NCBI GenBank assembly: GCA_016874735.1
Contig: VGTI01000007.1
Location: 1 to 64,000, forward strand
Reading direction: 5' to 3'
DNA: 64,000 bases
Source: Deltaproteobacteria bacterium
Lineage (GTDB): Bacteria > Bdellovibrionota_B > Oligoflexia > Oligoflexales > CAIYRB01
The notes below the pieces were generated by a model that was given only the letters and a program-made list of their open reading frames with translations, ran no database searches and was not told the origin of the DNA. The number at the start of each line of letters is the position of its first letter. The first letter of the stretch is position 1. Shown here one piece after another: positions 1 through 64,000 of this stretch. A program made the position numbers and the translations under genes.

Positions 1-72
1 AAGGCCACCAAAAGGCGGACGGTCACTCCTCCCTGCGCAGCAGATACTAGCAATGCGACTAAGTTTTTACAA

Positions 73-366
73 TCACAGGAAGGCGCAGCGCGCTTGTGGA
101 GCGTTTTTTAATATCTCGTTCTCAACCCTGAGCTGCTTCACTTCTTCCCGCAGGCGACGATTCTCGTCCAGGGCGTCTAGTCGCTTCTCTGCGTTTTCCA
201 GCTCACCATCCTCCATCAACTCCGAGCGCCACTTGGACAGATACTGCGGGGAAATCCCAAGCTCATCCGCCACCTCGCCTACCGTGATGCCCTCTTTCTG
301 GGACATGGCGACAGCCTTCTTCTTAAACTCTAGAGGATAGCTCTTTCTAACCTTCTTCCGTCCCAT
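73..366 (-). CDS. IS3-family transposase OrfA (HTH subunit), remnant
   Basis: This 97-residue protein has the IS3/IS911-type OrfA layout. A basic N-terminus (GRKKVRKSYPLEFKKKAV) is followed by a helix-turn-helix (about residues 25-50, GEVADELGISPQYLSKW), then a leucine-zipper-like coiled coil (about 65-90). In intact elements OrfA binds the terminal repeats and a -1 frameshift makes the OrfAB transposase. Here the slippery heptamer is present at the end of the coiled coil, but the C-terminus diverges (NAPQARCAFL) and no OrfB frame follows. A good ribosome site (CGGAGG) precedes the ATG. It is probably non-mobile on its own. Confidence 0.85.
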   Translation of the reverse strand: MGRKKVRKSYPLEFKKKAVAMSQKEGITVGEVADELGISPQYLSKWRSELMEDGELENAEKRLDALDENRRLREEVKQLRVENEILKNAPQARCAFL

Positions 367-429
367 TCTGAAACCTCCGTAGAATGATGAGTCATTATAC
401 AGAGTGTCCGGTGATATGGGGCCACTTCA
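73..429 (-). mobile_element. Truncated IS3-family element (one end plus orfA)
   Basis: The segment starts at a terminal sequence reading TGAAGTGGCCCC on the minus strand (from base 429), which resembles IS3-family ends. It is followed by a TATAAT-like box (about 394-399), a ribosome site and orfA. The heptamer A AAA AAC, the classical IS3 frameshift site, is present near base 110. After it the -1 frame hits a stop within about 14 codons, and the remaining 72 bases in the window do not resemble an OrfB start. The copy is therefore probably a remnant, although its left part lies outside the window. Confidence 0.7.
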
Positions 430-542
430 AACACCGACTTGATAGACAATCGGCAGTTCAGTGAGTTAAACCGCTGTATGAATGTCACCAGCGTTAAGGT
501 ATTTATCTGTACGTCATCAAAGTGCATGCCATCTCGCAGTCA

Positions 543-1499
543 TCACAAAACAAGCCAATCATCTGGAACTTCGGAGACCTTAATTTGGAGTTCAGGATCA
601 GGTACAGTAAATTGCCGATTATTTTGGATCAGCTCTTTCAATTTTTTAACTACGATAGATCTTTTTTGGGCTTTATTCCAAGCGACTAATAACTTGATTT
701 TTATCGGATCTCCCACGTGGAATCCGATTATGCTTTCCCGATTTTGGGGAAGATCAATAGTCTGAGTTGAAAGCGTACCAATAGCGCGACCTCGTCTGAT
801 CAAATTCAAGCAAAATTCCCGATGATCGGTGTTTACAACCTCCCGCGAATAGATTCCAGCTTGCTGGAGCCGGCTAACGACAGCGTTATTAATCTCTAAA
901 TCCCAATTGGTCCGTACTAACGGCAGCACTCTCAGAATTTTGAGCGGATCGCGAAATTTTTTGTAAATCGATTTTGCGCAGGAGAATGCGATTTCGAACT
1001 CACCAATTTCAGCATATTCGATGCCGGGGATCTCTGGTGAGGATAGCAAAATCGCCCAGTCGATTTCGTTGCAAATGAGTCGCTCTAAAAGTCGACTTGA
1101 AAGCACTTCGCGGATTGTGGTGACTATCCCAAAGGGGGCGAACGTATCCCAGTAATCGCAGACAAAATTCATACCAACCAACAGACTAGTTTCTGGCATG
1201 CCAACTTTGACCGTCTGGCCGCCTAGTTGATGTGGTGTCATCATCTCCAACATTTTGTGGCCAGCACTAAAAATAGTTTTTGCATGCTCAAAAAGAGCAA
1301 AACCATCATCTGTAAGACCGAGAGATCGATGCTGGCGAATAAACAAATTGAGTCCTAGTAAAGATTCCAGGCTTTTGATCTGCTCGCTAATGGTTGGAAC
1401 TGACACGCCAAGGCGCTTCGCTGCTTGACTCATAGAAAGTGACTTGCCAACCTCATAAAAGCAATAAAACTGGTTCCAGTTTACATCTTTGAGGTTCAT
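543..1499 (-). CDS. LysR-family transcriptional regulator, NhaR-like
   Basis: This 318-residue protein has an N-terminal winged helix-turn-helix (about residues 8-65, with QAAKRLGVSVPTISEQIKSL) and a LysR-type effector-binding domain. The first 80 residues resemble NhaR, the activator of the Na+/H+ antiporter gene nhaA, more than typical amino-acid-responsive LysR proteins, but no nhaA gene is nearby. The effector cannot be read from sequence. A T-N11-A dyad lies 48 bases upstream of the start (1547-1563), as expected for autoregulation. A near-copy sits upstream of the lipoprotein gene at 3064-3513, a plausible second target. The gene lies in AT-rich DNA next to an IS remnant. Confidence 0.85.
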   Translation of the reverse strand: MNLKDVNWNQFYCFYEVGKSLSMSQAAKRLGVSVPTISEQIKSLESLLGLNLFIRQHRSLGLTDDGFALFEHAKTIFSAGHKMLEMMTPHQLGGQTVKVGMPETSLLVGMNFVCDYWDTFAPFGIVTTIREVLSSRLLERLICNEIDWAILLSSPEIPGIEYAEIGEFEIAFSCAKSIYKKFRDPLKILRVLPLVRTNWDLEINNAVVSRLQQAGIYSREVVNTDHREFCLNLIRRGRAIGTLSTQTIDLPQNRESIIGFHVGDPIKIKLLVAWNKAQKRSIVVKKLKELIQNNRQFTVPDPELQIKVSEVPDDWLVL

Positions 1500-1865
1500 G
1501 CTGTTAGGCTTCTTTTCGTTGCAATTAGTCTTTCAATGGAAATCGAATTAGGTAAATCCTAATCTAGCCATAATGTCAATGGATGTAAATCTGAACTACT
1601 ACCGATGTTTCTTCGCTACCGATTTATAGCTCTCAATTCCTGCTGTAATAGGGACTCCGATCGTCCCAGTCACTTGGCCGTGGCGGGTCCTGCCTATTGC
1701 AGTATCAGAGAAACGCATTTGCTGTAGTTCGGCTCTTTAGTCTGGAAAAGTGTGCGAAATCACAGGGTCGGTTTAGTTGGGTTAGATTGGGCATATCCGA
1801 GGTAAAGTTCTAAATTAGGTAACGCGATGATCCAGCAACGTGATTAGTAACTTTATTCTTGGGCG
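1500..1865. other. Intergenic region between egtD 3' end and the lysR start
   Basis: This 366-base stretch has no convincing gene. It holds the LysR-type dyad at 1547-1563 and a single half-site TTAGGTAA at 1815-1822. A short plus-strand frame from 1571 closes after 18 codons and is not supported. Confidence 0.6.
1547..1563. promoter_or_regulatory. LysR-type operator dyad (ATTAGG-N5-CCTAAT)
   Basis: A perfect 6-bp inverted repeat with a 5-base spacer (TAAAT), matching the T-N11-A form bound by LysR-type regulators. It lies 48 bases upstream of the LysR gene start. A second copy with the same core and nearly the same spacer is at 3604-3620. Binding by the neighbouring regulator is inferred. 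Confidence 0.6.
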
Positions 1866-2870
1866 CTAGGGATTCATTTGAAAACGCCAATGTGGGTCTC
1901 CAGTCCGAAGTAACGCTAGAGCATAGTATTTGCGTTCATCGAGCCACCATTGATCGATTGAAAAACCACATGCATCAGCATATCTCTGAAGTGCATCTTT
2001 CGTGAACTTGCGAGAATTTTCTGTATGGATGCTTTCACCTGCAGCCAAAGTGAACATGCGATCTTTGACCGTGACCGTCTGACGGGTGGTACTCACTAAA
2101 TGCATTTCAATTCTAGAATGCATCTGATTGTATCTAACTACATGCCTAAATTTATTTAAATCAAAATCACCACCCAATTCATTATTAATTCGGTGGAGCA
2201 AGTTTTTATTGAAATTAGCAGTCACACCATTTTTATCAGCATAGGCCGGAATTAAAATTGACTCAGGTTTTACCAAATCGCAACCAAGCAAAAGGTATCC
2301 ACGCCCACCTAATATTTTTTGACAGAAATTTATAACTTGCAGGGCCTCCGCTTCCGATAAATTCCCAATCGTCGATCCAGGAAAAAAGACCATAGGGGTG
2401 TAATTGTGGTCTGGATAAAACGCGGAGAGACTCTCAATCTGCAAATAATCGGCGCATACAGCCGTAACATCAATGTTCGGAAAGTCTCTTGCCAAAGCAA
2501 AAGCATCTTCAAAAAGTGCATCGCGGGAGATATCGATGGGCATATATGCACTTATCTCAGGTAAAACTTGCAAAAGATTTCGAAACTTATAACTGGAAGC
2601 ACCACCCAACTCTACCACTAGTAAAGGGCTTTGATTGGCATCAATGCGTGATGAAAGTGATCTAATGATCGACATCTCAGTTCGCGTGACATAGTACTCA
2701 TCCAATTGACAAATCTGATCAAATATCTCGGATCCTCTTCGATCATAGAAATACTTTGGAGAAATTGACTTCTGTTCTCGTTCGAGTCCCGCGAGCACAT
2801 CAGTGGCAAAGTCTGAACTTTGGGGAGAAAGATCTATGGTCTTCAAATTTGCAAGAGTCACTTTGATCAC
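1866..2870 (-). CDS. egtD: L-histidine N(alpha)-methyltransferase (ergothioneine biosynthesis)
   Basis: This 334-residue SAM-dependent methyltransferase of the EgtD family trimethylates the alpha-amino group of histidine to hercynine, the first step of ergothioneine synthesis. Family signatures are clear: ISPKYFYDRRGSEIFDQI with DEYYVTRTE near residues 36-65, the SAM-site VELGGASSYK near 87, FFPGSTIGN near 162, and a C-terminal substrate-lid region ending DERKYYALALL. Length matches the family (about 320-330). The usual partner EgtB, the sulfoxide synthase, is not in the window, so ergothioneine production depends on genes elsewhere. The gene stands alone, with 190 bases before the next upstream gene. 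Confidence 0.92.
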   Translation of the reverse strand: MIKVTLANLKTIDLSPQSSDFATDVLAGLEREQKSISPKYFYDRRGSEIFDQICQLDEYYVTRTEMSIIRSLSSRIDANQSPLLVVELGGASSYKFRNLLQVLPEISAYMPIDISRDALFEDAFALARDFPNIDVTAVCADYLQIESLSAFYPDHNYTPMVFFPGSTIGNLSEAEALQVINFCQKILGGRGYLLLGCDLVKPESILIPAYADKNGVTANFNKNLLHRINNELGGDFDLNKFRHVVRYNQMHSRIEMHLVSTTRQTVTVKDRMFTLAAGESIHTENSRKFTKDALQRYADACGFSIDQWWLDERKYYALALLRTGDPHWRFQMNP

Positions 2871-2994
2871 CGTTTCACTAAGGTAAGTTTTCTATGACCG
2901 ATTGAAATAGGGAGGAACCCGCACGACCTATACCTTTGTCCCAGAGGTCAGACGTAGTGTCGAAAAGTCGGATCCCTCCCCGGACAGGAGATGC

Positions 2995-3017
2995 CTCGGT
3001 ATCGTTGCCATACCGAG
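2995..3017. terminator. Perfect 8-bp hairpin downstream of the repeat lipoprotein gene
   Basis: CTCGGTAT and ATACCGAG form a perfect stem around a 7-base loop. The hairpin lies about 45 bases past the stop of the lipoprotein gene (leftward) and upstream of egtD. There is no T-tract, so a Rho-independent terminator is not certain; it may protect an RNA end. Confidence 0.4.
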
Positions 3018-3063
3018 TGACCACTGTAGTCAGTTTATTCGCGTAGCTTGTTGCTGCATTCTG

Positions 3064-3513
3064 TTATTTGACAGGTTCGGTGGTTTTTGTGTCAGCTGGC
3101 GATGATTCCCCCGTTGGTTGTTTTGCCGATTCTGTCGGCTTTGAGGTTTCGACCTTTATTGCCTCTTTGGTCTTATTCTTGGCTTCCGTGCTACTAGGGG
3201 CATTTTTTTTCTTGGACTTGCCTTTTGTTTTTTCTACTTCAGCCTTAGGAGCTTCAGCCTTAGGAGCTTCAGCCTTAGGAGCTTCAGCCTTAGGAGCTTC
3301 AGCCTCAGGAGCTTCAGCCTTAGGAGCTTCAGCCTTAGGAGCTTCAGCCTTGAGGTCGTTACCTGAATCTTTAGAAGCTCCTGCGACCCGTGATTTTGTC
3401 ACTGGAGGGGAAATGCCTTCTTTTTGTCCGCAGTCCTTAGATGTACCCACGCAACCCACAGAAAAACCCAACATTAGACTCAGTCCCAGAAACTTCGAAC
3501 TTCTCAAAAACAT
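3064..3513 (-). CDS. Lipoprotein with Lys-Ala-Glu-Ala-Pro repeats
   Basis: About 149 residues starting at MFLRSSKFLG, chosen because a strong ribosome site (GGGGGGAGAAGAAG) directly precedes this ATG; a frame open 26 codons further upstream has no such site. The N-terminus is a lipoprotein signal with lipobox SVGC near residue 20. After a short linker comes a run of PKAEA pentapeptides (about residues 57-96), then a Lys/Thr/Glu/Ser-rich tail with no recognised fold. The composition suggests an extended, highly charged periplasmic or surface spacer, but no function is known. The gene stands alone, and a LysR-type dyad lies about 90 bases upstream. Confidence 0.7.
   Translation of the reverse strand: MFLRSSKFLGLSLMLGFSVGCVGTSKDCGQKEGISPPVTKSRVAGASKDSGNDLKAEAPKAEAPKAEAPEAEAPKAEAPKAEAPKAEAPKAEVEKTKGKSKKKNAPSSTEAKNKTKEAIKVETSKPTESAKQPTGESSPADTKTTEPVK
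3241..3351. repeat. Tandem 15-bp repeat, seven full units plus a partial
   Basis: The unit AGCCTTAGGAGCTTC is repeated seven times head to tail (3241-3345), with one single-base variant (unit 5, AGCCTCAGGAGCTTC) and a partial eighth. It encodes the Lys-Ala-Glu-Ala-Pro array. Near-perfect identity implies recent expansion or ongoing slippage, always in multiples of five codons. Confidence 0.95.
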
Positions 3514-3889
3514 CTTCTTCTCCCCCCAAACAATTGCATAAGCCTGTTCTATTAACTCATAGTCCATGAAACGCCAAATCAGGTCAAACACATGAGATTT
3601 AGAGTTAGGTAAAACCTAACTGTATTTTGGCTAAACATGATTTGTAAAATAACAAAACGATGCATATGCAAGACATTAACTCGAGCCAATTTTAATGTTT
3701 TTACTACATCGCTAAAAATCATTCGTTGATGAGGGGTGCGAACTAAGCCCTGCCGAAAAAATATTTGGCGTGCGAGATTGATTAGGCTAGTCACGCGCGC
3801 CATGCCTAAGCCTATTTGCAGTAGGATTGTCTCAAGAATGGAAGAGATGGTCGACATTTCAATAGAGTACCGTTGCCCTCACGACCATT
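3514..3889. other. Intergenic region upstream of the repeat lipoprotein
   Basis: This 376-base AT-rich region has no supported gene. It contains the LysR-type dyad at 3604-3620. An inverted repeat ATGGTCG (3847-3853) / CGACCAT (3882-3888), with a 28-base loop, lies just past the GH15 stop and could act in 3'-end formation. Confidence 0.5.
3604..3620. promoter_or_regulatory. Second LysR-type operator dyad (GTTAGG-N5-CCTAAC)
   Basis: A perfect 6-bp inverted repeat with spacer TAAAA. It shares TTAGGTAAA and CCTAA with the dyad in front of the LysR gene at 1547-1563. It is 91 bases upstream of the start of the repeat lipoprotein gene, a position suited to LysR-type activation. Confidence 0.6.
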
Positions 3890-5671
3890 TCATAGCGTCT
3901 CATACCAGCCAGGGCTAGCCGCAAATGCAGCGTTGATAAGACCAACGTGTGAATAGGTTTGAGGGAAATTACCTAGTTGAAATCCTGTCTTTGATTCGAA
4001 ATGTTCCGCAAATAAACCTAGATTCGTTGCGCATTTCAACGTTGATTTTATTATTTCTCGACTCAATTGCTGCTGACTAGCTAAAGCATATGCATGAGCC
4101 ATCCAGAAAGAACAGACGACAAACGGATCCTCCGGTGCGCCAAAGTCATCTTGCCGCCGATAGCGGTACAGTAAATACCGGTCCGCTTCACCTGAACCGT
4201 CCCGGACCTGCAAGCCCTCTGCAATCGCCTTTAAGGTCGAAAATGTGAGATTCGGATCCGGAAACCTTAACGGTGCCATCAGAAGCATAGACGCATCTAG
4301 GCTTGGGTCACTAGGGCTGTTGCGCACACTTCCATCCACTACTGCCGCACGTATCCTGCCTACCGCGCGATCCCGAGCCAAGTTAGCGGTCGAAATGAGT
4401 TCTGTTGACGGCGCATTTATTTTGCGAGATGTAGCCAGGTTTAGCCAGCGATCTAGTCCCGCCCAGCTCATTAAATTTGTGAATGAATGCTCCAGTTGGA
4501 TACCGCGCATTTCCCATAGACCAGCGTCTTTTTTGCCGACAACGTCGACGCATTTACTGGCAAGCCAATGCATAGTTCTGTCCAATTGAGTCGAGCGTAA
4601 GTGATGGAATCGCTCGTCAAGAAATATTGGCGCTAAACTAAGTATCAACTCACCGTATACATCATTTTGAACCTGAGCAGCGGCAGCATTGTTGGTTCTC
4701 ACCGGACTTGAATTTAGATAACCTGTCCACTGCCTGTGTTCCACCTCAGGCAGCGGTATCTTCTGATCGATGGAATAAACTGGCAGCAAGTTGTCATTGA
4801 AGTTCACTATATTCAGAATAAACTGGAGAAAACGCTCCATCTCGTCAAAATGACCCAGTTGATGAAGCGCATTTAATGTAAATGCAGCGTCTCTTATCCA
4901 GCAAAGCCTGTAGTCCCAATTGCGGACGCCTCCCCTTTTTTCGGGCAAACTTGTGGTCGTAGCTGCAATGATAGCCCCGGTGTCCTCGTAACAATGAAGT
5001 TTGAGTGTGAGAGCCGATCTGATCACTTCTTCCTGAAAAAGCGTGGGAATCGAGCAGTGCTTGACCCAGGTGCGCCAGTAGTGCTCAGTCCGCGTACAAA
5101 AGTCTTGGGAAACCTGCTTAAGATCCGCCTCCAGAGGCATATCCCATAGAATCGCTAAATAGGCGGTCTCCTGGAGCAAAAAGGACTCGCCTGAAAGTAG
5201 ATAAGTTAAAGGAATATTGGTCACCACTCGCAATTGTCCAGTCGTCATTTCGTAACGTATGTGGCTATTGCCTCGGAGTGGCTGAAGCTGAGTTTTATTC
5301 CAGCCATCGATGGGGTTGCATTTCACATTGATGCGAATTCCAGTCTCTAAAGGCTCGATGATTCGAAAAACAGAAGCGGGCCTGTACATGCGTCCATGCT
5401 GCTCGAATCGAGGGCAAAAGTCTTTGATCTTGATTACGGGCTTTTGATGGTGATCGAATTCAGTCACCAAGATGTTGGTGTTTTTCAAGTAGGCTTGCCG
5501 ACTGGCATCAAAAGACTGGGGCTTCGACTCAAGGTATCCAGCCTTGGTATCGAGCAGCCTACCAAAGATCGGGGGGCTATCCAGACGGGGCATACAAAGC
5601 CAGTTGATAGTGCCATCCCGTTCAACAAGTGCTGAGACCTGGCAGTTGCCTATCAGACCGAAATTATACAT
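3890..5671 (-). CDS. Glycoside hydrolase family 15 (glucoamylase/trehalase type)
   Basis: This 593-residue intracellular protein (no signal peptide) of the GH15 family contains enzymes that release glucose from alpha-glucans or cleave trehalose. The N-terminal beta-sandwich begins IGNCQVSALVERDGTINWLCMPRLDSP. The (alpha/alpha)6 barrel shows RNWDYRLCWIRDAAF near residue 247, WEMRG with the general-acid Glu near 387, and a C-terminal GNFPQTYSH near 568. It is divergent from otsA with only a 41-57 base gap. Together with the trehalose genes this makes a trehalase-like or trehalose-linked role likely, but substrate cannot be fixed from sequence. Ribosome site AGGGAGG is well placed. Divergent control is probably through the 22-bp palindrome at 5692-5713. 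Confidence 0.88.
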   Translation of the reverse strand: MYNFGLIGNCQVSALVERDGTINWLCMPRLDSPPIFGRLLDTKAGYLESKPQSFDASRQAYLKNTNILVTEFDHHQKPVIKIKDFCPRFEQHGRMYRPASVFRIIEPLETGIRINVKCNPIDGWNKTQLQPLRGNSHIRYEMTTGQLRVVTNIPLTYLLSGESFLLQETAYLAILWDMPLEADLKQVSQDFCTRTEHYWRTWVKHCSIPTLFQEEVIRSALTLKLHCYEDTGAIIAATTTSLPEKRGGVRNWDYRLCWIRDAAFTLNALHQLGHFDEMERFLQFILNIVNFNDNLLPVYSIDQKIPLPEVEHRQWTGYLNSSPVRTNNAAAAQVQNDVYGELILSLAPIFLDERFHHLRSTQLDRTMHWLASKCVDVVGKKDAGLWEMRGIQLEHSFTNLMSWAGLDRWLNLATSRKINAPSTELISTANLARDRAVGRIRAAVVDGSVRNSPSDPSLDASMLLMAPLRFPDPNLTFSTLKAIAEGLQVRDGSGEADRYLLYRYRRQDDFGAPEDPFVVCSFWMAHAYALASQQQLSREIIKSTLKCATNLGLFAEHFESKTGFQLGNFPQTYSHVGLINAAFAASPGWYETL

Positions 5672-5691
5672 AATCCTCCCTAGGGGCTGTT

Positions 5692-5713
5692 ATTATTTTG
5701 ATATCAAAATAAT
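5692..5713. promoter_or_regulatory. Perfect 22-bp palindromic operator between GH15 and otsA
   Basis: ATTATTTTGAT is followed directly by its exact reverse complement, giving a perfect 22-bp AT-rich palindrome in the short gap between two divergent genes. The length and composition suit a MarR/TetR/LacI-type dimer site. A MarR-family gene is the third gene of the otsA operon, so autoregulation by that protein is the simplest inference. Confidence 0.65.
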
Positions 5714-5727
5714 TGGCGGGGTGGAAG

Positions 5728-8109
5728 GTGAAGTTCTTGCTCAGGTTCCTTTTGCCGCTAGCATTGGTGCTAGGTTGTATTCTCGTAGCAGCGGCTCCAT
5801 TTGTAGACCGTTTGATTACTAAATGGTTTACCCGTGATCTCGATATCCGTGCCAGATTAATTTCGAATGTATTGGATGAGCCGCTGTCAGTCCTATTGGC
5901 CGACTCAACGCCCTCCAGTCGACTAAAGATAAAGAAGATCCTCACAAAAGTGACTCAAGATGAGCGCCTATTGGCAATCGCTCTCTGCGAAGATTCTGGA
6001 GAGATACTAATTCAGACTGATTTGTTTCCAAGTCAGTTGGGCTGTAGTGGGTTGGGTAATTCTCAACTGGTTGCGGGGAACACGTATCATTTGCCAAATG
6101 GCGATGTGCACGTTGCTACCTTTGAGACAGTCATTGATGATAAACCAGTTAACACCTACGCAAATGTTAATAGCTCAAGCCCAGGCGATACAGGACGGAG
6201 AATTCGCGTCCTTTTGCTCCATGATTTAAGTTTTGCCTCGCGGCGCAGTGAGGATACAAAGTTTTACTTGTTTCTTCTTTTTCTGTTCATGGGCCTAGTG
6301 ACATCAGCGATTACAATATTGGTCGCTAGATGGAGTAGGGCTTCATGGGTCAAATCAGTACGCCAGTTGGTTGGTGGTGTTCGTAACACTCAAGGCAGGC
6401 CTGAGAGTATAAATGAAAATCGTGATTTTCTACCAATCCTTAAGGATTTAAAGGGTTTAGTTCGCGATCTTGAATCAGCGAACACGGGAGCAATTGGTCC
6501 CGTTGGTGAGTGGGACGCTCAAGCACTTAGAAGCATTTTGACAGAGAAATTGTCAGAGGATGAGATTCTTGTTTTATCAAATCGGCAACCGTATATCCAC
6601 AACAGAAGTGGCGACAAGATAGAGGTTCAATCGCCAGCCAGCGGTCTTGTTACGGCCCTAGAACCCATTTTGAAAGCGTGTTCGGGTGTGTGGATTGCCC
6701 ACGGAAACGGAACTGCCGATGGTGAGGTTGTTGACGACCAAGACCGCATAGCCGTGCCGCCGGGTCGTCCTCAGTATGATATTCACCGAGTCTGGCTAAC
6801 CGCCGAGGAGGAGCATGGATATTATTACGGCCTCGCCAATGAGGGTATTTGGCCGTTGTGTCACATAGCTCATACACGCCCAATTTTTCGCCAGTCGGAT
6901 TGGGCACAGTATGTAGCAGTGAATAAGAAATTTGCTGAGGCCGCAATTAAGGACTCAAAAACTGAAGATCCAGTCATTCTTGTGCAGGATTACCATTTTT
7001 CGATGGTACCTAGGCTGATCAGAGAGCGGTTACCCAGGGCGACCATTATCACGTTCTGGCATATTCCATGGCCAAATGCGGAGTCCTTTGGCATTTGTCC
7101 TTGGCGGCAGGAAATCCTTGAGGGATTACTCGGGAGTTCGATCATTGGATTTCATACACAGTTCCACTGCAATAATTTCATGGAGAGTTGTGACCGATAC
7201 CTAGAGTCCCGCGTTGATCGAGAGGTTGATTCGATTTCGTATCGGGGTGAGGTGACTGAGGTGAGGCCGTATCCCATATCTATCGAGTGGCCTCCGGAGA
7301 GGATGGCAGATGTCTCCGATGGTGCGGAATGCCGAAGGACGATCAAGTTAAAGTATGGCCTGAAAAATAACGTGAAGATTGGCATTGGTGTGGATCGCTT
7401 AGACTACACCAAAGGGCTTATTGAACGTTTTCGAGCCGTAGAGCGCTTTTTGGAGCTCTTTCCGCAGTGGATTGGGGAATTTGTTTTTATTCAAATTGCG
7501 GCACCATCGCGTTCGAACATTACTGCCTATCATCGATTCGCCGATGACTTGAGGTTGGTTGTTGAGGAGATTAATAGTCGCTTCGGCAGGCCAGGCTATT
7601 ATCCAATTATATTGGTAGAGTCCCATCACGATCCACTAGATGTTTTTGCCCATATGCGCGCTGCCGACCTGTGTATGGTTACAAGCCTGCATGATGGAAT
7701 GAATTTAGTGGCAAAAGAGTTTGTTGCGGCACGGGAAGACGAACAAGGAGTATTGATTCTAAGCATGTTCGCTGGCGCCTCTAGAGAACTCGCTGAGGCA
7801 CTGGTTGTAAATCCATACGATGCTGAATTGTGCGCCTATGCATTGGCGACAGCACTCACTATGCCTGTATCTGAGCAGCGAGATCGGATGCGCACACTGC
7901 GAGCTATCGTTAAGGAGCGAAATGTCTATCGTTGGGCGGGTCGGATGTTGATAGATGCTTCACGTATGAGAGCAAGAAATCGTTTTATGGGCCGAGTTAA
8001 GGAGTTCTATCAAGGCAACGGCGAGAGTATAGATCCAGATCGAGTCAGATTTGCACGTGCGCTTTCGAGTATCGATATTATCGGTGGCAGAGGGGTTATA
8101 AGAATATGA
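5728..8109 (+). CDS. otsA: Trehalose-6-phosphate synthase with membrane sensor-like N-terminus
   Basis: About 793 residues. The C-terminal ~510 residues are a GT20 trehalose-6-phosphate synthase (UDP-glucose + glucose-6-phosphate): SNRQPY, ILVQDYHFSMVP, FWHIPWPNAESF, IGFHT, GVDRLDYTKGL and LHDGMNLVAKEF are all present. The first ~280 residues are unusual. A transmembrane helix (about 3-25), a ~150-residue extracytoplasmic region, a second helix (about 181-203) and a HAMP-like linker place the enzyme at the inner membrane. Start GTG is chosen because an upstream in-frame TTG at 5713 falls inside the palindrome and lacks a ribosome site. It overlaps otsB by 4 bases. Soluble OtsA is about 470 residues, so this is a genuine fusion. 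Confidence 0.9.
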   Translation: MKFLLRFLLPLALVLGCILVAAAPFVDRLITKWFTRDLDIRARLISNVLDEPLSVLLADSTPSSRLKIKKILTKVTQDERLLAIALCEDSGEILIQTDLFPSQLGCSGLGNSQLVAGNTYHLPNGDVHVATFETVIDDKPVNTYANVNSSSPGDTGRRIRVLLLHDLSFASRRSEDTKFYLFLLFLFMGLVTSAITILVARWSRASWVKSVRQLVGGVRNTQGRPESINENRDFLPILKDLKGLVRDLESANTGAIGPVGEWDAQALRSILTEKLSEDEILVLSNRQPYIHNRSGDKIEVQSPASGLVTALEPILKACSGVWIAHGNGTADGEVVDDQDRIAVPPGRPQYDIHRVWLTAEEEHGYYYGLANEGIWPLCHIAHTRPIFRQSDWAQYVAVNKKFAEAAIKDSKTEDPVILVQDYHFSMVPRLIRERLPRATIITFWHIPWPNAESFGICPWRQEILEGLLGSSIIGFHTQFHCNNFMESCDRYLESRVDREVDSISYRGEVTEVRPYPISIEWPPERMADVSDGAECRRTIKLKYGLKNNVKIGIGVDRLDYTKGLIERFRAVERFLELFPQWIGEFVFIQIAAPSRSNITAYHRFADDLRLVVEEINSRFGRPGYYPIILVESHHDPLDVFAHMRAADLCMVTSLHDGMNLVAKEFVAAREDEQGVLILSMFAGASRELAEALVVNPYDAELCAYALATALTMPVSEQRDRMRTLRAIVKERNVYRWAGRMLIDASRMRARNRFMGRVKEFYQGNGESIDPDRVRFARALSSIDIIGGRGVIRI

Positions 8110-8918
8110 AGTATTTACTTGGAGTTGATGGCGTTCGGGCTCTTGAGGCTTTTGCAATGGCTAATACGCTAGTCGCATTTGATTATGATGGTACGCTTGC
8201 CCCTATCGTTGAAAACCCAAGAGATGCAAAAATGGGTCAGCAAACTAGAATCCTTCTCGATGAAATTGTTTGCATGGCCCCGGTTGCTATCATATCCGGG
8301 CGAGCACGAGATGATTTGCGTAATATTATCGACGCAAAAGTTGATTTTTTCATCGGTAACCACGGACTCGAAGGATTGCCGAGCGGATCAGCATCACTAA
8401 AGAACGCGAACTCGGCCACACAGAAATGGAGCGAAGTACTCAGAAGCGATTTGGATTTTAATGGCGTCTGGGTTGAGGACAAGGTGTACAGTCTGGCTGT
8501 ACACTACCGTAGTGCAGAGGATAAGCGATTTGTTAAGGGTGAAATTCTGCGGATCTGTTCGCAGCTGGATCCGGCACCACGAATTGTTATGGGTAAGTTC
8601 GTGGTAAATCTAATTTCGGCTGGTTCGCCCCACAAGGGAGTTGCGCTGCTCGAGTTGATGTTGAAGGTTGGATGTCGATCCGCCGTTTATTTTGGTGACG
8701 ATGATAATGATGAAGATGTTTTTAGATTAAGTGATGAAAGCCTATTGACTGTTCGAGTCGGCAACAACACAAACTCGGCTGCTCTCTTCTACATCAAGGA
8801 CCAGGGTGAAATTGATCGAGCGCTATCGATCATGGCGCGCGTCATGCGTGATTCTGGCAAGCCTAAACGACAGTCTTTCGACTGTGTCGGGATTCTAGAT
8901 GCAAATAGACCAAATTAA
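8106..8918 (+). CDS. otsB: Trehalose-6-phosphate phosphatase
   Basis: This 270-residue HAD-superfamily phosphatase removes phosphate from trehalose-6-phosphate to give trehalose. HAD motif I is FDYDGTLAPI (about residues 25-34), the motif II region is VAIISGR, and the C-terminal motif is GDDDNDEDVF (about 199-208). The family usually reads GDDxTDE, so Asn replaces Thr here. It overlaps otsA by ATGA, indicating translational coupling, and overlaps the following marR gene by 20 bases. Together with OtsA it forms the standard OtsAB pathway for osmotic and desiccation protection. Confidence 0.93.
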   Translation: MKYLLGVDGVRALEAFAMANTLVAFDYDGTLAPIVENPRDAKMGQQTRILLDEIVCMAPVAIISGRARDDLRNIIDAKVDFFIGNHGLEGLPSGSASLKNANSATQKWSEVLRSDLDFNGVWVEDKVYSLAVHYRSAEDKRFVKGEILRICSQLDPAPRIVMGKFVVNLISAGSPHKGVALLELMLKVGCRSAVYFGDDDNDEDVFRLSDESLLTVRVGNNTNSAALFYIKDQGEIDRALSIMARVMRDSGKPKRQSFDCVGILDANRPN

Positions 8919-9360
8919 GATAAAGGCCAGTGCTGCTAACTTTAATGGACGTAGTTTTTTTACTGCTCTTATAGAGTTGAGTGTCGACCTGCATAATCTC
9001 AACGCTCGGGTACAGCGAGTGTGCGGAGTATCGTTGGTGCAATGGATGGTGCTCAATAGAATTTTAGACCAACCGGGTATTTCAGCAGGGTCGTTAGCAG
9101 AGACCACAGGAGTGCACCCAAGTACCTTAACCCCGACCATCACGAGACTAGAGGCAGCAGGGTATATTTACATTCAGGATCGACCTACGGATTTGCGACG
9201 ACGTATGCTCCTCGGGAGTCGGGATGGGGTTCTTAAAAATAACCGATGCATAGCCTACTTGGAATCAATCATAGGTTCGATTTGTGAGGCTGACAGGCTT
9301 GAGAATGAAGCTAGAGGGCTCGCCTCAGTGGCTAAACATCTGATAAAAAATATGGTATAA
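8899..9360 (+). CDS. MarR-family transcriptional regulator
   Basis: This 153-residue protein has the winged-helix MarR fold. SLVQWMVLNRILDQPGISAGSLAETTGVHPSTLTPTITRLE covers the recognition helices (about residues 48-90, as separate segments), and RPTDLRRRMLL is the wing. It starts inside the 3' end of otsB, so it is almost certainly co-transcribed with otsAB. This suggests it controls that operon, perhaps via the palindrome at 5692-5713. The ligand is unknown. The C-terminal dimerisation helix looks complete. Confidence 0.85.
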   Translation: MQIDQIKIKASAANFNGRSFFTALIELSVDLHNLNARVQRVCGVSLVQWMVLNRILDQPGISAGSLAETTGVHPSTLTPTITRLEAAGYIYIQDRPTDLRRRMLLGSRDGVLKNNRCIAYLESIIGSICEADRLENEARGLASVAKHLIKNMV

Positions 9361-9383
9361 AATCCACAAGTTAGGGTGACACC

Positions 9384-10400
9384 ATGCTGCCAGTTTATGT
9401 TGAGCTGATCTTATTGACGGGCGCAATTTTATTTATCGGCTCCCTGCTTGTTCGTTACGCTGAGAGCCTGTCGGAGATCACTGGTATCGGACAAATATTT
9501 ATCGGCAGTATTGTCCTTGCAGGTGCAACGTCGCTTCCAGAACTTGCAGTCGATGCTCATGCTGTCCTAAAGGGTATGCCAAATCTTGCAGTCGGCGACT
9601 TGTTTGGTAGTTGTCTGTTCAATCTACTTATTTTGGCTGTCGCTGACTTGATCCACAAGGAAAGGGGAGCGATGTTTGGGCCCGCTGCTGCTCGACATGC
9701 GCTATCTGGCGTGTTGAGTATTGCGATGGTGAGTATCGTCGCGATGATGGTGCTACTTTCTAAATTCGACCGTCATCTAACAATTGGTGGCTTGGGTTCT
9801 GGGCCAATCATTGTTGGGATTGTTTATATATTTGGGTCCAGAATAATATATAGAGACGCTTTGAGATCTGGTCAAATAAAGACGTCAATTAATCTAAAAT
9901 TAAATATGTCACACCCCCTTTGGGGTGTGCTGATTAAATACGCCTTATGCACCATAGCTCTGCTGATTGTGGCGCCAGAATTAGCTAGAGTTGCAGATCA
10001 GATAGCAACCAACTCAAACCTTGGCCGCACCTTTATAGGTACCACTTTGGTTGCAGGTATCACTTCGATGCCGGAAATGGTCGCAACTATCATTGCAGTG
10101 AGACGTGGTTCGTTTGGGCTAGCCGCAGGGAATATATTCGGCAGCAATGCATTCAATATGGTCATCTTATTGCCATTGGATGCGCTTTTTCCCGGTGATT
10201 TGTTAGGCAAAGTCGATTTTTCTCATATGATCACATGTCTTTCCGTTGTGTTCATTACTTCGATAGCTGTGTCAGCTCAGTTGTATCAAGTCGCTCAACG
10301 TCGGCGCTTTATTGATCCAGATGCATGGGTGGTTATTGGTCTAGTGATAACGGCGCTTTTTTTACTATATTTGACGCATGACTTTGCTGGGGTTTTTTAA
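9384..10400 (+). CDS. Sodium/calcium exchanger family antiporter (CaxA/YrbG type)
   Basis: This 338-residue inner-membrane protein has about ten helices in two homologous halves, each with the alpha-repeat of the Ca2+:cation antiporter superfamily. The first is GATSLPELAVDA with GDLFGSCLFN (about residues 47-78), the second GITSMPEMVATI with GNIFGSNAFN (about 225-260). The conserved acidic residues of both repeats are present. It probably exports Ca2+ (or another divalent cation) in exchange for Na+, K+ or H+. It follows marR by 23 bases in the same direction with a clear ribosome site (AGGGTG), so it may be the last gene of the trehalose operon. Confidence 0.88.
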   Translation: MLPVYVELILLTGAILFIGSLLVRYAESLSEITGIGQIFIGSIVLAGATSLPELAVDAHAVLKGMPNLAVGDLFGSCLFNLLILAVADLIHKERGAMFGPAAARHALSGVLSIAMVSIVAMMVLLSKFDRHLTIGGLGSGPIIVGIVYIFGSRIIYRDALRSGQIKTSINLKLNMSHPLWGVLIKYALCTIALLIVAPELARVADQIATNSNLGRTFIGTTLVAGITSMPEMVATIIAVRRGSFGLAAGNIFGSNAFNMVILLPLDALFPGDLLGKVDFSHMITCLSVVFITSIAVSAQLYQVAQRRRFIDPDAWVVIGLVITALFLLYLTHDFAGVF

Positions 10401-10476
10401 TTACACTCAGCAAATAGCGCTCGTTCTTTTTCGACATCGCGTACTGATTCTAGACTTCCTAACGTGCCCAATTCAG

Positions 10477-10683
10477 TCAGGGTTTAGGGACGATATTGAC
10501 GGACTCTGTTTCAGCATCAAAAACGAGTATCACCGTACCTGATCGTAACTGGCGCATCACTTGATTGATTTTGGCTTCAAGTGAAACTTCATGATCACCG
10601 TAATCGGTACCTTCCCGAGTGATGAAGTTTTCGATCACGTTGCGGAGGGTGTCTTGTTCCAGTAAGTCGATAGGTATCTGCAT
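10477..10683 (-). CDS. yheU: YheU family protein (UPF0270)
   Basis: This 68-residue protein closely follows E. coli YheU: an N-terminal IPIDLLEQDTLRNVIENFI, then REGTDYG near residue 25, and a C-terminal GTVILVFDAETESVNIVPK. The family is small, soluble and of unknown function. It is leftward, convergent with the antiporter gene, and stands alone. Confidence 0.88.
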   Translation of the reverse strand: MQIPIDLLEQDTLRNVIENFITREGTDYGDHEVSLEAKINQVMRQLRSGTVILVFDAETESVNIVPKP

Positions 10684-11002
10684 GATATAGCGCGCTGACC
10701 TCGTTTTTTTTCCGATTTGGGAGTGTGAAAGGTGTCACCGTTAACGATCCTGAGACAGGTGAACCTCTAGATAACTCAGTTATGTTGAGGGAACCTGTCA
10801 GTTCTGAGGTTTGCACCCAGATTTTTCGATATACCATAAAATACTAAAAATATTGAAATAATATAATCCTCTAAAGATTTCGTCTCATTTTGCCGAAAGA
10901 TATTTTTGCGAGCGCTCCGGTTAGCGTAGTGCTCTTTAGGCTGGGCTTGCACCAGCGCGTAGAGGCAGAACGGTCTAAACACACCAGAGAGACACTGCCT
11001 TT
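10684..11002. other. Intergenic region between yheU and the cytochrome operon
   Basis: This 319-base non-coding stretch holds divergent promoters for yheU and the 11003 operon. It contains a striking 44-base segmented hairpin (10755-10798) and a smaller stem GCTGG/CCAGC near 10940-10956. No supported open reading frame was seen. Confidence 0.5.
10755..10798. promoter_or_regulatory. 44-base segmented inverted repeat
   Basis: Three nested stems align: ACAGGT (10755-10760) with ACCTGT (10793-10798), CCTC (10764-10767) with GAGG (10787-10790), and ATAAC (10771-10775) with GTTAT (10779-10783), closing on a 3-base loop TCA. The internal loops are two to three bases each. It could be an RNA element or a compound operator. 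It lies about 205 bases before the start at 11003. Confidence 0.5.
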
Positions 11003-12817
11003 ATGACTTTGATGCGACACACTCTGCAATCTTTCAGAGCCGTTGGGCTCTGCGCGATCGTTTTGGGCGCGTCGGTTTTGCCATGGGGCTGCTCCAAACA
11101 GGATAAAGGGCTCGCCGCAGCAAAGTCGGTTGATCTTCGGAGCGGCAACAAATGTGACAAGGGTGGTGCCTGCGAAGCAAATTTGGGTAACGTCACCAAG
11201 GCGGAGAGCTTACTGAGTTTGGATAAACTACTTGAGAGCGTTCAACCTCTGAGCGACGAGGCTGCCATCAAGTACCTCATCAGTCAGTGTGCCACGTGTC
11301 ACGATACCAAGACTGGTTCTGTGCCTAGCTTTTGGCCGATGGAGCTGGATAGTTTCAGCAAACAGACTTTGATTGTCGACACAGCCGCCCCCAAAGTGTT
11401 CGCCTCAGTCCTCTTTAAGGCTCGAGATCTCATGGGTACTAAGCCGGAACCAATGCCCCTGGGGCAGATGTCACCTGAGGCTAAAGCACAGTTACTGCCA
11501 TTGGTGAAATGGATGACCATCGAGATGCCAGCGGCTGTTCAGGATGCACTGCCGATCTTGTCCGGTAGCGAGCTGAAAAATGAAATTGGCAACGTAGGCG
11601 TGATCCTGAACTTCAAATGTACCCAGCCGTCGACCGCGAGAGAATTTATCCGCCGGCTGATCAATGATGCGTTTAGTCGAGAGCCTCTTGAATCTGAGTT
11701 TAAACTTGCGACAGGCCCTCTCGATGACCCAGTCTCTGAGGCAGATCGCCGAGCGCTCAGTGCGCGTATCCTGAGTGATGCTGCTTGGAAGGCCGAGTTC
11801 GAGGGTAAAACGCTGCGTAAGTTTGCCAATAAGCTCTCAGGAAGTGGCAGCATCAAGCCCTTCGACAGCGTGATTAGCGCCGTACAAGCAGATGATCTCA
11901 AGCAGGAATTTTATCAGCTTTTGCTGACCGCCTACGACAAAACTAGTTACAGGGACATCTTACTCGGCTCTGATGTGATGGTCACTCCCAATACGGCAGC
12001 TCTTTATGGATGCCAGGTTCCGCAGTCAGGTTGGACCCCGTGCACGATGGCCTCTCCACGGGGGTCTTATTTTACAACTTTCGGCTATCTAAGGTCGAAG
12101 CCTAGTTCCTTCCTGAACGGTAACAACAATTACGGACGTGCTGCGCTCATGCAGTACGTACTCAAAGGCGACGTACTAAAACCTGGTTTAGATGGTGTCA
12201 AAGGCGGAGCCGACATTAATCCTCTCCCTGCTTGTCTTAAGACTAAGGATTTCCGCGGGGAAAAAGGTTCAGCCACTGTAGCTTGGATGGGGAGTTCTGC
12301 AATCCCAATGTCTGCAAACCTTTGTCAGAGTTGCCATATCGATCGGCACATGGCAGCGGGTTCGATTTTGTTCAGGCCCTTTAACGTCTTCGGTAAGATA
12401 TATGGCAAAGACGCCAACATCGATAGCAGTGACCCAGATTTTGCCACGGCTACCAGTCAACATATGGTCAATCAGCTGAATCTGACGGGTCCTATGCAAG
12501 CAGTGACGGCGGACTTCTTGAAAAGTCTACTCGATGTCGATGAGACAGAACAGGCATGTATCGGCGCTTCAAGTAACGCTGGCAACGAAGTCATCATGAA
12601 CTCGGTCAAGGATCTAGCTGCCTACATGGTTGGTAGCGACGGGCGTATCGTCGCGGGTGGTTTAGCGCGGCACTTACCAAGGGCCCTTAGTAACCTTTCC
12701 ACAACAACGGAAGAGGTTATCGTCAAAGTCAAGGAGGCTTCCGAATCTGGGAAGGGTTTGCTGGCTCCCATGATCACAGCTTATTTTGGCACCGAGACCT
12801 TTGCATGCAAGAGGTAA
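11003..12817 (+). CDS. Dihaem c-type cytochrome lipoprotein, distantly DUF1592/DUF1588-like
   Basis: This 604-residue exported lipoprotein has signal peptide and lipobox LPWGC near residue 30. It contains two c-haem motifs, CATCH near residue 96 and CQSCH near 441. Around the second haem the text (SCHIDRHMAAGSILFRPFNVFGKIYG, in part) resembles the CxxCH...DP.G..E.FD..G segment of DUF1588/DUF1592 proteins of planctomycetes and myxobacteria. TPNTAALYG resembles their NerlA.hYG motif. It is first in a tight three-gene operon with gaps of 4 bases. The likely location is the periplasmic face of a membrane, and an electron-transfer or oxidase role is inferred. A second ATG at 11012 is an alternative start. 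Confidence 0.7.
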   Translation: MTLMRHTLQSFRAVGLCAIVLGASVLPWGCSKQDKGLAAAKSVDLRSGNKCDKGGACEANLGNVTKAESLLSLDKLLESVQPLSDEAAIKYLISQCATCHDTKTGSVPSFWPMELDSFSKQTLIVDTAAPKVFASVLFKARDLMGTKPEPMPLGQMSPEAKAQLLPLVKWMTIEMPAAVQDALPILSGSELKNEIGNVGVILNFKCTQPSTAREFIRRLINDAFSREPLESEFKLATGPLDDPVSEADRRALSARILSDAAWKAEFEGKTLRKFANKLSGSGSIKPFDSVISAVQADDLKQEFYQLLLTAYDKTSYRDILLGSDVMVTPNTAALYGCQVPQSGWTPCTMASPRGSYFTTFGYLRSKPSSFLNGNNNYGRAALMQYVLKGDVLKPGLDGVKGGADINPLPACLKTKDFRGEKGSATVAWMGSSAIPMSANLCQSCHIDRHMAAGSILFRPFNVFGKIYGKDANIDSSDPDFATATSQHMVNQLNLTGPMQAVTADFLKSLLDVDETEQACIGASSNAGNEVIMNSVKDLAAYMVGSDGRIVAGGLARHLPRALSNLSTTTEEVIVKVKEASESGKGLLAPMITAYFGTETFACKR

Positions 12818-12821
12818 CGAG

Positions 12822-13517
12822 ATGATATTCAGGGTTTCTATAGTTAAACTATTAGTCTTCACGATCGCATTCGTAGGGTGCTCTCGTGATGATAGAGCAA
12901 AGATAACCAGCTTAGTCAAAAAAAAACCAGGATCCACGCCGGCGGTTTCGCCGGTGGCGGAGGAGCGTATCGTACAACGTGACATCAGTAGCTCCGGTGC
13001 GGGATTTCAAGTTAAAGATGTTATGTTGCTTCGTAGTTCAGTGGAGAGCTGTGTTGGTCCTGATATGCTTAAGGTGACTACTGATATGCTTATGCCCGAT
13101 AACCTGAGTTCGACCCCAAAGGGAGCTGACGGCCGCATTCGTTTTCTTCTACCAATTCAATACGCGAGCAACGATGATATCATCGATAAGGAGAGAGGTA
13201 ATTTGCTCGATCTCGAAGCGGGTTCGCGTACCAGTGTCTCGGCGGATGGATTGACCGACACATATCTCAGATCTTTGGAGACGATTGGCAACGTCGTGGC
13301 TCATAACTGTGCACCGAATAATCCTAACTGCAGCTGTGCGGGCAAGGAGCAGGCTCTGGCGATGATGACAAGGTGTCTGCCGGGCATTAACCCGAATACA
13401 ATTGAGATGACCGAATCAGCAGCACTGTTGGGTGCTATATGTGCCGAAGGTGTTGATGGGATGCGTACCGCAGTGGCTTCACTCATTGCGTCTTACGCCT
13501 TCGCATTAGCGAGATAA
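12822..13517 (+). CDS. Cys-rich lipoprotein of unknown function (operon middle gene)
   Basis: About 231 residues from MIFRVSIVKLL; the ATG at 12822 follows AGGTAACGAG and lies 4 bases after the previous stop. It has a lipoprotein signal with lipobox FVGC near residue 20. The mature protein carries a cysteine cluster HNCAPNNPNCSCAGKEQ and MTRCLPG near residues 165-190, probably disulfides since no CxxCH is present. I recognise no family. Its position between a cytochrome lipoprotein and a Tat-exported DUF1501-like protein suggests it is a structural partner of that pair. Confidence 0.65.
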   Translation: MIFRVSIVKLLVFTIAFVGCSRDDRAKITSLVKKKPGSTPAVSPVAEERIVQRDISSSGAGFQVKDVMLLRSSVESCVGPDMLKVTTDMLMPDNLSSTPKGADGRIRFLLPIQYASNDDIIDKERGNLLDLEAGSRTSVSADGLTDTYLRSLETIGNVVAHNCAPNNPNCSCAGKEQALAMMTRCLPGINPNTIEMTESAALLGAICAEGVDGMRTAVASLIASYAFALAR

Positions 13518-13521
13518 CAAT

Positions 13522-15213
13522 ATGAAGTATCAATTAAATCGGCGGTCTTTAATTAAAATCGGTGCCAAAGGCGCGGTCGGTGCTATCGGACTTGAGCAGC
13601 TCCTAGGGATACCGTTGATCGGTGATTACATCGATCATTGGCCGAGTTCGCGACTGGCTCACCTGCTTGGTGTCAATCCTTACGATGCCTTTCAGATGAT
13701 GGACCTTGCATGGCGCGGGGGACTCGGCGTACCGTTTGCAAACGCTCAGGCGACGCCAGCCGGATGGACTCTGGTTCAGATCAAGGTGTGCAACCATGTT
13801 TTCACGCCACTGGTTTTTAAACTTGGGCAGCTGAACCCAGACAATAGCGTCACGATCGATACTGCGGCTGGTATGAAGCTGGGATCGGAAAAGATGGGCG
13901 CAGCTAAAGATCTTTTAATAGGTAAAGGCCTGGATCTCATCAGTGATAACGCGCGTTGGCGTAATCTCCGTTTTAACAAATGGTTTGCCGACATTTTACA
14001 AAACGGCACGGCCGATGGTGATGCAGCACAAACGTCCGCTAACGCTCGCGGGCTGAGCTCTGCCGACATTGCGCCTCTCAGTGCTGATAAGGTTGCGGTA
14101 CAGGCCTTTCTCGGGCTCGGCCAGATAAGCATGAACAATCATGCGCTGAAAGGCTGCAAGCTACGTGCTACTCAGCCGGACGTCACATTGTTTGCTCAGT
14201 CTACAGGGCTAATTACGAGTCCTCTGGGTATCACCTGCTTCATGATGGGCGAGGCTTACGACCAAGCTGAGGGCTCGATCAGTCGTAATGCAGTGCTGGG
14301 TAAAGATGGTGAGGCAGTAGTTGTCAACAGCCGTTCGGTTCAAGCTTATGTGTCGCAAATCAGTCAATTTGTCGGCAAAAGCTATGCTGACCGTCAGCCA
14401 CTTGAGCAAAATGTGATTTATAAGATGGACCAGATCGTTCAGAAAGATCCGAAACTAAGGCGCGATTTAGTCGATAGTATTGCGCAGTTTCAAGCTGGCA
14501 TGACAAATCTGGATGCAGCTGCGAGTTTGGAAAAGACACGTCAGACTTTACAAGCGGCGCAAGGTAACGCGCAGAATCAAAATCGTCGCATGGTCGGCGC
14601 TGCGAGTGAATTTCTCGGTCAGTGTAAATACGTCGTCACATCGCTCGATTTACCGGGCAATCCCGTGCGTAATTTTTCTCTCTTTTTAAATGCAACTGAT
14701 CTCGATGGGCGAACGGCAGATAGCGCCACCGACGGAGGCGGCGGCAACCCTACCGTGCAGGCACTTAGTTATGTGGAAGCCATGCGACAACTCGGAATGG
14801 GGCTCAATGTCCTGGCAAAGGCCATAGCCAACGGCAAGAAAATGGTTGTCGTCGTTCATTCCGAGGGCGGACGTGACGTAAACATGGCCGACAGTAAGAC
14901 TAGCTTTGCCCTAGTCTTAGGTCCGAAAGGTGCGAGTCTTCTAGACGATCAACTCTACGCCAATAAGGCGATGATCAATCAGACAAAGAATGACGTGATC
15001 GCCAATCCTGCACAGCCTACAGCGGCTGTCCCTTGGGATGTTGAGGGGCTTGTAGAAGCTAACGGAGCGGCATCAGCTAACACAGTGGTTCCGAACACTG
15101 GTGATGTGCAGCTGGGAGTGATTGAATTTCTTGAATCACAGACGGGTATTAAAGCTCGAGCCGGATTGACTGGAGTCGACGGAAGGTTTGTCAAACTCAA
15201 AAGGGTTTCTTAG
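13522..15213 (+). CDS. Tat-exported DUF1501-like protein
   Basis: This 563-residue protein has a twin-arginine signal (NRRSLIKIGAKGAVGAIG) at residues 6-23. The body lacks clear enzyme motifs, but VVVVHSEGGRDVN near residue 442 resembles the EFGRT signature of DUF1501, a sulfatase-like family that is typically encoded next to DUF1549/1553 or DUF1592-type cytochromes. It begins 4 bases after the preceding lipoprotein stop. Its 3' end overlaps the convergent M23 peptidase gene by 17 bases. Export through Tat suggests folding or cofactor insertion in the cytoplasm before work with the cytochrome partner. Assignment to DUF1501 is distant. Confidence 0.65.
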   Translation: MKYQLNRRSLIKIGAKGAVGAIGLEQLLGIPLIGDYIDHWPSSRLAHLLGVNPYDAFQMMDLAWRGGLGVPFANAQATPAGWTLVQIKVCNHVFTPLVFKLGQLNPDNSVTIDTAAGMKLGSEKMGAAKDLLIGKGLDLISDNARWRNLRFNKWFADILQNGTADGDAAQTSANARGLSSADIAPLSADKVAVQAFLGLGQISMNNHALKGCKLRATQPDVTLFAQSTGLITSPLGITCFMMGEAYDQAEGSISRNAVLGKDGEAVVVNSRSVQAYVSQISQFVGKSYADRQPLEQNVIYKMDQIVQKDPKLRRDLVDSIAQFQAGMTNLDAAASLEKTRQTLQAAQGNAQNQNRRMVGAASEFLGQCKYVVTSLDLPGNPVRNFSLFLNATDLDGRTADSATDGGGGNPTVQALSYVEAMRQLGMGLNVLAKAIANGKKMVVVVHSEGGRDVNMADSKTSFALVLGPKGASLLDDQLYANKAMINQTKNDVIANPAQPTAAVPWDVEGLVEANGAASANTVVPNTGDVQLGVIEFLESQTGIKARAGLTGVDGRFVKLKRVS

Positions 15214-16051
15214 TACGATGCTTTGTCATCGGTAGGTGCTGGCGCGTGCAAACGCGGCCCAGTCCGTCATCTTCGTCACCACCTAAACCAAGTGCTGAGG
15301 GTAATGGGGGGTTCGATGGCTCGTCCGAAGCCCAAGCAGTTGTGCCAACGGGCGTGTAATCCCCGGTAGGGCTAAGGAGCATTGTCGTGGGATCTATGCG
15401 GTGATCGCGCACCCAAACCTCGTAATGGACGTGAGATCCAGTGCTGTGGCCGGTGCTACCTGCGAGGGCGATCATGTCGCCGCGTTGGACTTCGTCGCCA
15501 ACACTTACGCGCAGTTTTGCGTTGTGCCCGTACCGAGTCTTGATCCCGCTAGCGTGATCGATCGTGACCGTGTAGCCCAGATTACGTCGCCAGCCAGCTT
15601 CGGTGACAACTCCTGCGGCCGTGGCTCTCACCGGAGACCCGTAAGCAACGGCGATGTCAAGTCCGCTGTGATGCTTGCGTCTGCCGCTAAATGGAGACCG
15701 CCGCATGCCGAATCCACTAGAAATATATCCGGCGCTCGGAAGTACGGTTGGTAGATTCTGCAGCAAAGGCACAACAGCGGCACTGCTTGCATGTTTGTCC
15801 ATTAAGCCGAGTTCTGCCAGTTGCGAGCGCATCATCAATTCGCGCAGGCCCTCGTTTAGACTTAAGGTGTAAGGTCCGAGTAAACTCGCAGACTCGCGGT
15901 GGGATTGTGGCGCCACGGTTCGATCTTTAGGAGTTCGATCTTTAGCGCTAGCAGGCAGCCCGATCAGAATACCAAAACTCAGAGTCATCACGACGTGAGC
16001 GCACTTGCTATATGCACGCACAGGATTTCTCTTTGTTTGGGTCAAAATCAT
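15197..16051 (-). CDS. M23-family murein endopeptidase
   Basis: This 284-residue secreted protein has a signal peptide ending near PASA (about residue 36). Its LytM/M23 peptidase domain (about residues 105-225) cleaves peptidoglycan cross-bridges. Zinc ligands are visible in HHSGLDIA (His and Asp, near 126) and HVHYEV (near 207), with SGFGMRRSPF leading the domain. Both metal motifs are intact, so it is probably an active enzyme rather than an EnvC-type activator. The C-terminal tail is Gly/Asp-rich then basic. It is convergent with, and overlapping by 17 bases, the DUF1501-like gene. Confidence 0.88.
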   Translation of the reverse strand: MILTQTKRNPVRAYSKCAHVVMTLSFGILIGLPASAKDRTPKDRTVAPQSHRESASLLGPYTLSLNEGLRELMMRSQLAELGLMDKHASSAAVVPLLQNLPTVLPSAGYISSGFGMRRSPFSGRRKHHSGLDIAVAYGSPVRATAAGVVTEAGWRRNLGYTVTIDHASGIKTRYGHNAKLRVSVGDEVQRGDMIALAGSTGHSTGSHVHYEVWVRDHRIDPTTMLLSPTGDYTPVGTTAWASDEPSNPPLPSALGLGGDEDDGLGRVCTRQHLPMTKHRTKKPF

Positions 16052-16197
16052 CTATTTCCCGCTAATTCTCATTAATTCACACATTCATTTGCATCTCAAT
16101 GCTGCAAAAGCTTGAGGACCCTAATGCAAAAAGTCTGAGAGAATCATTAGAAAAATGGCTGATGCAACGATTTCGGTGGTTTAGCGTAGATCTAGCA

Positions 16198-18087
16198 TCA
16201 CGCCTCACTGTCGTCTTCTTGGCTGCGAAAATGGCTGAAAAGTGCCACAGCGCTGCTTTCTCTTAAACCTTTGACGGCCTTTAATTGTGCGAGCGTTGCC
16301 TGCCGTAGACCGTCTAAACCGCCGAATTCTGTGAGTAAAGTTTTGCGCATTGTGGGTCCGATGCCAGGGATAGACTCTAAATCGGAACCATGCGCAAGCT
16401 TGCTGCGACGCTGCCTGTGATGGGTGATGGCAAAGCGATGCGCTTCATCTCGAATTTGCGTTAATAAACGAAATTCAGGTGTGCCCGGAGCGAGTGGTTG
16501 TGCGGCGTCGCGATCCGGAAAAAACACGCGCTCAAAGCTACGCTCAGGTGCGCTTTTGTCCATAAAAGTCCGACGATCCCGTTTATTTGTGCGGCTTTTT
16601 GCCAGTGATACTAGATCAAAATTTAGTTCTGGATAGTCGTTAGTTGCCGCAGCCGCGGCGCTGAGTTGGCCCTTGCCGCCGTCGATGACGAGGAGATCAG
16701 GCAAGTCACCATCGCGCGCGGCGCGCGCCAGTCTGCGCCGTACAACCTCGTTGATGCTCGCAAAGTCGTCCGGAGCGCCACTCACTTCTTTAATGACGTA
16801 GTGGCGATACTGATCTTTGGCAGGCCTACCGTCGATAAAGCAAACATTACTAGCGACAATTGCGGTACCCTGGATGTTCGAAATATCGATACATTCCATG
16901 CGACGCGGAAACCTAGCTAGTCTCAAGTGTTCCTGCAGCATGCGGAGCTCGACCTGAGTTTTTTCATTAAGCCGCGCGATTTCTGTCAGGCGATAAGCGG
17001 CGTTTTTTTGCGCCATCTCGACTAGATCAAGGCGGGTGCCACGCTGTGGCCACCGGAGATCAAGTTTCGTAGCCTCTGGGTGCCCCGAGAGCAGGGCGTT
17101 GCGGAGATCATCATCGTCTTCGAGTTGTTCCGGTACAATTATTTCGCTCGGGAGGCTCCGTCCGTCGTAGTACTGGAGTAGGAACGCTGCTAGTGCCTCC
17201 TTGTCGTCCTGCAGCAGCGCTTCGAGCAAAAAGTTATCGCCGCCGATGAGCTTGCCGTCACGCACGGTTAGTACGTGAAACGACGCTTTATGATCCGTCA
17301 GTGTACAGGCAAAAATATCGGCATCATCAACGTCACCAGTGACCACTGACTGCTTCTCGGTGACCGCTGCAAACGCCTGTAACTGATCGCGGTAAATCGC
17401 CGCTAACTCAAAATTCTCTGCCTCAGCTGCTGCGAGCATGCGTTGCTCGATCAGCTTAGCTACCTCTTTGCTGCGTCCCGCAACGAAATCAACGGCGCTC
17501 TGCACAATGGACCGATATACCTCAGGATCCACCGGCAGATTGCATTGACCAAGACACATTTTCATGTGGTAGTAGTTGCACGGGCGCCGGGCATTAGTGA
17601 ATTCGTGGCGTGAGCAGCGTATCAATGGAAATATGCGGTAGGCTGCATCTAGCAGCAGACGTAGCTGCCCTGAACTGCCAAACGGGCCCAGATAGGTCGC
17701 GCCATCATCGCGCCGTCGTCGGACCCTCTCAAGTCGCGGCCAGTCCTCTTTAAAATTAATGCGCAAATAAGGATATTCCTTATCGTCGCGCAGCAGGACA
17801 TTGAACTGGGGCTTGTGGTGCTTAATGAGGGTGCGCTCGAGCAGCAGGGCCTCGAGCGGCGTCTGAGTGATGATGATTTCGACATCATAAATTTGGCCAG
17901 CAAGGACACGTGTTTTCAAATCTAGTTGCGACGGCGGCACAAAGTAGTGGGCCACTCGAGATTTCAGACTCTTGGCTTTGCCGACATAAATAATTTTGCC
18001 CAGGCTATTTTTCATTAAATAGCAGCCGGGATCTTTCGGTAGCTGGCGCAATTTTTCGCGCAGATCAATGCTAAGGTCGGCTCTCAA
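16198..18087 (-). CDS. uvrC: Excinuclease ABC subunit C
   Basis: This 629-residue UvrC makes the 3' and 5' incisions in nucleotide excision repair with UvrA and UvrB. Domains in order: GIY-YIG nuclease ([22 protein letters not shown], residues about 19-40 in part), Cys-rich linker, UVR motif that binds UvrB (about 205-235), RNase H-like 5' nuclease ([10 protein letters not shown] near 392), and a C-terminal helix-hairpin-helix ([18 protein letters not shown] near 570). The start is a TTG that overlaps the uvrB stop (TTGA), preceded by GGAGGGCGG; translational coupling with uvrB is likely. Confidence 0.96.
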
Positions 18088-20144
18088 GCACCGCCCTCCG
18101 TGAGTCCGGAGCCTGGAAGGGCGGACGCATCACCGGCCAACGCCATGAGTGCTGATTTGAGGCGTGAAATCTCGTCGCGGAGTTCGGCGGCTTTCTCAAA
18201 CTCAAGGGCGGCGGCGAACTTTTTCATTTCTTTCTGTTTTGAGCCGATCAGTTTCTCAAGTGCTTCGACATTTTCGACTCCAGCCTCGGCGAGTTTGGCG
18301 AACGCTGCAGACTCAACTTCAGGCTCTGGATCTAGGCCGTAAAGTTTACGGAGATCAAGTGGCAGGCTCTTGATAATGGTCTGTGGTGTGATGCCATGCT
18401 TTTCGTTATAGGCCTGCTGAATTAGGCGGCGTCGCTCAGTTTCATCCATACATGCCCGCATCGAATCGGTGATGCGGTCGGCATAGAAAATCACGCGGCC
18501 TTCACTATTACGTGCAGCACGTCCGACCACCTGGATGAGCGATGAGCGCGAGCGAAGAAATCCTTCCTTGTCAGCATCCATCACGGCGACGAGTCTGACT
18601 TCGGGGAGGTCAAGTCCCTCACGCAGAAGGTTGATGCCGATCAGGACATCGAAGACGCCTTTACGTAAATCGCGGAGTAATTCCACGCGCTCCAAACTGT
18701 CGATATCAGCATGCAGGTAGCGCACCTTGATGCCCATTTCAGCAAAATGGCGGCTCAAATCCTCGGCCATGCGTTTTGTCAGCGTCGTCACCAGGACGCG
18801 GCCTGTTTGCCCTACGGTTTTGACGATTTCTCCGTAGAGATCGTCTACTTGACCCTTGGCTGCACGCACCTCAATTTGGGGATCGATGAGTCCCGTGGGG
18901 CGGATCACTTGCTCAATCACCTGACCGCCAGCGGCCTGGAGTTCGTAGGGGCCCGGTGTAGCAGAGACATGAATGAGAGCGCCTGAACGCGTCAGAAACT
19001 CGTCAAAGTTTAGCGGTCTATTGTCCAGCGCTGATGGTAAGCGAAATCCGAAGTCAACTAAAACCTGTTTACGAGCGCGGTCGCCACGATACATCCCGTT
19101 GAGCTGCGGGTTAGTGATGTGGCTCTCGTCAATGATCGTTAGAAAGTCGCGCGGGAAATAGTCGAGCAGGGTCGGTGGCGGCTGTCCAGGCGCCGTACCC
19201 GTGAGATACCTTGAGTAGTTCTCAATGCCAGGACAATAACCAAGATGCTCGAGGGTTTCGACATCATGCATCGTCCTCTGTTCCAGGCGCTGATATTCGA
19301 CTAATTTATTCTGGGCCTTGAGTTCCCGTAGGCGGAGGCCGAGATCAGCCAGGATTTCGCGGATAATCTGGTCGCGATCACCGCGGTCGGTGACGTAATG
19401 GCTACCGGGATAAATCGTCAGCTCCTCCACGGTGCGGATGACTTTGCCGGTCAGCGCATCAACGAGTTGCAGGCTGTCGATTTCGTCGCCAAAGAACTCG
19501 ACACGCACAGCTTCGTCCCTTTGGTGAGCGGGTAGGATGTCGACCGTATCCCCGCGGACGCGAAAATGTCCCCGCGTCAGATTCATGTCGTTGCGTGCGT
19601 ACTGAATTTCGATCAGGGCGCGCAAGAGGTCGTTGCGACTGATCTCCTGCCCCTTAGCTAGCGGCACGACGAGCTTGGAGTAGGCCGATGGTGACCCCAG
19701 ACCGTAAATGCAGCTAACGCTGGCCACGATGATCACATCGCGGCGCTCAAAGAGTGATCTGGTGGCGGCGTGGCGCATCTTGTCGATGTCGTCATTGATC
19801 GAGGCGTCTTTGGCGATATAGGTGTCACTACTCGGGACGTAGGCCTCGGGTTGGTAGTAGTCGTAGTAGCTAATAAAGAACTCGACGGCGTTGTCAGGGA
19901 ACAGCTCCCGCATCTCGGCGAACAGCTGGGCGGCCAGGGTCTTGTTGGGAGCGATGATCAGGGCCGGGCGCCCGAGCTGGGCAATGATGTTGGCCATGGT
20001 GAAGGTCTTACCCGAGCCCGTGACCCCCATCAGGACCTGATGGCGTCGCCCGGACTCGACACCAGACCGGAGGGCACCGATAGCCTGGGGCTGGTCACCC
20101 TGGGGCTGGTAGGTAGTCGCCAGCTTAAAGGTGGTGGAGGTCAT
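18084..20144 (-). CDS. uvrB: Excinuclease ABC subunit B
   Basis: This 686-residue DNA damage recognition helicase-like subunit has Walker A GVTGSGKT near residue 40, the DNA-clamping beta-hairpin ([18 protein letters not shown], about 92-110), helicase motifs to QVVGRAARN, and a C-terminal UVR domain (about 635-670) that contacts UvrC. Ribosome site AAGGAAG precedes the ATG. It is the first gene of a uvrB-uvrC operon, an arrangement seen in many former deltaproteobacteria. A CTGT-N10-ACAG dyad 16 bases upstream may be an SOS-type operator. Confidence 0.97.
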
Positions 20145-20159
20145 GATCGGGCTTCCTTA

Positions 20160-20177
20160 CTGTCGCGGGCGTTACAG
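20160..20177. promoter_or_regulatory. CTGT-N10-ACAG dyad in the uvrB promoter
   Basis: CTGT (20160-20163) and ACAG (20174-20177) are separated by 10 bases, directly upstream of uvrB. The E. coli LexA box is CTGT-N8-ACAG, so the spacing is two bases wider. It may be a lineage-specific SOS box or chance. Confidence 0.3.
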
Positions 20178-20405
20178 GTTATACTTAACACAATCTTCAC
20201 CGGTGGGCGGTCGGTTTCGGACTTATATTTTGCTCACAAACTATTGGACCTTCAGGAAAATTATGCTACAGCTAATAAGCACATTCTTGACAGTATCATG
20301 CGACGCCTGAGGGTGTGACGTATGCGTCCGGAATTGTGAATTTTTGCGCTACTACCTGTTGCTCGTTGTCCATAAGCTGCGTCCCTTTTTGCAAGGAGGC
20401 CGTTG

Positions 20406-20972
20406 TTGCGATCCTCTATCAGCTCTTGCCTTAAGCCGTTTCTGGCCCTGGTTCTGTCATTGGCTGCCCTCGTGGTCGCCCAACCGGCATCCGCCTGGTG
20501 GATGTACACTCCGGGTGACACCGTAGATAACGTCGGCTACAAGCCGGAGCAGCCGATCCCCTTCAGTCATAAGTTGCATGCGGGCAAGAACGAGATCCCT
20601 TGTCAGTACTGCCACTCTGCGGCGCGCCGCTCATCGTCGGCAGGTATTCCGCCGCTGAACACTTGTATGGGTTGTCACCGCTTGGTTGCGACCGATAAGC
20701 CCAACATCCAAAAAGTGACGGAACATTATAAAAACAACGATCCCATCAAGTGGATCAAAGTCCACGATCTTCCTGACTTCGTGCGCTTCCCGCACAAGAT
20801 TCACGTGACCAACAAAGCCGACGGCGGTGCTGGTATCGAATGCCAGGAATGTCACGGCAAAGTTCAAGAGATGGATGTGGTCGAGCAGGTAGCGCCGCTC
20901 CAGATGGGCTGGTGTATCGGTTGCCACAAAGAGCGCAAAGCCAAGCTTGAATGCGTTGCTTGTCACTACTGA
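20406..20972 (+). CDS. actA: Alternative complex III pentahaem cytochrome subunit ActA
   Basis: About 188 residues. A signal peptide (cleavage after QPASA, about residue 29) is followed by five CxxCH haem sites: CQYCH, CMGCH, CQECH, CIGCH and CVACH. This is the pentahaem cytochrome c of alternative complex III, which passes electrons from the iron-sulfur subunit ActB to periplasmic acceptors. The second of two adjacent TTG codons is preferred because AGGAGG (20394-20399) is 6 bases before it. It opens the actABCDEF operon. Confidence 0.92.
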   Translation: MRSSISSCLKPFLALVLSLAALVVAQPASAWWMYTPGDTVDNVGYKPEQPIPFSHKLHAGKNEIPCQYCHSAARRSSSAGIPPLNTCMGCHRLVATDKPNIQKVTEHYKNNDPIKWIKVHDLPDFVRFPHKIHVTNKADGGAGIECQECHGKVQEMDVVEQVAPLQMGWCIGCHKERKAKLECVACHY

Positions 20973-21068
20973 ATTGTCTGAGCGCTAGTCGTTCGTTAGC
21001 GACGCGGCGCTGCCATTGACCGGGGGGGATTGCGGTACGTGACCCCCAGATTTCCCGAGGAGCGAGAC

Positions 21069-24000
21069 TTGAGTACGACCAGAGAACCGGATCACAGTTC
21101 GGAGACACCGTTTGCTCCCGTTCCCGCCGGCGACGATCCGCGTCGCGGACAAGAGGTGTTTGCACCGACGGACGGACCGTTTGAGGCTCCCGCCAAGACT
21201 TTCGTCGAGGGTCCTTACTACAAGGGCGTTGAGGAGCGCTTACCGGATCTAGCGCAGCGCAGTGAGTCTGATGGCGAAAGTCCGAAGGCCCGTGCCTTCT
21301 CGGTCGATCGTCGCGACCTGCTCAAGCTGTTCAGCGCATCTGCAGTGGCCGGCACGGCTGCCTGTGTCCAGCGCCCAGTCGAGAAGGCGATACCGTTCGT
21401 CAATCAGCCCACCGACACTTGGCCGGGCGAGCCCGTACATTTTGCCACGACCTGCGGCGAATGCTCGGCAGGTTGCGGTGTTATGGCGCGTACGCGCGAG
21501 GGTCGTCCTACCAAGCTTGAGGGTCTTCCCGAGCATCCGGTCAACACCGGCAGTTTGTGTACCGTTGGTCAGGCCAGCTTGCAGGCTCTGTTTCACCCGG
21601 AGCGCCAAGCCCGTCCGACGATCCGCTTTGGCAGTAAGATCGAGCCGTCTGAGTGGAATGATGTATTCGAGAACTTTGCGGCTAAACTGACCTCTCCCAA
21701 AATTGGTATCCTAACCAATGGCTCGACGGGCCATCGTCATGGGTTCTTCAAGGAATTCTTGGAGAAGGTCGGGTCGAGCGCAGATAAGCTCTACACCTAC
21801 GACAGCAACTCGCTAGCAGAAGCCACCGCTGAGGCCCACAAGATCGCCTACGGTCTCCATGCGGTTCCGCGTTCCGATCTGTCAAAGGCTAAGGTGATTG
21901 TCGGTGTAGGTGCTGACTTCCTCGACGTTGGTACCTCGCTTCTATACAACACCAAGACTTACACCGAGGGCCACTCGTTCCGCGGTGCTGACAAATCCAA
22001 GCATGTTCAATTTGAGTCGTTCTTCACGCTGACAGGTGCCCGCTCTGATTACCGCCATCCGATCGCTCCGGGTAGTGAGACGGTGGTGACCCTGCTGCTG
22101 GTTAACTCCCTACTGAAGAACTCCGCCGTCAAGGGCTCTGCTGCGGCACGCTCCCAGGCGCAAGCTGTCCTTAGTGCGAACGCTGCACTGCTGAGTGGCG
22201 CTTACGACCGCGTTGGTTACAGCGAAGCAAACTTCGACAAACTGGCCGAAGAGATGCTCGCTAGCCAATCCGTAGTTCTCGCTGGCGGCTCCGCCTTTGA
22301 CGAGAATGCGACTACGCTGCAGCTAGCGGCTATTTTAGCCAACGAGCTCGTCGGTGCTTACGAGACCGTCCTGTTCCTGCAGAAGGACTGGCTGACGGCT
22401 CCCGTCGCTACGGGTGACCTCCAGCGCTTCATGACCGAATCCAGAGACATTGACGTACTCTTCCTGATTGACGTCGATCCGGTATTCACGCTGCCACCAT
22501 CGTGGGGAGTGGGCGAAGTGTTGGAAAAAATTCCAACTGTAGCCGTACTATGTGACTTCCCCAATGAGTCCTCGCAGTATGCGAAGTACGTGCTCAACAC
22601 CCACCATTGGCTCGAGTCCTGGGGCGATGAGCAATCCGTTGCAGGGCTATGGAGCGTGCGTCAGCCGGTAGTACGTCCGACCACGGACAGCCGTCAGACT
22701 GAAGACATCCTGATGTGGATCGCAGCCTACGCCAAGAAGCCCCTGGGCTACGAAAACTATCGTGCCTATCTTAAGAAGAAGTGGGACGATATCCGCACAT
22801 TGGTTGGACGCAATGACGTTCCAGCTGACAACTACTTCGATCTCGTATTGCAGCACGGCTATGACGGGCGCAACGCGACTCAGGTCGTACCTGATTTGAG
22901 CGGCAACCTAGCGAGCAGCTTCCGCTACACCGATACCGGTAGTGGTGGCCTGCGCCTGGTGGCGCCTCTCGATTACCGCCTCCGTGACGGGCGCCATGCC
23001 TGGAAGCCGGCCCTGCAGGAGACTCCAGACTCCCTGACCACGATCACGTGGGATACTTGGGTCGCGATCAACCCCGTGACCACGGCTAAGCTCGGTCTGC
23101 GTAAGTTTGATGTGGTTAAAGTCGAAGGTCCCGCTGGCAGCTTTGAGGCTTCGGTTTACCCGCTTCCTGGCCTTCATCCCGACACCGTAGTAGTGCCTCG
23201 CGGTAACGGCCATAGTAAAGCCAATGGTACAGTTCAAGGTGGCAACGGGGTCAACCCGCTGGTGGCCTTTGCGCGCGCTCAGGACCAGTTCACGGGAGCT
23301 CCTGTGACCTATGGTCAGCAAGTCAAGCTAACGGCGACTGGACGCGTGTTTGAACTAGCGCAGACGCAGAAGCACAACGACATTGCCAACCGTAAGGACA
23401 TCATCAAGGAAGTGCCCATCGCAACAGCGGTGGCTAACATGGGTAAGACCCAAGATCTTGACGATGTACCGAACCTCTACCCAGCGATGCCCAAGCAACA
23501 GCACCGTTGGGGTATGTCGATCGACCTCTCTAAATGTACCGGTTGTAGCGCTTGCGTCGTCGCCTGTACGATCGAAAACAACGTGCCGCAAGTTGGCCGT
23601 GAACAGGTCTTGCTCGGCCGCCAGATGCACTGGATGCAAATCGACCGCTACTTTGCTGGGTCGGTAGAGGCCCCAGAGGTGACGTTCCAGCCGATGCTAT
23701 GCCAGCACTGTGCGCAGGCGCCTTGCGAGGGTGTATGTCCGGTGTTTGCGACCTCGCATGATCCTGAGGGCATCAACCAGATGACCTACAACCGTTGTAT
23801 CGGTACTCGTTACTGCGCCAACGCTTGTCCTTACAAGATCCGCCGCTTCAACTGGTGGACACATCGTTGGAATACCATGGGAGCGCGTCTTACTGACCGC
23901 AACCCGCGCGCACTCAACCCAGATGTCACCGTTCGGACGCGTGGTGTGATGGAGAAGTGTTCGTTCTGCTACCAGCGTGTACGTGACGCGCGTCACAAAG

Positions 24001-24341
24001 AAAAACTCAACGGCATTCCCGTGGGTCAGCCTGGTAACGTGGTGAAGACCGCTTGCCAACAAACATGTCCTGCCGAGGCGATTGCCTTCGGTAACCTGCT
24101 TGATCCGGCCGCACCAGTCACGCAGCAGCGTAAGGATTTGCGGGCCTACTTAGCTCTGAACGGCGAACCTTCGCTCAAGGAGTACGGCCTGAAAACCATG
24201 CCAAGCGTAAACTACTTGGCTAAGGTCTCGTTCACGGCGAAGCCAGCTCACCACGGAGCCCACGGCGGCGACCATGGCGAGGCTGGTCACGGCGAGCAGC
24301 ATGGGGCACGGCCGGTTGAGAAGAGCAAGAAGAAGGGATAA
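21069..24341 (+). CDS. actB: Alternative complex III iron-sulfur subunit ActB (molybdopterin-oxidoreductase-like)
   Basis: About 1090 residues from a TTG with GAGGAG six bases upstream. An ~80-residue leader precedes a twin-arginine motif (DRRDLLKLF, near 80-88) and a Cys at about 99 suited to lipidation. The large B1 domain is molybdopterin-oxidoreductase-like. The B2 domain carries ferredoxin-type clusters: CTGCSACVVAC, CQHCAQAPCEGVC, a three-Cys CIGTRYCANAC suited to [3Fe-4S], and CSFC with CQQTC, matching the known three [4Fe-4S] plus one [3Fe-4S] set. Unusually, B1 also holds CGECSAGC with a fourth Cys 27 residues on. The C-terminus is His/Gly-rich. Confidence 0.93.
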   Translation: MSTTREPDHSSETPFAPVPAGDDPRRGQEVFAPTDGPFEAPAKTFVEGPYYKGVEERLPDLAQRSESDGESPKARAFSVDRRDLLKLFSASAVAGTAACVQRPVEKAIPFVNQPTDTWPGEPVHFATTCGECSAGCGVMARTREGRPTKLEGLPEHPVNTGSLCTVGQASLQALFHPERQARPTIRFGSKIEPSEWNDVFENFAAKLTSPKIGILTNGSTGHRHGFFKEFLEKVGSSADKLYTYDSNSLAEATAEAHKIAYGLHAVPRSDLSKAKVIVGVGADFLDVGTSLLYNTKTYTEGHSFRGADKSKHVQFESFFTLTGARSDYRHPIAPGSETVVTLLLVNSLLKNSAVKGSAAARSQAQAVLSANAALLSGAYDRVGYSEANFDKLAEEMLASQSVVLAGGSAFDENATTLQLAAILANELVGAYETVLFLQKDWLTAPVATGDLQRFMTESRDIDVLFLIDVDPVFTLPPSWGVGEVLEKIPTVAVLCDFPNESSQYAKYVLNTHHWLESWGDEQSVAGLWSVRQPVVRPTTDSRQTEDILMWIAAYAKKPLGYENYRAYLKKKWDDIRTLVGRNDVPADNYFDLVLQHGYDGRNATQVVPDLSGNLASSFRYTDTGSGGLRLVAPLDYRLRDGRHAWKPALQETPDSLTTITWDTWVAINPVTTAKLGLRKFDVVKVEGPAGSFEASVYPLPGLHPDTVVVPRGNGHSKANGTVQGGNGVNPLVAFARAQDQFTGAPVTYGQQVKLTATGRVFELAQTQKHNDIANRKDIIKEVPIATAVANMGKTQDLDDVPNLYPAMPKQQHRWGMSIDLSKCTGCSACVVACTIENNVPQVGREQVLLGRQMHWMQIDRYFAGSVEAPEVTFQPMLCQHCAQAPCEGVCPVFATSHDPEGINQMTYNRCIGTRYCANACPYKIRRFNWWTHRWNTMGARLTDRNPRALNPDVTVRTRGVMEKCSFCYQRVRDARHKEKLNGIPVGQPGNVVKTACQQTCPAEAIAFGNLLDPAAPVTQQRKDLRAYLALNGEPSLKEYGLKTMPSVNYLAKVSFTAKPAHHGAHGGDHGEAGHGEQHGARPVEKSKKKG

Positions 24342-24382
24342 TCAGGGGTGCAGGTTAACTCTGAGGGAGTGAGGCTAGGCTG

Positions 24383-25744
24383 ATGAGTGATGATTCAAAG
24401 TTGTGGTCGAAGACCATCTCGGATGTAAATTCGGAGATCCTGGTTAACCTGGAGAACCCGCATCCTGCCTACTACGTAGCGCTTGCGCTGTCGGTGTCGG
24501 CTTTACTTGTGGGAATCGTTTTTGTAGCGCTGCATTTCACCTACGGTTTGGGTCTCTGGACCTTCCGGCCGCCGGTGTACTGGGAAGTCGACATTACCAA
24601 CTTCGTCTTTTGGGTCGGTATCGGTCATGCCGGTACGTTGATTTCGGCTATTCTCTTTCTCTTCCGCGCCAAGTGGCGGAATACAGTGAACCGAAGTGCA
24701 GAGGCTATGACGATCTTTGCGGTGATTTGTGCTCTGGTCTTCCCGCTCATTCACATGGGACGTCCTTGGCACGGTGCGATCTGGGCTGTTCCACTGCCTA
24801 ACACCAACAACCTCTGGGTTAACTTCCGCTCGCCGCTGTTCTGGGACGTGATGGCAATCTCGACGTACTTCACGACCTCGCTACTCTTCTGGTACATGGG
24901 TCTGGTGCCGGACTTAGCTAGTATCCGCGATCGATGCAAAGGTTTCAAACGCCTGATCTACGGCATCATGTCGTTCGGCTGGCGCGGAACGGCTAAACAA
25001 TGGTGGCACTACGAGGCTGGTTACGGCTTCTTAGCAGCCCTCGCAACCCCGCTGGTACTTTCGGTGCACTCCGTAGTTTCCTGGGACTTCGCCATGTCGA
25101 TTCAGCCAGGCTGGCACACGACGATCTTCCCGCCGTACTTCGTTGCGGGTGCTATCCTCTCGGGTTGTGCGATGGTGTATAACTTACTCTTGCCCGTGCG
25201 CTACATGTTCCGGTTAGAGAAGTTCATCCTGCCCGAGCACTTAGAGGCCTGCTTGCGCCTCACACTGCTCACATCGACCATCGTATTCTATGCCTACAGC
25301 TTGGAATTCTTCGTTGCCTGGTACAGCGGCAACCCTTACGAGTGGGCTCTCTTCGAGAAGCGGGCGATCGGTCCCTACAGCTTCTACTTCTGGGTCATGA
25401 TGTTCTGTAACTGTATCTTCCCACTGGCCCTATGGTCACGCAGGGTGCGCAACAACATCCCTGTTGCTTTTGTCATCTGTGTCTTGATCAACGTCGGCAT
25501 GTGGTTCGAACGCTACAACATCATCGTCTCCTCGCTGGTTGAAGACTTCGTACCGGCGCGCTGGGGCCACGTGCAGCCGGGTCTGTGGGAGATTGTGATC
25601 ACCCTCGGCAGCTTTGGTTTGTTCACCACGTTCTACCTGGTGTTCGTGAAGTTCTTCCCAATTGTCTCGCTCTCGGAGATTAAGCTGATCATGCCGAAAC
25701 CGCTCAGTTCGAAGGCGCATGGAGGGGCTCACCACCATGGCTAA
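24383..25744 (+). CDS. actC: Alternative complex III membrane subunit ActC (NrfD/PsrC family)
   Basis: This 453-residue polytopic protein of the NrfD/PsrC family has about ten transmembrane helices. It is the quinol-binding subunit of alternative complex III. The sequence shows the typical N-terminal NPHPAYYVAL segment and conserved HAGTLISA and SVVSWDFA helices, and ends with a His-rich tail (KAHGGAHHHG). It follows actB by about 40 bases. Its 3' end overlaps the start of actD by 8 bases. Confidence 0.93.
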   Translation: MSDDSKLWSKTISDVNSEILVNLENPHPAYYVALALSVSALLVGIVFVALHFTYGLGLWTFRPPVYWEVDITNFVFWVGIGHAGTLISAILFLFRAKWRNTVNRSAEAMTIFAVICALVFPLIHMGRPWHGAIWAVPLPNTNNLWVNFRSPLFWDVMAISTYFTTSLLFWYMGLVPDLASIRDRCKGFKRLIYGIMSFGWRGTAKQWWHYEAGYGFLAALATPLVLSVHSVVSWDFAMSIQPGWHTTIFPPYFVAGAILSGCAMVYNLLLPVRYMFRLEKFILPEHLEACLRLTLLTSTIVFYAYSLEFFVAWYSGNPYEWALFEKRAIGPYSFYFWVMMFCNCIFPLALWSRRVRNNIPVAFVICVLINVGMWFERYNIIVSSLVEDFVPARWGHVQPGLWEIVITLGSFGLFTTFYLVFVKFFPIVSLSEIKLIMPKPLSSKAHGGAHHHG

Positions 25745-26258
25745 TACCCAAAGTCCTGACACTGGCATCATTGGAATCTTTAGACATCTTGATACCGTGT
25801 GTACGGCTATCGAAAAAGTGCGTGATCGGCCAGATTTTGCTGGGCATGAAGTGTTCAGTCCTACGTCGTACCACGAAATCGAGCACGCTAGCGGCTTCGG
25901 TGCAAGTCCGGTGCGCGCCTTCACGCTGATTGGCGCTCTGACGGGAACTTGTACTGGTTTCGGCCTGGCTCTGGCCTGTGACTGGGATTGGCCAATTGTC
26001 GTTGGCGGTAAAACTGCAGGTATTGCTTCATTGCCGGCTTACGTGGTCTTAGGCTTTGAGTTTACGATTCTACTCGGTGCCATCTCCACAGTTCTTGGCA
26101 TGCTAGTGATGGGTCGGATTCCCAATCCTAAGCGCCGTGTCCTTGACGTCCGTACTACCGATGATCGCTTTGCTATCTTTTTGCCGGGAGCGCAGCTCTC
26201 TAGTCCCCAGGCCCAGTTCTTGCGTGACTGCGGTGCGGAAGAGGTGAGGAACACATGA
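25737..26258 (+). CDS. actD: Alternative complex III subunit ActD (DUF3341)
   Basis: About 173 residues starting MANTQSPDTGIIGIF; the ATG at 25737 follows GGAGGGG. A cytoplasmic N-terminal domain with the DUF3341 pattern (about residues 12-60) is followed by two transmembrane helices (about 65-85 and 103-125) and a soluble tail (DDRFAIFLPG). It is a small structural subunit of alternative complex III. It overlaps actC and, by ATGA, actE. Confidence 0.92.
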   Translation: MANTQSPDTGIIGIFRHLDTVCTAIEKVRDRPDFAGHEVFSPTSYHEIEHASGFGASPVRAFTLIGALTGTCTGFGLALACDWDWPIVVGGKTAGIASLPAYVVLGFEFTILLGAISTVLGMLVMGRIPNPKRRVLDVRTTDDRFAIFLPGAQLSSPQAQFLRDCGAEEVRNT

Positions 26259-26770
26259 CCACATTGGCGACAAGAATTGGAATGACTGCAGCAGTCCTAG
26301 CGACTGGTCTGCTGGCTAGTTGCCGTTACGATGGCACTGGTACAAAAATGCAGTGGGCTCCGGACATGGCGGATTCGCCAGCGCCTAAAGCTCAACGCGA
26401 CTACCTAGACCCACCTGAGGGCTCGGTAGCCATGAACTCCATTCTTTACGTGAAGACTCCGGAAGAGGCTGAGCAGCTTTACGGCATGCCCGAAATGATC
26501 GCCAACGATCCACAGGGTATGGAAAAAGGTAAAAAACATTACGAGACCTTCTGTCAGCCTTGTCACGGCGCCAACGCCAAGGGCGGTAAGCTACCCGGAA
26601 TCGTACCTCCGGATCTGACGCACGAGTCCTACCAAGGTCGCAAGGATGGCTTCTTTTTCTACCGGATCACTTTTGGTGCGAATGTCATGCCGGCCTACGG
26701 TTATGCCATCACGCCATCGGAACGTTGGTACATCGTCCGGCACTTGCGCTTGTTGCAGAAGGGGGCGTGA
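26255..26770 (+). CDS. actE: Alternative complex III monohaem cytochrome subunit ActE
   Basis: This 171-residue lipoprotein (signal with lipobox LASC near residue 23) has one class I cytochrome c domain: CQPCHG near residue 96, and an axial Met likely in NVMPAYG near 150. In alternative complex III it accepts electrons from ActA and hands them to the oxidase or to soluble cytochrome c. It overlaps actD by 4 bases and actF by 1. Confidence 0.92.
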   Translation: MTTLATRIGMTAAVLATGLLASCRYDGTGTKMQWAPDMADSPAPKAQRDYLDPPEGSVAMNSILYVKTPEEAEQLYGMPEMIANDPQGMEKGKKHYETFCQPCHGANAKGGKLPGIVPPDLTHESYQGRKDGFFFYRITFGANVMPAYGYAITPSERWYIVRHLRLLQKGA

Positions 26771-28020
26771 TGAGCTCGCATTCGCTATACGAACATCGTC
26801 AGCAGTTCTTTTTTCCACCGAGTGCAACGGCTCGCGGTGGACTCATGTTCTGTATCCTAGCTGGGGTGGTGACCTTTATCGCCGGCCTTTACACCGGCGA
26901 GGCGGCACGAACCTGGGGTAGTTACGTCTTCAACTTGTTCTTCTTCTTCGCCATCGCGCTTGGTGGTTCCGTTTTTGCCTGCATGCAAGACGTGATCAGT
27001 GCCAAGTGGGGGCGCCCGGTAATGCGCTTGCACGAGTCGTTTGCCAGCTTTTTGCCGGTGGCTTTCGTGCTTTTCGCCGTGCTTTTTGCATGTATTCTCG
27101 GCAAGGTTGGGCACGCCACGGATCTCTACACATGGATCAAAGATCCCAACATCATCGAAGAATTCCCCGGTAAACGGGACTGGCTGAAGCCCGGCTTTAT
27201 GGTGGCTCGCGACCTGTTCGCACTGGCCCTCATTGTCCTCGTCTCGTTTTGGCAGCTGCGGGTTAAGCTCCGTGGTGACATGGCCATGATTGGTGGCAAC
27301 AAGGCCGAGGGTGAGCAATTAGGACAGCAGGCCCAAAAAAGTCTGCGCCACTGGTCAGCTCCAGTGCTGGTGATCTATGCGTTGACGTTCTCGCTACTCG
27401 CCTTTGACGTGACGATGTCGCTCTCCCCAACCTGGTACTCGACGCTTTGGGGCGGCTGGTCGTTCGCGGCGATGATGCAGTCGCTAATGGCGTCGCTGCT
27501 GCTGTTCATGTACCTAACCAAAGGCACAGCGATTGGACAGCTAGTTAAGCGCCAGCAGTTCCATGACGTTGGCAAGATGATGCACGGGTTCACCATCTTC
27601 TTTGCTTACCTGACTTACGCCCATATCCTGACGATTTGGTACGGTAACATGCCTGAGGAGACGCAATTCTTCATCACACGTCTACAAGGGCCGTGGAAAC
27701 CGCTCCTCATTATCATCTTCTTTGCGGTCTTTATTTTGCCGCTGTTTTCGTTGCTGCCGAAGTTCGCTAAGTGGACAGCTGGCTTTGCCATCCCGATCTG
27801 TAGTTCGATCCTGTTGGCGCAGTGGCTGGTGTCACTCATGATTGTGATCCCGACCACGATCGAGCCCACCCGCTGGACCGTGCCATGGATTGAGATCGGT
27901 GCGTTCTTGGGCTTCCTAGGACTCTTCCTGACCAGTGTCTTCCGGTTTGGCCGTCGCTACCCCATGGTGGCTATTGCTGATCCGCTGCTCAACGAGGCTA
28001 TGGCTGGCGCTCATCACTGA
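26770..28020 (+). CDS. actF: Alternative complex III membrane subunit ActF
   Basis: About 416 residues from MSSHSLYEHRQQ; the ATG shares its first base with the actE stop. It is a polytopic protein with about ten helices, homologous to the ActC/NrfD fold and the second large membrane subunit of alternative complex III. It ends in NEAMAGAHH. No cytochrome oxidase genes follow; the operon ends here, about 96 bases before a strong hairpin. Confidence 0.92.
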   Translation: MSSHSLYEHRQQFFFPPSATARGGLMFCILAGVVTFIAGLYTGEAARTWGSYVFNLFFFFAIALGGSVFACMQDVISAKWGRPVMRLHESFASFLPVAFVLFAVLFACILGKVGHATDLYTWIKDPNIIEEFPGKRDWLKPGFMVARDLFALALIVLVSFWQLRVKLRGDMAMIGGNKAEGEQLGQQAQKSLRHWSAPVLVIYALTFSLLAFDVTMSLSPTWYSTLWGGWSFAAMMQSLMASLLLFMYLTKGTAIGQLVKRQQFHDVGKMMHGFTIFFAYLTYAHILTIWYGNMPEETQFFITRLQGPWKPLLIIIFFAVFILPLFSLLPKFAKWTAGFAIPICSSILLAQWLVSLMIVIPTTIEPTRWTVPWIEIGAFLGFLGLFLTSVFRFGRRYPMVAIADPLLNEAMAGAHH

Positions 28021-28116
28021 GTGAGTTAGCCAAGTGTCGGAGAGTGCAACCAAAAATAAGCGATCATGGCGATCATCAAATCGATGGTCCAAATGTAAAG
28101 CTGATTGATCATGGGA

Positions 28117-28166
28117 TACCGCCCGCCAGCAAAGCTACCCATCTGGGTATCGGCTGCCGGGCGGTA
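28117..28166 (+). terminator. Long stacked hairpin after actF
   Basis: Stems TACCGCCCG/CGGGCGGTA, CAGC/GCTG and TACCC/GGGTA stack co-linearly with small internal loops and an ATCT tetraloop, about 18 paired bases in all. There is no T-tract, so it may stabilise or stop the act transcript in a Rho-assisted way, or be part of a small RNA. Confidence 0.5.
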
Positions 28167-28236
28167 ATCTTTACCCACCGCTGCAGATCGTTCTCATACC
28201 TGTGAGATAATCAAAGCAAGATCAGCGGAGGTGTTT

Positions 28237-28485
28237 ATGAGCAGTGCATTTGAAGGTGCCACCAGGGCGGCGATCGAGGAAATTATCCAGTCGCATGCCC
28301 AAGCCTCTAAGTTCGGCTATGTTGTCACGACTGATGCAATGCAGGACATCGTCGGTGATCTCTACGCGCTATTTTTGACCAGTCGCTCTCTCAAGGCGGC
28401 CGGAGATCGTCTCCTTGCCGGCGGCCCACTGGCGCTGGGCGGCTCAAGCAAAGCGGTGGGTACCAGTCGGACGCGGCGGTTCTAG
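28237..28485 (+). CDS. Small protein of unknown function (83 residues)
   Basis: About 82 residues from MSSAFEGATRAAIEEIIQ; the ATG at 28237 follows GGAGG at 28227-28231. The N-terminal half is predicted helical, the middle reads VTTDAMQDIVGDLYALFLTSRSLKAAGDRLL, and the C-terminus is Gly/Ser/Arg-rich and likely disordered. No family recognised. Its stop directly abuts the stop of the convergent cyclase gene. The ribosome site and codon pattern support a real gene. Confidence 0.55.
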   Translation: MSSAFEGATRAAIEEIIQSHAQASKFGYVVTTDAMQDIVGDLYALFLTSRSLKAAGDRLLAGGPLALGGSSKAVGTSRTRRF

Positions 28486-30351
28486 TCAACTAACCAGCTT
28501 AACTTTGTCGGCAGCCTCGGCTTCGTAGTCGGAGTACGGGGTGCTGACTATATCTTTCTTGCCATCAGCGGCAATCGTGCCTTTGACCTTAAAAAGTGAC
28601 AGCACCTCGGATCGCCCCTTGACCTCAGTCTTGCCGGCGAGTTCGATCATAAAGCGCTCTTTGACCTTATTAGCCAGATCCTCGCTAATGAGAAGATCAG
28701 CGCCAAAGGCTTTGGTCGATGCCTCGATCCGGGATGTAGTGTTAACTGTGTTACCGATCACTGTGTATTCCATGCGATTTTCTGATCCAATAGTGCCAGA
28801 GATCGCCTCACCACAATGGAGACCCGCGCCGATCATGATGGGGTCCTCGCCACGGCCGATGCGGATTTTGTTCAGGTCGGCGAGAGCAAGGCGCATATCT
28901 ATCGCGGCACGCACCGCGTGATAAGTGTCGTCTCCCGTACTCTGCGGCGCACCCCAGACGGCCATGATAGCGTCACCGATAAACTTGTCGACCACGCCAT
29001 GATTTTTATGGATCACGTTCACCATGTAGCCGAAGTATTCGTTCAGCATGCTGACGACTTCTTCCGGTTTGCGGCTCTCGCTGTAACTCGTAAACGACCG
29101 AATATCACTGAACAGCACAACCACGGCACGTTTGGTGCCACCGATCGAGACTTGATCATTGGCCAGTAAGCTCTCGGTGACGCTAGAGCCATGAAATTTA
29201 TTGAACAAAGCCTTCACTTTTTCGCGTTCACGGAGACCATGAAGCATGGCACCAAATGCAGTAGCTAGTGTGCCCACTTCGTCCCTAGCTTTGGCTATGT
29301 TGCCAGGGTCGACATCGAAGTTACCTGTGGCGACTACTTTTGTCAGTTGCACTAGCTTTTCGATCGGACGCGTAAGCGTCAGTGAGAATAAAAATATAAT
29401 GAAGAAAGCCGCCGATACCACGAGTCCTGTGATGAATAGCGCTTCGCGCTGAACTAATCGAGCTGGTTCCAAAATCACGGACTCAGAGGCTTCCGAGATC
29501 ACCGATAGGCCAAATGAAGTGCGCGAGAATGCTGAGATATTAAATTGCCCCGTATCTTTATCTTGATACCTAAGCTGCCCCTGGGCCATAGGTGAGTTGA
29601 TGGCCTGCTTGACCACAGGCACTTTGGCGAAGCTGGTATGCTTGAGCGCCAGCTTTTCCTGCGGATGCGCTAGCACTACGCCTGATTTATCGACGAGATA
29701 GATGGTGCGCTCACCAGTGTTGCGAAAGGATTGCTGGATGGGAGCCAAACTAATATCGGCCAACACCGCATGTGTCACCTGACCGTTACCACTCTTGGCG
29801 ATGGGAAGGCCGATGGTGAGAATCCCCAGCTTGCCGACAACACTGCGATTTTTGGTTGTGACCTCGCCTGCCAAGGCGGCCGCCAAAGGCGGCTTTATCA
29901 CCTTGTCTAAGGTGTCGAGAAAACTCGGCTTAAGATTGTAGTTTTTCAGTGTGTCCTGATTTACTAGGTTGGCGACAAGTACAGTTTTCTTACCGTCGCG
30001 ATGGTAGACCTTGAGGGAAATGAGGTCGCCGCCTCGGTTAAATATAAATCGGATTTCCTCGAGACTTTTTAGGAATTCCTCAGACGTCGGGTTGTTGCCA
30101 TGCGCGGCGTAGCGCTGCAAAACCAATTTGCCAAGAGTTGAGGACTTTTCCTGAATATTACGCAGTATAGCTTCGATTTGAGCCGAGCGTGTCTGCGTCT
30201 GAGACATATTGGCATAGGCTTCCCGCTCGCCAAACTTGTCACGAAATAGTTCAGACGCATTAAATGCAATCGGGATCACCGCTGCCAGGAGCACTGTCAG
30301 CGTGACGATGATGATTTTTCCCGCGATGGGAAAGTGTAAGCGTCGCGTCAT
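28486..30351 (-). CDS. Cache-HAMP class III adenylate cyclase
   Basis: About 621 residues. A transmembrane helix (about 10-32), a large extracytoplasmic sensor of dCache-like character (about 33-300), a second helix (about 305-330), a HAMP domain (TRPIEKLVQLTKVVATGNF region) and a C-terminal class III nucleotide cyclase domain. Metal aspartates lie in LFSDIRSFT (near 414) and DKFIGD (near 456). The Lys of DKFIGD and the Thr of YTVIG fit class IIIb adenylate cyclases, and NTTSR holds the transition-state residues. ATG is preferred to an upstream TTG. It is divergent from the FecR-domain gene, which may be functionally linked. Confidence 0.88.
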   Translation of the reverse strand: MTRRLHFPIAGKIIIVTLTVLLAAVIPIAFNASELFRDKFGEREAYANMSQTQTRSAQIEAILRNIQEKSSTLGKLVLQRYAAHGNNPTSEEFLKSLEEIRFIFNRGGDLISLKVYHRDGKKTVLVANLVNQDTLKNYNLKPSFLDTLDKVIKPPLAAALAGEVTTKNRSVVGKLGILTIGLPIAKSGNGQVTHAVLADISLAPIQQSFRNTGERTIYLVDKSGVVLAHPQEKLALKHTSFAKVPVVKQAINSPMAQGQLRYQDKDTGQFNISAFSRTSFGLSVISEASESVILEPARLVQREALFITGLVVSAAFFIIFLFSLTLTRPIEKLVQLTKVVATGNFDVDPGNIAKARDEVGTLATAFGAMLHGLREREKVKALFNKFHGSSVTESLLANDQVSIGGTKRAVVVLFSDIRSFTSYSESRKPEEVVSMLNEYFGYMVNVIHKNHGVVDKFIGDAIMAVWGAPQSTGDDTYHAVRAAIDMRLALADLNKIRIGRGEDPIMIGAGLHCGEAISGTIGSENRMEYTVIGNTVNTTSRIEASTKAFGADLLISEDLANKVKERFMIELAGKTEVKGRSEVLSLFKVKGTIAADGKKDIVSTPYSDYEAEAADKVKLVS

Positions 30352-30443
30352 GGGAGGTCGCAATTGGTGTCAAAAATCTGACAGGAGTGATGGATTTTTA
30401 TGGCAGTAATTTTAGATGGTTGGGTTCATAAAGGCGGCTGAAA

Positions 30444-30462
30444 GATATATACTAATTATATC
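30444..30462. promoter_or_regulatory. AT-rich dyad overlapping a putative -10 box
   Basis: GATATA (30444-30449) and TATATC (30457-30462) form a 6-bp inverted repeat with a 7-base spacer. It overlaps TATACT (30448-30453), a plausible -10 element for the FecR-domain gene. It lies in the gap between that gene and the divergent cyclase. Confidence 0.35.
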
Positions 30463-30495
30463 CCAAACAAAACTTATTTACCACGGGTGACGCAC

Positions 30496-32652
30496 ATGCA
30501 GAGCATGTCAATGCGGCTTATTCCGGCCGCATGCGTTTCGGTGTTAGGAATTTACGCTACGTTCTGGTGGTATCAGCGCACAGCGCCGATTGCCAGAAGG
30601 CGTCTAAATATTCCGCCAATCGCCTATCTCGAGAGTGACCCGCAATTTATTCAGCGTAAACCAAGTGACAATTTGATTTGGGAAACAGTGAAAAAGGGCG
30701 AAACACTTTTTCCGCACGATACCATTCGTGCATCCAGACTTGGTGGCGCAAAGTTGCGGATGAGCGAGTCTAAATCGCTCATTGAACTCGAGCCCGACTC
30801 CGTCATAGTGCTCGAGGAAAAACAGGGAAAAATTTCCTTGGACTTAGTAAACGGCGGTCTTTTTGTCAAAAGCGAGACACCCAAGTCAGGCGACAAAGAT
30901 AAGGCTGCCGTGGCACCTGCTCTTGAGATCAAGATCGGTGGTACTAAGTTAGCTACCGGCAACAAAGAACTTGAAATGAACATACGCCGCGACAAAGGGG
31001 GGAAGGCTAGCGTCGCGGTTGTGAAAGGGGAGGTTAAGGCCGAGGCGGCAGGGAAGGTATTTGCCCTGGACCAAGGCAAGAGCGGGAGTCTCGATGCGGC
31101 CAAGGGCCTAGAGACAGAGAAATTACTACAAATAACTGAGCCCAGTGCGGGCGCTTTAATTGATATCGGTAACGGTGACCTGCCGGTGCAGTTTAGATGG
31201 TCAGGCGTCCCAGACGATTATCTAGTCTCTATCGAGACTGGGTCGAGTCCCGCGGTACTCAAAAAAGTATCGGGGCTTGAGGTCAGAGGTAGCGTTGGGA
31301 AGGCGTCCTATAAATTCACGTCTGGGGAACACTACTGGCGTCTCAATGCCGTAAAGAAAGATCAGCCAAACCTCAAGATGAGCAGTATGGTCAGTAAGCT
31401 GACGACGTTTGCGGTCGCGCCTCCCGAGCTTGCAACCCCGGGAGATAAAGAAAATATCATGATGCCGGCAAAAGCGAATGCGACGCTGGTCCGCTTTTCC
31501 TGGATCCCGAGTGCCGCCTTTCAAAGTTACGAGGTGAAAGTGGCGCGTGCCACCGATTGGTCGGATGCTACGGTGATGCCCGCAAACGCGGAGCAAGATG
31601 AGATCGCCGCTGAGCTCGCCAACCTGGGTACCTATAAATGGCGCGTCGTTGGTATTTCAAAAATCAATCAGCGCCGCGTGGAATCGGCAGTACGAACAAT
31701 CGCTATTATCAAAGGAGAGATCAAACCACCGCCGGCAGTTCCTAAACTAAAGACTCCAGAGAATAACCGCGAGGTGAGTCTTACCGAGGCCCAGAATGGC
31801 CTGATTATGCAATGGGATTCTATCGCCAATGCTCAGGGCTATGCGGTCAAACTAGAGCGCTTGGGGGCTGACGGCAAGATTTATCCGGTGCAGGGCGAAC
31901 AGAGCGTAGCACAACCAACTTATACCGCAAAATTCGCAACCGTAGGAGTGTACCGCTGGAGTATCCGATCAAGCAACGACGTCGGGGTTTCGGATTGGTC
32001 GGAGACCAGAGCCCTGCGGATTGCACCGTCCAAAATGGTTGTCCAGAATACTGCTGATCCCAAGGCCGATTTGCCGAAACCACGCTTAAAACTTGCGTGG
32101 GGTAAAGGCCCGCAAGGCGTGACACGTTGGCGCCTCGGGCTTAGCCCCTCGGCAAATTTTGAAGCTGTTGGATGGCATCCGGCGACCCCCAGTGGGATTG
32201 AGTTAGAGCTAGGTAAATTCGGTACCATTTATGCCAAGGTGGAGGGTTTGGGTAATGGCGATGTGGTGCTCGCTGAATCGGATATTCTGGCAATCAAGCT
32301 CGAAGCACCTCCGGTTCTTGCGGCCCCAGAGTTATCTATACCCGAAGGTCAAGCCACTTTGGTTGCTGATGCTAATGGTGACGTTGTGATTGCCTGGAAG
32401 CCAGTTGCAAGATCTCATGGCTATACTTTCAACCTTAAAAATGCGGCCGGTGTATCCGTTATAAAAACAGAGACCAAAGCTACTAAAGTATCGGCTAAAC
32501 ACCTTATGCCGGGCGAATACTCCGTAGAACTCGCGACGATCAATGTGCTCAGAGAACTTGGTAAAGTCAAAACCTATAAGTCCTCCGTCCTAGTGCCCGC
32601 CGTTAGTGCCGTCAAACCCCCGTCGAAGATTGGTAACTTCCAGATTAAGTAG
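30496..32652 (+). CDS. FecR-domain protein with fibronectin-III-like repeats
   Basis: About 718 residues. An N-terminal transmembrane anchor (about residues 8-22) is followed by a FecR domain (about 55-220: TVKKGETLFPHDTIRAS, LDLVNGGLFV). Then come four to five beta-sandwich modules of the type F.W.....A..Y.V........L...G.Y.WRV. In this lineage stand-alone FecR proteins occur beside signalling cyclases and outer-membrane proteins, unlike FecR of iron uptake. A GTG at 30487 is an alternative start; neither has a strong ribosome site. The next gene, five bases on, carries the same kind of module. Confidence 0.75.
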   Translation: MQSMSMRLIPAACVSVLGIYATFWWYQRTAPIARRRLNIPPIAYLESDPQFIQRKPSDNLIWETVKKGETLFPHDTIRASRLGGAKLRMSESKSLIELEPDSVIVLEEKQGKISLDLVNGGLFVKSETPKSGDKDKAAVAPALEIKIGGTKLATGNKELEMNIRRDKGGKASVAVVKGEVKAEAAGKVFALDQGKSGSLDAAKGLETEKLLQITEPSAGALIDIGNGDLPVQFRWSGVPDDYLVSIETGSSPAVLKKVSGLEVRGSVGKASYKFTSGEHYWRLNAVKKDQPNLKMSSMVSKLTTFAVAPPELATPGDKENIMMPAKANATLVRFSWIPSAAFQSYEVKVARATDWSDATVMPANAEQDEIAAELANLGTYKWRVVGISKINQRRVESAVRTIAIIKGEIKPPPAVPKLKTPENNREVSLTEAQNGLIMQWDSIANAQGYAVKLERLGADGKIYPVQGEQSVAQPTYTAKFATVGVYRWSIRSSNDVGVSDWSETRALRIAPSKMVVQNTADPKADLPKPRLKLAWGKGPQGVTRWRLGLSPSANFEAVGWHPATPSGIELELGKFGTIYAKVEGLGNGDVVLAESDILAIKLEAPPVLAAPELSIPEGQATLVADANGDVVIAWKPVARSHGYTFNLKNAAGVSVIKTETKATKVSAKHLMPGEYSVELATINVLRELGKVKTYKSSVLVPAVSAVKPPSKIGNFQIK

Positions 32653-32657
32653 GCCGA

Positions 32658-34643
32658 TTGATTAAAGTCACAGACAAAGCGTTGACGCAGAAAGCATGGG
32701 AGCTAGCCCTGTGGCTCGCCTTATGCTTCGCGTGGACATTTTGTCAGGTGACCTACGCTCAGGATGAGGCGCAGGCGCCTCCCCCTGTGGAAGAAGCAAC
32801 CCCACCTGCTCCAGTCGAAGCCCCACCTGCTCCAGTGCCGGTTGAGGCTGCGCCTGCGCCGGTTGAGGCTGCGCCTGCGCCGGTTGAGGCTGCGCCTGCG
32901 CCGGTTGAGGCGGAGCCGGCAGATGTCGAGCCTTTAGAGGCTGCGCCAGCCCAGCAGCCAGAGCCCGCAGGCCCGGAGCCTGCAGTTCAAGAGCCTGCCA
33001 TTCAAGAGTCTGTTCCAGGAGCCAAGTCAGTTCCAGCCGAGGCAGATAAATCTAAAGAAAGACTACCTGGCAAAGATTTGAGTTTCTCCTGGGATCCTAT
33101 TCCGGGAGCTAAATCCTACGAGGTCGAGTTTAAAAAGAAAAAGGGAGACCAATTTGTCACAACCGACGACAGCATACGAAGAACCAAGACGGCTGACTTC
33201 TCGGGGCGAGTCGCCACGGGAGTTTACCAAGTGCGGATCCGCTCGTTAGACCGTCGCGGTGTCGCGGGTGCTTGGAGTGATCCCATTGATTTAACGATTC
33301 CCATGCCTGCAACCGAAGGTGTGAATCCAGGTGCTGACCAAGTCATAAGTGCCAAGAGTATGACGGTGACGCCGGTAGTGTTTCAGTGGCAAAAGAACGT
33401 CGATGCAACTTCCTACAAATTAACGATTCTTGATAGCAAGGGCCAAGTCGTGCAGGAGCAGACGACCGCGGCCACGGAAGTATCGGTCAATCTTGCGGTC
33501 GCTGCAGCTTATACATGGTCCGTGGTGTCCACGGGAGCCGACGGTGATCAAAGTTCACAGTCACCAGCGAGGAGCTTCAAAATTGTCGGCGGACGATTGG
33601 CGCGACCAACGCTGGAAATGGATACTGCGACCCCCGATACTCGTCGGATACGGTGGAAGGCGATTGAACACGCGGATAGCTATGAGGTCGAGCTGAAAGT
33701 TCTCGTCGGCAAAGCTTGGCAGACGCTTGATAGCAAAGTGGTAAGCGGCGACGGTCTATACGAACCACCCGCGGACTTAAAGCCTGGGCGTTACCGTGTT
33801 TTTGTACAAGCCAAGGCAGCGTGGTGGCAACCGTCCAAGAAGGGGGCCACAAAATTCAAAGTCGATCCTCCTAAAGTCGAGGTGAAGGCTCCACCCAAAA
33901 AGAAACCGAAGAAAAAGAAAGATCCGATGCAAGAGTTGGCTAAGATCTTGAACTCCAAATCTTGGCGTCTCGCAGCTAAATACACCCCATCGCTGTGGAA
34001 CCACGGTGCCGCTGATGATGACGAAGCGGGAGTCGTTTTTGATATCCTCCTGTTCTCGCGGATGCGGCTTGATACCGAGATGTGGGCGCTCGATCGGAGT
34101 CTCAGCTTCAGCCTGACTTATGACAGGTGGGCTACCAAGTTATTCAGCGGTGGCGTTGAAGCCACTGGTATCGATGCGGAGCAGCGTCAGCTTACCCTCA
34201 ACAGTAACGAGATTGCTGCCAAGGCCAGGTATCATCTGCCTATCTTGTTCTCGGAGTGGACTGGGCAGCTTGGTGTGAGGCGGAGTAGTGTTATCTTCTT
34301 CTTTAAAGATACCCCTGCAACGATCGACATCGTGAACTCGTACATGACTAGCTTGACGCTTTCTGCCGGAGGCCGGATTAGTCTGGGCCAGTTAGGCGAG
34401 TTTCTGGGTAGTGCCGAGTTTGGGTATCCCATTGGTGGAACTGGATTCAAACTTAAGAGTGCCAATGATTACCGCCTAACGGCCGAGTACCTGCAGTTTC
34501 TTGGCTCACCGACGTGGTCACTCTCCGTCTACTATCAATACGACTTCCGCAACTGCCAGTATGAACTTCCAAACTTAAGCACGAGCGGGCATGTCATTGA
34601 TAAGCTGCATACGGTGGGCGCAGGTATGGAACTGCGTCTTTAG
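32658..34643 (+). CDS. Pro/Ala-rich exported protein with Fn3-like modules and putative outer-membrane barrel
   Basis: This 661-residue protein starts at a TTG five bases after the FecR-protein stop. Signal peptide (to about residue 34, cleavage near TYA-QDE), a low-complexity AP/VEAAP linker (about 37-120), three Fn3-like modules (about 130-410), a Lys/Pro-rich hinge (PPKKKPKKKKDP), and a ~230-residue C-terminal part. The last part has alternating amphipathic strands and ends in a hydrophobic strand (MELRL), suggesting a beta-barrel. Joint transcription with the FecR protein suggests they form one envelope-spanning assembly. The function is unknown. Confidence 0.68.
   Translation: MIKVTDKALTQKAWELALWLALCFAWTFCQVTYAQDEAQAPPPVEEATPPAPVEAPPAPVPVEAAPAPVEAAPAPVEAAPAPVEAEPADVEPLEAAPAQQPEPAGPEPAVQEPAIQESVPGAKSVPAEADKSKERLPGKDLSFSWDPIPGAKSYEVEFKKKKGDQFVTTDDSIRRTKTADFSGRVATGVYQVRIRSLDRRGVAGAWSDPIDLTIPMPATEGVNPGADQVISAKSMTVTPVVFQWQKNVDATSYKLTILDSKGQVVQEQTTAATEVSVNLAVAAAYTWSVVSTGADGDQSSQSPARSFKIVGGRLARPTLEMDTATPDTRRIRWKAIEHADSYEVELKVLVGKAWQTLDSKVVSGDGLYEPPADLKPGRYRVFVQAKAAWWQPSKKGATKFKVDPPKVEVKAPPKKKPKKKKDPMQELAKILNSKSWRLAAKYTPSLWNHGAADDDEAGVVFDILLFSRMRLDTEMWALDRSLSFSLTYDRWATKLFSGGVEATGIDAEQRQLTLNSNEIAAKARYHLPILFSEWTGQLGVRRSSVIFFFKDTPATIDIVNSYMTSLTLSAGGRISLGQLGEFLGSAEFGYPIGGTGFKLKSANDYRLTAEYLQFLGSPTWSLSVYYQYDFRNCQYELPNLSTSGHVIDKLHTVGAGMELRL
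32841..32912. repeat. Tandem 21-bp repeat, three perfect units plus a partial
   Basis: The unit starting GTTGAGGCTGCG is repeated exactly at 32841, 32862 and 32883 and partly at 32904. It encodes VEAAPAP heptapeptides in the linker of the exported protein. Perfect identity implies recent slippage. Confidence 0.95.
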
Positions 34644-34671
34644 GTCGAAGGTTTAATCCTGAGCTACGGTG

Positions 34672-35349
34672 TCACGGATGAATAATGCTCATGAGCCCAC
34701 TGCGCAGGAGTGAGGGTGGTTGTTCCGTATCCCCGGCACCACTAGTCACGGTCGTCTCCTTGATCGGGGATAGCCAAGCCTCGCTTTTGAGTGGTGCATC
34801 CGGTGGGGACTTCAGCATACCTACCATGGCAGCGCCACCAATAGTGAAATCTCGTATCTGCACAATGATGTCGGCCTGATAGGTTGGGGTATCGTCGGCA
34901 TACAACGTTAGCTGCAATGTATTGTCGCCGTACACCATAGACTTTGTGGCGATAAGTGTGCCCGCGTAGAAGCTGATCTTGGCTCCACCGGTGGCTAGGT
35001 GTTCTACGGTAACATCACCGCTATTAGTGGTCGTGCCACTGGATGGTATCAGTGTCGGCGCCGTTATCTCCTGGCTGGGCTCAGGAGCCTTGCGTCGAAG
35101 CCCCAAATGAGTGCCTTGCAGTACGACATCTTCCGGGATCATAAAGGATACGGACTGTCTAGTTTGGTATGCACCGGCACGAATAGCTTCACCTTGTTTA
35201 GCGTTTTTAATAATTGGCGGCGCTAACTGCTGCGGTCTCGCTAGGCCGTTTACCTTGATTTTACCGCGGTCAAGTTGCGAAAGAGGATTGTTGCAACCCC
35301 CAAGGATTGTCACGAGTAGCACTAAGTTGGTCGCCTGGCGAAGGATCAT
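34672..35349 (-). CDS. Lipoprotein of unknown function
   Basis: This 225-residue lipoprotein (lipobox ILGGC near residue 19) has ribosome site GAGGTG before the ATG. The mature part is rich in Thr, Ser and Pro with beta-strand character (residues about 100-190) and no recognised domain. It is convergent with the preceding exported-protein gene. It may be a surface or periplasmic adaptor; nothing more can be said. Confidence 0.65.
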   Translation of the reverse strand: MILRQATNLVLLVTILGGCNNPLSQLDRGKIKVNGLARPQQLAPPIIKNAKQGEAIRAGAYQTRQSVSFMIPEDVVLQGTHLGLRRKAPEPSQEITAPTLIPSSGTTTNSGDVTVEHLATGGAKISFYAGTLIATKSMVYGDNTLQLTLYADDTPTYQADIIVQIRDFTIGGAAMVGMLKSPPDAPLKSEAWLSPIKETTVTSGAGDTEQPPSLLRSGLMSIIHP

Positions 35350-35454
35350 CTGCCCACCTCACTCATCTTATCGAGCGGCTGGGTGGAATCTTTAGCCTTT
35401 TTTAACAAATTAATATTTAGGCAGTTGATACGAGTGTTTATGGCTGTCTGAAAT

Positions 35455-35470
35455 AGGCGATTTATCGCCT
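35455..35470. promoter_or_regulatory. Hairpin AGGCGA-TTTA-TCGCCT upstream of the Lcl-domain gene
   Basis: A perfect 6-bp stem with a 4-base loop about 93 bases before the start at 35563. It lies in the divergent gap between two lipoprotein genes and could act as a small operator or an RNA element. Confidence 0.3.
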
Positions 35471-35562
35471 CCAAAGGGAGGGGGCGGAAGGTTTTTTGTG
35501 AACGACTGTAAAGTTTATTTGAAATCTCCCGACACGCTCCATGTGGAGGGTGGATTGAACGC

Positions 35563-36441
35563 ATGGTCATGACGCATAAACACTTACTGATCTACTTAGC
35601 TGCCAGCATCGGCCTAGCCGGCTGTAAGCTACTTAAGTCTTCAGCTGGTGAAGATGCCAATGCCAGCGTGGTCACCGCTGCTGCAGGCGAGAAGGTTGAG
35701 ATAGGTAAAGACGGCAAGCCGGTCAAGAGGACGGCACTGAACGCCGGGTTCCTCTGGGGTGAGTCACCGCTCATTACCTGGAAGTACACTTCGACCAAGA
35801 TGAACTGGGCGACGGCCAACAACTATTGCCTAGAGCTGGCGCGAGTGCAGAAAAAGCGTTGGCGTCTGCCGGTGCCCGCCGAATTACAGCGTGCGCTCCA
35901 GAGCGGTATCAGCTCAAGTAAGAACCCTGCCTTTGGCTGGGTTTACCTGAATCAAGTATGGACCTCGTCTTGGGAGACGGCTCAGGGTCAGGAAGTATCG
36001 ATGTTTGTCGACATGGGTGATGGTAACGCCCTGCGGACCAGCACCGACCACGAGCTCACAACGCTCTGCGTGGTCACGACCAATACCAATGGACGGAGTG
36101 ATCTCTGGACTGATGAAACGACTCAGCTAGTGTGGCGTGATTTAGGGATGACCTTAGAGCGCAGCGGTATTGATGCTAAGTGCCGCGAGGCTGCTCGACT
36201 CGATCATCTGCCCTGGCGCATGCCGACAGCTAGTGAGCTGGAGACCGCGATTAAAAACGGGATTCAGACATCCAACAACATCGCTTTCGGACAAAACTAC
36301 ATTACGATTACCTGGTCCTCAGATCGGGCCTACACCTTCGGGCAGGACGGTGTCGCTATCGATCTGCGTAACGGTAACCGCTATGTCATCGCGACAGATC
36401 AGCCGCTTGCTGGCATCTGTGTGCGGCCGAAAAATCACTAA
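35563..36441 (+). CDS. Lcl/DUF1566-domain lipoprotein
   Basis: This 292-residue lipoprotein (lipobox GLAGC, Cys near residue 20) has two copies of the DUF1566 (Lcl C-terminal) module. Each has the pattern W...tM.W..A..yC.el....WRLP...EL...I. The first is about residues 70-170 (WRLPVPAELQ), the second about 180-290 (WRMPTASELE). Such modules bind surface polymers in Legionella Lcl; here the ligand is unknown. GGAGGGTGG lies before the ATG. The gene is convergent with the 36466 gene. Confidence 0.78.
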   Translation: MVMTHKHLLIYLAASIGLAGCKLLKSSAGEDANASVVTAAAGEKVEIGKDGKPVKRTALNAGFLWGESPLITWKYTSTKMNWATANNYCLELARVQKKRWRLPVPAELQRALQSGISSSKNPAFGWVYLNQVWTSSWETAQGQEVSMFVDMGDGNALRTSTDHELTTLCVVTTNTNGRSDLWTDETTQLVWRDLGMTLERSGIDAKCREAARLDHLPWRMPTASELETAIKNGIQTSNNIAFGQNYITITWSSDRAYTFGQDGVAIDLRNGNRYVIATDQPLAGICVRPKNH

Positions 36442-36442
36442 T

Positions 36443-36459
36443 TTTGACCGAGGGTCAAA
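36443..36459. terminator. Short hairpin between convergent genes
   Basis: TTTGACC and GGTCAAA form a perfect 7-bp stem around GAG in the 24-base gap between two convergent stops. It is placed to end transcription from both sides, although no long T-tract follows. Confidence 0.5.
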
Positions 36460-36465
36460 GATCAG

Positions 36466-36939
36466 TCACTCGATTGCCTCAGGCTTCAGGTCGGATGGCA
36501 GGTCGCTGTGAAGGTAGGCCTTGCCGTGTGCTGCGCGCATATGGCCCCATTTGATGACCGTAACGTGTTCACCGCGGACTTCACTTTGGCTAGGCCGACC
36601 GTATGGGCGTCCACCATGAGTGACACTAACCGAGAAATCATCAAAGTAAGTCCCAAGCAACAGACTTAGGTCGGGATGGCTCAGGGCGTCCCATGCCACG
36701 GCAAAGATCTTGCCGTCTTTATCAGCGTATTCTCTGATGGTCAGGGTGCCGTCCGAAAGCTCATAAACTGTATAGTTTTTATAGGGAACGGGTGGCTTTT
36801 TGGTCAGTTTGGTTTTGGTCGCTAGTAGATCGATTGATGCTACTTTGTCACCAAGCTGACCGAACGATGGGCTGCTGACAAAGCTGCTCATCGTGAGAAC
36901 AAACAATAACCCTCTGAGTCTGTGAGTAATGACCTGCAT
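36466..36939 (-). CDS. Secreted protein, possibly DUF2844-like
   Basis: This 157-residue protein has an N-terminal signal peptide (cleavage near SFG-QLG, about residue 27). The mature part reads as a small beta-rich domain (YTVYELSDGTLTIREYADKDG, in part; FAVAWDALSHPDL) that recalls the DUF2844 family of exported proteins. It is leftward and stands alone before the next operon. Function unknown. Confidence 0.6.
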   Translation of the reverse strand: MQVITHRLRGLLFVLTMSSFVSSPSFGQLGDKVASIDLLATKTKLTKKPPVPYKNYTVYELSDGTLTIREYADKDGKIFAVAWDALSHPDLSLLLGTYFDDFSVSVTHGGRPYGRPSQSEVRGEHVTVIKWGHMRAAHGKAYLHSDLPSDLKPEAIE

Positions 36940-37002
36940 AGTGACCTCCCCCTACCCTGAAGGCTCCACTATAACAGTACAGCTGCACTTTTTGGAGCGG
37001 TG

Positions 37003-37713
37003 TCACTCAAGATCGATGCCAAATAGGTCACCAAGGTCACTTTGGTCCAGCGCTTGCGCGGTTGGCTCCGCTGTCGCGGCGCTAACGGTCGAGGCTATGA
37101 TAGCCGCCGGGTCCACGCCAGCGAGGACAAAAAGCAGCTCAGGGCGATGATCGAGGCGCACGCCAACAGCGTAAAGCACTGCGGCTGAGTGCTCGCAAAA
37201 ATCAGCCCACTGCGGGCAATCGCACGACAAGCGAATGGCATCGGGGGTAGGCAGTAGGCCTTCATCTGGCTCGGTGATAGCAGTCATGAGAGCCGCAGGA
37301 ATTTTGCCTTGAAGAAATGCGGCGACACTCGCGACACATCCAGCAGCAAGCTGCTTGATCGTGTCCCAACTTTCCGCGGGACAAGGACTCGTCCTGATCG
37401 TTACATGGTAGACCCGATCAGCGCAGACCATCGCTTCGATCAGCGAGGTTTCAATCTTAAGATGAAGCACACTCCCGTGTCGCAGTAGGCTCCGTCCCCT
37501 AGGTAGTAAGGGGAGAGAGTCAGCGTACTTTTCCAGATGCAGACACCAAGCTCGTCCCCAGGCGGAGGTTGCCAAGCCTTTTGGTACCTTGCCTTGCAAG
37601 GTAACCGGATCAAGCTCATAGCCTTGCGCGCGCAAGTCGGCGGCGGCTTTAGCTGCCAGTGTCGCTAGCGTCTTGACTGAGGTGCGGCCGTGAAATTCCT
37701 CAAATTCATCCAT
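37003..37713 (-). CDS. SWIM zinc-finger protein
   Basis: About 236 residues from MDEFEEFHGR. A SWIM zinc finger CDCPQWADFCEH (CxC...CxH) lies near residue 164, preceded by the T.WG.AWC.HLE.Y core of SWIM proteins. The 3' end of the SNF2 helicase gene overlaps this start, and AGGT lies eight bases before the chosen ATG; an ATG 15 bases upstream is possible. SWIM and SNF2 genes are a recurrent pair in bacteria, and some SNF2 proteins carry the SWIM domain themselves, so a joint DNA-handling role is likely. Confidence 0.85.
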   Translation of the reverse strand: MDEFEEFHGRTSVKTLATLAAKAAADLRAQGYELDPVTLQGKVPKGLATSAWGRAWCLHLEKYADSLPLLPRGRSLLRHGSVLHLKIETSLIEAMVCADRVYHVTIRTSPCPAESWDTIKQLAAGCVASVAAFLQGKIPAALMTAITEPDEGLLPTPDAIRLSCDCPQWADFCEHSAAVLYAVGVRLDHRPELLFVLAGVDPAAIIASTVSAATAEPTAQALDQSDLGDLFGIDLE

Positions 37714-40510
37714 GGTCACGTACCTCATCTGAAGTAGTCATCAAGTCGTTTTTGTCAGCAACCTGGGTTAAATCGAGCGCTACTAACTGCATGAGTTCGT
37801 CATCACTCAGGGTGGTTAAATTCAACTCTCCTCCGGACCCATCCGGCAACACATGGCGTGACACCGAGCGCTTATCTGAGAGCAACGTCGCAATGCGAGC
37901 CTCGATGGTGCCGCTGCAGGCAAACTTATGCACCAGGATATTACGACGCTGGCCGATGCGATAGGCGCGATCGGTGGCTTGATCTTCAACAGCTGGATTC
38001 CACCACCGATCAAAATGCACGACATGACTCGCTGCGGTCAGTGTTAAGCCCGTGCCGCCGGCCTTCAGCGACAGAATAAAGAACGGCGGTCCATCGAGAC
38101 GCTGGAATTCATCAACCATGCGACGGCGCTTGTCGATCGAGGTGTCGCCGTGCAGGACAAAGCCAGGACGTCCAAAGATAGTGCCGAGAAATCCGGCAAG
38201 TACATCCGTGAGCATCCTGAACTGGGTGAAGACCAGCATCTTTTCGTGACGCTGTGCGATGTCTTGCGCAATGTCTCCAAGGCGTAGAAATTTACCACTC
38301 ATCCTAGGATGGTAGTTGCCATCACCAGTGATCATCGCTGGGTGATTACAAATTTGCTTAAGGCGCATGAGCGCTGAGAGTACGGCGCCACGGCGTTGTA
38401 CGCTGTCTTTAGGCAGATCTTTGAGGTCCTTCTTGAGATCATCGACAATCTTGGCGTAAAGGGCTGCCTGCTGCGGGACCAAGGCGCACCTAGTCTCTAT
38501 TTCAGTCTTATCTGGTAAATCTGGTAGAAGACTGCGATCCGTCTTGAGGCGGCGCAGAAAGTAGGGGCGAATTAACGCGCGGACGCGCTGGTAGTTGGCG
38601 GCAAGAGTCTCCTGATTGGTGGCGTCATCGACACTCGCTGCAAAGAGTTTTTGAAAGTCTTTGGCCTTGCCAAGTAGATCCGGAACGACGAAATCAAAAA
38701 TGGACCAGAGATCTAGTGGGCGATTCTCCACCGGTGTGCCGGTGAGCGCGATGCGCTGCACGGCACGCAGATCTTTCACAGCTACCGTCTGCTGTGCTGC
38801 GGGATTCTTGATGGCCTGAGCCTCATCGAGGACCACGATGTCCCAGTCGATTTGTTTATGCCACCCAAACTGCAGTAGTCCACCGTAGGTCACCACGACC
38901 AGATCAGCCGCGCCAATCTCGTCGCTGGGCATCTGTCTTAGACGTTGACTTGGGTAGGCTGAACCGTGCGCGAGGAAAACTTTGAGATCTGGGGCAAATT
39001 TAGCGGCCTCAGCCTGCCAGTTGGGAAGCAGCGTTGCCGGTGCTACGAGCAGGTGCGGTTTGTGCGGAGCATCGGCGGTGCGTTCTCGTTTGAGAGCCAC
39101 CATGAGAGCAAGCATCTGCACCGTCTTGCCAAGACCCATATCGTCGGCTAGGCACGCGCCAAGTCCAAGGCGGTGGAGCGTGAGTAGCCAGTGCACTCCC
39201 GCTTTTTGATACGGTCTGAGACTAGCGCGAAAGTCATCCCCGCGAGGTGCCGGATCATCCTTGCTAGACTCGGTGGCCAGTCTAATCGCGCCGAGTTGAT
39301 CGCGGAGCCAATCACCCGCCGTGACCTCTGTCCACTGTCTCTCGCTCTCGGGGTCGAGCGTAGAAGTGCCTGCGCCCGGCATTACGGTGGCCGCAGGGAC
39401 ACGACTCAGGATCCGCATAGCCTGGACAAAGCTCATGCCCTGGCCGCCGACTAGTGCTTCGATCTGACTCCAGTGACTTAGGACCTTGTCGAGTTTTTTG
39501 CCGTCGGCTTCGACCCACTGACCGCGCAAAAGCACCAGCCCATCGGCATTGTCGCGGAGTTGGCGCCATTCGTCATCTGATAGAGCTTGTCCCTGCAGCG
39601 CTAAGCGCATGCGGAAATCAAGAATCGCACCTGCGCCATTGGCGCTTTTAGGTGGCGTAGAGCCAAGCTCGATCGCCACCTTAACGCTGGGGCGACTCTG
39701 AGACTCCCACCACGCGGGGACCCGTACCATCACGCCGCAGGCTTCGATGTTGCTGATCTCCGATAGGAGTTGATAAGCCTCGGCAGCGTTGAGAGCCTGA
39801 GGGCTGTAAAGGCGTCGCGATGTTGTCATAGACGCCACAAACTGACTGACTGCTGCGGCGGACTCCAGAGCGGCGCCGATCTTGGTCATCGTCGTCGTCT
39901 GGCTCTTAGCCACCAACTCCTGGAGGACGCGGCCCAATGGTGCGTGTTTAGGTTTGGCGCCCAGCGAAAGCCGTGTCGTGTAGGTGGCGAGAAAGGCGAA
40001 CGGCTGCGCCGCATCGGGACGATTTTCTGCCAGATTAAAACAAATACGACCAATGGTATCCCAAGCCGGGTGTATGCGTGCGAGCGATTCTTGTAGCGGC
40101 TGGTCTGACTCTGCCTCCCATGCAGTCGTGGCCTGGTCCATAGCGCGCCAAAGTTCAGACAGCGTCGCGGTGCTTAAGTGTTCCCCTCCGGGTAGAGGCG
40201 GTGCGCTACGGAGAAGTCGCTGTAAATCTTGCTCTGAGAGCGTCGTGTCAGCCTCGGCCAGACTACGCGTCAAATGCAGGCGCCCAAGATCACGCCAGTA
40301 GCTGACGCTAGCCCTAAGTGGCTCAGTTGGCCAAGTACTGGCTAGATGGAGTAGGCCACGACCTGGATTAGCTAATAAATAATTATTTAGATTCAGCGCA
40401 GCATCGCTCATGCGGTCAGCGCCCGCTCCATCAGTGACGAGGCGCAGTGCTGGTTCTGGATATAAAACGATGTCAAAAGGCGGCAGAGCCGCCTTGTCGC
40501 TATGGCTCAT
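37706..40510 (-). CDS. SNF2-family helicase/ATPase
   Basis: About 934 residues. The N-terminal ~430 residues form a bacterial SNF2-associated helical region. The helicase core has Walker A DDMGLGKT near 452, DEAQ box near 561, GTPVENRPLDLW, and C-terminal motifs ending in DQATDRAYRIGQ near 845. Such proteins remodel protein-DNA or RNA polymerase-DNA contacts. ATG is preferred to a GTG nine bases upstream. It overlaps the SWIM gene. Upstream genes run in the same direction with short gaps. Confidence 0.92.
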   Translation of the reverse strand: MSHSDKAALPPFDIVLYPEPALRLVTDGAGADRMSDAALNLNNYLLANPGRGLLHLASTWPTEPLRASVSYWRDLGRLHLTRSLAEADTTLSEQDLQRLLRSAPPLPGGEHLSTATLSELWRAMDQATTAWEAESDQPLQESLARIHPAWDTIGRICFNLAENRPDAAQPFAFLATYTTRLSLGAKPKHAPLGRVLQELVAKSQTTTMTKIGAALESAAAVSQFVASMTTSRRLYSPQALNAAEAYQLLSEISNIEACGVMVRVPAWWESQSRPSVKVAIELGSTPPKSANGAGAILDFRMRLALQGQALSDDEWRQLRDNADGLVLLRGQWVEADGKKLDKVLSHWSQIEALVGGQGMSFVQAMRILSRVPAATVMPGAGTSTLDPESERQWTEVTAGDWLRDQLGAIRLATESSKDDPAPRGDDFRASLRPYQKAGVHWLLTLHRLGLGACLADDMGLGKTVQMLALMVALKRERTADAPHKPHLLVAPATLLPNWQAEAAKFAPDLKVFLAHGSAYPSQRLRQMPSDEIGAADLVVVTYGGLLQFGWHKQIDWDIVVLDEAQAIKNPAAQQTVAVKDLRAVQRIALTGTPVENRPLDLWSIFDFVVPDLLGKAKDFQKLFAASVDDATNQETLAANYQRVRALIRPYFLRRLKTDRSLLPDLPDKTEIETRCALVPQQAALYAKIVDDLKKDLKDLPKDSVQRRGAVLSALMRLKQICNHPAMITGDGNYHPRMSGKFLRLGDIAQDIAQRHEKMLVFTQFRMLTDVLAGFLGTIFGRPGFVLHGDTSIDKRRRMVDEFQRLDGPPFFILSLKAGGTGLTLTAASHVVHFDRWWNPAVEDQATDRAYRIGQRRNILVHKFACSGTIEARIATLLSDKRSVSRHVLPDGSGGELNLTTLSDDELMQLVALDLTQVADKNDLMTTSDEVRDHG

Positions 40511-40549
40511 AGCGGGCACTATAATGCGGAGTGCGGCAAAATCTAGGCC

Positions 40550-41560
40550 TTAGTTCTGTTGCTCGCCCATCGGTGTCGCCGCCAAAGCACCGGCCTCGTT
40601 CCAGATATTGGTCGGCACTTCTAAGCATGCGTTTTTAAACACTGTTTTGGCAGCCGCTACGACGGAATCCGCAGGGGCGGGAGTCGGTGCGGCATAGATG
40701 GTCGCCCGCTCCATGGTCTTGCCCTTAGCATTAACGCAGGATCCTAGCGTGCCGCTGTCAGAGCACGCGGCTGTGCTGAACGTGCCACTCTTCTCACCGC
40801 ATTTGGCCTTATAGCTGTCGAGCAGACGGTTATCACCGAAGGCGATACCGGTATAAACCTCGCACGCGCTGTATCCATCCGCTTGGGTCACCTTGCACGA
40901 GGCGATCGGAGCGCCGTCTACATAGGCACTAGAGTCAGTCCCAGCGTCGTTAGCCAATGCAGCATTAGCTATGGGCATAGCACCACAGAAATACATCTTA
41001 TAAACACCAAGCCACTTAGTCTTAAACTTAAAGCGACCGACTATCTTAGTGTCCATCGTCATAGAGCTACGACGCCACACACGCAGGGTTCCGTTGCGTG
41101 CTTTAGCAACAGCGCAGAGGTTGTCGTAGACCTTGGGTACGTTAGTAGCTAGGGCAGTGAGATCCAAAGTCTCAGGAACGTGAATGGCCAGAGTGAGCGG
41201 GCTGTTGGTCTCTCCGACATCCGTGCCATCAGCCCCCGTGGCTAACACCGAAACAGAGGCCGAGGCTGAACTACCCCCAATATCACCAACGATGCCGAAT
41301 TCTGATGGATCATCTGCAGTCGCTGTCTTTAGTTTAGTGCCCTCAGCTAAGGCGCCAGCGGCGTATGCGACCTCTGTACTACCTAGCGTCAGCACCCCTG
41401 GAGCGGTATAGCTTGAAGTCTCACTCCCGTCGCCCGAGTTACTGGCCGCCGATACGCCGCCGTCCTTCTTGCTCATCGAGCCACACGCGGCTGCGATGCT
41501 CACTGCCGTGAATATAGAGACGGAGGCGATCAGGAGGGATTTTGGGTTGTGAGTGTTCAT
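40550..41560 (-). CDS. Cys-rich lipoprotein of unknown function
   Basis: This 336-residue lipoprotein (lipobox AAAC near residue 26) is followed by a Ser/Gly-rich linker. The C-terminal part holds about ten cysteines, including CGEKSGTFSTAACSDSGTLG followed by C; this C..GTFS..AC.....G.C pattern recurs in exported proteins of myxobacteria-like lineages (from memory). A His- and metal-free fold with disulfides is likely. The ATG is 30 bases downstream of the preceding gene's stop, so it probably belongs to the same transcript as the two large lipoproteins. Confidence 0.6.
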   Translation of the reverse strand: MNTHNPKSLLIASVSIFTAVSIAAACGSMSKKDGGVSAASNSGDGSETSSYTAPGVLTLGSTEVAYAAGALAEGTKLKTATADDPSEFGIVGDIGGSSASASVSVLATGADGTDVGETNSPLTLAIHVPETLDLTALATNVPKVYDNLCAVAKARNGTLRVWRRSSMTMDTKIVGRFKFKTKWLGVYKMYFCGAMPIANAALANDAGTDSSAYVDGAPIASCKVTQADGYSACEVYTGIAFGDNRLLDSYKAKCGEKSGTFSTAACSDSGTLGSCVNAKGKTMERATIYAAPTPAPADSVVAAAKTVFKNACLEVPTNIWNEAGALAATPMGEQQN

Positions 41561-41590
41561 GGCGCACCTGCCTTAGGTTTGGTTGATGTC

Positions 41591-43678
41591 TTAGCGGCCG
41601 GGGACGTGGTAGCCGTGGAAGCGGAGGGTGGGGGAGCTGTAAAGGCGATAAAATATCGCCATCCAGTTGCCGTCAGCATAGAGATCGGTCACCAGCTTAA
41701 TTGGGTAATCCACCAGATCAGCGACTACAACTACAGGAGTAGAGTAAGTGTCAACGGATGAAATAATAAATTCAGTGGTCTTTATATCGTATTTACTGCT
41801 GGGACTAATCTGTCTCTCAGCGTAGGTTGCAACAAAACGTCCAGAAGAAGTGAAATGAATAGTGGGGTTATAGCATTCTCTAGATGTAAATTTGATAGCG
41901 GCTGATGGTTGAAGGTCACTGCCGACGCGTCTGAAGTAACAATCCCCGGAATTAGTCCTGTAGACCACAGCTGCGAAATTAGAACCAGCTACTGTACCTA
42001 CGGCTAAATCCAAAGATTGCATATTTGAGCTTGTATCAGAGTTGGCGAATGCTGCTGCTGTTAAGGTGGCGCTTGACTCGCCATACCCGGAAGCGTATTG
42101 CGACCGCATTCTTAAGATTTTAAGGTCTGTATTTTGTCGATAAGCGACGTAGAAATAACCTGTGCCAGATTCATTTAGCCATCTCATGCGGATCCTGTCG
42201 ATGCCGTTAGTAGTCACAGGCATTTGAAATCGAGAATAAACTCCGGAGTTGGCAACACCGTACTTAACATCGTCTAGGATTGTTGTTAGATTTGTCCCGT
42301 TTGGGTTAATTTTTGCTACAGTGAGATTACTTTGAGAACTCGAATCGTTTTTTCTTACAAAGACGATTCCCATTCGCTCGGTTCCGTTATCCACAAAAGA
42401 TTTTGTAGTGCTTACTTCAAGCGCTTTTTCAGTTGTGTTGCTGAAGCTAGTTAGTTGCACTCCAGGTCCGTTAATCGTAGGTGAGGATGTTGAATCGTTT
42501 ATTTTGTTGAATAAAATATCGAAACTTCCAGTTGTTGCGATTCCGCCAACAACTGCCCAGGAACCATCCGATAGTTGATTTATTGAAAAGTCTTGAGAAG
42601 TAGCGTTCGACTGTTCCAGTGGACTACCGTTTAATGCGATCCCAGTTGAGCTGCCGCCTGGTGTTGACTCTCGATCAACAGTGACCCTCTGGAAATAAGC
42701 TCTATCGCCGGATCCCTGATCCATGTAAATCAGTCCTGCAATTGGAGATACTGGAGTTGAGTTGCGATCACTCACAGCGATGCCGTAGCGATACTTCAGT
42801 GAATCAAAACTATTTGAAGAGTCCGGATCATTAGCTGCAAGGATTTCGATATTTCCCAGGGGCTGGCGCGGAATCGAGGCGCTAAAGCTTTTACTCGGTA
42901 GTGTTGTTTGTCCGCCCTCTATTGTGATTTCCGGGATCATGTCAATAAAATAACTGCCTTGATCGAAAGCGCTCCAACGCCAGTGGAGCACTAACCCATT
43001 GTTTATGGTGCGATCGCTTGATGACGCAGTACCATTGCATATGTAGGAACCTGAAGATGATCCGCAACTCGTGGGTAGCATCAGGCCAGGGATATCGCTT
43101 GAAATTGACTTTATCTTAAGTGACACGTCTGCCATCGAGCCGTCCCACTTGCTGTCCAAAGTGGATGTGTGTCCAAGGTCGAAATCTTTGTTGTTATTAG
43201 ATGTCCCATTGTTTGAGGTGTCTAGAGCATTCGACGAGGACAAGATTGAAACTAAACTAGTGGTCTCAAGTATTATGGTTCTCGTACTAAAAGGCGTGCC
43301 AGTAATACCGTTGATAAAAAAATCCCAAGTTTGGTCTGAGGAAGAAGAAGGTGCTGTCCCTGTAAATGACAAAGAAGTGCTACTAAATGTGTTATTTAGG
43401 AAATAAGGAGAAGTTTGTGACTGCACATCTGAGATTGATTGGGTGCAAGAAAAATTTTGCAAAATTGATGAACCAGCGTAAAAATACGAGCGCGTAGGGT
43501 TGGGGGTGCAGCGTATACTAGTGCTATTGGTGCTAGCGCTTCCATCTTGATTCTCGACATCATCACCGGAAATTTCAGGTTTGAGCAAAGTTGGTCCGAA
43601 TGTGCTTTTCTCGCAGCCTATAACGTTAATCGTACTCAAGCCGATCAATATGCGAAGTTTCATGAATTTGATTTTCAT
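41591..43678 (-). CDS. Secreted lipoprotein related to the C-terminal half of its neighbour
   Basis: About 695 residues, lipobox VIGC near residue 21. It consists of Ser/Thr/Asn-rich beta-strand repeats. A central segment (WRWSAFDQGSYFIDMIPEI, near residue 232, and IEILAANDP) matches WNYTKFDQGEYFINTL and NEEILFSDSG in the 1451-residue protein upstream. Both proteins also end similarly. They are therefore paralogs in the C-terminal module. The long beta-rich region could be a propeller. The start chosen is the first ATG after AAGGGG. Function unknown. Confidence 0.65.
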   Translation of the reverse strand: MKIKFMKLRILIGLSTINVIGCEKSTFGPTLLKPEISGDDVENQDGSASTNSTSIRCTPNPTRSYFYAGSSILQNFSCTQSISDVQSQTSPYFLNNTFSSTSLSFTGTAPSSSSDQTWDFFINGITGTPFSTRTIILETTSLVSILSSSNALDTSNNGTSNNNKDFDLGHTSTLDSKWDGSMADVSLKIKSISSDIPGLMLPTSCGSSSGSYICNGTASSSDRTINNGLVLHWRWSAFDQGSYFIDMIPEITIEGGQTTLPSKSFSASIPRQPLGNIEILAANDPDSSNSFDSLKYRYGIAVSDRNSTPVSPIAGLIYMDQGSGDRAYFQRVTVDRESTPGGSSTGIALNGSPLEQSNATSQDFSINQLSDGSWAVVGGIATTGSFDILFNKINDSTSSPTINGPGVQLTSFSNTTEKALEVSTTKSFVDNGTERMGIVFVRKNDSSSQSNLTVAKINPNGTNLTTILDDVKYGVANSGVYSRFQMPVTTNGIDRIRMRWLNESGTGYFYVAYRQNTDLKILRMRSQYASGYGESSATLTAAAFANSDTSSNMQSLDLAVGTVAGSNFAAVVYRTNSGDCYFRRVGSDLQPSAAIKFTSRECYNPTIHFTSSGRFVATYAERQISPSSKYDIKTTEFIISSVDTYSTPVVVVADLVDYPIKLVTDLYADGNWMAIFYRLYSSPTLRFHGYHVPGR

Positions 43679-43705
43679 CAACTGATTGGCCCCTTATTTT
43701 GCCGA

Positions 43706-46700
43706 CTACATACCAGGTTTGTAAAATTCTAGCCGAATATCTGCGGCATCGTTATTGCAGTCTGAACCAGAACTGCCACCTGATATTGCCTCGATACTGA
43801 CTATGGCTATTCGCGGATTATCTAATCCTGCAGAAGGGTAAGAATAATGTGCACCCATGTTACATATTATTTTTTTATCTGACTGGGAGCGAAGCGAGCG
43901 ATCACCGGTTACCTCAACCTGCTTTATTTTTGTTACCGAATTACCTGATTTCATATAGGTAAAATCAGAATAATATGTTGCGCCGAAAGAGTTTGGTCCA
44001 CCTTGTGACCATACCGCCATAAATCTATTTAATGATTTGTTCCAGAATAAACTGACAAATCTGCAGTCGTTGATTATCCCGCCGTTCTCCGTGATATCCT
44101 CGTCGATTATCAGATCCGCCCCACTGCCCAACTTCACTAAATTACCACTTTCATCCATACCGTAGGCGCGAAAGAGGCATCGTGCTGGGTAGGTGTCTTG
44201 CGAGTAAATGACACCAAGCACATTTGAAGGCGTTGCGTCATTACTTTGACCCGCGGCAATAGCGAAAGTGGAGCGGCCCCAAGCGCCGGTGCGAGTTAGA
44301 TGATCTATCGATTCAGCGTCCGAAACAACGATGGGTGTAGGAGATGAGTCGCCGTTGGCGACTACTCGGGCGATGTTTAGTACCTCGTCCGTCGAAGATT
44401 TTATTGTTCGCCAGCCTAGGTAAAACACATTGGTGCCGCCCTCATTTCCCGTAACGATTTTGAGAGAGTATGGTGAAAATGATCCCAAATCCTTAACTTT
44501 GATCGCCTTATCAAAAACTGTATTCATGGGGATGGATTGGGTCTGGAAGTAACCAGTTCGGTCCAGGTATCCAGACTTAGTCGAAGTAGATGGCGTGGAT
44601 CTCAACTTTGTTAGGTATATTCCATATTGGAAGGGGCTGGTGGTTCCAATCCGAGCGGAAAATGCCATCCCATGTCGGTAATTTGAATCGTCATCCAGAA
44701 ATGCGTTGGTTAAGGTTGTGTTAGACAAATTTACCTTTTGCTGACCATCTCCAGTAGGTTCGGATAGGCGCAATCGATCGATCGCGAACGGTTGAGTTTT
44801 TGTTTTGGTGGAACTTAGTTGAATGTAATTGCCGTTGGCGTCTTTTAAGATGCTCACAGCGATGAATTTTGCATCCTCAGCCGATGTTTCAGCGTTTGAC
44901 ACAACAGACGAATACTCAGTGTCTGCAGATGTCGCTGCAATTTGATGACCGCTTTTACTTGTAGGAGGGCTACTACTATCAGGTGTATAGACCTCATCGA
45001 AATCGGAAGAAACACTCGCAGTTCCGTTATTTGATCTTTCAACCGAAAATAAATTCAGAAAATGATTTCTATTTCCCTCAAGTGCTGGGTAAATAATTGC
45101 CATAGACTGTTGGGTATTGGTTGAAGCTCCTTGAGAAATCGCAACTGTGGGGCTAAACGAGAACCAGGAAACTTTGTTGCTGAAACCAGAGGTCAAAGAT
45201 CCTGAGTCAGAGAACAATATCTCCTCATTCCCCAGGTTACCCGTATTCACTGTAATTTTGCCCTTGCTTGGATCGCTGACATAATTTTGGCCGTCTAAAT
45301 ACAATCGGCTCAGAGTGTTAATAAAATACTCACCCTGGTCGAATTTGGTGTAATTCCAAGTCAGGACGCCTTCTGTTGCAACGGTGTAGGCGTTAAGGGT
45401 TGTAGTTCCGGGAGTCTTTTCAGAGACTTCTTTTGCGCAAAACAAAGGGGTAGAACTCGCAGAGCAGGACCCTGCGCTGGCGGTCTTATAAGTTAGGAAC
45501 GGTATGTCCGTATCCGATGCAGAAACCGCCCCAGTGGAACCTGTAGCGTTTGCTGTTACTGGTTTCAGTGAGAGATTTGTATCGGCGAAAATACTGTTAA
45601 ACGAACGCGCTATGTAACTCGATACGGAGCCAGATGTGATTGTACCAGAGGCATTCGCGGTAAAGTTTAATGTAGCTGTGATGTCATCAAACGTTGGTGG
45701 AAAGTATTTTGCTACGACGCTGTCTGATTTTTCGTTTCCAAATGCGTCTATCCATGAAACCTTATAACAGTAGGTGTTATTCAAGGTCCCTGCTGCATCA
45801 GCATAGGCATGGGTTGTTGTACTGATTGAAATCGCATTTAGCAGTAAATTGCCAGTTCCTAAACATTTATCGTCGTTGAATCGGGTTAAAGATGTCTGAC
45901 TCGGGAGTGTCGGCGGATCAGTCGACGGAAGCGCTGTGGGCTGCGTAATCAAAATATTGATTTTGCCACTCGTCATACTGTCAACAGAAATGTCGCCACC
46001 GGACAGGCTTGAGTCTGGTGAATACGCTGTTGTTTTCGTTGTAGCGTTACCGAAACTGTCGTACCAAAATATCTTATAGCAATAGTTCTGGTTCAAGCTG
46101 AGAAGTGCGGGATCTCCGTCTCTGAACGGGGAGCTGGCCGGTGACGCGACCGGGTCGGTTACAATCACAATGCCTTCTGTGGCTGCTTTGTTCTCACACG
46201 AAGCAGTAAGGTACCTAAAAATCTTGGTTTCCAGGCGTTTAGTAGCAGCTGTGAATCCTGAATCGTCCGGATTTGTCCAACTCAAATTTATTTTTTGCGT
46301 TTCCAGCGATCTGCTGATCGTGCCCGGGCCGGGCGGGACACCGCTGTAACTAACTGTACCATCACCCGTGCCATTTGGGTTATTGCTGTTCCCAAAAGAG
46401 TCGCGCCAGAAGAACTTGTAACAATAGGGCGTGTTGTACTGCAGGCCGGTGTCAGCGACAGTTACAATATTTTTGTTGGCAACGGTTACGACGGTGCCAT
46501 CGGAATCGCTTTTGTCTGCACAGGTCAGCGACTCGAAACGACGCACGACTAGATCGTTGTAGTCACGGCCTGTGGCTGTTGCCGGTGGGGTGTGGCTAAG
46601 GGTGATGCTCTGGGTCGCCAGAGACTGTAAGGCGACCGTACCCATATTTGGTCTGCTATTGGCGTACAAATATGCAACGGCAGGGTCACCAGCATTAGCG

Positions 46701-48061
46701 GGATAGCTACTATAGTTACCGAATAAATCTGACCAGAAGATTTTGTAGCAGTAATTGGTATTGTAGCTCAGATTGGCATCGCTGTAGGTCGTATCGTTGA
46801 GACCTATCGGCACCTCAGCGCCGTCAGTTGGAGTCTTGTTCCAACACGATGTATCTTCGAACCGGCGCAATATTAACTTTTGATATTTGGGCTCATTGGG
46901 CGGCGTATGCGTGAACTTAATCGTCTTGTTTTCGTAACCGCTAATGGCGAAGGTGCCAGGACTCGGTGGCGTACCGTCGTATCCGCCATGCGCTACAATC
47001 TCGTTACCCTTGTCGTCGGTCCAAAACGCTTTAAAGCAGTACGAATATCCTAGGGGGAGATTAGAGGATGTCACCAGCACGTCACCAGGGTTAACGGCAA
47101 CCTCCGTAGAACCTGCTGAGGTTTTTGTTTTGTTCGTGCAGTCGTACTCTGGGAAGCGTAGCAATTTAACGGTTCCGTAATGCGCATCGGAGGGTGGTAC
47201 TAAAGATACAGCAAGGGTACGATTGCCAGCAGCCTGCACATCCAGCCCACCAGCGGTCGCCCTCACAGCGTAAAGGATACTCGCCGACAGCGGCACATCC
47301 ACAACCCCAGCAGCGATCTTGCGCCAAACAAACATCACGCGGTTACCAGCTGCTCCGCTTGCCAAAGTGCCTACTAGGGCATCGGCTGTCGTGGTGCAAT
47401 CGACAAAGCCAGCATCATCGCTACCTGGCTTGGTCTTGGACGATGTGAATAGGATCTTTTCACCGGCGGTGCAGTAAGACATCGTACCTGTGATGCTTAA
47501 ACTCGTCGTGTAGGTGGCGTTCGTGCCTTTGATAGTCAGAACTGGTGGTAGTTTGCCGTCGCTTCCAACCGTGGCTCCACCGGGTCGCGATGTGGCGTTG
47601 TTGGGATCTGTACTGGCACTAAACTCTTCGCCGTCGGAGTAGGCATCACCGTCGGCATCGGTAAGGCTGCGGTTGCCTTCGGCCGGCTTAAAGTTGTTTT
47701 TAATCTTCCAGCACACACCGATGCCGTCACCGACGAGGTCTTCGTCGCAATCACCGGTGCCGTTGCCGCCGAGTTTTTTGTCGTGCTTGGTGTTGTCGCT
47801 ATCGGCTTTGTTGGGATCAAACCCTAGTTTGAATTCCCAGTAGTTACTGAGCCCGTCTCCGTCTGGATCCTGTGTCGCGAGGGTAGGATCAGCGGGGTCG
47901 AATCCCGCTCGGATAGCTTGGATATCGGTGATGCCATCGCCGTTGCGGTCGTAATCGGCTGGGTAGACACGGCCGGCTAAGTTGGTGCGGAAATAGCGGG
48001 ATTGGCAGCCGACCTCTGTCAGCAGCACCAGGCTGATTCCAATGGTGTGAAGTACCCGCAT
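43706..48061 (-). CDS. Giant lipoprotein with TSP3 repeats and Cys-paired Fn3-like repeats
   Basis: This 1451-residue lipoprotein has lipobox EVGC near residue 19. Residues about 33-160 hold thrombospondin type 3-like calcium repeats (DYDRNGDGITD, DPDGDGLSN, DADGDAYSDG). Residues about 170-780 include at least five modules, each with one Cys early (RRFE...C) and a closing YCYK.FW.D.FGN motif (near residues 340, 438, 548, 660 and 765). The C-terminal ~600 residues form a beta-rich region shared with the 696-residue protein. It is probably a long surface or adhesive stalk with a disulfide in each module. It is the first gene of a leftward run with 27- and 30-base gaps. Family not recognised. 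Confidence 0.75.
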   Translation of the reverse strand: MRVLHTIGISLVLLTEVGCQSRYFRTNLAGRVYPADYDRNGDGITDIQAIRAGFDPADPTLATQDPDGDGLSNYWEFKLGFDPNKADSDNTKHDKKLGGNGTGDCDEDLVGDGIGVCWKIKNNFKPAEGNRSLTDADGDAYSDGEEFSASTDPNNATSRPGGATVGSDGKLPPVLTIKGTNATYTTSLSITGTMSYCTAGEKILFTSSKTKPGSDDAGFVDCTTTADALVGTLASGAAGNRVMFVWRKIAAGVVDVPLSASILYAVRATAGGLDVQAAGNRTLAVSLVPPSDAHYGTVKLLRFPEYDCTNKTKTSAGSTEVAVNPGDVLVTSSNLPLGYSYCFKAFWTDDKGNEIVAHGGYDGTPPSPGTFAISGYENKTIKFTHTPPNEPKYQKLILRRFEDTSCWNKTPTDGAEVPIGLNDTTYSDANLSYNTNYCYKIFWSDLFGNYSSYPANAGDPAVAYLYANSRPNMGTVALQSLATQSITLSHTPPATATGRDYNDLVVRRFESLTCADKSDSDGTVVTVANKNIVTVADTGLQYNTPYCYKFFWRDSFGNSNNPNGTGDGTVSYSGVPPGPGTISRSLETQKINLSWTNPDDSGFTAATKRLETKIFRYLTASCENKAATEGIVIVTDPVASPASSPFRDGDPALLSLNQNYCYKIFWYDSFGNATTKTTAYSPDSSLSGGDISVDSMTSGKINILITQPTALPSTDPPTLPSQTSLTRFNDDKCLGTGNLLLNAISISTTTHAYADAAGTLNNTYCYKVSWIDAFGNEKSDSVVAKYFPPTFDDITATLNFTANASGTITSGSVSSYIARSFNSIFADTNLSLKPVTANATGSTGAVSASDTDIPFLTYKTASAGSCSASSTPLFCAKEVSEKTPGTTTLNAYTVATEGVLTWNYTKFDQGEYFINTLSRLYLDGQNYVSDPSKGKITVNTGNLGNEEILFSDSGSLTSGFSNKVSWFSFSPTVAISQGASTNTQQSMAIIYPALEGNRNHFLNLFSVERSNNGTASVSSDFDEVYTPDSSSPPTSKSGHQIAATSADTEYSSVVSNAETSAEDAKFIAVSILKDANGNYIQLSSTKTKTQPFAIDRLRLSEPTGDGQQKVNLSNTTLTNAFLDDDSNYRHGMAFSARIGTTSPFQYGIYLTKLRSTPSTSTKSGYLDRTGYFQTQSIPMNTVFDKAIKVKDLGSFSPYSLKIVTGNEGGTNVFYLGWRTIKSSTDEVLNIARVVANGDSSPTPIVVSDAESIDHLTRTGAWGRSTFAIAAGQSNDATPSNVLGVIYSQDTYPARCLFRAYGMDESGNLVKLGSGADLIIDEDITENGGIINDCRFVSLFWNKSLNRFMAVWSQGGPNSFGATYYSDFTYMKSGNSVTKIKQVEVTGDRSLRSQSDKKIICNMGAHYSYPSAGLDNPRIAIVSIEAISGGSSGSDCNNDAADIRLEFYKPGM

Positions 48062-48172
48062 AAAAGCCCCCGATTTCCACCATCTTTGTTGTCGGCAGAT
48101 GGTACGGGTGAGTTTAGGCGTTTCTAGATTTGCATTGTGATATCAACGACCTAAGTCTTGTAGAATTAACCT

Positions 48173-48208
48173 TGTACACGAAGCCCCCGGGTCGGGTTTC
48201 GCTGTACA
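48173..48208. terminator. Long hairpin in the gap upstream of the giant lipoprotein
   Basis: TGTACA (48173-48178), CGAAGCCC (48179-48186), loop, GGGTTTCG (48194-48201), one bulged base, TGTACA (48203-48208). It is a strong 14-bp stem with one G-T pair. It could end the upstream barrel-protein transcript. No clear T-tract on the minus strand. Confidence 0.45.
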
Positions 48209-48227
48209 GGTTCTTTTCCCACTTAGC

Positions 48228-48244
48228 GGGTCAAAATGTGACCC
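48228..48244. terminator. Hairpin GGGTCA-AAATG-TGACCC
   Basis: A perfect 6-bp stem with a 5-base loop, 60 bases past the stop of the barrel-protein gene (48306) and just before the longer hairpin at 48173. The pair may act together as a transcript end. Confidence 0.35.
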
Positions 48245-48305
48245 AGGTCAGGCTCCGGTTGCTGTCCTGGATTACCGAGTGAGTGGTGACATGCCCAGTC
48301 ACTCC

Positions 48306-49100
48306 TCAGTAGCTGATTTCGAAGCCAAGTTTAAACACTTGGTACCGGTGATCGACCTTTAGCATGGCTGGTGTGCCATCAAGGCCGAGATTTCCGTCAG
48401 TGTCTTCTGGATCGGCTTTTCCAGCCTTAAATTGATTACGCGTCAGGCCGCCAACAATATTGAAAGCAACAGAATCCCATTTAGCGTAGTAACCGACACC
48501 GTAGGTGTACTCGAGGCCGAAGTTGTTCTTAGCCTCCAGTGAGGTCAAGTAATCGATCCGTGCGTGGGTCATGAAGCCCGTCCCATCCATCTTGTAGAGA
48601 TTGAATCGGGTTCGTGCGCCAAAGCTTAAGCCATTATTTTTCCTGATGAACGCCGGAGGTGCAGCAGGATCGGTGTTGTCACCAATCTGTGTCACCTCAA
48701 AATAGCCAATCGCTGGCTGGATCCAGTCGATTGCAGGGATGTAGATGCTAGCAAACGCCGATACTTCGCTGCGCTCAGACCAATAAGACACATCCTGGGG
48801 TTTCAAGGCCCGGTAGTTAATTTCTAGCCCATAAAACCGATCGAAGCTCATCGCCAGCCGACTGTCGGTTCCTGATAGTTTGACATCGTCGAGTCGCGCT
48901 TCTTGGCTTTTCAGTTCGCTGTAGGATTGCTCGGCGTACATGCCGCTAAGCACAGACCCCGAGAATAGCAGCCGCGGAACAACAGCGATACCACCGCCTG
49001 AATCTCCACCAGGCGTATAGCTCTGACCGAACGCAATGGATGTCATCTGTGTCAACGCTGCGACGGCAATCAGGTAGTTTCTGCTCACATTAAACAACAT
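48306..49100 (-). CDS. Putative outer-membrane beta-barrel protein
   Basis: This 264-residue protein has a signal peptide (to about residue 25, SIAFG-QSY). Many alternating strands with aromatic girdles follow (YGLEINYRAL, GYFEVTQIG, SFGARTRFNLY), and the last strand is KLGFEISY, ending in Tyr as outer-membrane barrels do. Family unknown; strand count cannot be fixed by eye. It lies 39 bases downstream of a similar-sized barrel-like lipoprotein gene, so they are probably one operon. Confidence 0.7.
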   Translation of the reverse strand: MLFNVSRNYLIAVAALTQMTSIAFGQSYTPGGDSGGGIAVVPRLLFSGSVLSGMYAEQSYSELKSQEARLDDVKLSGTDSRLAMSFDRFYGLEINYRALKPQDVSYWSERSEVSAFASIYIPAIDWIQPAIGYFEVTQIGDNTDPAAPPAFIRKNNGLSFGARTRFNLYKMDGTGFMTHARIDYLTSLEAKNNFGLEYTYGVGYYAKWDSVAFNIVGGLTRNQFKAGKADPEDTDGNLGLDGTPAMLKVDHRYQVFKLGFEISY

Positions 49101-49139
49101 CTAAAAAAGTCCCCACTAGATGTGCCGGATCTACCCGAA

Positions 49140-49943
49140 CTACAGCCAAAATGACACCATGCCATAAGTCGTCTTGACGTCACTTTTAATCGTCAGCATG
49201 CCGGTTTCGTCTGGGGTAGGTTGCGCACCCTTATAAGAGTTCATAAGGTAGCCAAAACTGACGTCCATGCGCAGCATGCCAAAGTTAAGTTTGCTGCCGA
49301 CGATGATTTCCATCTCACTGCCAGTGTTTTTGCCACCGGGATTTAGTAGATGATATTTGCCGCCAAAAAAGGCGCTGATCTCCTGCGGCTTGATCCAGAT
49401 GTTGTGAATGTAGTCGACACCGAGAAGTAGCGCAATGACGTCGAGTTTAGTCACGTCTGGCATGTTGGGCTCGGTGCCGATGAAACCATTCCACATCTTG
49501 TACATACCGATGACCGGCATAACAGGTATCTTGGGCATGGGCATAAGCCCAAATTTGATCGTGTAAGTGCGTTGATACTCCCACCAAATCCGGTCTGTGC
49601 CGTCGTCACGGAATTCCATGGCACCGTAGCCGTACATCGACTTGGCGGCATCGGTGGCAGCATTAAGCAGAGCGTAGCCTTCGGCCATGACACGCTTGCC
49701 GGTCAAATTGACGCCGCTCAGAGATTGATTAAGGTTCGAGATGTCGCTCGATTGTTGATCGGTGTAGGTACTCTTGGTTCCGCCTAAGGACAGGCGTACT
49801 GGCCAGGTCGGATCGACGATGCTGCGATCAGTGCCGAGTTGAGTGGGATCTTTGCTGGCGTCTGCCTGCTTCAAGCGACAGCCTACCATGAGACCCCCAG
49901 CTAAACAGAGTATGCAAATATGACGTAGGATGAGGACCACCAT
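49140..49943 (-). CDS. Barrel-like exported lipoprotein
   Basis: This 267-residue protein has lipobox LMVGC near residue 21. A helical linker (about 50-95) leads into beta-strands (FRDDGTDRIWWEYQRTYTIKF region) and a C-terminal strand pair (GMLRMDVSFGYLM, TTYGMVSFWL) ending in Leu after Trp. It resembles an outer-membrane barrel with a lipid anchor. The ribosome site is GGTGGG. It starts the leftward run that ends at 37003. Function unknown. Confidence 0.6.
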   Translation of the reverse strand: MVVLILRHICILCLAGGLMVGCRLKQADASKDPTQLGTDRSIVDPTWPVRLSLGGTKSTYTDQQSSDISNLNQSLSGVNLTGKRVMAEGYALLNAATDAAKSMYGYGAMEFRDDGTDRIWWEYQRTYTIKFGLMPMPKIPVMPVIGMYKMWNGFIGTEPNMPDVTKLDVIALLLGVDYIHNIWIKPQEISAFFGGKYHLLNPGGKNTGSEMEIIVGSKLNFGMLRMDVSFGYLMNSYKGAQPTPDETGMLTIKSDVKTTYGMVSFWL

Positions 49944-50108
49944 GAACCCACCGAATTTTTAGATGAATGCATTATTATTGTACCATAGCGCTGCACTATA
50001 TTTTAAACATTTCGGTCTATCCAATGCCTCCCAATGAGGCTGGATAAAGCGCAGAAAATTAGTTAGTCTCGTATTAGTTTTTAAGAATTACCAAATGCGA
50101 GGCAGACT

Positions 50109-52139
50109 ATGCGTCAATCACTTAAGGCCAACTGGGGCCACTTGATCCATGCCGTGAATCTAGTCGGTGCTCTAAGCTTAGCCACAGTGGCGCAGGGGCA
50201 GCCCTCTTATCCACGAACCGCTGACGAGGTGCATGTGGACCGTATTATCAATCGGCTCAGTCTTAGTGAAAAAATTGGGCAGATGATTCAGGCTCAGATC
50301 ATCAACCTCCAAGATGAGATGGCACATGGACGCCGACCTATCAAGGAGCTTAATCTCGGCTCCATCCTCGCAGGTGGTGATTCCATAATTGCTGATAACA
50401 CGCCGGCTGGATGGCGCACGTTCTTTGCCACGATGCAGGCCGAGGCTAAGGCAAGCTCGTCGGGTCTGCCCATGCTCATCGGCGTAGACGCTGTCCATGG
50501 TCACGGGATCGTGCGCGGAGCCACGCTCTTTCCTCATAACATCGGCCTTGGTGCAGCGCGCAGTCCGGAGCTTATTCAGGGCGTGGGAGCGGCGGTAGCA
50601 CGGGAAGTTTTAGCAACAGGATTTAATTGGAACTTTGCTCCCGGCGTGATCGTAGCTCGCGATATCCGGTGGGGACGCACTTATGAGAGTTTTGGTCAGA
50701 ATCCAGAGCTTCAGGAGCTCCTAGCTGGCCCGTTCACACGCGGCCTTCAGGAGACACCTCTGGGCGGGCTTTACATGGTTGGTAGTGCCAAACACTTTCT
50801 CGGTGACGGCGGTGCCACCTGGGGCACCGGAATGCCCTCAGTCATCAACGGTAAACCACAGATTGATCGGGGTGATACCAGCGGTGATTTAGCAGCTATC
50901 AAGGCACTCCATGTCAAGGGATACGAGCAAGCCATCGATGCCGGTGTCGATACGGTGATGGCGTCTTACAGTAGTGTTAACGGCGTGCGCATGCATGCCA
51001 ACAAGGCATTGCTTACCGATTACTTAAAGGCCGACAAAGCTGCAGATGGTCTTGGCTTTACTGGTTTCGTGATTTCCGATTGGAATGCTGTCGACGAGTT
51101 AGATGTCGGTACCCCTGATAATCCAATAGACAATCCGATTGCCCGGTACAAGGCGCAGCTGGTGACTTCGGTCAACGCTGGTGTCGATATGATCATGGTG
51201 TTTGGCAAGCTAGATTTCGGAGCTGGTCGTGAGGACCGTGAGTATCGCTATCGCCGCGTCCATCAGCTCCTGACCGAAGCAGTAGAACAAGGTCTCATCA
51301 CTGAGCAGCGTATTAATGATGCTGTCTCACGCATTCTGCGTATCAAGTCACGTATAGGTCTCTTGGACGGTGAGCGCGCCTCCGCGAACCTGACGGTGAA
51401 TGATACATCACTAGACCAACTCTTCGGCGCCAAAGAACATCGTCAACTCGCACGGACGGCGGTGCGTGCCTCGATGGTGTTGCTCAAAAACGATGCCGCT
51501 ACATTACCGATCGATACATCCAAATATAAACGGATATGTGTCGCTGGTAGCAAAGCCAACGACTTCGGTACGCAAGCTGGAGCATGGACGGTGGGGTGGC
51601 AAGGCCAAGTGGGCAATGCCAATAAAACTGCGGGAGCATCGACCATACTGGACGGCATAAAGTCACTAGCTGCGGCGCGTGGTCTCGAGGTGATCTATGC
51701 TGAGGACGGCAAATTTAGCCGTGAAGTGTGTAAAAACGATGCGTTGGTCATTGCGGTGATCGGCGAAAAACCCTACGCCGAATACTACGGTGATGCGCCT
51801 AATCTTAGCCTCAGCAACGAAGATCAACAGCTCCTCGAAAACGCTAAGAGCAATCAGGCGCCGCTCGCCGTCGTACTGCTATCCGGGCGTCCACTCATCA
51901 TCACTAACGAGCTACCGAGTTGGCAGGCCTTCGTCGCGGCGTGGTTGCCAGGTAGTCAGGGCGAAGGGGTCGCCGACGTCCTTTTTGGTGACTTCAACTT
52001 CTCGGGCAAACTGCCCCTGCCATGGCCACGCGATATGAGCCAGATCCCGATGAAAGAAGGCATGGTGCCACTCTTTCCCTACGGGACTGGGCTCAGCTAC
52101 GGAAATGGCTCTGATCCAGTGCCAACAGGAGCTAGTTAG
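50109..52139 (+). CDS. Glycoside hydrolase family 3 beta-glucosidase (exported)
   Basis: This 676-residue protein has a signal peptide (cleavage near AQG-QPS, about residue 34). It is a GH3 enzyme with an N-terminal (beta/alpha)8 domain. Substrate motifs KHFLGDG and catalytic nucleophile Asp in ISDWNAVDEL (near 324) are present, followed by the second GH3 domain. It most resembles exo-1,3/1,4-beta-glucanases (GHGI, GRTYESFGQNPEL). It is likely periplasmic and would release glucose from beta-glucans. Divergent from the barrel-protein genes; the 3' end overlaps the 52132 gene by 8 bases. Confidence 0.92.
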   Translation: MRQSLKANWGHLIHAVNLVGALSLATVAQGQPSYPRTADEVHVDRIINRLSLSEKIGQMIQAQIINLQDEMAHGRRPIKELNLGSILAGGDSIIADNTPAGWRTFFATMQAEAKASSSGLPMLIGVDAVHGHGIVRGATLFPHNIGLGAARSPELIQGVGAAVAREVLATGFNWNFAPGVIVARDIRWGRTYESFGQNPELQELLAGPFTRGLQETPLGGLYMVGSAKHFLGDGGATWGTGMPSVINGKPQIDRGDTSGDLAAIKALHVKGYEQAIDAGVDTVMASYSSVNGVRMHANKALLTDYLKADKAADGLGFTGFVISDWNAVDELDVGTPDNPIDNPIARYKAQLVTSVNAGVDMIMVFGKLDFGAGREDREYRYRRVHQLLTEAVEQGLITEQRINDAVSRILRIKSRIGLLDGERASANLTVNDTSLDQLFGAKEHRQLARTAVRASMVLLKNDAATLPIDTSKYKRICVAGSKANDFGTQAGAWTVGWQGQVGNANKTAGASTILDGIKSLAAARGLEVIYAEDGKFSREVCKNDALVIAVIGEKPYAEYYGDAPNLSLSNEDQQLLENAKSNQAPLAVVLLSGRPLIITNELPSWQAFVAAWLPGSQGEGVADVLFGDFNFSGKLPLPWPRDMSQIPMKEGMVPLFPYGTGLSYGNGSDPVPTGAS

Positions 52140-52929
52140 AGAATGAGAAGAGTTGGTCAGCGTTAAACGACGGAGCGTTACTGAAGTTACCGCTGCCGTC
52201 CAGGCAACCAACGCGCACCGTCCAGTTAGTGGCAACTGGGAGCACGATCCACCCCTCGGCCGTCGGTCCTGGGGTGATTTTATTTAGCGTTAAATTCGCT
52301 GCTGTTTCGGTTGCTATGGTTAGGCTACGCTTGCCATTACTTGCGGTACCCTTGGCAAAGGTGAACGACTGATTCGTATGCAGGTTGGCTTGGTCGCAGC
52401 CTGCGGTGGCTTTGTAGACCAACAGTCCATTGTCGATGCCGATAATGTCGCCAAGTCGCGCTACGTGAAATGTTTCGACGTTTTGACTGTAGTCCCAGCA
52501 CTCCCAGCCCTTGGCAACTTTGAGTTTATCTTCGTTGATCAGTGTAAAAGCCTGGCATTTGATACCGTTGGTGCCAATGCCGAAACTGCGGTCCTGCGTC
52601 GGCGACGCATCCTGCGGGGATAGCCACCAGCCACTGATGTCTGCCCGGTTTATTGCTGTCGCATTCGCATTCGCAGTCGCCCCTGCACCGGCTGTTGCGC
52701 TGGCTGAGGCGGAAGTGCCAGAAGTTTGCGGCTGAGTTCTCGGGGCTGCTATCGGTGCCGGCTTTGAGGTGGTTGGTTTAGCGGGCTCACCCTGTACCGG
52801 TGTTTCGCCAGACGTCTGTGAGTCTACCGTTGGGTACTGTCTCTTCGGGATTTGGGGAGCCTCGCCACTGCGCGAGCAGGCGAGTGTCAGGAGGAGCACG
52901 GTGGTCCAACTAGCAGAATTCATTAACAT
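52132..52929 (-). CDS. Lipoprotein of unknown function with an Ala/Thr/Asn-rich segment
   Basis: About 265 residues from the ATG at 52929, preceded by GGAG; two other in-frame ATGs are nearby. Lipobox LTLAC near residue 18. A Pro/Thr/Ser-rich linker includes a short repeat (ATAGAGATANANATA) near residues 78-92. The C-terminal ~160 residues look like a globular beta-rich domain (WWLSPQDASP, CWDYSQNVETFHVARLGD). Not recognised. It is convergent with GH3, overlapping by 8 bases. Confidence 0.6.
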   Translation of the reverse strand: MLMNSASWTTVLLLTLACSRSGEAPQIPKRQYPTVDSQTSGETPVQGEPAKPTTSKPAPIAAPRTQPQTSGTSASASATAGAGATANANATAINRADISGWWLSPQDASPTQDRSFGIGTNGIKCQAFTLINEDKLKVAKGWECWDYSQNVETFHVARLGDIIGIDNGLLVYKATAGCDQANLHTNQSFTFAKGTASNGKRSLTIATETAANLTLNKITPGPTAEGWIVLPVATNWTVRVGCLDGSGNFSNAPSFNADQLFSFSN

Positions 52930-53107
52930 CAAAACTCCACAGCAGAAAATCAACGCAGGCGAAATCGTAGCAGCAGCAACGGGGAGCGGTCCCCTGAGCG
53001 ACCGGGGGACTTACCACATAGGAGCAACAGCCATGCCGTAATTAGTTGATTTATGTTCGTGGGTTGAGCAGACGGCTGGTGTCAAACTTTTAGGCAGTTG
53101 CCAACTG

Positions 53108-53998
53108 TCAGCGCTCCAGGCGCTTCAGCGTCAGTTTGAGCGCCCTCACTCTGGCCTGCATGGACTCTACGTCCATGCTAATCGCCGCACTGAGCGAGCA
53201 GCGCAGGGCGCGCCGTCGGACCGGGTTTTTCTTATAGCGACGGAAATTCCACGCCGGATGATCTTTGGCCGCGCGGAGGCGTTGACGTGCCTGGCGCAAT
53301 TTTTTCTCGACGCCACGCCTTAGACTCATGATCTCACTAATGGGCAATGCGGTTAGATCGGGGTCATGCTTGGCGGCCTTCAATATGGTGGCGCGAATGC
53401 GCTCAAGTGCCTCAGCATCCCTAGCTGCATAGGCGCGCTGCACTTCGTGCCAGAGTTGTGGGTGTGGCCGCTCCGGATGGAGATCAGGATGGAGGAGGCG
53501 CACTAGTTGTTTATAAACATCGCGTAGTTCGCTCTCGCGGCGTGGCTTGCTATCCTGTGGGTGGGGCTCTGTCTCAGGAATCTCGTGGTCCATACCTTGG
53601 GGCTCGGACCAAGTCGTGTCTCCCCATAATCTATCAATATCCCCACTATCTTGAGCAGCTTGAATCGTCTTACATGCCGCTCTTAGACTGACTCCTGCAT
53701 AGGCAGCGTAAGTCTCGATTTCGGCGAGTTGTCGTTCAAGCTGATCTAACTCGCGCTGCAGCAACCGCATCATGCCGAGTGGACCAGCTAACTCCGATTC
53801 AAACCACGAGTGAAACTCCGGTATGTCAATGGTTTCGAATGCATGCAGTTTAGCGTGGCTGGAGGCAAGAGCACGCCTGCGGGCCTGATATTTGGCTTCT
53901 TCATCCCGGCGCCGCGCGCAACCAGAGATTACAACGAGCCAGTTGCCTGGGACGTTGCCCTCGGATCTACCCGCAGCATGTGAACGTGACGTATCCAT
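53108..53998 (-). CDS. J-domain-like protein
   Basis: This 296-residue cytoplasmic protein has helical regions (about 35-150). A J-domain core near residues 160-190 carries the HPD signature in LRDVYKQLVRLLHPDLHPE; J-domains stimulate DnaK ATPase. The C-terminal part is strongly basic (RRGVEKKLRQARQRL, RRYKKNPVRRRALR). It stands alone, divergent by 71 bases from the protease-LRR gene. The DnaK partner is not in the window. Confidence 0.75.
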   Translation of the reverse strand: MDTSRSHAAGRSEGNVPGNWLVVISGCARRRDEEAKYQARRRALASSHAKLHAFETIDIPEFHSWFESELAGPLGMMRLLQRELDQLERQLAEIETYAAYAGVSLRAACKTIQAAQDSGDIDRLWGDTTWSEPQGMDHEIPETEPHPQDSKPRRESELRDVYKQLVRLLHPDLHPERPHPQLWHEVQRAYAARDAEALERIRATILKAAKHDPDLTALPISEIMSLRRGVEKKLRQARQRLRAAKDHPAWNFRRYKKNPVRRRALRCSLSAAISMDVESMQARVRALKLTLKRLER

Positions 53999-54069
53999 GG
54001 CCTGAAGCTATTCCGGTCTCACGCTGGCGTCAATGTGACAACGCTGCTGTGATCTGGTAGGGTCGCCCC

Positions 54070-55713
54070 ATGAAAAAGAACGGTGACAAGGCGTGTATAG
54101 AAATGACGAGGCGATCGGCACCACTGATGATGTCGATAGCTCTCCTGTTCACGTTGATTAGCACGCTGCCGGCCTGCCATGCTCCTGGGACAGATCCCAG
54201 TTTCGCTCGTATCTACGGAGGTATGCCGGTTCCGGACGGGGGATTTGCTGCCGTCGTCGCCGTTGCGATCGGTGACGAGCCGTATCCCTTTTGCACCGGG
54301 GTGCTCGTCTCTCCGACTGCCGTGCTGACTGCGGGACACTGCGTCACTGTCCAGTCGCAGGTGGACGACTACGATGCCAACGCTAGGCGTCATCGGCCGT
54401 CGGATCTCCGGGTATACGTCGGCAATGCGCTACGAGAGTCTGGTGAGCATCAACGGTTTAGCGTGCGCCAGGTCCATTTACATCCGATGTTACGTGCTAG
54501 TCCCATTGGGTATGCTGACTACGCCATCCTGGAGTTAAGTGAGCCAGTGGCTGGAGTCGCCCCCGTGCGCATGGTCCTTGATAACGCCGCTCGTATCCAG
54601 GCGCTTAGGCGTGGTCAAGCCACTTTGATTGGGTTTGGCTACCGGGAGTCGTCTCTGTCGGGCGAAAAATATGCTGTCACCACTAAACTACGTTCGCTAA
54701 ATACTGCCGAAGTCTTGGTTGGCGGTAACGGTCAAGACACTTGCACGGGTGATAGTGGCGGACCCGCTTTGGTTCCGCAAGAGCCAGGCAAGTTGGCGCT
54801 TCTAGGTATCGCCTCGCGTGGCCTCAACCTTGCCTGTGGTGATGGTACAGTGGTCGAGTTAACTAGCGCGGCCGCGTGTTGGCTATCGGGGCTAAGAGCA
54901 TTAGAAGATGGGCCCACGAGCATCGCTGAGTTGGCTGGCTTCTGCCCTAGGGAAGGCAAGCGTTACGCGGATGAGGAACTTGCTGCTACGAGCTTCGAGC
55001 GCCTTTGCCATGCGCCTGCCGCGCATCCTGATCAGCGCGCTTCTATTGCAGCGATCATGCAGGCAATGGACACAGCGCATTGTGAGACTGCTGCCGTGCG
55101 CCTACAGGCGTCGAACCATTTAAATCTGGACGGCCTAAATCTCAGAGACTTGAGTCCCTTGGCCGGACTGACGCATCTGCGCTACTTGTCGCTCAAGGGC
55201 AATGCCATTAGAGATCTAAGTTCACTGCGAACACTCACTAATTTGGTGAGCCTGGAGGTCGAGGGTAACGACATCCGCGATGTTTTTCCCTTACCTGAAC
55301 TAGTAGCTAAAGGACTCAAGATTAGAGGACTGAAACGGCAAAATTGGAACCACCTGGATACGATGTTTAGACGGCATTGCCGCGCCATGAAAGCTGGCAT
55401 GATCGACAGTGAGACTGAGCACACGGTGCGCGCGCTTCTTTGGCATGCAAGCAGTGATGACTGTGACAGCGCCAATGCCAGGCTGCTCATGCGGACTAGG
55501 CTCAATCTGGCTGGTCGTGGTTTGAGTCGTGTCGGTTCGCTGACGGATTTCACGAACCTGGAACACCTGGATCTTCAAGACAATCCGCTCGTGGACATTA
55601 CACCTTTGAGCTCACTTGAGAACCTCGAATCCCTCGATCTTCGCGATACTAAGGTCGTTGATACGGCCCCACTCGATGCATTGGTCGCCTCCGGTTTGCA
55701 CATTTGGCGCTAA
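54070..55713 (+). CDS. Trypsin-like serine protease with two leucine-rich-repeat blocks
   Basis: This 547-residue lipoprotein (lipobox LPAC near residue 37; an ATG at 54103 is an alternative start) has a chymotrypsin-fold S1 protease, residues about 48-280. The triad is His in TAGHC (near 89), Asp in YADYAIL (near 148) and Ser in TGDSGGPAL (near 228). The C-terminal ~230 residues are two homologous blocks, each a helical cap with two cysteines followed by four leucine-rich repeats (LNLDGLNL..., and LNLAGRGL...). Both blocks end in LV A.GL.I. Fusion of a secreted protease with a repeat-type binding module suggests targeted proteolysis; the target is unknown. Confidence 0.88.
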   Translation: MKKNGDKACIEMTRRSAPLMMSIALLFTLISTLPACHAPGTDPSFARIYGGMPVPDGGFAAVVAVAIGDEPYPFCTGVLVSPTAVLTAGHCVTVQSQVDDYDANARRHRPSDLRVYVGNALRESGEHQRFSVRQVHLHPMLRASPIGYADYAILELSEPVAGVAPVRMVLDNAARIQALRRGQATLIGFGYRESSLSGEKYAVTTKLRSLNTAEVLVGGNGQDTCTGDSGGPALVPQEPGKLALLGIASRGLNLACGDGTVVELTSAAACWLSGLRALEDGPTSIAELAGFCPREGKRYADEELAATSFERLCHAPAAHPDQRASIAAIMQAMDTAHCETAAVRLQASNHLNLDGLNLRDLSPLAGLTHLRYLSLKGNAIRDLSSLRTLTNLVSLEVEGNDIRDVFPLPELVAKGLKIRGLKRQNWNHLDTMFRRHCRAMKAGMIDSETEHTVRALLWHASSDDCDSANARLLMRTRLNLAGRGLSRVGSLTDFTNLEHLDLQDNPLVDITPLSSLENLESLDLRDTKVVDTAPLDALVASGLHIWR

Positions 55714-55816
55714 CTCGCGCAGGTACTGCTATAATTAAATAGATAGAGCAGGCGAGAACCAAAGGTGGACTATCGCCGCCAGCACAGCGGATCATCACCT
55801 CCAGCGGGCTATAGGC

Positions 55817-57016
55817 ATGATGCAAACCCAACGAGAGTTCTGGCGCGGATCGATGGTGTTGCTGGGTTGCAACACGCTGGCTGGAATTTTTAACTACGGC
55901 TTTCAGGTGCTGGCGGCGCGTCGGCTGGCCGTGGCAGACTACGGCAGTCTCAATCTTTGGATTGCCGATATTACGATAGCGCTATCAGTTGGTACGATTG
56001 CGCAGATGACGGCGAATTATTTTCCTTTGAAGGCGACGACGCTGCGCAAGGTCGCTCCCGTGGCTTTAGTCCTAGGGCTAGCAGTCGCCACGAGCATCGT
56101 CATGGTGGCAGTGCATGGTGGCTTAAACGATTTAGTTGCCGGTGCCGCAGCGGTGGGACTGGGAGTAATGGCAGGATGGCTCGGTGGTCAGGTGCAGGCC
56201 CGCATGCAATTCGCGTTGCTGGGACTCTCCCTAGTATTTGCTGCATTGCTGAAAATCTTAATCGCGGGGCTAGTGCCACCGGGAGCTGGTTCTGCGACTG
56301 ATGCCCTGACGGCCTACCATCTTGCCGTGGCGATAAGTTTCATAGCTCCGATAATATTGATCGCGTTGCGCTCGCTGACGCATCCGTTTCAGACTGTGCC
56401 GCGCGTCGCTGAGGACCGCGTCCAAGCAAAAATCATATGCGCATCGTTGCTGGCTCTGGCGACGGCACTCATACCCCAACTCGACATCATAAACCTGAGA
56501 CAGTTTCAGACGAGTGAGGTGCTTGGGCAGTATGCGCGCGTGATGCTAGCAGCTAAGGCAATATTTTTCGGTGCGGCAGCGATCTTGCAGGTAGCCTTGC
56601 CTTTTCATCTGCGCGCTCAGGACGCCAAGATGGATCGCAGCGCTGGCGGTGCCATAAGACGCACCGAGCTTACGGTGGTCGCTGCGTGTTTTGTGGCATC
56701 GGGGCTCGCGGCGGTCCTGTTACCTTGGCTTAGCCTAATTTTTTTGGGATTCGACCTTGGTGGTTACCAGCTCTGGATTCTACTCACGGGATGTATCGCC
56801 TCGCTGCAGTTTGCTCTGCTGCAGGAGATTCAGCGCGACTGCGCTAAGCTCGCATGGAAGCGTGCCGCCGTCGTGCTGGCCGCCTTGGGCGTAGTGCTCG
56901 TTTGGGGGGCATGGGGGGGCCAGTCCGGGGCGCCTCAGAACGTCGGTCATTACCTAGCTGTTGTGGCTGTTTATTATGCTGCCGTTCTTGGGGTGCGACT
57001 TCGTGTCGTTAGGTAA
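55817..57016 (+). CDS. Flippase-like polytopic membrane protein (MVF/Wzx superfamily)
   Basis: This 399-residue protein has about ten to twelve hydrophobic helices. The N-terminus (FWRGSMVLLGCNTLAGIFNYGFQVLAARRL in part; ADYGSLNLW) matches the start of polysaccharide flippases of the MVF superfamily, where helices 1-2 read NYxFQVLxARxLxxxxYG. Other motifs are less certain. It would export lipid-linked glycan precursors. No glycosyltransferase genes adjoin, so the substrate is unknown. A TATAAT-like box lies at 55730-55735. Confidence 0.72.
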   Translation: MMQTQREFWRGSMVLLGCNTLAGIFNYGFQVLAARRLAVADYGSLNLWIADITIALSVGTIAQMTANYFPLKATTLRKVAPVALVLGLAVATSIVMVAVHGGLNDLVAGAAAVGLGVMAGWLGGQVQARMQFALLGLSLVFAALLKILIAGLVPPGAGSATDALTAYHLAVAISFIAPIILIALRSLTHPFQTVPRVAEDRVQAKIICASLLALATALIPQLDIINLRQFQTSEVLGQYARVMLAAKAIFFGAAAILQVALPFHLRAQDAKMDRSAGGAIRRTELTVVAACFVASGLAAVLLPWLSLIFLGFDLGGYQLWILLTGCIASLQFALLQEIQRDCAKLAWKRAAVVLAALGVVLVWGAWGGQSGAPQNVGHYLAVVAVYYAAVLGVRLRVVR

Positions 57017-57143
57017 CTTAAAAAACCTAGTAAATTCAGATTCTTAAGCTTGTTGTCCGCGTGAAAATCGCTGGACAGCATGACATTTTCCTGGTACGCC
57101 CAGTGCCTAAATACTACGTCCGCGTACTATGTAGGTTGTGTTC

Positions 57144-57806
57144 ATGAATCCTAGGTCCGACGATTCCAATTCTCAGCCAGAAATCCTTACTCCTGGTGAG
57201 CTGCTGCGCAAGTCTGTGCTCATCTACGGCGTCATGGCGATGATCGGTCTTACCGTGATGCGTTTGGTTCACAATAACTTGGCCTCCTCTTTTGTCTGGC
57301 CCCATGACTTAGCGGCTGGTGGTCGTCTCGTGGTGATCGGCGTGGTCGGTGCCGGGTTACTGTTGATAGCCAGTTATTTTTTCGAGGACTGGTTTCCCTC
57401 CTACCGAGAGCTTAAGGCACAGGTGACACGTCTGCTTGGCCCGAGCAGTGTGGTGACAGCACTCACACTTTCGCTGATCACGGCCGTGGGTGAGGAGACT
57501 CTGTTTCGTGGCGCTCTGCAACCAGTCGCAGGTATTTTTGTCGCCAGCTTGCTCTTCGGTATCCTGCATATGGGTCGCGATGGCCTGCTTTCGGCTTGGA
57601 GCTTGTGGGCTTTTTTGGCGGGGCTCTTGCTTGGTTGGATGTACATTGCGACGACCAGTCTTTGGCCCTGTCTCATTGCCCACTTTCTGGTGAACACGGT
57701 CTCAATCCTCAACCTGCGACGTAGCTACCGCAATCTGATGACCATTCCCGGTGCTTGCGTGGCGGTGCGGCGCCTCGAACCGGATCATGTGAGCGAGGAC
57801 GAGTAG
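57144..57806 (+). CDS. CPBP-family intramembrane metalloprotease
   Basis: About 220 residues. The CPBP (ABI/CAAX protease-like) signatures are clear: GEETLFRG near residue 118 (two Glu and Arg of motif 1), FGILHM near 138 (His of motif 2), and HFLVN near 183 (His of motif 3). Four to six transmembrane helices. Members cleave prenylated or other membrane substrates. ATG at 57144 has an AGG eight bases upstream; an in-frame GTG lies six bases earlier. It precedes trmL by 10 bases. Confidence 0.88.
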   Translation: MNPRSDDSNSQPEILTPGELLRKSVLIYGVMAMIGLTVMRLVHNNLASSFVWPHDLAAGGRLVVIGVVGAGLLLIASYFFEDWFPSYRELKAQVTRLLGPSSVVTALTLSLITAVGEETLFRGALQPVAGIFVASLLFGILHMGRDGLLSAWSLWAFLAGLLLGWMYIATTSLWPCLIAHFLVNTVSILNLRRSYRNLMTIPGACVAVRRLEPDHVSEDE

Positions 57807-57816
57807 CTTTCCGCTT

Positions 57817-58299
57817 ATGATTGCGAAGCATCCTCACATCTGTCTTTTTCAGCCGGAGATCCCGCAAAATACGGGTAGTATCGGGCGTCTTGCTGCCGGT
57901 GCCGGGTGTCGCTTGCATTTGATAAGGCCCTTTGGTTTTTCGACCGATGATCGCAATCTCAGGCGCGCGGGTCTCGACTACTGGCCGTTTTTGGATCTAG
58001 AGATTCACGATGATTTGGAGTCGCTTCTTGCGATGTTTCCCGGTCGGGTGGCCTTCTTCTCGAAGAGGGCGACCAAAACATACTGGGACATGCCGCCGAC
58101 GACGGATCTCTTTATCTTCGGGCGGGAGACCAGTGGTCTACCTGACTGGGTGCATCAGCGCTATGCTGAGGATCTCTATCAAATCCCCATGTTTCATCCT
58201 GGGGTGCGCAGCCAAAATTTAGCTAATTCTGTGTCTGTAATTGTTTATGACCGCATTCGCAGACTCTACGAAAGCCCGGCATCTGGGCAGCCAAGGTGA
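57817..58299 (+). CDS. trmL: tRNA (cytidine/uridine-2'-O)-methyltransferase TrmL
   Basis: This 160-residue SPOUT enzyme methylates the 2'-OH of the wobble base C34/U34 of tRNA-Leu. The sequence follows TrmL/YibK: ICLFQPEIPQNTGSIGRLAAG near residue 8, LDYWPFLDLEIHDD near 53, and the SAM knot FGRETSGLPDWV near 97 and IPMFHPGVRSQNLANSVSV near 122. The length matches E. coli TrmL. It lies between the CPBP protease and hisC. Confidence 0.94.
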   Translation: MIAKHPHICLFQPEIPQNTGSIGRLAAGAGCRLHLIRPFGFSTDDRNLRRAGLDYWPFLDLEIHDDLESLLAMFPGRVAFFSKRATKTYWDMPPTTDLFIFGRETSGLPDWVHQRYAEDLYQIPMFHPGVRSQNLANSVSVIVYDRIRRLYESPASGQPR

Positions 58300-58303
58300 A
58301 TTC

Positions 58304-59437
58304 ATGCAACAGGCAAATCATTTAGTGACCCCAAAGGCTCCTGCTACAGCTTGGCTACACAGCTATGTGGCCCCCTCGCTTCCGAGTGCCACTCCCTACA
58401 AGATCGATACGATGGCAGCCGCAATCAAACTCGACCAAAACGAAAGTCCGTGGGACTTGCCGGTTGCCATCAAACAAAAAGTACTCAATCGCCTCATGAC
58501 GATGGAGTGGAATCGTTACCCATCTGCCTTTGCCGATGAGATAGCTGAAAAGATCGCCAGCAGCGCCGGCTTTGCGCCTGGTACTGTCCTGTTGGGTCCG
58601 GGGTCTAACTATCTAGTTGCTCTGATTCTGACGACATTTGGCAAGGGGATCATGAACGGACAAGGCACCTTAGTGGTGGCTCGGCCGTCGTTTCCACTCT
58701 ATGAGTCACACAGTCGGTACGAGGGTATTCCCTATTCAACGTGGGATCTCAACGCCGATCTCGAGTACGATGTGAATAAGCTGCCGCCGCTGGCGCGCGG
58801 CTCCATCGTCATGTTTGCATCGCCCAATAACCCCGTTGGTAATGTACTGCCGCGTCAAACCTTGATTGAACTACTCGAAAGATTCCCCGACACGTTGTTT
58901 GTCGCCGATGAGGCGTATTTTGAGTATGCCTCAGAGCCTTACGCAGATCTTTTGGCTGAGTACAGTAACCTGCTTTTGCTCCGCACCTTCTCAAAAACGA
59001 TGGGCTGTGCCGGTGTTAGGCTAGGCTATGTGGTTGGTCACGAGCAGTATTTGCATCTCCTGCGTAAGCCGCGCCTGCCATTTCTGCTAAACCATTTCAC
59101 CCTAGCTTGTGCCGACGTGCTCCTGAGTGACGAAGAGACTAAGACGCACCTGCAGCGTATCCGCGAGAATGCTCTTGAGCAGCGCGACCGAGTCTACGTG
59201 GCGCTCAAAAATATCGGGCAGACCAAGGGCTTCTTTGTCAAAGATTCTTCGGCCAACTTCCTACTGCTGCGCTGGCCAGACAAGGATCAGGCCTTAGCTG
59301 TCTATGCTGGCCTAATCAAAGCCGGAATTTTAGTCCGCAACGTCGGTGCTGCACCGTCCCTAGCGGGATGTTTACGCGTAACTATCGGTGACGAACGTGA
59401 GAACGAGGCGCTCATCGCGGCGATGAGTAAGCTCTAG
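58304..59437 (+). CDS. hisC: Histidinol-phosphate aminotransferase
   Basis: This 377-residue PLP-dependent aminotransferase of fold type I, HisC family, converts imidazole-acetol phosphate plus glutamate to histidinol phosphate. Motifs: LDQNESPWDLP near residue 44, ASPNNPVGN near 168, ADEAYFEY near 202, and RTFSKTMG near 228 with PLP-binding Lys. The ATG follows AAGGTGA and starts 4 bases after trmL. Other his genes are not present here. A role in phenylalanine/tyrosine transamination is also possible. Confidence 0.88.
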   Translation: MQQANHLVTPKAPATAWLHSYVAPSLPSATPYKIDTMAAAIKLDQNESPWDLPVAIKQKVLNRLMTMEWNRYPSAFADEIAEKIASSAGFAPGTVLLGPGSNYLVALILTTFGKGIMNGQGTLVVARPSFPLYESHSRYEGIPYSTWDLNADLEYDVNKLPPLARGSIVMFASPNNPVGNVLPRQTLIELLERFPDTLFVADEAYFEYASEPYADLLAEYSNLLLLRTFSKTMGCAGVRLGYVVGHEQYLHLLRKPRLPFLLNHFTLACADVLLSDEETKTHLQRIRENALEQRDRVYVALKNIGQTKGFFVKDSSANFLLLRWPDKDQALAVYAGLIKAGILVRNVGAAPSLAGCLRVTIGDERENEALIAAMSKL

Positions 59438-59453
59438 CCTGGTGATAGGATGC

Positions 59454-59529
59454 GACACCTTGAAGTGGATAATTACAAAAGATCCGTGCTAGCTTGAAAT
59501 GATATCGCCCGACTTGATGGAAAGGTGTC
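59454..59529. promoter_or_regulatory. Perfect 8-bp inverted repeat bracketing the MNT-HEPN leader
   Basis: GACACCTT (59454-59461) and AAGGTGTC (59522-59529) are exact reverse complements 60 bases apart. The second arm contains the AAGG ribosome site of the MNT gene and abuts its ATG. Pairing in the mRNA would hide the ribosome site; alternatively these are two operator half-sites. Confidence 0.4.
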
Positions 59530-59898
59530 ATGTTCAAACTGTTTGCTAAACCATTATCGCGGGCTGATCAAGACGCTATCGTTTCAGCTAAATTGGTCTG
59601 GATACTAAGCCAAGTAAATCCGACGCGAGTTATATTGTTCGGGTCGGCTGCGAGTTATCAAATGACTGATGCATCCGACATCGACTTAATCCTGACTTTT
59701 GCCAGTATTGAGGAGCGAGACAGCTCAAGAGTCATGCTTTTTAAATCTCGGCCCAAAGACGATTGGCCACATGACCTTTTACTTTTAACTGAAGAGGAGT
59801 TTGCTCAATCCGTGGCAAAAGGTGGCGGCGCTGCTTATTTGGCCAGTCAAGAGGGGCGGGTTCTCTACCAGTCCGGAGGAAATCATGAGTCCGCGTAA
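59530..59898 (+). CDS. MNT-type nucleotidyltransferase (antitoxin candidate)
   Basis: This 122-residue minimal nucleotidyltransferase. The catalytic motif GS-x10-DxD is exact (GSAASYQMTDASDID, near residue 38). In MNT-HEPN pairs, the MNT protein AMPylates the HEPN partner and so silences it. The HEPN gene begins 14 bases before this stop, so the two are translationally coupled. The leader carries the 8-bp inverted repeat. Confidence 0.9.
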   Translation: MFKLFAKPLSRADQDAIVSAKLVWILSQVNPTRVILFGSAASYQMTDASDIDLILTFASIEERDSSRVMLFKSRPKDDWPHDLLLLTEEEFAQSVAKGGGAAYLASQEGRVLYQSGGNHESA

Positions 59899-60286
59899 AC
59901 AGGAGCGTCGCTTTGCCAAGGAATACGCGCAGGTCTTGTGGCGCATTGCAGAGGGCGACTTCAGAACCGTATTAGTCTTGGCAAAGGCCTCTGACTACCG
60001 AGTCGAAAACGCTTTTTACCTGGCACAGCAATCCATTGAAAAGGCACTCAGGGCAGTATTAGTTCATCGTGGCATCGCCATACCAATGATACATGATTTG
60101 TCCGCACTACTCAGTAAACTGCCAGATGACTGTGATTCTCCTTATGGTTACGAACTTAACGCGCTAAGCGAGTACGCAACGATCCGTCGCTATGAGGAAG
60201 GCAGCTGGACTCCGACCAGCGAAGAGCTGCAGGATATTTTGACCAAAACAAAAGCAATGTTGGATTGGGCCAAGAGTAAAATCTAA
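59885..60286 (+). CDS. HEPN-domain protein (toxin candidate)
   Basis: This 133-residue protein with start ATG at 59885 is preceded by GGAGGAAATC; a longer upstream frame lacks support. All-helical HEPN domain of the PF05168 type: NAFYLAQQSIEKALRAVL near residue 40, IHDLSALL near 71, and SEYATIRRYEEGSW near 98. The RNase motif R-x4-6-H of the other HEPN class is not evident, so nuclease activity is uncertain. Partner of the upstream MNT protein. Confidence 0.88.
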   Translation: MSPRKQERRFAKEYAQVLWRIAEGDFRTVLVLAKASDYRVENAFYLAQQSIEKALRAVLVHRGIAIPMIHDLSALLSKLPDDCDSPYGYELNALSEYATIRRYEEGSWTPTSEELQDILTKTKAMLDWAKSKI

Positions 60287-60294
60287 TAAGTGCT

Positions 60295-62109
60295 TCATCC
60301 GCGAGGTTTCTTGGTTTCACTGGTCATGGTGACAGCGCCGCCTAGTATGGTCGCGATCACTGGGATATCTTTAATCTTCCGCGGATCTGAGCTTTGGGGG
60401 TCGCTGTCAAGAACCACAAAATCGGCGTACTTACCGGCTTCGATACTACCGACTTTGTCCTCGACACCTAGGGTGTACGCAGCGTCTATGGTCACCATGC
60501 GCAACGCCTGATACACACTGATTTTTTCGGCGGGAGCGACGAGTTGGCCTGAATAAAGCTCGCGGCGATTCACGGCAAACCACACCTCAGTGAGTGGTAG
60601 CGGTGGTGCCACCGGAGTGTCGGTGTGCATCGACACCACGACACCCTCGCGCAGGAGTGTGCCCATGCGTGTGGCTAGCGAGGCGCGGTCCGTGCCGAGT
60701 GAGTCGCTTTGCACGTGCGCGCGCATATAACCGTAGGCCGGATTGACACTCACGACGGCGCCGAGAGCCTTGACCTTGCGGGCATCTGAGCTGGATGAAA
60801 TGCCGTAATGCTCGAACGTGAAACGGTGATCAAAGCGCGGCTTGCGGTTTTGCAACTCTTGCAGCGCCGCCAGAGTAAGAGCGTTACCCAGGCTGCCATT
60901 GCTGTGGACGTGAATATGGAAGCCGCTGTCCCAGAATGGACTCATATGATCTGCGAATTCCTTCGTTGACTTGTAGAAAATCACCCCATCGTGCCAATCC
61001 GTATAACGCGGATTAGCGACCTTCATGGTGTTCGCAAGGTAGGCATCATCAGCGAAATATTTCACGCCTTTAAAAATCAAATAGTCATTATTTTCTTGCT
61101 CGAGAGCGCGCGCTCTGGTTGGGGCCTCTTTACTATAAGCCTCAATCAGGTTGGGGCCGTTAACGATCGTGACTAATCTTTGGTTTCTAAATTTGGACTT
61201 CGTGAAGTTTTTCACCAGAGCCACTTCTTGCTCTACGTCTAATGACCCTAAAGACAGTTCACTCATTGTAGTCAAGCCATGCTGCTGGGCTAAGTCGCTC
61301 TGATACTGCATGTTGGATAGGAGTTGGCTCGGTTTGAAGACATCGCGCATAGCTGCGCGCATGATCAGAGTTGATGCCGACACACCAAGAAATGAGCCGC
61401 TCAGTTCCCCTTGTTCGGTCAGTCCGACACCGAGCGTTTTCTTGGCTGTTGCGAGATCCAAATCGTAATGCTTCAGAGCAGCGGTGTTCGCGAAAACATT
61501 ATGCTCCGATGAATCCCAAACTAGGATCGGACGTGACTTAGAGACTTTGTCTAAGAACGCGCGATCAATCGGTCCACCCATCGCACTGACATCATAGCCC
61601 CAGGCAAAGAGCAGATCAGAGGGATTAGCGAGCTTGCTATCATATTCTTTGAGTTTAACGATCACCTCGTCTTTAGATTTGATGCCAGGGAAAGGTGAAT
61701 CATAGGCACGCAGCGTCGGCAGTGCGGTCAGCAAATTACTCGCCATCGCCGTACCGCCTAAAATGGGATGGCCGTGTGCTTCGACAAAGCCGGGGTATAA
61801 AACCTTATTGGCGAAACGACGATCAATCGTGTGGGGATAGCGTTTGAGCCAAGGTCCTAGCTCTTCAAGCGTTCCGACGGAGAAAATGCGACCGTCCGCA
61901 GTAGCTACAGCTGTGGCCTCCGGCAGTCCAGGGTCCATGGTGACGATCTTTTTAGCGACAAACACGTTGAGGTGAGTCGGTTTTGCGATGACTTCGCTGG
62001 GGTCATTTGCCGCTATGTCAGCTTGAGCGGATGCGGTGAATGTCTGAGTAGCTAAAAGTAGTGCTAGAGTGATTTGCCGTATGACGTAGCTGAAGTATTG
62101 GCGCCCCAT
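60295..62109 (-). CDS. Exported amidohydrolase (YtcJ-like)
   Basis: This 604-residue protein has a signal peptide (cleavage near ASA-QAD, about residue 29). It is an amidohydrolase-superfamily enzyme of the YtcJ type: metal HxH in EAHGHPIL near 108, FEHYG near 439, SMHTDTPVAPP near 500, and C-terminal GSIEAGKYADFVVLDSDP. Acts in the periplasm on an unknown amide, ester or urea-like substrate. Convergent with the HEPN gene (8-base gap). Confidence 0.9.
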   Translation of the reverse strand: MGRQYFSYVIRQITLALLLATQTFTASAQADIAANDPSEVIAKPTHLNVFVAKKIVTMDPGLPEATAVATADGRIFSVGTLEELGPWLKRYPHTIDRRFANKVLYPGFVEAHGHPILGGTAMASNLLTALPTLRAYDSPFPGIKSKDEVIVKLKEYDSKLANPSDLLFAWGYDVSAMGGPIDRAFLDKVSKSRPILVWDSSEHNVFANTAALKHYDLDLATAKKTLGVGLTEQGELSGSFLGVSASTLIMRAAMRDVFKPSQLLSNMQYQSDLAQQHGLTTMSELSLGSLDVEQEVALVKNFTKSKFRNQRLVTIVNGPNLIEAYSKEAPTRARALEQENNDYLIFKGVKYFADDAYLANTMKVANPRYTDWHDGVIFYKSTKEFADHMSPFWDSGFHIHVHSNGSLGNALTLAALQELQNRKPRFDHRFTFEHYGISSSSDARKVKALGAVVSVNPAYGYMRAHVQSDSLGTDRASLATRMGTLLREGVVVSMHTDTPVAPPLPLTEVWFAVNRRELYSGQLVAPAEKISVYQALRMVTIDAAYTLGVEDKVGSIEAGKYADFVVLDSDPQSSDPRKIKDIPVIATILGGAVTMTSETKKPRG

Positions 62110-62194
62110 GTATAAGCAACCTCATATTTTAAAGTTGCCCAAATTTACAGCGCAAATGTTCGATTTTCTACGAAAAAATTTGAGGTCGTCTTAA

Positions 62195-64000
62195 CTACGG
62201 CAACATCCTACGTTGGATGCCGAGCAGCGAGCAATCGTCCTGCGCCCTACTATTTTGGAGATGATGTTGATAGTTTTGCAGTACGAGATCCTTCAGATCT
62301 TCCTCGTTTGTAGCCTGCTCCAAGATTTTTTTGATTTCATTGCGGCGCCGTTTAATGTTTTGACCTGGGCCGTTCTCTATCAGGCCGTCTGTTATCAGTA
62401 ACAGGAGATCACCCGGGTTAAATGAGAAGCGGACGAATTCCACGCTATCTACAAGGCCTAAGGGGTTTCCACGCGCGACAAGTATTTCCGCCTTATTGCC
62501 CCTTTTCAGTAATATGGGGACATGTCCTGCGTTGTGATAAAGACCATCTCCCGTCCTGAGGTCGATCACCAAGAATGCCATAGTCATGAGATGATCCGAT
62601 CTGACACCCGCGGTCGTCACCGCTCGGTTAGCAGCGCGCACGATCACTTCAAGGCATTGTTCAGGGCTGTTCGCTGCGCCGCGCGGCAGCAAATCGTAGG
62701 CTGAAGAAATGGCGCCGCATACCGCGCCGGTCACAAGTGCAGCTGGGACACCGTGACCAGTAACATCACCAATCTGCACGTAGAGCCAGTCATTGGTGCG
62801 TTCATGGTAGTAGCCGTACCAGTCACCGCCCGTTTCGTCGGCAGAGATATAAGCGGCGCTGATGCCAACGCCGGGAATAGCCCCCGTAGGCGGCAGTAGG
62901 GAATTTTGCACGGCTTGCGCTGCCCGCATCTGTCCTTCAAGTCGGACTTTTTCCTTTGCCGTGGTGAGGTGCTGCACATTGCGTATCGAAATGGCACCTT
63001 GTGCAGCTATGAGGCTGAGAGTCTTCATCCGCCCTGCGTTAAAGACGCCTTTGCTGAGATCGTTTTCAAGATAGAGGATCCCAACCAGATCACCTTGGTT
63101 CTCAATCGGAATACAGGCAATCGAGGCACACTGCGATTTCACGATATAAGGGTCGGTTGCAAATTTGGGGTCTTGCTTTGCATCGTCGAGCACTACGGTT
63201 TGCTGCATTCGCAGAGCCAGGTTAACGACGCTGATCGCTAGCTCCTCATTCAAGGTGTCGAGCTGACGCGGACGCAAATCCGCGCTGAATTCCGAGGTCA
63301 AAGTAGCGCTGATATGGGAGACCAAGATGGGTCCCTCTTTGATAAGAATAAGTCCGCGCCGCGCACCTGCAGCTTCTAGCGTAATTTTGGCTAGGCTTTG
63401 GATGAGTGACTCGATGGTGAGTTCACTTGAAATTGCCTGGCATGCGCGGCAGATGCTTTCAATGTCGAGTGCCTCGCCGAGGTTTGAGTAAGTGGCGGTT
63501 ATTTTATTTTTGATGGAGGTGGCAATCTCTGGCGACTTAAGAGCGCTAAATTCGGCGTCGAGCAACGCGACTTTAGCCCTGGACCCGGAGGTAGCAAAGA
63601 GGTTGCGAGCTTTCCGTAAATAAGCGAGGCCCGAATACTGATCTCCCAACGTCAGGGAATATCGCCCCGATCGCTCATAGGCCAAGGCTTGGAGTGATGA
63701 AATGCCGGATTCCGTCGACCATTTTCGTGCCTCCTGGTATTCCCTGAGCGCCAGTGCGTCTTGGCCTCGAAGGCGCGCCATTTCCGCGCCCAGAATGTGG
63801 TGAGAAAAGCCGTAGTAGAGTGGGCTGCGTTTGGCAAGTATTTTGACCAAGTTTAGAAATGGCCGCATCTTGAGTGTAGCCATGCGACTGAAGGTTTGAC
63901 GTGTCATGGCAGCAAAGCGAGCGATGCTGGCGTAGGTACGATTATAAACAAATCCGTAACCTAACCAAGACGTTGACCATTCAAAGGAGGATGCTTTCTT
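62195..64000 (-). CDS. GAF-SpoIIE phosphatase, C-terminal part of a larger protein (partial)
   Basis: The reading frame is open to the right edge, so only the last ~601 residues are seen. The 31 codons above the ATG at 63907 continue in frame without a stop (…SWLGYGFVYNRTYASI…) and read as part of the same protein. In order: helical TPR-like segment, GAF domain (about residues 180-345 of the visible part), linker helix, and a PP2C-type SpoIIE phosphatase (GDVTGHGVPAALVTG and ITDGLIENG). This is the usual C-terminus of kinase-AAA-TPR-GAF-SpoIIE proteins that run partner-switching pathways. Confidence 0.85.
   Translation of the reverse strand, partial: KKASSFEWSTSWLGYGFVYNRTYASIARFAAMTRQTFSRMATLKMRPFLNLVKILAKRSPLYYGFSHHILGAEMARLRGQDALALREYQEARKWSTESGISSLQALAYERSGRYSLTLGDQYSGLAYLRKARNLFATSGSRAKVALLDAEFSALKSPEIATSIKNKITATYSNLGEALDIESICRACQAISSELTIESLIQSLAKITLEAAGARRGLILIKEGPILVSHISATLTSEFSADLRPRQLDTLNEELAISVVNLALRMQQTVVLDDAKQDPKFATDPYIVKSQCASIACIPIENQGDLVGILYLENDLSKGVFNAGRMKTLSLIAAQGAISIRNVQHLTTAKEKVRLEGQMRAAQAVQNSLLPPTGAIPGVGISAAYISADETGGDWYGYYHERTNDWLYVQIGDVTGHGVPAALVTGAVCGAISSAYDLLPRGAANSPEQCLEVIVRAANRAVTTAGVRSDHLMTMAFLVIDLRTGDGLYHNAGHVPILLKRGNKAEILVARGNPLGLVDSVEFVRFSFNPGDLLLLITDGLIENGPGQNIKRRRNEIKKILEQATNEEDLKDLVLQNYQHHLQNSRAQDDCSLLGIQRRMLP

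Follow-up and report, generated by a model that had tools for sequence, protein, structure and literature searches.

The 64,000-nucleotide stretch analysed here (the window) carries a genuine, conserved and uncharacterised three-gene exported unit, in which a dihaem cytochrome c lipoprotein, a small cysteine-containing lipoprotein and a Tat-exported protein are encoded one after the other (the trio). PSCyt/PSD cytochromes are frequent in Planctomycetes, Verrucomicrobia and their relatives, and profile comparisons indicate that the trio, rather than being a new category, is divergently related to pairs of PSD/PSCyt3 cytochromes with DUF1552 or DUF1501 proteins, which are known but uncharacterised. 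Its earlier description as a candidate for an undescribed system is therefore too strong, all the more so as three such pairs occur in the same genome.

Organization and conservation of the trio

The open reading frames and the gaps between them confirm three exported genes at 11003–15213, with 4 bases between genes 1 and 2 and 4 bases between genes 2 and 3. The genes and their principal motifs are as follows:

11003..12817, + strand: gene 1, dihaem cytochrome c lipoprotein, 604 aa (open reading frame)
11090..11092, + strand: lipobox Cys30 of gene 1 (PWGC-SKQ), invariant in 19/19 homologues
11288..11302, + strand: haem 1 site CATCH, residues 96–100, invariant in 19/19
11453..11455, + strand: Met151, candidate distal ligand of haem 1, the sole conserved Met besides Met1
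12323..12337, + strand: haem 2 site CQSCH, residues 441–445, in the DUF1588-like region, invariant in 19/19
12822..13517, + strand: gene 2, small cysteine-containing lipoprotein, 231 aa, start at ATG 12822
13308..13337, + strand: cysteine cluster C163-x6-C170-x-C172 of gene 2, C172 invariant
13522..15213, + strand: gene 3, Tat-exported protein, 563 aa
13540..13545, + strand: twin arginine Arg7-Arg8 of gene 3, kept in 16/17 (the exception has a truncated N terminus)
14698..14706, + strand: D393-L-D395 of gene 3, aligned with DUF1501 DTH, D393 invariant
14872..14892, + strand: R451...D457 of gene 3 (GRDVNMAD), aligned with DUF1501 FGR...DH, both residues invariant

For gene 2, the alternative TTG start at 12786 given by the ORF list is less likely than the ATG. 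Consistent with the export routes and haem sites proposed in the initial annotation, genes 1 and 2 have a lipobox cysteine (in gene 2, lipid Cys20 of an FVGC lipobox), gene 3 has a twin-arginine signal, with NRRSLIKIG close to the protein N terminus, and the cytochrome contains both CxxCH sites. None of the three window proteins reaches the cut-off in Pfam and NCBIfam scans, and a scan for promoters and terminators gave nothing clearly above chance. The reading frames of the orthologues are kept in related genomes, where all three genes recur adjacent to one another. In comparisons with two congeners, ∼59–69% of third codon positions differ and dS is saturated, with dN values of 0.09–0.33, which together indicate that protein-level selection acts on all three genes. 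On these sequence criteria (kept frames, low dN and side-by-side recurrence), the three ORFs are real genes.

A total of 115 genomes was searched, comprising the window's own genome, 57 others of its class and 57 more distant ones, on which statements about reach beyond the class rest. Matches were found in 11 genomes for the Tat protein, 13 for the cytochrome and 10 for the lipoprotein, all of them in the window's class, and a profile search of the 58 class genomes with the lipoprotein picked out 20 loci, spread over 11 of them; searching at the level of the phylum covered no genomes beyond these 58. At every one of these loci uncut by a contig end the order is cytochrome–lipoprotein–Tat protein, apart from G008:C3, whose Tat gene adjoins its trio partners but is divergently oriented. 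The homologues are thus neighbours wherever the contig permits, which is the conserved co-occurrence that the initial annotation had named as support. The contig of the window also carries, beyond the window itself, a second trio that has diverged (G000:C7:83.7–87.8 kb). A third, more diverged type with the same gene order is found in two genomes of the window's genus (G001 and G003) and in G053; its homology was detected by profile for the cytochrome (E-values of ∼1e-36 to 1e-40), the lipoprotein (5e-6 to 8e-14) and the Tat protein (4e-4 to 3e-17), the last two being detectable by profile only. The persistence of the order in this diverged type, together with the conserved linkage, indicates that the trio is old and that its linkage has been kept. 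Exported genes are frequent in the trio surroundings, as would be expected if three independent exported genes had become neighbours by chance; the constancy of the order in three diverged types across at least six genera already contradicts that explanation, which we regard as barely credible.

A remote PSCyt3-like cytochrome with an additional haem domain

The resemblance of gene 1 to DUF1588 and DUF1592, described initially as faint, is real. In the window copy it lies below the Pfam cut-offs (no PF07631 or PF07627 match), and only the trio cytochrome at G048:C2 exceeds that of DUF1592 (24.1 versus 23.3 bits). Profile comparison of the trio cytochromes (n=19) with canonical ones (n=16) nevertheless aligns ∼325 columns over the DUF1592-1588-1585 region (E-value of 2.3e-8, or 1.3e-11 when third-type members are included), identifying gene 1 at the sequence level as a remote relative of the DUF1592-DUF1588-DUF1585 (PSD4-PSCyt3-PSD2) cytochromes. 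The full PSD3-PSD5-PSD4-PSCyt3-PSD2 order is absent, no PSD3 or PSD5 match being present in the window cytochrome chain, and one homologue shows a weak PSD5 (DUF1595) match (E-value of 0.0029). A fold search with the cytochrome returned nothing significant, and no PDB relative was found by sequence. Weak Pfam matches to class I cytochrome c or cbb3-type subunit III surround haem 1 in 14 of the 19 members; as judged from these alignments, gene 1 carries an additional domain resembling class I cytochrome c, N-terminal to its DUF1592-DUF1588-DUF1585-like region.

Conserved residues distinguish the two haems. In the 19 trio cytochromes the only conserved histidines are those of the CxxCH motifs, H100 and H445, the only conserved methionine besides Met1 is M151, and six cysteines are invariant beyond the lipid and haem cysteines. 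Since only M151 and the CxxCH histidines are conserved, haem 1 is probably ligated by His100 and Met151, by analogy with class I electron-transfer haems. Haem 2 shows no conserved distal His or Met; it may be an active site, and its distal ligand could be a residue other than these two. Third-type cytochromes have a single CxxCH, which suggests that some versions can do without haem 1. The serine at position +2 after Cys30 suggests an outer-membrane location for the cytochrome.

The small lipoprotein

Gene 2 has no Pfam or NCBIfam match. As the initial annotation had noted, this third protein is absent from the usual cytochrome/DUF1552–DUF1501 pairs, and it is the new part of the trio relative to them. 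Its cysteine cluster, by contrast, is not borne out as a special site. Cysteines C77, C172, C185 and C207 are invariant in the 19 homologues; C163 and C170 occur together in 14 and are missing together from the same 5. Such paired loss is what a disulphide would show, so that a cofactor site was rejected and, from the sequences, three disulphides would fit more readily than the binding of a metal or haem. The lipoprotein tail shows a weak similarity to the DUF1587/1595 segment of canonical cytochromes (E-value of 0.0047, probability 7.5%), its score of 23.7 exceeding the highest of 60 shuffles (14.2); gene 2 may correspond to this segment encoded as a separate protein.

The Tat-exported protein

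No Pfam match to DUF1501 (PF07394) was obtained for any of the 17 Tat protein members. The faint DUF1501 resemblance reported initially is real all the same: below the Pfam cut-off, it is confirmed by comparison with a profile of 16 DUF1501 proteins (E-value of 0.0024, or 2.7e-5 with third-type members), which scores 35.9, when none of 60 column shuffles exceeds 19.2, and yields an E-value of 0.75 with the reversed profile. These alignments identify gene 3 as a remote DUF1501 relative. Residues H207, S233, D303, D393, R451 and D457 do not vary. At position 395 the main type has Asp, one copy has Asn and six second-type members have His; the His that follows the Asp in the DUF1501 DH motif is missing from all trio Tat proteins. 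DUF1552 (PF07586) was rejected as the direct family of the Tat protein, with which only the signal peptide aligns (E-values of ∼0.01–0.4 once the signal is removed); the DUF1501 and DUF1552 profiles are themselves related (E-value of 4.5e-14).

An AlphaFold2 model of the Tat protein has a mean pLDDT of 74 and a pTM of 0.82. Its Foldseek matches in the PDB belong mostly to the alkaline phosphatase superfamily, each of them weak (E-values of ∼0.009–0.05), with low TM-scores and poor superposition. The model suggests that the protein core may adopt an alkaline-phosphatase superfamily fold.

Neighbouring genes

Two more exported Tat-type proteins, A8 and A7 (∼322 and ∼329 aa), are encoded elsewhere in the window's genome (G000:C19) and adjoin the trio in seven relatives (G002, G005, G008, G023, G038, G048 and G056). 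A7 occurs in every one of the 11 genomes that carry the main trio type, as against 7 of the 47 others (Fisher p 1.4e-7, with kinship ignored), and is missing from the close relatives G001, G003 and G006, which are without the main type. Neither protein has a Pfam match other than the Tat signal. The MHGD..HYMRYF motif of A7 bears some resemblance to SoxZ or superoxide reductase; an assignment to either was rejected, as no Pfam, NCBIfam or PDB match was found. A five-protein envelope oxidoreductase made of the trio, A8 and A7, in which the open haem 2 and the alkaline-phosphatase-fold subunit would form the active site, is a doubtful extension. To our knowledge, no use of the alkaline-phosphatase fold in redox chemistry has been described.

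Other neighbours include an M23 peptidase gene, which adjoins the trio in G000 and G004, an enolase-superfamily (epimerase-like) gene next to the trio in G002, and TldD-like genes that follow the second trio. In addition, extra CxxCH proteins are encoded close to the trio in G048, G050 and G053.

A possible redox complex of the cell envelope

We favour, with a probability of roughly 45%, a reading in which the trio forms a lipid-anchored dihaem redox complex of the cell envelope, as a divergent variant of the PSD/PSCyt3 cytochrome and DUF1552/DUF1501 pair; the periplasmic oxidase or electron-transfer complex imagined in the initial annotation is plausible as a redox complex. From the anatomy and linkage of the genes and the remote homology of genes 1 and 3, we infer complex formation, location, the direction of electron flow and the role of haem 2. 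The two lipoproteins would be lipid-anchored, probably in the outer membrane, and face the periplasm; the Tat protein would be folded in the cytoplasm, exported and docked on them. With its altered metal site, in which H207, D393, D457 and R451 are kept and two DUF1501 histidines are lost in the main type, the Tat protein would probably bind and present the substrate. The DUF1588-like domain holds haem 2, for which no distal His or Met is conserved and which would be the likely site of reaction or electron entry; electrons would pass from haem 2 to haem 1 (His100/Met151) and then to soluble carriers in the periplasm. A structural or docking role would fall to the small lipoprotein, stabilized by disulphides and perhaps descended from the DUF1587/1595 segment, which the trio cytochrome seems to be without.

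Other assignments of function give the same components different weights. The Tat protein could be a working metal-dependent hydrolase of the phosphatase or sulfatase type, with the cytochrome and the lipoprotein as accessories for anchoring, redox supply or sensing. The alkaline-phosphatase superfamily matches and the conserved Asp, His, Ser and Arg residues speak for such an enzyme, as do the sulfatase genes found near PSCyt genes in freshwater Verrucomicrobia (PMC5615132); yet the main type lacks two histidines of the DUF1501 metal site, none of the evidence identifies a nucleophile, and no sulfatase or phosphatase gene was recognized beside the trio in the loci examined, so that we consider a hydrolase unlikely. 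An outer-membrane electron conduit or reductase, serving for example an extracellular or peroxide acceptor instead of oxidizing an organic substrate, would make good use of two lipid anchors and of a class I haem combined with a haem without conserved distal His or Met, and the additional CxxCH proteins nearby in three genomes would suit it. However, no porin-like partner or multihaem protein was recognized in the unit, which usually has two haems, and its likeness to MtrC-type proteins is limited to the CxxCH motif, all of which makes a conduit quite improbable. An action on cell-wall or other envelope peptides, suggested by the M23 peptidase, TldD-like and epimerase-like neighbours, is very unlikely, as these neighbours vary by genome and are not retained across the class.

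The compact three-gene version, with its extra subunit, strict linkage and co-occurring Tat protein, provides testable partners for the function of the whole class. Haem 2, D393 and D457 are residues that can be tested in working out what the PSCyt/PSD class does, and the trio is a good candidate for experiment.

Comparison with known systems

PDB sequence searches with three profiles gave no match, no characterized complex matches the trio, and no function for any trio relative was found in the literature searched. According to a study of Verrucomicrobia, which proposes a connection to carbohydrate metabolism, nothing is known about what PSCyt genes do (PMC5615132), and in some bacteria chitin synthase genes travel with DUF1501/DUF1800 genes (PMC5122149).

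At the level of individual domains, alkaline phosphatase, sulfatases and phosphoglycerate mutase are weak, fold-level matches to the model of the Tat protein, in which neither the nucleophile nor a full metal site was found. Class I cytochromes c and cbb3-type subunit III share with gene 1 the conserved Met that is their usual distal ligand, this domain being one of several in gene 1. Like the DUF1501 proteins of DUF1501/DUF1800 pairs, the trio Tat protein is Tat-exported, aligns in the DTH and FGR...D regions and may have an alkaline-phosphatase fold; unlike them, it has two histidines of the metal site replaced in the main type, and its partner is not a DUF1800 protein.

The closest parallel is provided by the canonical DUF1587-1595-1592-1588-1585 cytochromes paired with DUF1552, of which the window's genome encodes three (at C9, C16 and C91) and which also occur in related genomes. 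In G002 and G005 they are apparently near the trio; a replacement of the trio by a canonical pair at the uvrC–M23 site of these two genomes was rejected, as the contig ends, with contig joining inferred, place the pair between the M23 gene and the trio. The trio cytochrome differs from the canonical ones in its extra N-terminal haem domain, and almost none of its members reaches the Pfam cut-offs; the unit contains a third gene, and its Tat protein resembles DUF1501 and not directly DUF1552, unlike the canonical HXXSHH partner. Nevertheless, in both arrangements a lipoprotein cytochrome is directly followed by a Tat-exported protein, and both kinds of cytochrome, each present in the window's genome, have a homologous DUF1592-1588-1585 region (E-value of ∼1e-11). 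This remote kinship, together with that of gene 3 to DUF1501, suggests that the trio parallels the widespread cytochrome/DUF1552 pairs.

Additional exported and neighbouring genes

G000:C7:83.7-87.8 kb (L069:5688-9771): second, diverged trio of the source genome
G000:C19 (L083:7982-9991): adjacent genes for two unannotated exported proteins
G000:C36 (L028:2986-7714): cytochrome-like gene and Tat protein gene
L078:3095-10648 and L079:5986-10410: third-type trios with flanks
Window 5713-8109 (+): trehalose-6-phosphate synthase gene, Glyco_transf_20 match starting at residue 285

The second protein of the G000:C19 pair carries an invariant MHxD(x4)HxMRYF...DPVGR motif and is present in each of the 11 genomes that have the main trio type. 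The G000:C36 locus is one more divergent cytochrome/Tat pair in the source genome: its 1057-aa protein has two CxxCH motifs, a DUF1585 match above the cut-off and weak DUF1588 and DUF1595 matches, and the Tat protein following it matches DUF1501 weakly.

The second trio is preceded by a gene for a 301-aa lipoprotein and followed by a TldD/PmbA gene and a further gene that looks like the partner of the TldD/PmbA gene; the layout is similar in genomes G002 and G004. Additional exported proteins flank the third-type trios. Judged by eye, those at L078:4855-6360, with a cytochrome c-like C-terminus, and L079:9253-10410, which has no Pfam match, look von Willebrand A-like.

Within the window, the trehalose-6-phosphate synthase gene is followed by an OtsB-like gene. 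The synthase has ∼280 additional N-terminal residues, with two hydrophobic stretches and a periplasm-like loop, resembling a membrane-anchored sensor region; such an extension is unusual in OtsA.
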